Of a stretch of 25,131 bases of DNA, positions 1 to 25,131 are shown piece by piece; positions within the stretch are counted from its first letter, which is position 1, and the number at the start of each line of letters is the position of its first letter. The stretch is from a virus, in IMG/VR virus record IMGVR_UViG_3300042914_001359, positions 1 to 25,131 of that record. One strand, 5' to 3'. The notes under the pieces were generated by a model. It ran no database searches. It worked only from the letters and a program-made list of their open reading frames with translations, and was not told the origin of the DNA. The translations under genes and the position numbers were made by a program.

Positions 1-298
1 GGTGGAGCGGGCGAAGGGGCTGGGCGGCAACGTGCGCGCGATGACGCTGTTCTACACCCGGCGCGGCGCGGTGCCGGCGTACTCGACGGTGCACGACCAG
101 TGGCAGGAGGCCTGCCGAGTGGCCAGAGTCAGGGATGCGCACATCCACGACATGCGGGCGAAGAGCCTGACCGACGCGAAGCGCCAAGGCCTCGACGCGA
201 CGGCGCTCGCCGGTCATGCGTCGGCGGCCATGACGGAGCGCTACATCCGCGCGCGCGAGACGCCCGTGGTGATCGGCCCGGGCGGGCGAAGGGTCTGA
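1..298 (+). CDS. int: Tyrosine-type site-specific integrase, C-terminal part (cut by window edge)
   Basis: The last ~98 codons of a tyrosine recombinase, whose N-terminus lies left of the window. Numbering from the first full codon at base 2, the catalytic C-terminal motifs are visible: HDMR (His49, Arg52; the HxxR box), GH (Gly71-His72) and the nucleophile Tyr81 in the stretch TERYIR. These are three of the family's catalytic elements; the first arginine must be upstream. The family cuts and rejoins DNA through a covalent phosphotyrosine to integrate or excise the phage at att sites. The gene ends in TGA at 296-298 and is followed at once by a repeat-rich non-coding region that could be its attachment site. 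It is one of only two plus-strand genes here. The fold assignment is firm; which integrase subfamily cannot be said. Confidence 0.9.
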   Translation, partial: VERAKGLGGNVRAMTLFYTRRGAVPAYSTVHDQWQEACRVARVRDAHIHDMRAKSLTDAKRQGLDATALAGHASAAMTERYIRARETPVVIGPGGRRV

Positions 299-300
299 GG

Positions 301-520
301 TATTAGACAGTCTAATAGACACGCATTGGACAGCGCATCTAAGTAGTTGAATGGAAAGGATTTCAGAACATACCCCGGTAATGCAGCAGTACGCCCGAAA
401 CATGGGGTTAAGCGTCGGGAATTCTTAGGAATTCCGGACACGGCTGTCTAATTCGTTGGGGTGAGATAGGCTCGCGTAACCTGCTGAAATCGCAGGGGCG
501 CGAAGTGGCAATTAGACAGC
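301..520. repeat. ATTAGACAG motif family, direct and inverted copies
   Basis: Exact copies of ATTAGACAG are at 302-310 (plus), 444-452 (minus) and 511-519 (plus). A one-mismatch copy, ATTGGACAG, is at 325-333 (plus). The first copy is half of a near-perfect palindrome at 301-317, TATTAGAC then A then GTCTAATA, whose other half is a further near copy on the minus strand. The copies at 443-453 and 510-520 form an 11-bp inverted pair, GCTGTCTAATT against AATTAGACAGC. Such iterated sites are typical of integrase arm-binding sites or of a repressor. No copy was noticed inside the genes. Confidence 0.75.
414..439. other. 26-bp imperfect dyad, candidate recombination core or operator
   Basis: The two 13-base halves are complementary at 11 of 13 positions. 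The dyad includes two GGAATTC direct copies (418-424 and 428-434). It lies between plus-strand ATTAGACAG copies on the left (302-333) and further copies on the right (444-519). A core with inverted arms flanked by iterated outer sites is the organisation of lambda-type attP. No crossover position can be inferred from this sequence alone. Confidence 0.35.
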
Positions 521-536
521 GTTGGAGGACGTGACC

Positions 537-749
537 ATGGGATTCGGAATCGACTCAATCGGCGGCCTGCTGCTGGTCGCGCTGCTGCTGTGGCTCTACC
601 TGCTGCCCTGGTGGGTCGCCAAGGGCCGCCGCCACCCGAGCGTCTACTCGATCGCGGTCGTGAACGTGTTCCTCGGCTGGACCTTCATCGGCTGGGTCGG
701 CTGCCTCGCGTGGTCTCTTTCTGCAGCCGGCAGGCCGCAAGCTCCCTGA
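537..749 (+). CDS. imm: Superinfection immunity protein (T4 Imm-like, Imm_superinfect family)
   Basis: A 70-residue membrane protein with two predicted transmembrane segments, about residues 10-28 and 41-61. It has the family's hallmark order: a hydrophobic stretch ending PWWVA, a basic K-G-R-R-HP turn, then a segment with NVFLGWTFIGWV. Family members sit in the host inner membrane and stop DNA injection by related superinfecting phages. The ATG at 537 is chosen over the upstream in-frame TTG at 522 and GTG at 531 because GGAGGA at 524-529 sits 7 bases ahead of it. It is transcribed toward the lysis genes, and its last 65 bases overlap the 3' end of the Rz1-like gene on the other strand. Its own plus-strand transcription fits expression in the lysogen or early in infection; this is inference. 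Confidence 0.85.
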   Translation: MGFGIDSIGGLLLVALLLWLYLLPWWVAKGRRHPSVYSIAVVNVFLGWTFIGWVGCLAWSLSAAGRPQAP

Positions 750-975
750 TCGCCCGCAGCTTGAGCGTGGACTCGTCCACGCATTCGGTGGCGTCGAGGT
801 AGGCGCGCGCGAGGTCGCCGTTCGTCACGAGCTCGCGCGCGGGCGGCGCGCATGGTTCAGTCAGCGCGACCGGGATCGCCGGGCACTGCTCGATCACGAC
901 CAAGCGCGACCCGCACGCTGTCAGGGATAGGCTCGCGAGACCAGTCGCGAGCAGCGGGATCATTCTGGAACGCAT
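685..975 (-). CDS. Rz1-like outer-membrane spanin lipoprotein
   Basis: A 96-residue protein with a lipoprotein signal peptide and the lipobox LTAC, so Cys21 is the expected lipidated first residue of a ~75-residue mature protein. It has several Cys residues (CP, CAPP, TECV, AACR) and a Pro-rich start, as in o-spanins. It begins inside the Rz-like gene in another frame and runs on past it, overlapping by 119 bases (857-975): the overlapping Rz/Rz1 layout. O-spanins sit in the outer membrane and pair with Rz across the periplasm to fuse the membranes in the last step of lysis. An in-frame ATG at 963 is an alternative start that also keeps the signal peptide. Its 3' end overlaps imm tail to tail (685-749). 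Confidence 0.85.
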   Translation of the reverse strand: MRSRMIPLLATGLASLSLTACGSRLVVIEQCPAIPVALTEPCAPPARELVTNGDLARAYLDATECVDESTLKLRAIRELAACRLQKETTRGSRPSR

Positions 976-1237
976 CGGAGAGGCCCTCGCGGCGGCTGTT
1001 GGCCCGGCGGCGGGCCTCGGTCAGGTTACGGTCGAGCTCGGCCATTACGGCCTGCTGGGCGGCCAGCGCCTCGGCGAACCGGGCACCCGCCTCGGCGGTG
1101 GCGGACTCCCAGCGGGCGCGCTCCTGCGCCACCCCCCGGTCATGCGCCCAGTCGTAGGCGAGCCAGAGGCCGGCCAGGATCAGGACGGAACCGGCCAGAT
1201 AACCGGCCAGCCGGAGCGTCAGCCAGGGCGGGAACAT
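857..1237 (-). CDS. Rz-like inner-membrane spanin
   Basis: A 126-residue protein with an N-terminal signal anchor (about residues 7-28), then a long Ala/Glu/Arg-rich helix (about residues 33-95, including AEALAAQQAVMAELDRN) likely to form a coiled coil in the periplasm. This is the i-spanin plan. The start ATG at 1235-1237 overlaps the TGA of the preceding small gene by one base (TGATG), so an upstream extension of the frame is rejected. The partner o-spanin begins within its 3' half in another frame. Together they bridge inner and outer membranes after the endolysin has cut the peptidoglycan. Identification rests on architecture and on the linked Rz1-like gene, since Rz sequences diverge strongly. 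Confidence 0.85.
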   Translation of the reverse strand: MFPPWLTLRLAGYLAGSVLILAGLWLAYDWAHDRGVAQERARWESATAEAGARFAEALAAQQAVMAELDRNLTEARRRANSRREGLSDAFQNDPAARDWSREPIPDSVRVALGRDRAVPGDPGRAD

Positions 1238-1416
1238 CAGCCGCCCCCCCGCTGACTCGACGCCGGACGGGTGTCGGCCCGGTAGCCCGCGCCCTTGCAA
1301 GCCTGCTCGGTGTGCCAACCGTGATGCACGGCGTGCGAACACCAGATGCGCGCATCCGCGCGCGTGAGCTCAGCCGACCAGAAGCAGGTGCGACAGGGGT
1401 CGAGAGAATCAGACAC
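1237..1416 (-). CDS. Small Cys/His-rich protein, possible zinc finger
   Basis: About 59 residues. The visible pattern is a CRTC pair near the N-terminus, then WCSHAVHHGWH and a further Cys (EQACKG), giving four Cys and several His in a ~40-residue span. This could hold one zinc ion, but it matches no family I can name. I chose GTG at 1416, preceded by GAGG; GTG at 1422 is equally in frame and would add two residues. Either start overlaps the end of the metallophosphoesterase gene (stop at 1409-1411). The stop overlaps the Rz-like ATG by one base, so it is translationally coupled into the lysis operon. Function unknown. Confidence 0.6.
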   Translation of the reverse strand: MSDSLDPCRTCFWSAELTRADARIWCSHAVHHGWHTEQACKGAGYRADTRPASSQRGGG

Positions 1417-2407
1417 GCTCACCTCGGAAATACACGGACCCAGCCTCGAACACTGCAAGCTCCGGCTGCAGCAACCGGCCATCACGGAACGTCAGGACAG
1501 CGAAGCCGCTCGCCCAGTTGTGCGGCGCGGCCTCGGTGTAATTGAACTGCGGCCCGTGGATCTCGGCGAGCGTCCCGGTGTCGACGCCGTAGCGCCTGCC
1601 CCGGTAGTCAGCCCATGCGGTGCAACCGAGCTTGTGCAGGTGGCCGTGGACATAGTGGGTGCCGCTCTTGAGCGTGGAGTTGTACGCGGAGTGAATGCCG
1701 CCGTTGATCGGGCGGTGCCGAACGACCGTCCAGCCCTCGGTCTCGGCGTTGATGTGCAGCGCCCAGCCGGCGCGCCACCGGGGCAGGTAGTCGAGCAGGG
1801 TGCTGCCCGGCAGTCCCTCCGCTTCGGGCGTGTTCGCGCTCCAGTAGTTCTCAAACCTCGCATCATGGTTGCCGATCGTGCGCACCAGTCGCGCCCGGCC
1901 TGCAGCTCGCTCGATCTCAGCGCACCTGTCCTGCACGGCGTGCAGCTCGTCCTTGAGGCTCGGCTGCTTCTCCCACATGATCCGCGCGTGTCTCGAGATG
2001 CGAGCGCCGTCCAAGATGTCGCCGTTCAAGCACACGATGTCCGGCTTGAACGCCTTGATTGCGCGACACATGGCCTCGTGAGCCGGACTGACCAGCCCCG
2101 GCCAGTAGTGGCAATCGCTGGCGACGATGACCGTGCCGTTCCGGACGGTCTCGGTCATGTCGCGCTCGTACTGCTCCGCCCTTGCAGCAGCAACCGCATC
2201 CCGAGCCTTGCCCTTTTCGATCATCGGGCCGGCGGGGTTCCTGCTGATTTTCGTCGCTGGCATGGCTATGCCGTGCTTCTCTTCGATGCGCCGACGCCTG
2301 GCGTAAATCTGCCGGACGTCAATTTTTAAAGCATCAGCGACCTTCTTGGCGTTTCCGAAGCGTTGCCAAGCCTCGATGATCTGCTCATCGGTCAGGAGTT
2401 TCGGCAC
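1409..2407 (-). CDS. Calcineurin-like metallophosphoesterase with N-terminal HTH-like segment
   Basis: A 332-residue protein. The metallophosphoesterase fold is shown by its ordered metal-binding motifs: D98-x-H100 (SDCHYWPG), NGD (Asp130), GNHD (Asn180-His181-Asp182) and H251/GHLH (His256, His258). These bind two metals and cleave phosphomono- or phosphodiesters; the substrate is unknown. Residues 6-40 look like a helix-turn-helix (EQIIEAWQRFGNAKKVADAL, then VRQIYARRRRIE), suggesting DNA contact or an adaptor role. The start is GTG at 2405-2407 with GGAGG just upstream; no nearer ATG fits. It lies between a metallopeptidase gene and a Cys-rich small gene, inside what is otherwise the lysis region. 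Similar phage enzymes are known as hypothetical late or accessory genes; a role in lysis is not implied. Confidence 0.85.
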   Translation of the reverse strand: MPKLLTDEQIIEAWQRFGNAKKVADALKIDVRQIYARRRRIEEKHGIAMPATKISRNPAGPMIEKGKARDAVAAARAEQYERDMTETVRNGTVIVASDCHYWPGLVSPAHEAMCRAIKAFKPDIVCLNGDILDGARISRHARIMWEKQPSLKDELHAVQDRCAEIERAAGRARLVRTIGNHDARFENYWSANTPEAEGLPGSTLLDYLPRWRAGWALHINAETEGWTVVRHRPINGGIHSAYNSTLKSGTHYVHGHLHKLGCTAWADYRGRRYGVDTGTLAEIHGPQFNYTEAAPHNWASGFAVLTFRDGRLLQPELAVFEAGSVYFRGERV

Positions 2408-2425
2408 GAGGCCTCCGAAGGTGAA

Positions 2426-2740
2426 TCAGTAGGTCGAGCTGGTGAAAAACTGGTGGTACAGATGCCCTTGCTGGTCGATGAAGGCCTCATCGGACGCGAG
2501 CGGGTGCGACTGCATGGTCGCAACGGCATGAGCAAGCTCGTGGAAGAAGACCTGCTCTTTGAGGGTTTGCATCTGCCCCGCGACGATGTCGATGGTCAGG
2601 CGGGACGGGTCCCAGATGCCGACGCAGTCCTTGCCGTGCCGCCAGCGATCGCGGCGGACGATGCGCACCCGGACCGTGTGCCCCATGAGCTCGAACCGTT
2701 TCGGGATGCGAAAGGGCTGACGCTCGGTGCGCACGGCCAC
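2426..2740 (-). CDS. Small HExxH zinc metallopeptidase-like protein
   Basis: About 104 residues. The motif FFHELAHAVATM contains HExxH (His67, Glu68, His71 from the GTG start), and DEAF (Glu85) 14 residues later is in place for a third zinc ligand, as in gluzincin-type peptidases. The N-terminal half (GHTVRVRIVRRDRW...) is a small beta-rich domain. Similar short proteins occur in prophages as putative metallopeptidases of unknown target. The start is uncertain: GTG at 2738-2740 lies two bases after the holin stop, which favours coupling, while ATG at 2684-2686 would shorten it by 18 residues. No signal peptide is seen, so it probably acts in the cytoplasm, unlike the lysis proteins around it. 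Confidence 0.75.
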   Translation of the reverse strand: MAVRTERQPFRIPKRFELMGHTVRVRIVRRDRWRHGKDCVGIWDPSRLTIDIVAGQMQTLKEQVFFHELAHAVATMQSHPLASDEAFIDQQGHLYHQFFTSSTY

Positions 2741-2742
2741 GG

Positions 2743-2970
2743 TCAGCGGTGCGGCAGCGGGGTCGTCGTGACCGCGCGCAGCGCGAGGTTGGCGACCGAG
2801 CCCACGAGCAGGATGCCGGCGGCGACCTGCGACCCGAAGAGCGTGGTGAGGTGTGCACCCGAGAGCTCGAGGCCGCCTAGGACGGCGAGCGCGACGTTGA
2901 TCCAGACCGTGCGCGAGCGCAGGGCGCCGCGCAGCCCGTCGGCCGTGCTGATGGTGGTCTCGTCGGTCAT
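2743..2970 (-). CDS. Holin (small two-TM membrane protein)
   Basis: A 75-residue protein with two predicted transmembrane helices (about residues 22-37 and 46-66), a polar Thr/Glu-rich N-terminus and a short tail ending TTTPLPHR. This pattern (SRTVWINVALAVLGGLE ... VANLALRAVTTTP) matches a common class of proteobacterial phage holins. It would form inner-membrane lesions that release or activate the endolysin. The ATG at 2968-2970 overlaps the stop of the amidase (ATGA), so the two are translationally coupled. Endolysin before holin is the reverse of lambda but common. Assignment rests on size, topology and position. Confidence 0.75.
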   Translation of the reverse strand: MTDETTISTADGLRGALRSRTVWINVALAVLGGLELSGAHLTTLFGSQVAAGILLVGSVANLALRAVTTTPLPHR

Positions 2971-3479
2971 ACATGCCTCCGCAGGGTGTCGGCAAGCGCG
3001 GCACAGCATGCCGCGCGGTGGGTGCGGATTTGCTCCGCGTGGTAGATGAACTCGGGCTCGAGGATCAGCGCCATGCACCGGGTCCGCAAAAGAAAACCGA
3101 GGGTTCCTTTTCGCGAGTCTCCCTGGTACCAGCCGGGCTTGATGCCGCGGCTCGGCAGGAAAAACCGGGCGAGCACCGCCTGCACCTCGGCCGCGAGCGC
3201 CATGCTTGGCGCCAAGCCCGGAACGTGCAGGGTCTCGGAGCCGCGCGCAGTCGGGGTCGCGGCGTTGAAGTGCACCTCGATGGCGAGATCCCACGGGCGC
3301 GCGCGCGCGTTGATCCAGCGGATCTTCGCGCCGAGCTCGAGCGACGGCACGAGCTGCGCGCCGGGCAGGTGGCGGGAGATTTCCGCCACCCAGAGCCGCG
3401 CCTCATGGTGCTCGACGAAACCGCGCCAGGCCGCGCCAGGCGCCGCCGGCGAGTGACCGGCGGAGAGGAACAGGCTCAC
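2967..3479 (-). CDS. N-acetylmuramoyl-L-alanine amidase endolysin (Amidase_3-like)
   Basis: A 170-residue protein beginning VSLFLSAGHSP. The likely zinc ligands are His9 (GHSP), Glu26 (HHEARL) and His70 (EVHFNA), with a catalytic Glu in LEPEF (Glu141 or Glu143). This order, H-E-H-E, is that of Amidase_3 enzymes, which cut the amide bond between N-acetylmuramic acid and L-alanine in peptidoglycan. There is no signal peptide and no wall-binding domain, so it is a globular endolysin that depends on a holin. The GTG start at 3477-3479 overlaps the TGA of the preceding gene (GTGA), which supports this start over an upstream extension of the frame. Its stop overlaps the holin start. Confidence 0.85.
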   Translation of the reverse strand: MSLFLSAGHSPAAPGAAWRGFVEHHEARLWVAEISRHLPGAQLVPSLELGAKIRWINARARPWDLAIEVHFNAATPTARGSETLHVPGLAPSMALAAEVQAVLARFFLPSRGIKPGWYQGDSRKGTLGFLLRTRCMALILEPEFIYHAEQIRTHRAACCAALADTLRRHV

Positions 3480-3745
3480 CGGCCGCGATCGAGGGCGCGA
3501 TCTAGCTTGTCCTCGATCGACTGTAGCCGCGCGGTCTGGTCGGCGAGCCGCGCCTCTATCACCGCGATGCGGCGGTCCGCTTCGGGCTGAATCTTCACCT
3601 GCTCGACGGTCTGGATACGGCGGCTCATTTCGTCGAGCCGTTGCGTCATCGTCGCGCCCCACCAGATCAGCGCGACAACCAGCGACGCGTCGACGACGAG
3701 CGAGCCGAGCGGCACCCGGAACTTCGAGAGATCGGTCGCGCTCAT
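3476..3745 (-). CDS. Membrane-anchored coiled-coil protein of the lysis region
   Basis: An 89-residue protein with one predicted transmembrane segment (about residues 13-32, LGSLVVDASLVVALIWWGA) followed by a charged helix (residues 33-86) rich in heptad-spaced hydrophobic residues. It looks like a type II anchored coiled coil. It lies directly before the endolysin gene and overlaps it by four bases (GTGA). Such proteins are usually left unnamed; holin accessory, antiholin or extra spanin-like roles are all possible. Its start ATG is one base after the stop of the upstream gene. Topology is the reverse of XhlA-type proteins, whose membrane segment is C-terminal. Confidence 0.7.
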   Translation of the reverse strand: MSATDLSKFRVPLGSLVVDASLVVALIWWGATMTQRLDEMSRRIQTVEQVKIQPEADRRIAVIEARLADQTARLQSIEDKLDRALDRGR

Positions 3746-3746
3746 G

Positions 3747-4139
3747 TCAGCAGTCCTCGGCGTCGGCGAAGAGCGGCGAGCCGGCCTGCTCCGGCACCCA
3801 GACCCGCATGGTCTCGGTGCGCAGCACCAGCAGCTCGGGGCCGTCGGCCGACGGCACCGGCACCGTGACCTCGCGCTCCTCGTAGTGCGCCGGGACGACG
3901 GACGGCTGCGAGCGCACCCACTCGTAGGCCTCGGCGGTGCCGCCGTGGCCGAGGTAGCCGGAGAACGTCTGCCGCGCGTCTGCGAGCGGCGGCATCCCGG
4001 CCTCGCGCGCGGCCTGGTCGCGGTAGCCCGCGAGCTCGACGGTGCCGTGGCCGGTGGCGAAGGCGGTCGTGATCGAGGCGATGCGCCAGTATTCGCAGGC
4101 GTGCCCGGATGGAAGGGTGAGAAGTTTGCGCAGGGCCAT
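3747..4139 (-). CDS. Small tail-associated protein of unknown function
   Basis: A 130-residue protein starting MALRKLLTLPSGHACEYWRI. This type of start followed by a beta-rich domain (LPSG...EYWRI...GYRDQAAREAG) recurs in phages just after the tail hub or fibre gene, without known function. ATG at 4137-4139 is preferred over the upstream in-frame start at 4205 because GGAG lies 8 bases ahead of it and the longer frame would run deep into the hub gene. It begins five bases after the stop of the 1857-residue tail protein. The second half contains VRSQPSVVPAHYEEREVTVP. It could be a fibre chaperone or a minor virion protein. Confidence 0.65.
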   Translation of the reverse strand: MALRKLLTLPSGHACEYWRIASITTAFATGHGTVELAGYRDQAAREAGMPPLADARQTFSGYLGHGGTAEAYEWVRSQPSVVPAHYEEREVTVPVPSADGPELLVLRTETMRVWVPEQAGSPLFADAEDC

Positions 4140-4144
4140 CGGCG

Positions 4145-7100
4145 TTACTCCACGCTGGTGAGTGCAAGGGTGTTCTTGGAGACGGTCGTGTTGACGTTCG
4201 CCCACGAGGTGAAGCGGAGCTTGAACGTCTTGTCCGTGGTGCCGCCGCTGGTGTCGGTGTAGGTGCCCGAGCCGCCTGCGCTTTGCTGGTAGTAGCCCGC
4301 CTCGCTTAGCGACGGGATAGGCGCTAACCCGAAGTTCGACCCGGTGAAGTTGAAGGTGGCGACGTCGGTATAGGAGCCGGTGCCGATCTTGCGCGAGAGC
4401 ACCACGGTGAAAGTCGGGTTTTGTTTGGTCGTGGCGTTGTAGTCGGTGAGGCCCTGCGTCGTTCCGGGGAAATCGTCGTCGCCGAGGAAATCCAGCGCCA
4501 TCGTGAGCGTGATATTCCCGCCGTTGGTCGAAATCGGCCCGAGAATGGCCTCGTTTGCGCTAGTGAGGTTCGTCCCCTGCACGCTGTTCTTGAGCACACC
4601 TGCGAGCAGCGCGCCGCCGAAGTAGGCGGTGCCGTTGGTCTTGAGGTAGTACGTCGCGTTCGATTCGGTGCAGTTGGCGAGGTTCGCCTGGTAAGGCCCA
4701 TACCACTCGATGAACTGCGACGAGCTGCCGAACGGCGCGCCGGTGACCTTCATGTAGGAGCCGGTCGTGGCGATCGTGCGGCCGTTGGAAACGTCCACCC
4801 GGAAGGTGTCGGCGGTGTTGCGGATGACGCCAGCCGTGAGCGTGCCGACGTTCGCCGAGATGGCATCGAGCGACGAGACCGAAAGTTTCGCGGCCGTGAT
4901 CGAGCCCGCGCTGACCTTGTCGGCCGTGACGGCATTGGCGGAAATGTTGGTCGCGGTGATTGCGTTCGCGGCGATCTTGTCTCCGGTGATTGTCGAGGCG
5001 GTAATCTTTTCGGCCGTGACCGCTCCGGCTGCGAGCTTGGCCGTCTCGACCGCGCCCGCAGATATCTTTGCGGCGGTAATCGCATTAGCGGCGATCTCGT
5101 TCGCGGTCACCGCATCGGCCGCGATCTTACCGGCGACGACTGCGCCGGCGGCAATCTTGGCGGCCGTGACCGCGTTCGCCGCGATCTTGTCGGCGACGAT
5201 GGCGTTAGCCTGGATTTCAGTCGCGCCGATCGCGTTCGCGGCGACTTTCCCGGCGACGACTGCGCCGGCCACGAGCTTCGGCGTGGTGACCGCATTGTCG
5301 GCGATCTCGGTCGCGGTGATGGTGCCGGGAAGGATCTCCTCCGGTCGCGGCGAGAAGCCGGACGGCAGCTCGCCCTGCTCGACCTGCGGCGCGCAGATGT
5401 CGATGGACGCGCCCGAGAATAGAAAATTAAAACCGTTCCCGCCCGGCTCAAACGAAATGTAAAGCGAGCCGACCTGCGTGTGGATATTATCGTTCGGCTG
5501 CACGCGCCACGCGTACCGCTGCCAGGTGCCGTTGATGAGCGGCGGGTTGGCGATCTGCACCGCCGGGCTGAAGCCCATGTTGGAGTAGAGGCCCTGCATC
5601 GTGCGGCCAACCGCGCCGGCGCCGTTCGAGCGAGCCCAAAACGAAATCACATAGGTTAGACCGGGCGTCCACGAATCCACGCCGGCGCCCGGCACGCCGA
5701 TATTGTTCGCGGTGTAGAGGCCGAAAGTGTTTCCGACGGTTTCGTTCGCGGTCAGGCGGAAGAAGTTACCGCCGAACAATCCGCCGGAATTGATGCTCGG
5801 CGTAACCGAATGAGCGCCGTTGTTGTAGAGGCCCCACCCAGTCGGATAGCCGCCCGCGTGCGCGCGGAAGGCCGCGTTTCCGAGAAGGTTCCCGCCGCCG
5901 ACGCCGACATTTAACTGCGACGCGACGACTTGACCGGTGACCTTCGCCGCCGCGATGTCCGCGATCTGCGCGTTCGTCAGTTGCCCGGTCACCTTGCCCG
6001 CGCCGACGGCCGCGATCTGCGAGTCCGCGAGCTGCCCGGAGATGTCCGCCGCCGGGACCGCCGTGGACCACGCCGCGCCCGTGTAGCGGTAGAGCTTATC
6101 GTCGGTGGTGAGGTACACCATCCGACCCTCGAAGAGGTTCGTGCTCGGGAGCGCGCCGACGATCTCGTAGCCGGTCTTGTTCTTCGCGAGCGTAAAGGTC
6201 GCCTGATAGGTCACGCCGCCGTAGACGGCCGAGAGCGTCAGCGTGCCGGTGTCGCCGGTCATCGCGGTGACGCGGTAGTAGCCCTTGGGCTGGCCGTTGA
6301 CCGGCGTGTTGGTCGCCGTGTTGACCGTGCCGGTGACGCCCGAGCCCGCGAGCGCCGAGAGCGTGGCCGAGGCCGTGACGTCGGTCGCGCCGTCGCGCAC
6401 CGTGACCGTGCCGACCGCGTCCGCGAACGACGGGACCGTCCCCTCGGCGAAGGCGAAAAGCTGCACCGCGTCGCGCGAGAGCGAGATCGAGACGGCGTTC
6501 GTCCCGTTGCTGCCGTTCGAGCCGTTCGAGCCATTGGTCCCGTTCGTCCCGTTCGTCCCGTTGACGCCCGCGCGCGCCTTGGTGACGCTGAAAACCTTGT
6601 CGACGGTCACGCCGCCGAAGCTTGCGCGGAAGGTCGCCGTGCCGACGTCCGCCGACATCGCGGTCGCCGAGTAGGCGCCGGTCGTGGCGTTGATCGTCGC
6701 GGTGAGGTTGCTCGATGCAAAGAGCGAGAACGTCGCCGAGGTCGTGACGTCGACCGCGCCCGCGAGCACCTTGAAGGAGCCCGACGCGCCAGCGAAGGAT
6801 GCGACCGTGCCGGCCGAGTCCGCCGCAACCGCGACAGCCTCGTTGGTGAGGTACCCGGTAACGGTCGGCGGACGCGCCGCGGCGGTGGCCGAGCTCGTGG
6901 TCGTGGCCGGATGCCAGGCGGAGACCGCCCGCTCGAGCCGCGAGCGCGCCCAGTAGAACCGGGCGACCTGATCGGCGAGGACGTGCTTGAAGTCCGAGGA
7001 CCGGCCGTCAAACACCTTGACCGCCGTGGTCCGGTCGTTGGTGGTCGAGGCGAAGATCTCGACCGCGTCATAGCTCGCGGGGTCGGTGGGAAGCGTCCAG

Positions 7101-9718
7101 GAGACGAGCACGAAGCCGTCCTGGGCGACCGCCGTCAGACCCGAGGGCGCAGGCGGGGCAGCCACCGGGTCGGCCGTTGCCGTCTCCGGAGCCGGGATGA
7201 ACTGGATGCGCTGGGCGGAGCCGGCCAGCGAGCGGCCGGAGATGACCGCCGGGTCGGGGTAGCCGGCCCACGGGTCCTCGTTGTCCGAGTAGCGGTGATA
7301 CGGCTCGTTGTCGAGGAAGGTGAGCTTGCCCGACACCTGCGCCGGCTGCGGGATGGTGCCGGTGTTGGCGATGAAGCGGTTCGTGAGATCCGGCGCAGAG
7401 ACGGCCGAGCCGTCGAGCAGCAGCAGGAACGAGCCCGGGCCGCCAGCGCCGCCCGCGCCCGGGTAGTACATGTTCGGCAGCGGTCCGTGCAGCGACGGAG
7501 CGGTCGGGCTGTTGCCGGACAGGTTGATCGTCGCCGATGCGCCGGTCGAGAAGCCGCGCGAAATGACCGCGAGCCCCGCGCCACCCGCCGCCCCCGCCCC
7601 GCCCTGCGCACGCAGGTCAGCCTTGCCGCCCGAGGTGATCTTGCCGCCCGGCCCGCCGCCGGTGCCGCGCAGGTCGGTCGGCAGGCCGGTCAAAGTGTTG
7701 CCCGAGACCGTGACCTCAAGATAGGGGAACGCGGCGTGCTTGCCCTGCGTCACGGGCACCGGGACGGTCTGCAGCCGGGCGTTGCCGTTGGCGTAGTCCT
7801 GCGCGGCGTCGATGCCGTCGAGGCCGCGGCTGTTCCCCACCCAGCCCGGGTTGCCGAGCAGCTGCACGGTCGGACTGGTGTTGTCCGCCACGCCCGCCAG
7901 ACCGCCGCCGACGCCGTTGATGGTGCCGTTGACGGTCAGGTAGCCGCGGATGCGCAGCTGCACGTTGCCACTGATGTTCAACGTGCAACCTTGAGGAATG
8001 GTCAGGTCGCCATCGTGGTACCAGATGGACCCGGACGCGGTGAGGCTAGAGCCGCCTGTGAGCGTGTAGGAGCCGGTCGCCATCACGCCCCCGGTGATGG
8101 TCGCAACCGACGAGAGCGCCGCCCCTGCGGCCGTGTAGAACGCGTTCGGGAGCGCCGTCGTGGCGGTGGTCGGGGAGAGCGCCGAGGCCGGGGACGTCGA
8201 GCCGAAGAGCTCGAGCTGCACCGCGCCGGTCTTGTGATTGACCGAGAGGTTCTGGATCTCGAAGGCGCGGTCGATGGACGCGCCCGCCCCGGCGTAGTCG
8301 CGGACGGAGGCATAGCGGACCCGCACCACGTCGCCGACCTCAAGCCGGTTGAGCGAGTGCAGCACCGTCACGGAGAGCCGCTCGGGCGGCGCGGCGTAGC
8401 GGTCGCGCAGGGCGTCGACGAGCTGGTACAGCAGGGAGTCGGTCGCCTTACCGCCGTAGAGGCCCTTGAACTTGAGGTCGAGCGGGTCGGCCTTGCCGTG
8501 CGTCGCGGCCGAGCTCGCGTCGATGAGCGCCGTCGTGCGCGTGTAGTCCGAGCCGTTCCAGTTCCAGAACACCCGGAACACGTTGTGCAGGTCGCCCATG
8601 TCATGGACGAGCTCGCCCACCTGGACGCTGTTCGACTCGTCGAGGGTGGCGACCGTGGCCGCATCCGAGAGCACGCGCGCGGCGCGGCGCAGGCCCCAGG
8701 CGCCGTCGGCGTAGACGGGCATGAAGACGCCCAGCAGCCGGCAGATCTCCTCCTCGAGGAACTTCTTGCCGTCGGTCTTCTTGAGCCCCTCGAACCGGAT
8801 CACCACGCCCGCGTTGGCGCCGTCCCAGAGATCCCCACCGATGCCGGTGAAGTCTGAGGTGCGGATGAGCGAGGTGTCGATGCCGAGGTGCCAGGACGCC
8901 GGGAGCGTCGCGGCGTCGCCGTAGAGCTGCCCCGTGAGGATGGCGTAGGCGATCTTAACCGCCGGCAGCTCGAGGTAGACGTGCTCGGTGACCTTCTCGC
9001 GGCGCGCCGCCGGAGTGGCCGCGTCCACGTCGTAGGCGGCCGCGATGGTGCCGAGGACGCCACGGACGCAGCCGGTGAAGGTGGTCGCGGTCTTGCCGGT
9101 GTAGCGGATGACCTCGTCCCGGATCTTGATATAGCCGACGGTCGCGTTCGCGGCGTCGGTGTAGGTCGGCCCGTGGTAGACGGTCGTGAAGCCGGCCGTC
9201 GAGCTCACCGTCACCGTGGTGTCGGTCGCCGAGAGGGACTGCGCGAGGGTGGTCTCGGCGAGCTCGAAGATGTCTTTCTTCGCCGACCGCTGGATGTCCG
9301 CGCAGGAGATCTGATAGCGGCCCTTGTCGAAGGTCGCCTCGGTCACCCGCTGGGTGCCCACCCGCACGAAGTCGGCAAAGGCGAGCCCGGCGTAGCCGAG
9401 GAAGAACTCGACCTGCTTGTCGCGCAGGCCAGCCGCGGCGCCGAGCCGCGAGCGGATCTCGTCGGTGAGCGTGCCCGCGAGGTCGGCCACTTGGAACGAA
9501 GCCGAGCCGATTTCCGAGCGCCCCTCGATGGGATTGAGGCGCTGCGAGACGATGCTCGGCTCGATGAGCGCGCCGTCGATGACGGCACCCGAGAGGCCCG
9601 TGATGCCGGTGTGGCTCGTGATGAGGATGGGCGTCGAGAAGTTGATGCGAACGACGAAGCGCGGCTCCTTGACGGAGGCGCTGTTCAGCTCGTTGAAGGC
9701 GGCCGGGTCGGTGCGCAT
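4145..9718 (-). CDS. Giant tail-tip hub / host-specificity fibre protein (J-like)
   Basis: 1857 residues, the largest gene here. Order of regions: N-terminal ~520 residues resemble a baseplate-hub type tail protein that docks on the tail end; about 560-830 are Gly/Ser/Asn-rich, beta-helix-like; about 855-940 form a fibronectin type III domain (PSGLTAVAQDGFVLVSWTLP); two Ig-like domains follow, joined by eight GxN triplets (1051-1074); a galactose-binding-like jelly-roll (about 1280-1440, GNAAFRAHAGGYPTGWGLYN); fourteen 10-residue repeats (1473-1612); and a ~245-residue C-terminal head likely to contact the receptor. It combines hub and side or central fibre in one chain. ATG at 9716-9718 overlaps the preceding stop by one base. 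Domain limits are estimates by eye. Confidence 0.85.
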   Translation of the reverse strand: MRTDPAAFNELNSASVKEPRFVVRINFSTPILITSHTGITGLSGAVIDGALIEPSIVSQRLNPIEGRSEIGSASFQVADLAGTLTDEIRSRLGAAAGLRDKQVEFFLGYAGLAFADFVRVGTQRVTEATFDKGRYQISCADIQRSAKKDIFELAETTLAQSLSATDTTVTVSSTAGFTTVYHGPTYTDAANATVGYIKIRDEVIRYTGKTATTFTGCVRGVLGTIAAAYDVDAATPAARREKVTEHVYLELPAVKIAYAILTGQLYGDAATLPASWHLGIDTSLIRTSDFTGIGGDLWDGANAGVVIRFEGLKKTDGKKFLEEEICRLLGVFMPVYADGAWGLRRAARVLSDAATVATLDESNSVQVGELVHDMGDLHNVFRVFWNWNGSDYTRTTALIDASSAATHGKADPLDLKFKGLYGGKATDSLLYQLVDALRDRYAAPPERLSVTVLHSLNRLEVGDVVRVRYASVRDYAGAGASIDRAFEIQNLSVNHKTGAVQLELFGSTSPASALSPTTATTALPNAFYTAAGAALSSVATITGGVMATGSYTLTGGSSLTASGSIWYHDGDLTIPQGCTLNISGNVQLRIRGYLTVNGTINGVGGGLAGVADNTSPTVQLLGNPGWVGNSRGLDGIDAAQDYANGNARLQTVPVPVTQGKHAAFPYLEVTVSGNTLTGLPTDLRGTGGGPGGKITSGGKADLRAQGGAGAAGGAGLAVISRGFSTGASATINLSGNSPTAPSLHGPLPNMYYPGAGGAGGPGSFLLLLDGSAVSAPDLTNRFIANTGTIPQPAQVSGKLTFLDNEPYHRYSDNEDPWAGYPDPAVISGRSLAGSAQRIQFIPAPETATADPVAAPPAPSGLTAVAQDGFVLVSWTLPTDPASYDAVEIFASTTNDRTTAVKVFDGRSSDFKHVLADQVARFYWARSRLERAVSAWHPATTTSSATAAARPPTVTGYLTNEAVAVAADSAGTVASFAGASGSFKVLAGAVDVTTSATFSLFASSNLTATINATTGAYSATAMSADVGTATFRASFGGVTVDKVFSVTKARAGVNGTNGTNGTNGSNGSNGSNGTNAVSISLSRDAVQLFAFAEGTVPSFADAVGTVTVRDGATDVTASATLSALAGSGVTGTVNTATNTPVNGQPKGYYRVTAMTGDTGTLTLSAVYGGVTYQATFTLAKNKTGYEIVGALPSTNLFEGRMVYLTTDDKLYRYTGAAWSTAVPAADISGQLADSQIAAVGAGKVTGQLTNAQIADIAAAKVTGQVVASQLNVGVGGGNLLGNAAFRAHAGGYPTGWGLYNNGAHSVTPSINSGGLFGGNFFRLTANETVGNTFGLYTANNIGVPGAGVDSWTPGLTYVISFWARSNGAGAVGRTMQGLYSNMGFSPAVQIANPPLINGTWQRYAWRVQPNDNIHTQVGSLYISFEPGGNGFNFLFSGASIDICAPQVEQGELPSGFSPRPEEILPGTITATEIADNAVTTPKLVAGAVVAGKVAANAIGATEIQANAIVADKIAANAVTAAKIAAGAVVAGKIAADAVTANEIAANAITAAKISAGAVETAKLAAGAVTAEKITASTITGDKIAANAITATNISANAVTADKVSAGSITAAKLSVSSLDAISANVGTLTAGVIRNTADTFRVDVSNGRTIATTGSYMKVTGAPFGSSSQFIEWYGPYQANLANCTESNATYYLKTNGTAYFGGALLAGVLKNSVQGTNLTSANEAILGPISTNGGNITLTMALDFLGDDDFPGTTQGLTDYNATTKQNPTFTVVLSRKIGTGSYTDVATFNFTGSNFGLAPIPSLSEAGYYQQSAGGSGTYTDTSGGTTDKTFKLRFTSWANVNTTVSKNTLALTSVE
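4883..5302 (-). repeat. Fourteen 30-bp repeats encoding decapeptides (fibre shaft)
   Basis: Exactly 420 bases encode 14 consecutive decapeptides of consensus AANAVTAxKI inside the giant tail protein (residues 1473-1612). Positions 5 and 10 are almost always Val/Ile/Leu and position 9 is usually Lys, with Glu or Asn in some units. This periodicity is typical of trimeric phage fibre shafts. Unit number can change by slippage, altering shaft length. Confidence 0.85.
6497..6568 (-). repeat. Collagen-like GxN triplet repeat in the tail fibre
   Basis: Eight consecutive triplets Gly-X-Asn (X = Val once, then Thr or Ser) occupy residues 1051-1074 between two Ig-like domains of the giant tail protein. 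Collagen-like Gly-x-y stretches are common trimerisation hinges in phage fibres. Here the third position is Asn throughout rather than Pro. Confidence 0.8.
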
Positions 9719-10140
9719 CAGACTTCCTCGAGGTCGAAGGAGACGCGCATGGCGTCATCGTTCGGCGTGGCGCCCGTACCGTCCAAGCGCTCGAAGTTGT
9801 AGTTGGCAGACACGCGCCGCGCGGTGTGCGTCGTGCCCATCGCGGCGACCGTGCCGTAGGGGGAGAACGTGAACGACTCGCCCGCCTCGACCGAGTGCAG
9901 GAACTCGGCCAGCGCCGCGCGCTCGGTGGCGTTGAGCACAAGCGCGATGGCCGACCAAGTGGTCTTGCCGTAGAAGTAAAGCGTCTCGGTCTTGTCTGAA
10001 AGCGACCGCTGCGTCTCCGCGCCGACCTTGCGGCCGACACCGAGACCGCCCTCGACGAGCCGCAGGTCGAGGCTGTACTGCGCGCCCGCGGTGTGGCCCG
10101 CGATGAGGCTGCGCTTCGCGGTGTAGGTCACTGCGGCCAT
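9718..10140 (-). CDS. Minor tail / distal tail protein
   Basis: A 140-residue beta-rich protein between the tape measure and the giant hub protein. Sequence landmarks are DKTETLYFYGKTTW, then LNATERAALAEFLHSVEAGESFTFSPYG and an acidic C-terminal FDLEEV. In lambda this interval holds M, L, K and I; here a single gene occupies it. By position it is the distal tail or tail-tip adaptor connecting tube and hub. ATG at 10138-10140 follows the tape measure stop by three bases, with GGAG 8 bases ahead. The exact family is not recognised. Confidence 0.7.
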   Translation of the reverse strand: MAAVTYTAKRSLIAGHTAGAQYSLDLRLVEGGLGVGRKVGAETQRSLSDKTETLYFYGKTTWSAIALVLNATERAALAEFLHSVEAGESFTFSPYGTVAAMGTTHTARRVSANYNFERLDGTGATPNDDAMRVSFDLEEV

Positions 10141-10143
10141 GCG

Positions 10144-11940
10144 TCAGGCTCCGGTGATCAGGCCAGCCTGGCGGCTGTTCCCGTTGATGAACACGACGTC
10201 GCGGTTGTTGATCGCGTCGGAGAGCTGGCCGACCAGCCAGTCGGCGGTCTCGCGCGAGGAGAACACGCTGCCCTGGATGACGACCTGCGCCACACGGGGC
10301 GCTTGCTCGGCCTGCTGCGCGTTGCCGGCGGGCTGCTGCAGGGCGCTCGGAGACGCACCCCCGGACCCGCCGCCGAAGCTGGTGGCGTTCGTCCCGGGGT
10401 TGGTCGCCTTGATCTGCTTGACCTGCTTGTAGCCGTTGGCGAGGACGGCAGCCGCTGCGGCGATGTTCGCCGGGAACGGCACCTCGCGAAGCGCGCGGGT
10501 GGCGCCGACCGACGTGCTGATGATGGCCTGCGCGATGGCGAACTTCTTGTCGCTGGCGAACAGCGCGCCCATGATCGAGCCCGCCGTCGAGACCAGCGAC
10601 TGGCGCAGCGTCATCTCGCGCTCGAACTGCGAGGTCTGCAGCTGCTCCTGGGAGATGGCAAACACCGACGCCATGTCGCCCAGGATGGTGTTTTGCTGCG
10701 CGACTGCGTTGATACGGCCCGAGATCTGCTGCGCGTCGATGCCCGCGAGGATGGACGCGTTGTCGAACGCGAGCATTTGCAGGTTCGAGAAGTGCAGCGC
10801 GGTCAGGTCGTACTCGCGCTTGAAGTTCTTCTCGCGCTCCGCCTGGTCGCGCTCGCGGATCTCCGCCGGGGTGAGCGCACGCTGGCCGCCCTTCCCGCCG
10901 CCGCCGGCACCACCGCCGCCCAAGTTGGGGACCTGCGGCTGCATGATGTCGACCGGGACCGTCGTGGGGGCGCTGGTCAGGGCCCCGGCCGCAGCCGCCC
11001 GCATGGCGTCGATCTCGGCACGCACGCCACGGATGGCCTGCTCAAGGCCGCGACGGCCGAGCACCACGCCCTGCCCTTCGACGTATCCGAAATTGAAGAA
11101 AAGCGGGATGGAGTCCCGCGATTCCTGCAGGATCTCGAGCTTGCGCTGCAGCTTCTCGAGCTCGCCGCCGCCGCCCGTCAGGATGCGCAGCGACTTGATC
11201 CACTCGTTCGTCTCCCGCAGGAGCGGGACGAGGATGGTGGACGCGAGCGCGGTGAGCTCGATGGCGGTGTTCTTCGCGCCGGTCGTGAGGACGTCGAGCT
11301 GGTCGCCCAAGGTGTCGACGTTGGCGATCGCCTGCGCCGAGACCGGGCCGCCGATGGCGGAGAGCTGCGCCGCCACCTCCTCGCCGTTGGCTCCCAGGGC
11401 GACCAGCGTCGGGATGAGCTCCGCGCCCGAGCGCCCGAAGAGCGCCATCGCGGCGGTGGTCCGCTCGGCGGGGTCCTCGATAGCCGCGATCTTCTGCGCG
11501 ATGGCTTCGAACTGCTGGTCCGGGGCGAGCGCGAGGATCTGCTGGGCAGAGAGGCCGAGCCGGTCGAGCGCGGCGACCGCTTCCTTGCCGCCCTCCTCCG
11601 CGCCCACGAGCGCCTTCTGCATCCGCGCGACGGCGCCAGAGACGCCCTCGAGCGAGCCGCCCGAGAGCGTCGCCGCGAACTGCAGCCGCTGCAGGGCGTC
11701 GACCGACATGCCGGTCTTGACCGCGGTGTCGTTCAGCGCGCCGGCGGCCTGCATCGCTTGGGTGACGACCGCCGCCATCGAGAACGTGGCGACGATGCCG
11801 CCCAAGTTCTTGAACGCACCGGACAGCGCGGAGACTCCGCTGTCGGTCTTCTTCAGCTCGCCCTTCACGCGGTCGAGCTCGGAGCGCATCTGCGCCGAGT
11901 CCGCCGCCATCCGGACGACCAACGTGCCGATGTCAGCCAT
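10144..11940 (-). CDS. Tail tape measure protein
   Basis: A 598-residue, largely helical protein, Ala/Gln/Glu-rich. The N-terminal part (DIGTLVVRMAADSAQMRSEL...VKGELKKTDSG) is coiled-coil-like, followed by a region typical of tape measures (MSVDALQRLQFAATLSG...RMQKAL), a Gly-rich linker near residue 340 and a C-terminal segment with a hydrophobic patch (PANIAAAAAVLANGY). Tape measures set tail length at about 0.15 nm per residue, so about 90 nm would be expected, a medium-short siphovirus tail. It starts right after the tail chaperone pair, overlapping the frameshifted product's stop by eight bases, as in lambda G/GT-H. The protein also helps DNA pass the membrane during injection. Confidence 0.9.
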   Translation of the reverse strand: MADIGTLVVRMAADSAQMRSELDRVKGELKKTDSGVSALSGAFKNLGGIVATFSMAAVVTQAMQAAGALNDTAVKTGMSVDALQRLQFAATLSGGSLEGVSGAVARMQKALVGAEEGGKEAVAALDRLGLSAQQILALAPDQQFEAIAQKIAAIEDPAERTTAAMALFGRSGAELIPTLVALGANGEEVAAQLSAIGGPVSAQAIANVDTLGDQLDVLTTGAKNTAIELTALASTILVPLLRETNEWIKSLRILTGGGGELEKLQRKLEILQESRDSIPLFFNFGYVEGQGVVLGRRGLEQAIRGVRAEIDAMRAAAAGALTSAPTTVPVDIMQPQVPNLGGGGAGGGGKGGQRALTPAEIRERDQAEREKNFKREYDLTALHFSNLQMLAFDNASILAGIDAQQISGRINAVAQQNTILGDMASVFAISQEQLQTSQFEREMTLRQSLVSTAGSIMGALFASDKKFAIAQAIISTSVGATRALREVPFPANIAAAAAVLANGYKQVKQIKATNPGTNATSFGGGSGGASPSALQQPAGNAQQAEQAPRVAQVVIQGSVFSSRETADWLVGQLSDAINNRDVVFINGNSRQAGLITGA

Positions 11941-12609
11941 GATTCACTCCGCCAACCATCGCGGCGAGGATGCGCCGCTGTTCTTCCACCGACTGGCCGC
12001 GCTCGGGCTCGGCCTTGCGCGCCGGGACAAAGTCCTCGACGCGCCAGCTCTTGCCGTTGCGCTTCGGCCCGGCAGCGTTCGCCACCGTCGAGGCCACCAT
12101 GCCCATCCGCCAGTTCTCCACCTCGAAGCCGAAAGGCTCGAGCTGGAAGAACGCGCCCCAGGTCGTGAACTCTTCGGAGCTCATCCGCTCCTGCAGCTCA
12201 CCGACCGGGATGCCGAACTGCGCCGCGAGCCGGAACCAGAGCAGCAGCTCCGGCTCGCGTGTCAGTTTTTTTCGGCGGCCTCGTCGGCACCCTTGCCGAG
12301 CCCGGACGCCTCGATCACCGCCTTGGCGATCGCGGAGACCGAGGCCCCGTCGAGCGCCGCCACGTCGTCGACCGCGTCGAACAGGCGCACGCCGTCGGCG
12401 TCGCAGAGCCCCATCCAGGCGACCCGGTGGTCGGAGACCGGCTCGCCGCCAGCCTCAGCCTCGGCCGCCCACTTCTGCAGCTGGACGCGCTCGGCGCCAG
12501 AGAGGCCCCGGACGAAGAGCTCGACGCCGGCCACGGTGATCGGACGGACCGATGCCTTGGCAAGCGTCGAGCTGATCTGTGCCCGCAGGAGATCCCGGGA
12601 CGCCGGCAT
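11933..12609 (-). CDS. Tail assembly chaperone, long -1 frameshift product (GT-like fusion)
   Basis: A -1 shift at the A-AAA-AAC heptamer (12265-12271) joins the short chaperone frame to an overlapping frame and gives a ~225-residue fusion: 115 residues of the short form plus 110 of the extension. The extension reads LTREPELLLWFRLAAQFGIPV, then GELQERMSSEEFTTWGAFF and ANAAGPKRNGK, which resembles the T domain of lambda GT-type chaperones (a Leu-rich start, E-L, W-x-F/Y, LEPFG). The fusion product recruits tail tube subunits onto the tape measure during assembly. The extension alone has an internal ATG at 12184, but that lacks the first 27 residues of the domain, so frameshifting is favoured. 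Join, minus strand: 12609-12266 then 12266-11933 approximately. Confidence 0.85.
12224..12272 (-). promoter_or_regulatory. Programmed -1 frameshift signal: slippery heptamer, spacer and stem-loop
   Basis: Seven A residues then C (minus strand, 12272-12265) contain A-AAA-AAC in the zero frame of the short chaperone, two codons from its stop. Five bases further on begins an 11-bp perfect stem: CGCGAGCCGGA (12259-12249) pairs with TCCGGCTCGCG (12234-12224) around a 14-base loop. Slippery site, 5-base spacer and GC-rich stem are the standard elements of bacterial -1 frameshifting. Confidence 0.88.
12262..12609 (-). CDS. Tail assembly chaperone, short form (G-like)
   Basis: A 115-residue mostly helical, acidic protein (MPASRDLLRAQISSTLAKAS ... 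ELFVRGLSGAERVQLQKWA) ending EAAEKN. Size, position between tail tube and tape measure, and the frameshift signal at its last codons identify it as the G-type tail assembly chaperone. It would coat the tape measure and keep it soluble while tube protein polymerises, and is absent from the finished virion. Its ATG overlaps the TAA of the tail tube gene (TAATG), implying coupled translation. Most ribosomes should stop at 12262-12264; a minority shift to make the long form. Confidence 0.85.
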   Translation of the reverse strand: MPASRDLLRAQISSTLAKASVRPITVAGVELFVRGLSGAERVQLQKWAAEAEAGGEPVSDHRVAWMGLCDADGVRLFDAVDDVAALDGASVSAIAKAVIEASGLGKGADEAAEKN

Positions 12610-13034
12610 TACGGGGTTACCGTCGGCAGCGCGGTCAGCTCGAGCGTGGCGTTGACCACGATCTCGCCGCCCTCAGCCGTGAGGCTGTCGATCTCGAACT
12701 TCGTGAAGAAGCCGCGGACCTGCACCTGGTACGCGCCCGGGTCGGGGAGCGTGATGCGGTAATTGTGCTGCGTGCCGGCGAGCAGCCGGGTGCGCATGGC
12801 CTCGTGGGTGGTGTCGGCCGGGTCCCAGAGGAGCTTGAGCTCGACGTTCTGCGGGTCGTGCGTGCCGACCATGCGCTCGGGGTAGCTCGAGCCGAGGACG
12901 TAGGCGTCCACGACCTTGCGGGCGTATCCCGACCACTTGACCTCCTGAACCTGCGCGACCGCGGCGAACACCTCGGTCGGGGTCGCGCCGTCGCCGGCCG
13001 AGAACACCGTGCCGGTGGAAATGTATGCGGGCAT
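12609..13034 (-). CDS. Major tail tube protein
   Basis: A 141-residue beta-rich protein (MPAYISTGTVFSAGDGATPTEVF ... EVKWSGYARKVVDAYVLGSS ... RITLPDPGAYQVQVRGFFTKFEID). It has the features of lambda gpV-type tail tube proteins: an N-terminal arm, the VxFxGYV-like central strand and a C-terminal strand pair. It would polymerise as stacked hexamers around the tape measure. The SD GGAG is 7 bases ahead of ATG 13032-13034. An intrinsic terminator sits just upstream, so this abundant product may need antitermination, readthrough or a local promoter. Confidence 0.85.
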   Translation of the reverse strand: MPAYISTGTVFSAGDGATPTEVFAAVAQVQEVKWSGYARKVVDAYVLGSSYPERMVGTHDPQNVELKLLWDPADTTHEAMRTRLLAGTQHNYRITLPDPGAYQVQVRGFFTKFEIDSLTAEGGEIVVNATLELTALPTVTP

Positions 13035-13047
13035 CTTCTTTCTCCAG

Positions 13048-13070
13048 AAAAAAGCCGCCCGAAGGCGGCT
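13048..13070 (-). terminator. Intrinsic terminator upstream of the tail tube gene
   Basis: On the minus strand AGCCGCC (13070-13064), loop TTCG, GGCGGCT (13059-13053), then a run of five T (13052-13048). This is a textbook Rho-independent terminator with a C(UUCG)G tetraloop. It lies between the tail completion gene (stop at 13097) and the tail tube SD, in the only sizeable gap of the connector-to-tail run. Confidence 0.85.
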
Positions 13071-13096
13071 GGGTTGCTACGCGCCCGGGCGGGCGA

Positions 13097-13483
13097 TCAA
13101 CGGAACACGAAATCGAAATCCTGCTGCACGACGCGGAGCGTCCGGTCGCCGTCGGCGTTGGCCTGCTCCTGCTGCTGCACGAGCGTCGCGCGCAGCACGG
13201 TCACGCCGGACACCGAGCCCGACCAGCCATCGAGGCCGGTCACGATCGCGGCGGCCACCGGGGCGACCTGCGCCATGGTGTCGCCCACGGTCTCGATCCG
13301 GAGCGTCGCCCGCTGCAGCAGCGGCGCGTTGCCGAGCGTGCGCGCCATGCCGGCGCCTGCCGTGCGCGAGACAGCGACTGCGGGCAGCTGCGGCTCCTGC
13401 ACGATGACCTCGCGGTAGACCCGCTGGCCGGCACCCGTGGCGAGCGCCTTCACGCGCGCGATGATGGCGTTCTCGATGCTCAT
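13097..13483 (-). CDS. Tail terminator / tail completion protein
   Basis: A 128-residue protein (MSIENAIIARVKALATGAGQ ... VYREVIVQEPQLPAVAVSR ... LRIETVGDTMAQVAPVAAAIV). Its arrangement fits tail completion proteins of the gp17/DUF3168 and lambda-U-like group: N-terminal helix, a VY-x-xxxP-LP strand, then a DT-x-x-x-xxxA helix that places a cap on the tail tube where it meets the head. It lies in the canonical slot between the HK97 gp10-like gene and the tail tube, overlapping the gp10-like stop by four bases (ATGA). Family naming is by position and pattern. Confidence 0.75.
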   Translation of the reverse strand: MSIENAIIARVKALATGAGQRVYREVIVQEPQLPAVAVSRTAGAGMARTLGNAPLLQRATLRIETVGDTMAQVAPVAAAIVTGLDGWSGSVSGVTVLRATLVQQQEQANADGDRTLRVVQQDFDFVFR

Positions 13484-14001
13484 GGATCGACGAGCCTTTC
13501 GGTTGCGGTCGAGCGTTGGCGCGCGCGGCCGGCGATGCGGTCGAGCGCCTGCCCGAGGATGCGGCGGAACTCCGCCGGGATGCTGTTGCGGGTCGCGTCC
13601 CAGGCGGGGCCGAGGAACGGTCGAGCGCCCACCTTGCGCGCGGCGCGGCCCTTGGCCGTAAAGCCGAACTCGACCAAGTGCCCGTAGAAGATGCCCTTCC
13701 GGCGGCGCTGGTAGTACAGGTTGTGCAGCGCAAGGCCGCGACGGTCCTTCTTCTTCGGACCTACCTGCACGGCGACCGTCTGGTTCGCCCGCGGCGTCAC
13801 GGTCACGATCTTGATCGCCTCAGCCAGTGCACCCGAGCGCGACCCGCTCCGGGCGTTGGCGACCGCCTGCTTGCGGAACTGCAGCAGCGACCGCCGCGTC
13901 GCGCGCGTGAGCAGCTTCTTCCCGGCCACCGCGTCGAGCTCGAGCAGGCGGGCCTCGAGCTCGCGCAAGCCCTCGACCTTGATGTCCGAGACGACGGGCA
14001 T
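13480..14001 (-). CDS. HK97 gp10-like head-tail connection / tail protein
   Basis: A 173-residue protein with the family signature: an N-terminal helix pair (GLRELEARLLELDAVAGKKLL), a SGALAEAIKI strand, and a C-terminal GHLVEFGF ... ARPFLGPAWD motif. HK97 gp10-family proteins act in joining tail to head. The middle is unusually basic (QVGPKKKDRRG, YYQRRRKG), extending this member slightly. ATG at 13999-14001 overlaps the previous stop by one base (TGATG). It ends overlapping the tail completion start. Confidence 0.88.
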   Translation of the reverse strand: MPVVSDIKVEGLRELEARLLELDAVAGKKLLTRATRRSLLQFRKQAVANARSGSRSGALAEAIKIVTVTPRANQTVAVQVGPKKKDRRGLALHNLYYQRRRKGIFYGHLVEFGFTAKGRAARKVGARPFLGPAWDATRNSIPAEFRRILGQALDRIAGRARQRSTATERLVDP

Positions 14002-14327
14002 CAGGTGAACCGCTCGAGCGTCATGATCTGCAGCTCGCGACCGCCAAGGTCCACGTCGACGATCTGCTTGATGTCAAAGAGCCGGGTGCCGAACCGGATG
14101 CGGTCCTTCGGCGTCAGGGTCACCCCCGGGATGCCGCGCATCACGATACGGGTGGAGATGTCCGCCTGGATGTGCGAGGCGGCGAGGTACTCGCGCCCCG
14201 ACAGCGGCTCGATGCCGGCCCACACGGTCGCAAGCGCCGTCCATGTCTGAACTTGGTCGCCATACGCGTCCGTGCCGTCCGTGGCGCGCTCGACGGTCAC
14301 CCGGTGGCTGAGGCGGCCGGCCTTCAC
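14001..14327 (-). CDS. Head closure protein (head-tail adaptor, HK97 gp7 / SPP1 gp16-like)
   Basis: A 108-residue protein with the adaptor signature: VKAGRLSHRVTVERATDGTD at the start, WTALATVWAGIEPLSGREYL in the middle, and RIRFGTRLFDIKQIVDVD toward the end. It closes the portal channel of the filled head and provides the docking face for the tail. GTG at 14325-14327 overlaps the preceding TGA by four bases (GTGA); this start fits the family length, whereas the longer frame upstream is only a shadow inside the connector gene. Confidence 0.88.
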   Translation of the reverse strand: MKAGRLSHRVTVERATDGTDAYGDQVQTWTALATVWAGIEPLSGREYLAASHIQADISTRIVMRGIPGVTLTPKDRIRFGTRLFDIKQIVDVDLGGRELQIMTLERFT

Positions 14328-14896
14328 GCGAACGCCCTGTAATCGGCCAGAAGCATCGACACGGCCATGGGGTACGCGTTGACTATGTTGCCCACGTTCA
14401 CCGCCTCGCGGTTCTCGTACCAGTGACCGACGAGCAGGCGCATCGCCTGCATCACGGGCTGGGGCACGAGCTCGGGGCCGCCGTACCCGGCGACGAACTC
14501 GACCTGCACGGCGCCGAGCTTCTTGGCCGGGGTCGGCCAGGCGAAGCCGTTGCGCGGTGCGATGCGCGGGACGTTGCCTGTCAGGTCGGCCTCCCACTGG
14601 GCACTCGACCAGGTCACGAGCGACCCGGCGGTGTCGTGGTAGCGGACGGCCGTCACGGACTGGACGGGGTGGACCGGCAGGGAAAGCGGCTTGCCGGCGG
14701 GGAAGTCGTCGACGGTGCCGAGCAGCGTCCGGGTGCACAAGGCGACGCCGGTCTCGGACTCGATGTGCTGGCGCGCGGCCAGGATGAACCCGGCGAGCGC
14801 ACCGTCATCGTCGAAAGTGTCGATGCGCAGGTGCGCGCGGGCCTCGGCGAGCGACAGCGGCTCAGCCGTTGGGGGTGTCAGGATGGTGATCTTCAC
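14324..14896 (-). CDS. Head-tail connector protein (phiE125 gp8 / HK97 gp6-like)
   Basis: A 190-residue protein with the family layout: an N-terminal PLSLAEARAHLRIDTFDDD helix, then FILAARQHIESETGVAL, a central beta region with LPVHPVQSVTAVRYHD and a C-terminal VMQAMRLLVGHWYENREAVN helix. It forms the ring bound directly below the portal. ATG at 14894-14896 overlaps the upstream stop by four bases (ATGA). The resemblance to phiE125 gp8 gives weak support for a Burkholderiales-type phage. Confidence 0.9.
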   Translation of the reverse strand: MKITILTPPTAEPLSLAEARAHLRIDTFDDDGALAGFILAARQHIESETGVALCTRTLLGTVDDFPAGKPLSLPVHPVQSVTAVRYHDTAGSLVTWSSAQWEADLTGNVPRIAPRNGFAWPTPAKKLGAVQVEFVAGYGGPELVPQPVMQAMRLLVGHWYENREAVNVGNIVNAYPMAVSMLLADYRAFA

Positions 14897-15132
14897 CGGC
14901 GGGCACGACGCCGCGCAGGGGCGGGCGCCGCCTCCTCGGCCGGAGCGGCAGCGGGAGCCTCCTCGGGCTCAGCCACAGGCTCAGGGGCGGGCGCAGGCGC
15001 GTCGGCGTACTCCGCGACCATGGCCTCCTCGACCAGGTGACGGGCAAGGCGCTCGTCGCAGCGCAGCAGGTCGCCGGCCGAGAACGCGCCGAAGGCGCTG
15101 TTGCTGCCGGTCGTCTTGAACTTCACGAGCAT
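14893..15132 (-). CDS. Small head-region protein with Pro/Ala/Glu tail
   Basis: A 79-residue protein. The first ~40 residues (MLVKFKTTGSNSAFGAFSAG ... RHLVEEAMVAEY) resemble small proteins found after major capsid genes in many phages, a mini domain with a GD/E turn and LV-xx-A helix. The rest is an acidic Pro/Ala/Glu linker (about 44-71) ending in a basic RRRARR patch. SD GGAGAG is seen 5-10 bases ahead of the ATG. A hairpin separates it from the capsid gene, so less of it should be made. Function unknown; decoration or packaging accessory are guesses. Confidence 0.65.
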   Translation of the reverse strand: MLVKFKTTGSNSAFGAFSAGDLLRCDERLARHLVEEAMVAEYADAPAPAPEPVAEPEEAPAAAPAEEAAPAPARRRARR

Positions 15133-15157
15133 CGTGTCTCTCCGTAAAACGATGGAA

Positions 15158-15185
15158 GGGGGCGGGGGCCGAAGCCCCCGCCCCC
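15158..15185 (-). terminator. Strong GC hairpin with UUCG loop after the capsid gene (attenuator or mRNA cap)
   Basis: On the minus strand the 12-base arm GGGGGCGGGGGC (15185-15174), loop TTCG, and its perfect complement (15169-15158). It begins 34 bases after the capsid stop. There is no immediate T run; four T occur nine bases further on. So it may be a weak terminator or a 3' mRNA stabiliser rather than a full stop. Confidence 0.7.
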
Positions 15186-15219
15186 ATTCCGCCCGGCAGA
15201 TCAGGCCGGGACCGACCGA

Positions 15220-16377
15220 TTAGGCCGGGGTGAGGTCGCCGGCGCGGATCGCGGCCGGGATCTCGGTGGCGAGCGCGAGACGGCGCTCGGCACGGATCGT
15301 CACGAGGTTCTTCGTGAAGTTGTCCGAGTCCGAGTCGCTCAGCTCGACGACCACTCCCTCGCGGTTGTAGATCATCGAGGCCTGCGCGAACGCGCCGACC
15401 GCCACGTTGTCGAGCGTCATGCCGACGCTGGCGACGACGGGCAGGCCGAACAGGGTCGGCCGACCGGCGACGTCCACGGCCACGCGCGCCGTGTTGCCGC
15501 TGCCCGCGACCATGAGGTCGCACTCGATCTGAGCCCAGTCCACCGGGTTCAGCACGATGCCGTCCGGCGCGTAGCCGGCGTTCTGCAGGTCGCCGATGAT
15601 CTTGCGGATCAGGACGAGCTTCTTCAGCACCGTGCCGAGGTTCGCGTCGGCGTAGCCGTGCGCGGTGAAGTTCCCGGCGTTGAGGAACCCGCTGATGTTC
15701 GGCGCGGTGCCGTTGCCCGAGACGAGCTGCGTCTCGACGCGACGGTTGACGCCGTAGGTCATGCGGGCGTTGACGTAGGCCGCGAGCGCGGAGTTGTCGG
15801 CCGCGAGCTGGCGGCTGATCTTGATCCAGTGAGCGACGGTGCTCACCGGCATGTTGACCAGCGACCAGGTCAGGTCGGTCTCCGGCTTCGCCACGCCCTC
15901 GGCGCGCTCCGCGGCGTTGTTCACGAACGAGGCCTCGCGCGTGAACTCGATCGCGTTGCTCGAGGTGGCGGTCGACGGCAGGAGCGACTCGAGGGTCAGG
16001 ACCGGCGCGGCGCCCGGGACGATGCCCGGCCGACGATCCGGCGCGACGTTGGCGTCGCTACCCGTGAGGGTGTTCTTGACCTCGACGCGCGCCTTGCCGG
16101 TCTGGCCGGCGGCGAACGCCTGGTACTTCTCACTCTTGACGAGCTGAGCACCCCAGGACTGGTCCGGCGCGGTCGTCTCGCCGCGACCCGAGCCCTTCTG
16201 CTCGAGCACGACCAAGCGGTCGGCCATCTCGCGCTGCTGGACGCCGAGGGCGTCGATCGCAGCCTTGGTCTCGGTCGACACGCGACCGGCCTCCTTGACC
16301 TCGCGGTCCGCCTTCTCGGCGAACGTGGCGAGGTTGCGCTCGATGGTCTCGAGCGACTTGATGACGGCTTCCGTCAT
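15220..16377 (-). CDS. Major capsid protein, HK97 gp5 family
   Basis: 385 residues, the same length I recall for HK97 gp5. Residues 1-62 are a helical delta (scaffold) domain (TIERNLATFAEKADREVKEA), to be removed by the protease near residue 100. The mature part has the HK97 fold markers: SSNAIEFTREASFVNNAAE, KPETDLTWSLV (E-loop), TVAHWIKISRQLA, YGVNRRVETQLVSGNGT, GIVLNPVDW and NFTKNLVTIRAERRLAL. Aligned from memory, K164, N357 and E364 match HK97 K169, N356 and E363, the cross-link pair and its catalyst. A strong SD, AGGAG, lies 7 bases ahead of ATG. It is followed by a hairpin that limits downstream transcription. Confidence 0.95.
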   Translation of the reverse strand: MTEAVIKSLETIERNLATFAEKADREVKEAGRVSTETKAAIDALGVQQREMADRLVVLEQKGSGRGETTAPDQSWGAQLVKSEKYQAFAAGQTGKARVEVKNTLTGSDANVAPDRRPGIVPGAAPVLTLESLLPSTATSSNAIEFTREASFVNNAAERAEGVAKPETDLTWSLVNMPVSTVAHWIKISRQLAADNSALAAYVNARMTYGVNRRVETQLVSGNGTAPNISGFLNAGNFTAHGYADANLGTVLKKLVLIRKIIGDLQNAGYAPDGIVLNPVDWAQIECDLMVAGSGNTARVAVDVAGRPTLFGLPVVASVGMTLDNVAVGAFAQASMIYNREGVVVELSDSDSDNFTKNLVTIRAERRLALATEIPAAIRAGDLTPA

Positions 16378-16420
16378 GGCTTATCTCCTTCGATGGTTGG
16401 ATGGGTCAACAATGCGCGGA

Positions 16421-17107
16421 TCAAGCGATGGTCCGTGCGAGGCGCTGCAGGCGCTCCGCCACTTCCCGCTCGAACTTCGCCGCGTCGTCTGCCCCGGGGT
16501 CCCCCGCGGAGAAGATCGTCTTGGCACGGGCGACGAGCGCAGTCGCCGCCCCCTTGCTGAGGCCGCCTGCATCCCGCAGGAAGCGCTCGAATTCACGGAT
16601 GGTCTCGACTTCGGCGATGGCCGCGTCGAGCTCGGCCGCCTTGACCGAGCTCAGGTCGACGCGCGCGGCGGCATCGGCCGGGAACACGACCGGCGAGACC
16701 TCGACGAGGTTCGACCACTTGCGGATCACGCGTCCGCCCTCGGTCTCCTCGTAGTCGCCCTTCTTGAGGTAGCCGCCGATCGACAGGCCGTCGATGGTGC
16801 CGTGCATCATCCCGGCGCGGACGTCGGACGCGAGCCCGAGGCCCGGCGTCAGCTCGCCCTGGACGAAGAGGCCATGGTCGTCCTCCTTCGCGGAGGTCCA
16901 CTTGCCGATCGGCATGGTCCAGTCGTGGTTGTAGAACATCTTCGGCTTGCCGTTGTTCCGAAGCGTCGACTCGAAGGCGCCCTTGATGATGGTGTCACCG
17001 TAGGAGTCGACGCCGCCGAACACCGAGGCGTAGCCCTCGAAGGTGCCGGAGTCGCCGTCCATCTTGAGCTGGACGTCGGTCAGGGTCAGGGTCTTGCGGA
17101 CGAGCAT
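16421..17107 (-). CDS. Prohead (maturation) protease, HK97 gp4 / U35 family
   Basis: A 228-residue serine protease. The motif FEGYASVFGGVDSYGDTIIKGAF at residues 23-45 is the family signature. The likely catalytic residues are His61 (MFYNHD) and Ser109 (IDGLSIGGY), with the conserved EVSPVVFPAD block at 136-145. It cleaves the capsid delta domain and itself inside the prohead. The C-terminal ~70 residues (DLSSVKAAELDAAIAEVETI ... EVAERLQRLA) are a helical extension, probably for scaffold or capsid interaction and self-cleavage. It starts 10 bases after the portal stop with GAGGAC ahead of ATG. Confidence 0.93.
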   Translation of the reverse strand: MLVRKTLTLTDVQLKMDGDSGTFEGYASVFGGVDSYGDTIIKGAFESTLRNNGKPKMFYNHDWTMPIGKWTSAKEDDHGLFVQGELTPGLGLASDVRAGMMHGTIDGLSIGGYLKKGDYEETEGGRVIRKWSNLVEVSPVVFPADAAARVDLSSVKAAELDAAIAEVETIREFERFLRDAGGLSKGAATALVARAKTIFSAGDPGADDAAKFEREVAERLQRLARTIA

Positions 17108-17117
17108 GGTCGTGTCC

Positions 17118-18368
17118 TCACTGGGCGGCCGGCGCGGAACCGTCCGCGTCGGAATTGGTGGCTGCGGCGCTCAGCGCGCCGAGCTGCGAGACGGGCGCGA
17201 GGTTGACCTGCGCCGTGAATACTTCGCCGCCCGCGTAGGGCTCGGCGTTCTCGAGCTGGCGGCACTCGTTCCGGCTGTAGATGCCGTTCTGCACCGCGGT
17301 CGAGTAGATCTCCATCCGGTCCTTCAGCGACGAGCGCAGCAGCGCGTCGAGCGAGAACTCGGCGGTCATCGTGGCGCGCTGGGCGGGCGTCATCACCCGC
17401 TTGCGCACGGCCTGCTCGATTGAGACGAGCATCGGCCGGACAGTGAACTTGTGGAACCCGTCGACGATCTGCTCGATGCCTGAGCCCCAGGTCGTCACGT
17501 TCGAGTGATGGACCAGGACGGGCGGCACGTCGAACCAGCGACAGATTTCCTCCACTTCGAAGCGCCGCGACTCCAGCAGCTGCTGGTCCTCGGGCGACAG
17601 CGACAGCTGCTGGTATTTCATGTTCGCCTCGAGCACGAACAGGCGCGAAGCGTTGCCGGACTGCATCTCGGCGAAGCGCTCCTGGATCTTCTTGCGCTGC
17701 TCGTCCTTCAGGAGCTGGTCGACCATCAGGACGCCCGTCGGCTTGCCCGCGGCCGAGAACAGCCGGTGCGACTGCGTCTGGGCGCTCTTGGCCTCGGAGG
17801 TCGTCGCGCGCATGTAGTCGAGGCGCGGCAGGCCGACCGTGCCGTTGCCGAGGTCCTTGAGGTGCAGGACGTTCTCTTCGGCGAGGAACACTAGGTCGTT
17901 CTCGATGCGGTACTGGTAGACGACCGAGCCGTCGTCGAGCACGGCCAGCTCGACCTGGTCGGCCGACATCGGCCAGAGCGAGATCGCCTCGCCCGTGCGC
18001 GGGTCGCGGTCGATGCGCGCGTAGGCGTTGCCCCGCAGGTCGTGGTTGAGCAGCATCGCGACCCAGAACTCGTACGGCGTCATGCGCTGGTTCGGCGACT
18101 CGTGCAGCAGCGTCCACAGCCGCGACTGGCGCGCCAGCGTCCGCCGGCCGTCCCGGCTCTCGTAGGCGAAGAACGGCAGGCTCGCGATGGTCGTCGCGCG
18201 GCGCGAGATGCAGGCCCAGACCGTCGAGATCTGCAGCGCGACGTCAGGCCCGACGAGCGCGGCATCCGGCACCAGCGCGGAGCTCGGCGCGCTGTCCTGC
18301 TTGCCCGTGCGGTCGGCGAGGGCGTTGCCGCCCGACAGCCAGCGGAAAAAAGTCGCGAATCGGTTCAT
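17118..18368 (-). CDS. Portal protein, HK97 family
   Basis: A 416-residue protein of the HK97 portal family. Landmarks: ALQISTVWACISRRATTIASLP near residue 50, NPNQ-like PNQRMTPYEFWVAMLLNHDLRGNAYARI, KPTGVLMVDQLLKDEQRKKI, and CRWFDVPPVLVHHS-NVTTWGSGIEQI toward the end. Twelve copies form the channel for DNA entry and exit at one vertex and bind the terminase. I take ATG at 18366-18368 over the TTG at 18380, because GGGTGA lies just ahead and the gene starts right where the family N-terminus does. It begins within the last codons of the terminase frame (overlap none to few bases). The C-terminal ~25 residues are low-complexity. Confidence 0.94.
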   Translation of the reverse strand: MNRFATFFRWLSGGNALADRTGKQDSAPSSALVPDAALVGPDVALQISTVWACISRRATTIASLPFFAYESRDGRRTLARQSRLWTLLHESPNQRMTPYEFWVAMLLNHDLRGNAYARIDRDPRTGEAISLWPMSADQVELAVLDDGSVVYQYRIENDLVFLAEENVLHLKDLGNGTVGLPRLDYMRATTSEAKSAQTQSHRLFSAAGKPTGVLMVDQLLKDEQRKKIQERFAEMQSGNASRLFVLEANMKYQQLSLSPEDQQLLESRRFEVEEICRWFDVPPVLVHHSNVTTWGSGIEQIVDGFHKFTVRPMLVSIEQAVRKRVMTPAQRATMTAEFSLDALLRSSLKDRMEIYSTAVQNGIYSRNECRQLENAEPYAGGEVFTAQVNLAPVSQLGALSAAATNSDADGSAPAAQ

Positions 18369-18372
18369 GCGT

Positions 18373-20112
18373 TCACCCAATCGCCGGCGAGTCGAGGAAT
18401 GCGTCCAAGTTCTGGCCCTCCGGGGCGAGCGAGGCGCGGGCCATCGCCATCAGCAGGCAGACCATGCCGTCGATCTTCTCGGCACTGCGGCGCTTGTCGG
18501 GCGCCAGGTTCATGTTCGCGTCGCGCCTCGGGACGAGGTTCGCCGCGTTCCAAGTCAGCACAGGGTCGCCGCCGTGCCGCAGTCGGCCGGCGATGTAGGC
18601 GCGCTCGAGCGCCTGAAACCCCGGGTGAAACGACTTCGGCCCCTGGATGAACTGCACCATCGGCAGCCCTGCTGCCATGAGCCGGTTCGTCAGATCCGTC
18701 GCGTTCCACGGGTCGAAGGCGACCTCGATCGGCTTGAACCGTTCGAAGTCGGCCATGACATCGCGCTCGACCACGGCGTAGTCGGTGACGTCGCCCTCGG
18801 TCTGCGTGATCAGCCCCTGCGCGACCCACGACCCATACGGGACAGAGCCGCGCTCGGTGCGCTGCGCGACCGCCGACTGCGGCACCCAGAAGCGCCCCCA
18901 GGTGTAGAACACCCCGTCGCGCTCCCAGACCATGCGCCAAGCGGTCATGTCGCGTGTCGACGCGAGGTCGAGCGCGGCCCAGCAGCGGGCGCCCTCGAGC
19001 TCGGCAAGGTTCACCTCGCCTGCGCAGCGCTTCCACCGGCGCAGATCGACCCACGCCTCGGCGGCTGCAGCGGGCCGGTTCAGCCGCTTGATGCGGAACT
19101 CGGCCAGCGTGCCCGGCTGCGCCTTGGCCTCGGCGGCGTACTCGCGCAGCTTCTTCAGCGACACCGAGACCCCGAGCAGCGGGTTCGCCTTGATCCACTT
19201 CGACTCGTCGAAATCGTCGTCGCCATCGTCGAGGCCGTAGTACACGGCCAAGTAGTGGTCCGCCTCGACCAGTCCCTCGAGGAGCTGGAAGGCGAACTTG
19301 CGCTGCTCACCCCACGGCCCCGGGTTCTCGTAGCCCTCGGTCGTCGTGTAAAGGAACAGCGGGGACTTGCGCGCGCCGGCGGCCGACCGCAGGACGTCGA
19401 ACAGGTCGCGCGACTTGTGCGCGTGCAGCTCGTCGAAGCACAGCGCCGACGGGTTAAGGCCGTCCTGCGTCGAGGCCTTCGCGTTGATCGGGCGGAACGT
19501 GCCGCCGACCTCGTAACGCGCGATCGCGTTCGCGAAGGGCTCGAGCGTGAAGGCCTCGCGAAGGTCCGACACCTTCTCGACCATCCGCTTCGCGACGCTC
19601 CAGACAATGCGCGCCTGGGCGCCGGTGGTCGCCGCCGAGATCACCTGCGGACCTACTTCAGGCTCGGCGCAAAAGATGTAGAGCAGGATGCCGGCCGCGA
19701 GCGCCGACTTCGCGTTCTTGCGGGCGACCGCGAACAGCGCCGTCGTGAACCGCCGCGACCCGTCGTCGTTGCGGAACCCGAACAGGTTCACGATGAAAAA
19801 CACCTGCGCGGGCTCAAGCGTGATCGTCGGCGTCTCCCACACGCCCTCGACGTGCGGCAGCTGCTCGATGAACTCGCACGCCGCGTTCGCCTGGGCGGGC
19901 GACCAGAAGAACCGCGGGCGCTTGCCCTGCGCGTGCTTCAGATCGCCGAGGAACCTCTTCGCCGCCAGCCGGACCCACTTGCCGACCTTGCGCCCCTTCG
20001 TGTCGGCCGCTGCCTCTTCGGCGTAGGCGATCGCGACGGCGACATAGTCACCCGGGGCCGGTGCCCGGCGCCCGGAACTTCGTGAAGCGGTTGCCCGCCT
20101 TTTCGTCTGCAA
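18373..20112 (-). CDS. terL: Terminase large subunit (TerL, HK97-type)
   Basis: A 579-residue packaging motor. ATPase: deviant Walker A at 128-136 (AVARKNAKS), Walker B at 222-230 (SALCFDELH), coupling motif TTT at 256-258. The RNase H-fold nuclease has Asp382 (ALDLAS), Asp467 (FDPWN) and Asp548 (KIDGM). Together they translocate and cut phage DNA. The start is TTG at 20110-20112, preceded by AAGGTG; no ATG or GTG lies in the first 100 codons, and the family N-terminus (DYVAVAIAYAEEA) needs this region. It therefore overlaps TerS by 65 bases. It is followed by the portal gene. Confidence 0.93.
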   Translation of the reverse strand: MQTKRRATASRSSGRRAPAPGDYVAVAIAYAEEAAADTKGRKVGKWVRLAAKRFLGDLKHAQGKRPRFFWSPAQANAACEFIEQLPHVEGVWETPTITLEPAQVFFIVNLFGFRNDDGSRRFTTALFAVARKNAKSALAAGILLYIFCAEPEVGPQVISAATTGAQARIVWSVAKRMVEKVSDLREAFTLEPFANAIARYEVGGTFRPINAKASTQDGLNPSALCFDELHAHKSRDLFDVLRSAAGARKSPLFLYTTTEGYENPGPWGEQRKFAFQLLEGLVEADHYLAVYYGLDDGDDDFDESKWIKANPLLGVSVSLKKLREYAAEAKAQPGTLAEFRIKRLNRPAAAAEAWVDLRRWKRCAGEVNLAELEGARCWAALDLASTRDMTAWRMVWERDGVFYTWGRFWVPQSAVAQRTERGSVPYGSWVAQGLITQTEGDVTDYAVVERDVMADFERFKPIEVAFDPWNATDLTNRLMAAGLPMVQFIQGPKSFHPGFQALERAYIAGRLRHGGDPVLTWNAANLVPRRDANMNLAPDKRRSAEKIDGMVCLLMAMARASLAPEGQNLDAFLDSPAIG

Positions 20113-20473
20113 TCGGTTTCACCTTCGAGCGCCAGGCGGGGCTGAGCCCGAACGCCTGGGCGAGCGTGTTGAACTGGGCGAGCAGGTGGCCGGTCGGCGT
20201 CTCGCCGGCCGTCCAGAGCTGCACGATTTTCCCGTGCAGCGCGCACAGGTGGCCGAGCGCGCCGAGGTCAGCCTCGGCGAGCAGCTTGTTCGCCACGAGC
20301 ATCGGGGCGAGGCGGTCCCACTCGCGGACCGCGTGCGCATTCGGCATCCAGTCCGGCGCAGGCGGCGCATCGGCCACGAGCGGCAGCGCCGCGCCCGGCT
20401 CCACATGGCGATCAGGACGGGCGGTGCCCGAGATCACCTTGAGGTTCGACGGTCGGCGTGTAGGCCCTGGCAT
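20048..20473 (-). CDS. terS: Terminase small subunit (TerS, P27 family)
   Basis: A 141-residue protein with the P27-family pattern: N-terminal MPGPTRRPSNLKVISGTARPDR, then APDWMPNAHAVREWDRLAPMLVANKLLAEADLGALGHLCAL and a helical C-terminal with GNRFTKFRAPG. TerS recognises phage DNA (cos or pac) and delivers it to TerL. ATG at 20471-20473 has only a weak SD (GGGA, 11 bases away). It begins after a 93-base non-coding gap, and ends 65 bases inside the TerL frame. Confidence 0.9.
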   Translation of the reverse strand: MPGPTRRPSNLKVISGTARPDRHVEPGAALPLVADAPPAPDWMPNAHAVREWDRLAPMLVANKLLAEADLGALGHLCALHGKIVQLWTAGETPTGHLLAQFNTLAQAFGLSPAWRSKVKPIADEKAGNRFTKFRAPGTGPG

Positions 20474-20566
20474 AAAACTGGTTTTCCCATCCTGACGGTG
20501 CGAAAAAATGACCCACCGTTCGGTCTAGAACGCGTTGGGGGCGACTTTCGCGTCCCCCCTTCCCCC
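20474..20566. other. Non-coding gap between HNH and terS; candidate cos region
   Basis: 93 bases with no gene. It holds the palindrome AACGCGTT at 20529-20536, a GC hairpin region (20537-20558, GGGGG and CCCCC arms) next to the HNH stop, and a six-base A/T run near 20504-20509. In HK97 the cos site lies exactly between the HNH gene at one genome end and TerS at the other. The cut position cannot be fixed from sequence. Confidence 0.3.
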
Positions 20567-20932
20567 TCACCCCTTCCGCGCGCGGGCGAACCCCTGGTCG
20601 CGCGCCGTGCGCGATGAGTGGCACGGCCGGCACAGCGCCCGGAGGTTCCCGGGGTCGTTGTTCCGGCTGTTGCCGTCGATGTGGTCGACCTCGGTCGCTG
20701 CCGTGGTGCGCCCTGCTTCGGAGCAGAAGCGACACAAGGGCTCGCGAACCAGAGCGCCCGGCCTGACCCGTGTCTGCCAGGCGTAGCCATAGCCGCGCTG
20801 CGTGCTCGACCCGCGCCGCAGGTCCACCTGCTTGCGCGCATCGTTCTGGTGCTCCGCGCAGTAGCCGACCTTGCCAGTGACCAGCGCCCGGCACCCGGGT
20901 GCGCCGCAGGGGCGAGGAGCTGCTGCAGGCAT
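20567..20932 (-). CDS. HNH endonuclease (packaging-associated, HK97 gp74-like)
   Basis: A 121-residue protein. The HNH core is His84 (EVDHIDGN), Asn96 (GNLRAL) and His105 (CRPCHSS), with a structural zinc set Cys67, Cys70, Cys101, Cys104. An additional N-terminal finger, Cys9, Cys14, Cys25, His28, is visible. Phage HNH proteins next to TerS stimulate cutting at cos by the terminase. The ATG overlaps the preceding stop by one base (TGATG). A basic tail follows (ARARKG). Its position beside TerS supports the packaging role over a homing endonuclease. Confidence 0.9.
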   Translation of the reverse strand: MPAAAPRPCGAPGCRALVTGKVGYCAEHQNDARKQVDLRRGSSTQRGYGYAWQTRVRPGALVREPLCRFCSEAGRTTAATEVDHIDGNSRNNDPGNLRALCRPCHSSRTARDQGFARARKG

Positions 20933-21198
20933 CAGCCGTTGAAGCAGCGCACGGCGATGGTGCGAGCGACCTTGTTGCCGTTGCTCAGGGTCGCCGTGAC
21001 GCGCACCTGGTAGGTGCGGCCGTGGTCGGCGCCGACGAGCTTGAAGGTGGTCACGTTACCCGAGATGCCGACGGCGGTCACAGTGGCGTCCACAAGCGCG
21101 TCATAAGCGACGGAGCTGATGGTCAGCGCGCCGAGTCCGTCCCATGTGATCGGGACGGCCTGCTCGTCGTTCGGGTTGAAGATCACGACCTCGGACAT
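20932..21198 (-). CDS. Small Ig-like virion protein, candidate fibre-tail adaptor
   Basis: An 88-residue, all-beta protein (ITWDGLGALTISSVAYDALV ... VTTFKLVGADHGRTYQVRVTATLSNGNKVARTIAVR). The pattern of alternating hydrophobic strands with a G-x-TY-x-V hairpin fits a small Ig-like domain, as in short phage fibre-tail adaptor proteins. It sits two bases from a repeat-rich fibre-like gene upstream and overlaps the HNH start downstream. It could be a decoration protein instead. Confidence 0.55.
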   Translation of the reverse strand: MSEVVIFNPNDEQAVPITWDGLGALTISSVAYDALVDATVTAVGISGNVTTFKLVGADHGRTYQVRVTATLSNGNKVARTIAVRCFNG

Positions 21199-21199
21199 G

Positions 21200-21823
21200 T
21201 CACACCCTCGCGGTCACGCCGCTCGATGTGCCGACGGTCGCACCGCCCGGCACCGATATGCTCACCCCTGCCCTAGCCCCGGCCCGCACGCCGCTTGCGG
21301 CTCGCACACGGGCGGACGCGGGCGTCGAAACCGTCACGATGCCGTCGGACGCTCCGACCGTGATAGCCATCAGATGCGCCATCGCGGTGGCCGAGCCGAG
21401 GCCTGAAAGGTCGGCGAGGCGCTTGCCCGTCGTCCTTGTGCGCCCGTAGTCGAGGTTGACCACGCCGCCAGCGATGAAGTACGACGCGCCGTCGGCGCTG
21501 ATGCGCCAACCACGCCGAAACTCCACCGAGCCGCCATTCAGCAAGAACGTTACGCCATCGGCGGCAAGCCTTCTTCCAAGGAGCGCAAGCGCTGCGTTGC
21601 CGCTGTAGCTGTAACTCGAGCCGTCGGCAACCAGCCGCCGCCCAATCAGCGTGTTGGCGTTGTTGCCGGTATAGGTGTAGGTGCCACCATCGGCCACCAG
21701 CCGCCGATTGAACAGCACATTGGCCGCGTTGCCGGTGTACGAGTACGTCCCGCCATCTGCGGCGATGGTGTACGGGCTGCCAGAAGAAACCAACCCAATT
21801 TGCGGAACTCTGACGCGCAGCAT
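21200..21823 (-). CDS. Repeat-containing virion/fibre-like protein (five 22-residue repeats)
   Basis: A 207-residue protein. Residues 20-129 are five perfect-length repeats of 22 residues with pattern LVADGGTYTYTGNNANTLIGRR, degenerating from first to last. The rest (130-207) is Ala/Gly/Val/Ser-rich (VSTPASARVRAASGVRAGAR). The ADG-x-Y-x-x-x-G pattern occurs in many phage proteins of unknown role. Beta-hairpin repeats suggest a solenoid shaft or decoration. It is tightly packed between LamG-like and Ig-like genes. No signal peptide. Confidence 0.7.
   Translation of the reverse strand: MLRVRVPQIGLVSSGSPYTIAADGGTYSYTGNAANVLFNRRLVADGGTYTYTGNNANTLIGRRLVADGSSYSYSGNAALALLGRRLAADGVTFLLNGGSVEFRRGWRISADGASYFIAGGVVNLDYGRTRTTGKRLADLSGLGSATAMAHLMAITVGASDGIVTVSTPASARVRAASGVRAGARAGVSISVPGGATVGTSSGVTARV
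21437..21766 (-). repeat. Five tandem 66-bp repeats encoding 22-residue units
   Basis: 330 bases encode five consecutive 22-residue units (residues 20-41, 42-63, 64-85, 86-107, 108-129). Units 1-3 are very similar (ADGGTYSYTGNAANVLFNRR type); units 4 and 5 keep ADG and the aromatic but diverge elsewhere. Equal length throughout implies a fixed structural period. Confidence 0.85.
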
Positions 21824-21825
21824 CG

Positions 21826-22557
21826 TCAGACACCAAATCGGCGGCGAGTAGCCTCAAAATTTTGCAATACTTCTGTCGGAGATAGTGGGCGGTTGTAAAT
21901 CAGCACCTGCGCTATCTCGCCGTTCCATTGGTCACGCGCTGTCTGTCTTGCGCCAACAAGCAAATTGGAACTTGGGTCCGTGATTGACGCCGGAACGCTT
22001 GTCGTTCGCGAATTGACCTGAGTACCGTTTCGGTAAATAGCCATGAAAGTTGACGGCTGCCAAGTGCCGACAAGATTCAACCATGTCCCGGTCGCGATTG
22101 ATGTCGAATCTGAAATGCTGGTGTTATTGACGAAAAGAAAAAACCCACCAACCCCGCTTGTGATGAAGCAGTAACCAGTTGCGGCGCCACCACCGCTTTT
22201 ATCAACTACCCACTTGTTTGTCGTGCTGGTCTTGAACCACGCGCTGACCGTCAATCCGCTTTGCGGCAACAGACCAGAATCGGTGAATGTGATGCCGCTG
22301 CCCGTGCCGTTGACTCGGATGGTATCTGTGGTGTCCTGCACCCAAGACACGCCTGCGTTCATCGTCCCGTTGTTCACCCCCATCAGGTCAAGCCATGTTG
22401 AGCCTGTGCCGGGATAGGAGGTGCGGTTTCCAGCGTCAAGACCGAAAATCATCCCGTCGGTCACAAGACCGGGCGAGACGACATTGAGCACATTCCCGTT
22501 GGCCGCGTTGCGATTCTGGATGCGGCCTTCGTCGTATGTGTTGACGCCGCGAGGCAT
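21826..22557 (-). CDS. LamG / concanavalin A-like virion protein
   Basis: A 243-residue protein with a LamG-like jelly-roll: FGLDAGNRTSYPGTGSTWLDL, then SAWFKTS, GTWLNLVGTWQPSTFMAIYRNG and GEIAQVLIYNRPLSPTEVLQNFEATR, the last being a very typical end of phage LamG domains. The fold binds sugars or proteins; in phages it is often a receptor-binding or capsid-surface domain. G+C is near one half by eye, much lower than the neighbours, suggesting a transferred module. Starts two bases after the upstream stop; ends before the repeat protein. Confidence 0.8.
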   Translation of the reverse strand: MPRGVNTYDEGRIQNRNAANGNVLNVVSPGLVTDGMIFGLDAGNRTSYPGTGSTWLDLMGVNNGTMNAGVSWVQDTTDTIRVNGTGSGITFTDSGLLPQSGLTVSAWFKTSTTNKWVVDKSGGGAATGYCFITSGVGGFFLFVNNTSISDSTSIATGTWLNLVGTWQPSTFMAIYRNGTQVNSRTTSVPASITDPSSNLLVGARQTARDQWNGEIAQVLIYNRPLSPTEVLQNFEATRRRFGV

Positions 22558-22558
22558 G

Positions 22559-22972
22559 TCAGGTCACATCCTCGTTCCACGGACGGACATAAAGTTCGTT
22601 GCCAGACGCCGCGAGCGCCACGCCAGAGTTGTTCAGTACCGACATCCGCATCGAGTACGGATACAGCCGCACCATGTTGAACACCGCGACCTTGGCAGAC
22701 GCACCACTTGTCAGGAGGATGGAGTAAACATCCCCGCCGATCCTGTCTGCGGTGTCTGTGCCGTCGTTCAGCGTCACGCGAAGCGTGATGGTGCCGCCAG
22801 AACTCGGGGTGATGCTCCCGAGCTTGATGGTCACCACGCCGTACAGGTCGCGGTTCGTGCTGTTGTCGTAAGTGAGGACGGCAGACTCCGATCCGTTCGC
22901 CAACGAGTTGAGCGTCGTCCCCGCGAAGTTGCTGCTGCGAGTGCTGGGCGCTGCCCACTTTGCGACGGCCAT
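22559..22972 (-). CDS. Small beta-rich virion-type protein
   Basis: A 137-residue protein (MAVAKWAAPSTRSSNFAGTT ... NRDLYGVVTIKLGSITPSSGGTITLRVTLNDG ... YPYSMRMSVLNNSGVALAASGNELYVRPWNEDV). The end motif S-GNEL-YVRPWNE and alternating strands resemble phage appendage or capsid-surface proteins of unknown role. It is packed three bases from the gene before and one from the LamG-like gene after. No signal peptide or enzyme motif. Confidence 0.6.
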   Translation of the reverse strand: MAVAKWAAPSTRSSNFAGTTLNSLANGSESAVLTYDNSTNRDLYGVVTIKLGSITPSSGGTITLRVTLNDGTDTADRIGGDVYSILLTSGASAKVAVFNMVRLYPYSMRMSVLNNSGVALAASGNELYVRPWNEDVT

Positions 22973-22975
22973 GCC

Positions 22976-23419
22976 TTACTCCTTCGCGCCGCGAGCCAAG
23001 CCAACGGCGCGGGCATCGACTTTGATGTTGTGGAACTCGGCCCACGAAGGGTGCCGCTCCCTCTTGGACAGCGCGAACAGCGCGTCACGCTGGAACGCCG
23101 TCATCAAGCCAGCAGCCGTCAGCGCATCAAATTGCGCCCGAGTGCTGGAAAACGAAAGGTCCAGCCCACTGCTCTCCAATGCGCGGAAACCCCACCGCAG
23201 CACCGCGTTGGTCGATGCAAGAGCCTGCACCTTGTCCAACAGCGCCGCGCCGTCTTGCGGACCAAGCGCGTCCATGATGCTTCCGATGCCGAGCGCGGTC
23301 CGCTCCCAAGAGACGACAGCAGGAAGCGTGATGTCTGGCGCGTTCAGCACATCTGCCGCCGCCCAATCGGGCAACGAAACGACATCAGATAGGGCAAGTC
23401 TTGTCGTAAGTGCGCGCAT
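22976..23419 (-). CDS. Phage protein of unknown function (LALSDVV-type)
   Basis: A 147-residue, mainly helical protein beginning MRALTTRLALSDVVSLPDWAAADVLNAPD and ending PSWAEFHNIKVDARAVGLARGAKE. This start-and-end pattern recurs in phage genomes beside virion structural genes, with no assigned function. It is the only helical member of an otherwise beta-rich block, so a chaperone for the fibres is possible. Its start region is A-rich with a weak SD; it lies four bases after the upstream stop. Confidence 0.65.
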   Translation of the reverse strand: MRALTTRLALSDVVSLPDWAAADVLNAPDITLPAVVSWERTALGIGSIMDALGPQDGAALLDKVQALASTNAVLRWGFRALESSGLDLSFSSTRAQFDALTAAGLMTAFQRDALFALSKRERHPSWAEFHNIKVDARAVGLARGAKE

Positions 23420-23423
23420 TTTT

Positions 23424-23828
23424 TTAACTCAAGGTGATCGCAGCGCCCGTGAAGTCGACCGTGAACGTCTCGCCGTTCGCCATCGTGATGGACGAGCCGT
23501 AGTCCCACCACCCCACAAGCGGGTCGGCAGGCGACGTCGGGGTGTCGTCGAACAGCACCACATACCGGAACGGGCCGACGCTGCCCGAGGCCGTCAGCAC
23601 GAGGTCAGCGAGGACCAGCGTGAAACTGCCGCCCGACTGCGATGCGCTCGTCGTCGTGACGTTGCGCGCCGACAGGTTGGTGTAGGCGATCTGCGTGATG
23701 TCGGCCAGCACGCTGTTGGTCGCCACCGGCGCAGTGTTCGTGAGCGCAATCACGAACTGGTCGGTGTTGAGGTTGGCGACCTCGACCATGTTCTCCGCCC
23801 AAGCGTTAAATTTGTTAAAAGCAGGCAT
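23424..23828 (-). CDS. Virion-associated structural protein
   Basis: A 134-residue protein (MPAFNKFNAWAENMVEVANL ... IALTNTAPVATNSVLADITQIAYTNLSARNVTT ... YVVLFDDTPTSPADPLVGWWDYGSS). The FNKFNAW start, NTAP-x-xxNS and VLFD-x-T-x-DPLVGWWDYG pattern match a widespread phage virion protein, found near tail or head fibres. ATG at 23826-23828, with GGAG 7 bases ahead, is chosen over the upstream TTG. C-terminal ends VDFTGAAITLS, a beta strand. Confidence 0.75.
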   Translation of the reverse strand: MPAFNKFNAWAENMVEVANLNTDQFVIALTNTAPVATNSVLADITQIAYTNLSARNVTTTSASQSGGSFTLVLADLVLTASGSVGPFRYVVLFDDTPTSPADPLVGWWDYGSSITMANGETFTVDFTGAAITLS

Positions 23829-23862
23829 GATCAATCTCCAGCTGTTGTCTTACAGGTCGGGG

Positions 23863-24294
23863 CTACGGGAGCACCTTCGACCAGACCGCGTCAGCAACCT
23901 GCGCCGGGGTCGGGATGCTCCCTCCCTGCGTCACGACGGTCGAGGCCGCCGACTGGATCAGGAGGGTCTGGACTCCGGCGGAGTAGGCGATGGGGTCTCC
24001 TGCGGGTCCTCCGATGAGGTTTCCGCCGGCGACGCGGGCGACGTAATTGCCGGTTGCGAACCGAAGCTGCCACGCCCCCAGTAGTTCGACGGTGAGGCCG
24101 ACCTGCACGCCTGGGCCGAGGAGGTTGAGTCCTGATCCGGTTCCGACGCGGGCATAGATGATCCCCTCCTCGCTCGCCTGGGCCTCCTTGATGGCGTCAT
24201 ACAGCTGATCGCAATCCACGTCCGTCGTGCCGGCGTCGACGTCGATGACCGACGTCTCGAACCGGAACGTGAACGGGGCCGTGTAGTAGGCCAT
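23863..24294 (-). CDS. Small beta-rich virion protein
   Basis: A 143-residue protein (MAYYTAPFTFRFETSVIDVDAGTTDVDCDQLYDAIKEAQASEEGII ... NLIGGPAGDPIAYSAGVQTLLIQSA ... PTPAQVADAVWSKVLP). The end QVADAVWSKVLP is common in phage fibre-adjacent proteins. The N-terminal part resembles a conserved beta-sandwich found with appendages. Three bases after the upstream stop; 34 bases precede the next start. Confidence 0.65.
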   Translation of the reverse strand: MAYYTAPFTFRFETSVIDVDAGTTDVDCDQLYDAIKEAQASEEGIIYARVGTGSGLNLLGPGVQVGLTVELLGAWQLRFATGNYVARVAGGNLIGGPAGDPIAYSAGVQTLLIQSAASTVVTQGGSIPTPAQVADAVWSKVLP

Positions 24295-24297
24295 CCG

Positions 24298-25131
24298 TCA
24301 CACGTCGCTGTTGCGGCTGGCGTTGACCGAACCGCCCGCGGACGTGACCGAGAGCAGAGTGTTGAACGGGATGATCGGCGTGGCGCCCGAGCCGTTGCGG
24401 ACGTCCACACGCGCGGTGAAGTTGGACGCGAAGATGAACGTCACAGACTCGGAAGCCGAGGCGGCGACCTTGTCGACGTAGGGCACAAACACCTCGTCGG
24501 CCGCCACGATGTTCGAAGCCAGCGCCGGGGACAGGCCCGAGAAGGTCTTGGTGCCGGCGTTGAACGACGAGTAGGTGTGCCGCAGCCCCTTGATCCGGAT
24601 GACGCCCGAGCTCGGGGTGTCGGTCTTGATGGACTCGACCACCGTGAGCGCGGTCGCGCCGGAGCTCGCGGCGACCGGCGTGTATTCGTCCCGAAGGATG
24701 CCGCCGGAGCCGTTCTCGCGCGCGACGAGCACCCGATCGCCTGCGACCAGGTTGCCGACCGCGATGCCGACCAGCGTGGGCGGCACCTGAGTCGTGCCGT
24801 CGTGCGCGATGAGCTGGTAGCGGGTCGCCTCGGCCGGCAGCACTCCGGTCAGCGCCCAGCCCTGGGCGACGAAGAACGTGCCGCCTGCGAAGGTGCCGAA
24901 CGGGGCGGACGGGATTTCGGTGTAGGCGGCGTTGAGCACCCGGTAGCGCCAGCCCGGCGCGCCGTTGAGCGTCGCGGTGCTGGTCTCGCGCGCGAGGTAC
25001 TGCAAATACTGGTACGCCTCCTGCAGCGTGCAGCCGCCAGTGAGGGCGATGGTGCCCTTGTACGCCTTCGAGCCGTTGCCGTTGTTGAGGTCGAGGGTGG
25101 TGTCGCCGAACGTGACAGTGACCTTCGAGGA
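24298..25131 (-). CDS. Large virion-type protein, C-terminal part (cut by window edge)
   Basis: The frame stays open to the right edge, so at least 277 residues are present and the start is outside; the TTG at 25005 is not the start. Sequence is beta-rich with repeated FTYDGT-free blocks, e.g. LVAGDRVLVARENGSGG, IRIKGLRHTYSSFNAGTKTFSGLSP and VFVPYVDKVAASASESVTFIF. Pattern matches unnamed virion proteins of other phages that lie with the next two genes in the same order. It heads the visible appendage cassette. No enzyme motif. Confidence 0.65.
   Translation of the reverse strand, partial: SSKVTVTFGDTTLDLNNGNGSKAYKGTIALTGGCTLQEAYQYLQYLARETSTATLNGAPGWRYRVLNAAYTEIPSAPFGTFAGGTFFVAQGWALTGVLPAEATRYQLIAHDGTTQVPPTLVGIAVGNLVAGDRVLVARENGSGGILRDEYTPVAASSGATALTVVESIKTDTPSSGVIRIKGLRHTYSSFNAGTKTFSGLSPALASNIVAADEVFVPYVDKVAASASESVTFIFASNFTARVDVRNGSGATPIIPFNTLLSVTSAGGSVNASRNSDV

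Follow-up and report, generated by a model that had tools for sequence, protein, structure and literature searches.

Results

Organisation of the tail gene cassette

The window analysed here comprises positions 1 to 25,131 of the IMG/VR record IMGVR_UViG_3300042914_001359 (25,131 nucleotides) and carries a tail gene cassette on its minus strand. Hereby, the gene of the major tail protein (12609..13034; phrog_158, E 3.6e-9) is directly followed by a 115-aa zero-frame ORF (12262..12609), a G-like tail assembly chaperone according to its match to phrog_344 (E 7.4e-15), with the stop of the former overlapping the ATG of the latter in the sequence TAATG. In the -1 frame, an extension of 112 codons plus stop (11933..12271) encodes a predicted T domain, which matches PF06223 (Phage_tail_T, E 4.9e-16) above the curated cut-off as well as phrog_337 (E 3.6e-20). 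The stop of this extension overlaps by 8 nt with the tape measure gene (10144..11940; phrog_9483, tail length tape measure, E 1.7e-35), whose ATG lies at 11940. The first-pass annotation, made from the sequence alone, had described the -1 frame as running into a T-like domain that ends at the tape measure start, and had put the fusion product at about 225 residues; both descriptions agree with the present data, the predicted fusion comprising 115 + 110 = 225 aa. The chaperone gene is located between the major tail protein and the tape measure (MTP-G-T-TMP), an arrangement that corresponds to G, G-T, H in lambda-like siphophages. A Pfam search yielded no match for the zero-frame ORF, and an NCBIfam search returned nothing. 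Used as query in a protein search of phages, the G-like protein found no phage record, and the named relatives discussed below therefore come from T.

Two further features of this strand pair may be mentioned. Plus-strand ORFs run antisense to the tail genes at 10436-12655 (739 aa), 10093-12168 (691 aa) and 5930-8857 (975 aa); they are probably a by-product of the high GC content, and one of them crosses the frameshift site. On the minus strand, a 1857-aa ORF (4145-9718) contains in its C-terminal part numerous short repeats (type ITAAKIAAGAV/VTADKI) and is tail-fibre-like.

Slippery heptamer, stop codon and stimulatory stem

At the end of the zero-frame ORF the minus strand reads GAC GAG GCC GCC GAA AAA AAC TGA CA CGCGAGCCGGA GCTGCTGCTCTGGT TCCGGCTCGCG. 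The slippery heptamer (12265..12271) is in the phase A_AAA_AAC and fits the pattern X_XXY_YYZ; AAA AAC form the last two sense codons of the 115-codon ORF, with the TGA stop (12262..12264) immediately 3' of it, as the first-pass annotation had placed it. The motif AAAAAAC occurs twice in the window compared to 0.48 expected occurrences, and the heptamer alone is thus weak evidence; the weight lies with its reading phase, the directly adjoining stop and its conservation. Reinitiation at the CTG that overlaps the stop was rejected, as relatives show CTAA or ATAG at this position.

The spacer TGACA (5 nt) separates the heptamer from a perfect 11-bp stem, which had been noted before with the same dimensions. 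Its 5' arm CGCGAGCCGGA (12249..12259) and 3' arm TCCGGCTCGCG (12224..12234) are supported by the fold, by repeat I5 and by helix pairing in relatives, and enclose 14 nt (GCTGCTGCTCTGGT); the extended fold contains 14 pairs and an 8-nt loop. Also in keeping with the earlier reading, the arms encode (R)EPE and FRLA of the extension in the -1 frame. Folding of 66 nt yields -37.2 kcal/mol (z -5.0), and none of 200 shuffled sequences was equally stable.

Conservation of the frameshift signal

Heptamer conservation was assessed only by searches that are blind to the heptamer. IMG/VR protein searches with up to 48 loci per query provided, together with the window, 19 different junction sequences; for the most distant one, identity in the extension is 36%. 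All 19 of them carry a heptamer in phase, immediately followed by a stop, and a hairpin downstream. Relatives that retain both frames but have lost the heptamer and the stem, which according to the first-pass annotation would speak against the proposed signal, were looked for and were not encountered among these sequences. Moreover, in six of the 19 a -1 frame stop is found immediately upstream of the heptamer; since the -1 frame is closed right there, a shift is possible only at the heptamer itself.

The heptamer occurs as AAAAAAC, AAAAAAA, GGGAAAC or GGGAAAT in these sequences, which bears on slippage of the polymerase rather than of the ribosome. Transcriptional slippage on the A run, seven A long in the window and eight in some relatives, would produce mRNAs with an extra A and hence the same fusion without any slip in translation. 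The close relatives with GGGAAAC or GGGAAAT, however, have a longest run of only three while everything else is kept, which weighs against a common mechanism of polymerase slippage, and the selected downstream hairpin and the Shine-Dalgarno-like element described below point to the ribosome. We thus regard this explanation as very improbable.

Independent sets of loci confirm the conservation. When loci were picked by their tape measure gene, the heptamer was present at the junction in 26 of 28 distinct loci, and the two loci without it also lack a T gene beside the tape measure. Among Phage_tail_T genes from 299 bacterial genomes, 12 of 14 carry A_AAA_AAC, A_AAA_AAG or G_GGA_AAG at the junction; of the other two, L339 carries A_AAA_AAT and L343 a GGAAAAG in place of a strict heptamer. 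Ten of the 11 named phages examined possess a heptamer (none by the strict rule in P1312), and the existing annotation of Bcep176, KS9, phiSASD1 and Dubu gives joined frameshift products. A scan of genome contigs gave one distant relative only, from Microbulbifer. Overall, the signal is kept in relatives with both frames, the exceptions L343, P1312 and L339 being distant ones.

The stem is likewise maintained. In the relatives the helix named above shows 91.7% paired cells, compared to 29-49% when it is slid along the sequences. In the most distant relative (L098) the loop differs, and a perfect CGCGAGCCGGAG/CTCCGGCTCGCG stem is formed. Across 18 distinct sequences, two stem pairs display changes on both sides, while the central C-G pair is lost in seven and the closing pair in nine.

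Protein-level selection in the -1 frame

Codons 4-29 of the extension precede the first start codon that the -1 frame contains in the window (ATG, codon 30, at 12184). Within this stretch the mean pN/pS amounts to 0.36 in the -1 frame, and reading the same bases in the two alternative frames yields 1.47 and 2.35. Such a pattern indicates that the -1 frame of this stretch is translated into protein. This result is directly relevant to the alternative that T is made as a separate protein from the internal ATG, without any fusion. Such a start could account for the AGGAG just upstream of codon 30, for the beginning of the Pfam T match at residue 31 and for the annotation of T as a gene of its own in some named phages. 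Against it, codons 4-29 are under protein-level selection and belong to phrog_337; furthermore, one relative (L090) has no ATG at codon 30, and heptamer, stop and hairpin would remain unexplained. An internal start as the sole origin of T is hence extremely improbable. The earlier proposal of a tail chaperone fusion is instead supported by the PF06223 and phrog_344 matches, the gene order, the conservation of the junction and the purifying selection in the -1 frame.

RNA-level selection on the hairpin

To evaluate the hairpin independently of the encoded amino acids, we employed codon shuffles. For the window, the hairpin has a predicted energy of -29.1 kcal/mol, compared to a mean of -21 kcal/mol that already results from the amino acids with GC-rich codons. 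In the codon test 39 of 1000 shuffles were as good (p 0.04, i.e. within the best 4%), and under a stricter shuffle the site alone gives p 0.27; 15 of 5017 windows on the minus strand fold equally well. Most of the stem stability at this site follows from the amino acids and the GC-rich codons. Tests of other single loci vary as well, with L066 and L098 clearly beyond expectation and L075 not at all.

A different picture emerges for the family. Two IMG/VR pattern scans, which require the heptamer and the FRLA codons and were used only for testing the hairpin and the Shine-Dalgarno-like element, provided at least 212 usable loci, at least 195 of them with the exact spacing of the window. From the matches listed, 64 representatives below 75% identity were selected, 65 with the window. 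Among these 65, the mean hairpin energy is -21.4 kcal/mol compared to -14.8 kcal/mol in shuffles preserving the protein sequence, codon usage and the codons for FRLA, with 72% of the representatives beyond one standard deviation; the corresponding Z of -16.8 is no formal probability, as the shuffles ignore relatedness. A scan along the genes revealed that the hairpin signal is local and by far strongest at the frameshift site. The joint constraint on RNA structure and protein postulated in the first-pass annotation thus holds for the family (Z -16.8), and it is only the family, not the window site by itself (39/1000; p 0.27), that demonstrates selection on the RNA.

These data also allow us to judge whether a chance heptamer and a chance hairpin have merely coincided in GC-rich coding DNA. 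The mean of -21 kcal/mol from the amino acids with GC-rich codons and the 15 equally good minus-strand windows speak for such a coincidence. Position and phase, however, are kept in the 19 junction sequences and in dozens of further phages, and the codon-shuffle Z amounts to -16.8 for the 65 phages among the matches listed; the probability of mere coincidence is practically negligible.

Shine-Dalgarno-like element

An element absent from the first-pass annotation is a Shine-Dalgarno-like GAGG (12279..12282), about 7-8 nt upstream of the heptamer, which is supported by its motif frequency in relatives and by a dip of the anti-SD energy at its position in the scan along the genes. Scored 6-17 nt upstream of the heptamer (PMC4066793), such an element is present in 55 of the 65 diverse representatives among the matches listed, compared to 19% at control positions of the same genes and to 47.0 +/- 2.8 of 65 in codon shuffles. 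As the shuffles already reach 47.0, the motif owes much to a conserved Glu-rich stretch and some of its frequency to codon choice. Internal Shine-Dalgarno-like stimulators are known from dnaX and many IS elements (PMC5009743).

Discussion

The frameshift signal is real, strongly conserved and of a well-known kind, and the cassette almost certainly operates by programmed -1 ribosomal frameshifting of the lambda G/G-T type. Hereby, most ribosomes would terminate at the TGA and release the 115-aa G-like chaperone. A small minority would be paused by the hairpin, the base of which lies about 5 nt past the heptamer, and would slip from A_AAA_AAC to AAA_AAA, probably assisted by anti-SD pairing to the upstream GAGG. 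Reading would then continue with CTG ACA CGC up to the end of the 225-aa G-T fusion; the expected task of its T domain is to connect the complex of tape measure and chaperone with the major tail protein. The data show directly the anatomy, the homologies, the gene order, the conservation, the coding selection in the -1 frame and the RNA selection across the family; we infer the slippage in the host and its efficiency, and the chaperone roles of the two products would follow by analogy to lambda.

The lambda precedent is low-level -1 frameshifting with a ratio of G to G-T of about 30:1, in which G attaches to the tape measure and T brings in the major tail protein (PMC5009743). The window shares with lambda the location of the gene next to those of the major tail protein and the tape measure, which flank it on either side, the PF06223 T-family extension in the -1 frame and the low-level design. 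The likeness concerns layout; in the window, the stop lies directly after the heptamer, and a hairpin and a Shine-Dalgarno-like element are evident. For two genes of an HK97-like chaperone cluster, efficiencies of 6% and 7% were measured (PMC3711429). Contrary to the first-pass annotation, the signal is not near-ideal for E. coli ribosomes, on which A_AAA_AAC is a weak shift site that slips far less than A_AAA_AAG; on mammalian ribosomes A_AAA_AAC ranks among the best heptamers (PMC5009743, PMC4066793). With E. coli ribosomes as yardstick, A_AAA_AAC suits a low G-T output, as the chaperone ratio calls for moderate slippage.

The same arrangement of Shine-Dalgarno-like element, A-rich heptamer and hairpin is found in the E. 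coli dnaX and IS911 cassettes (PMC5009743, PMC4066793), although these genes are unrelated and the dnaX heptamer is A_AAA_AAG, on which about half of the ribosomes shift. In their layout the hairpin lies 5-8 nt past the heptamer and the Shine-Dalgarno-like element 6-17 nt upstream; here the hairpin, selected family-wide, starts after 5 nt, and the putative Shine-Dalgarno-like element falls within the latter range.

Among phages, gp12-gp13 of Acinetobacter phage vB_AbaS_Loki resemble the window in their motif, as AAAAAAC adjoins the chaperone stop; the accessible part of that account does not discuss a hairpin (PMC5313236). Caulobacter phage phiCbK (gp93/gp94) uses AAAAAAC as shift site and its relative Colossus GGGAAAC, the same exchange as observed here (PMC3556154), but these are large prolate siphophages and are absent among the homologs we found. 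The motif beside the chaperone stop and the AAAAAAC/GGGAAAC exchange have been published already (PMC5313236, PMC3556154). Streptomyces phages phiSASD1 and Dubu carry a T homolog annotated as joined frameshift product, with GGGAAAC followed by TGA; they differ in the heptamer G_GGA_AAC and in weaker predicted hairpins. Psychrobacter phage Psymv2 and Moraxella phage Mcat11 possess a homologous T and the sequence GCA/GAA-AAA-AAC-TAA with adjacent stop, but have their two genes annotated separately; a strong hairpin is absent in Psymv2, and the stem of Mcat11 is an unrelated one of 6 bp. In Mcat11 (611-640), A_AAA_AAC-TAA is followed by a GCCGAC/GTCGGC hairpin and then a T run, so that this possible frameshift hairpin resembles an intrinsic terminator within the coding overlap.

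We see about an even chance that a single compact cassette with three parts, namely a Shine-Dalgarno-like GGAG/GAGG, a heptamer with adjacent stop and a hairpin, is common to a large group of tailed phages, most of them uncultivated. In this cassette, the codons at the beginning of the T domain (RP/EP...FRLA) would be chosen so as to form the hairpin, and the heptamer would swap between A- and G-type. Cassettes of this type are known; how widespread this one is and how strong its double coding is may be unreported. The findings support a lambda-type G/G-T scheme of tail building in an uncultivated phage, and provide the correct annotation of the locus, i.e. one gene with two products. Furthermore, the relatives represent a natural set for studying how trade-offs between heptamer, stop, Shine-Dalgarno-like element and hairpin set the chaperone ratio, most usefully where AAAAAAC and GGGAAAC exchange.

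A second G/C-rich structure of the window lies outside the cassette. At 15158-15185, just after a 385-aa minus-strand ORF (15220-16377), the putative major capsid gene, we observed a perfect 12-bp hairpin made of G and C only (GGGGGCGGGGGC), with the minus-strand loop TTCG. It has no T run directly behind it and may thus serve in processing or attenuation instead of being a classic terminator.
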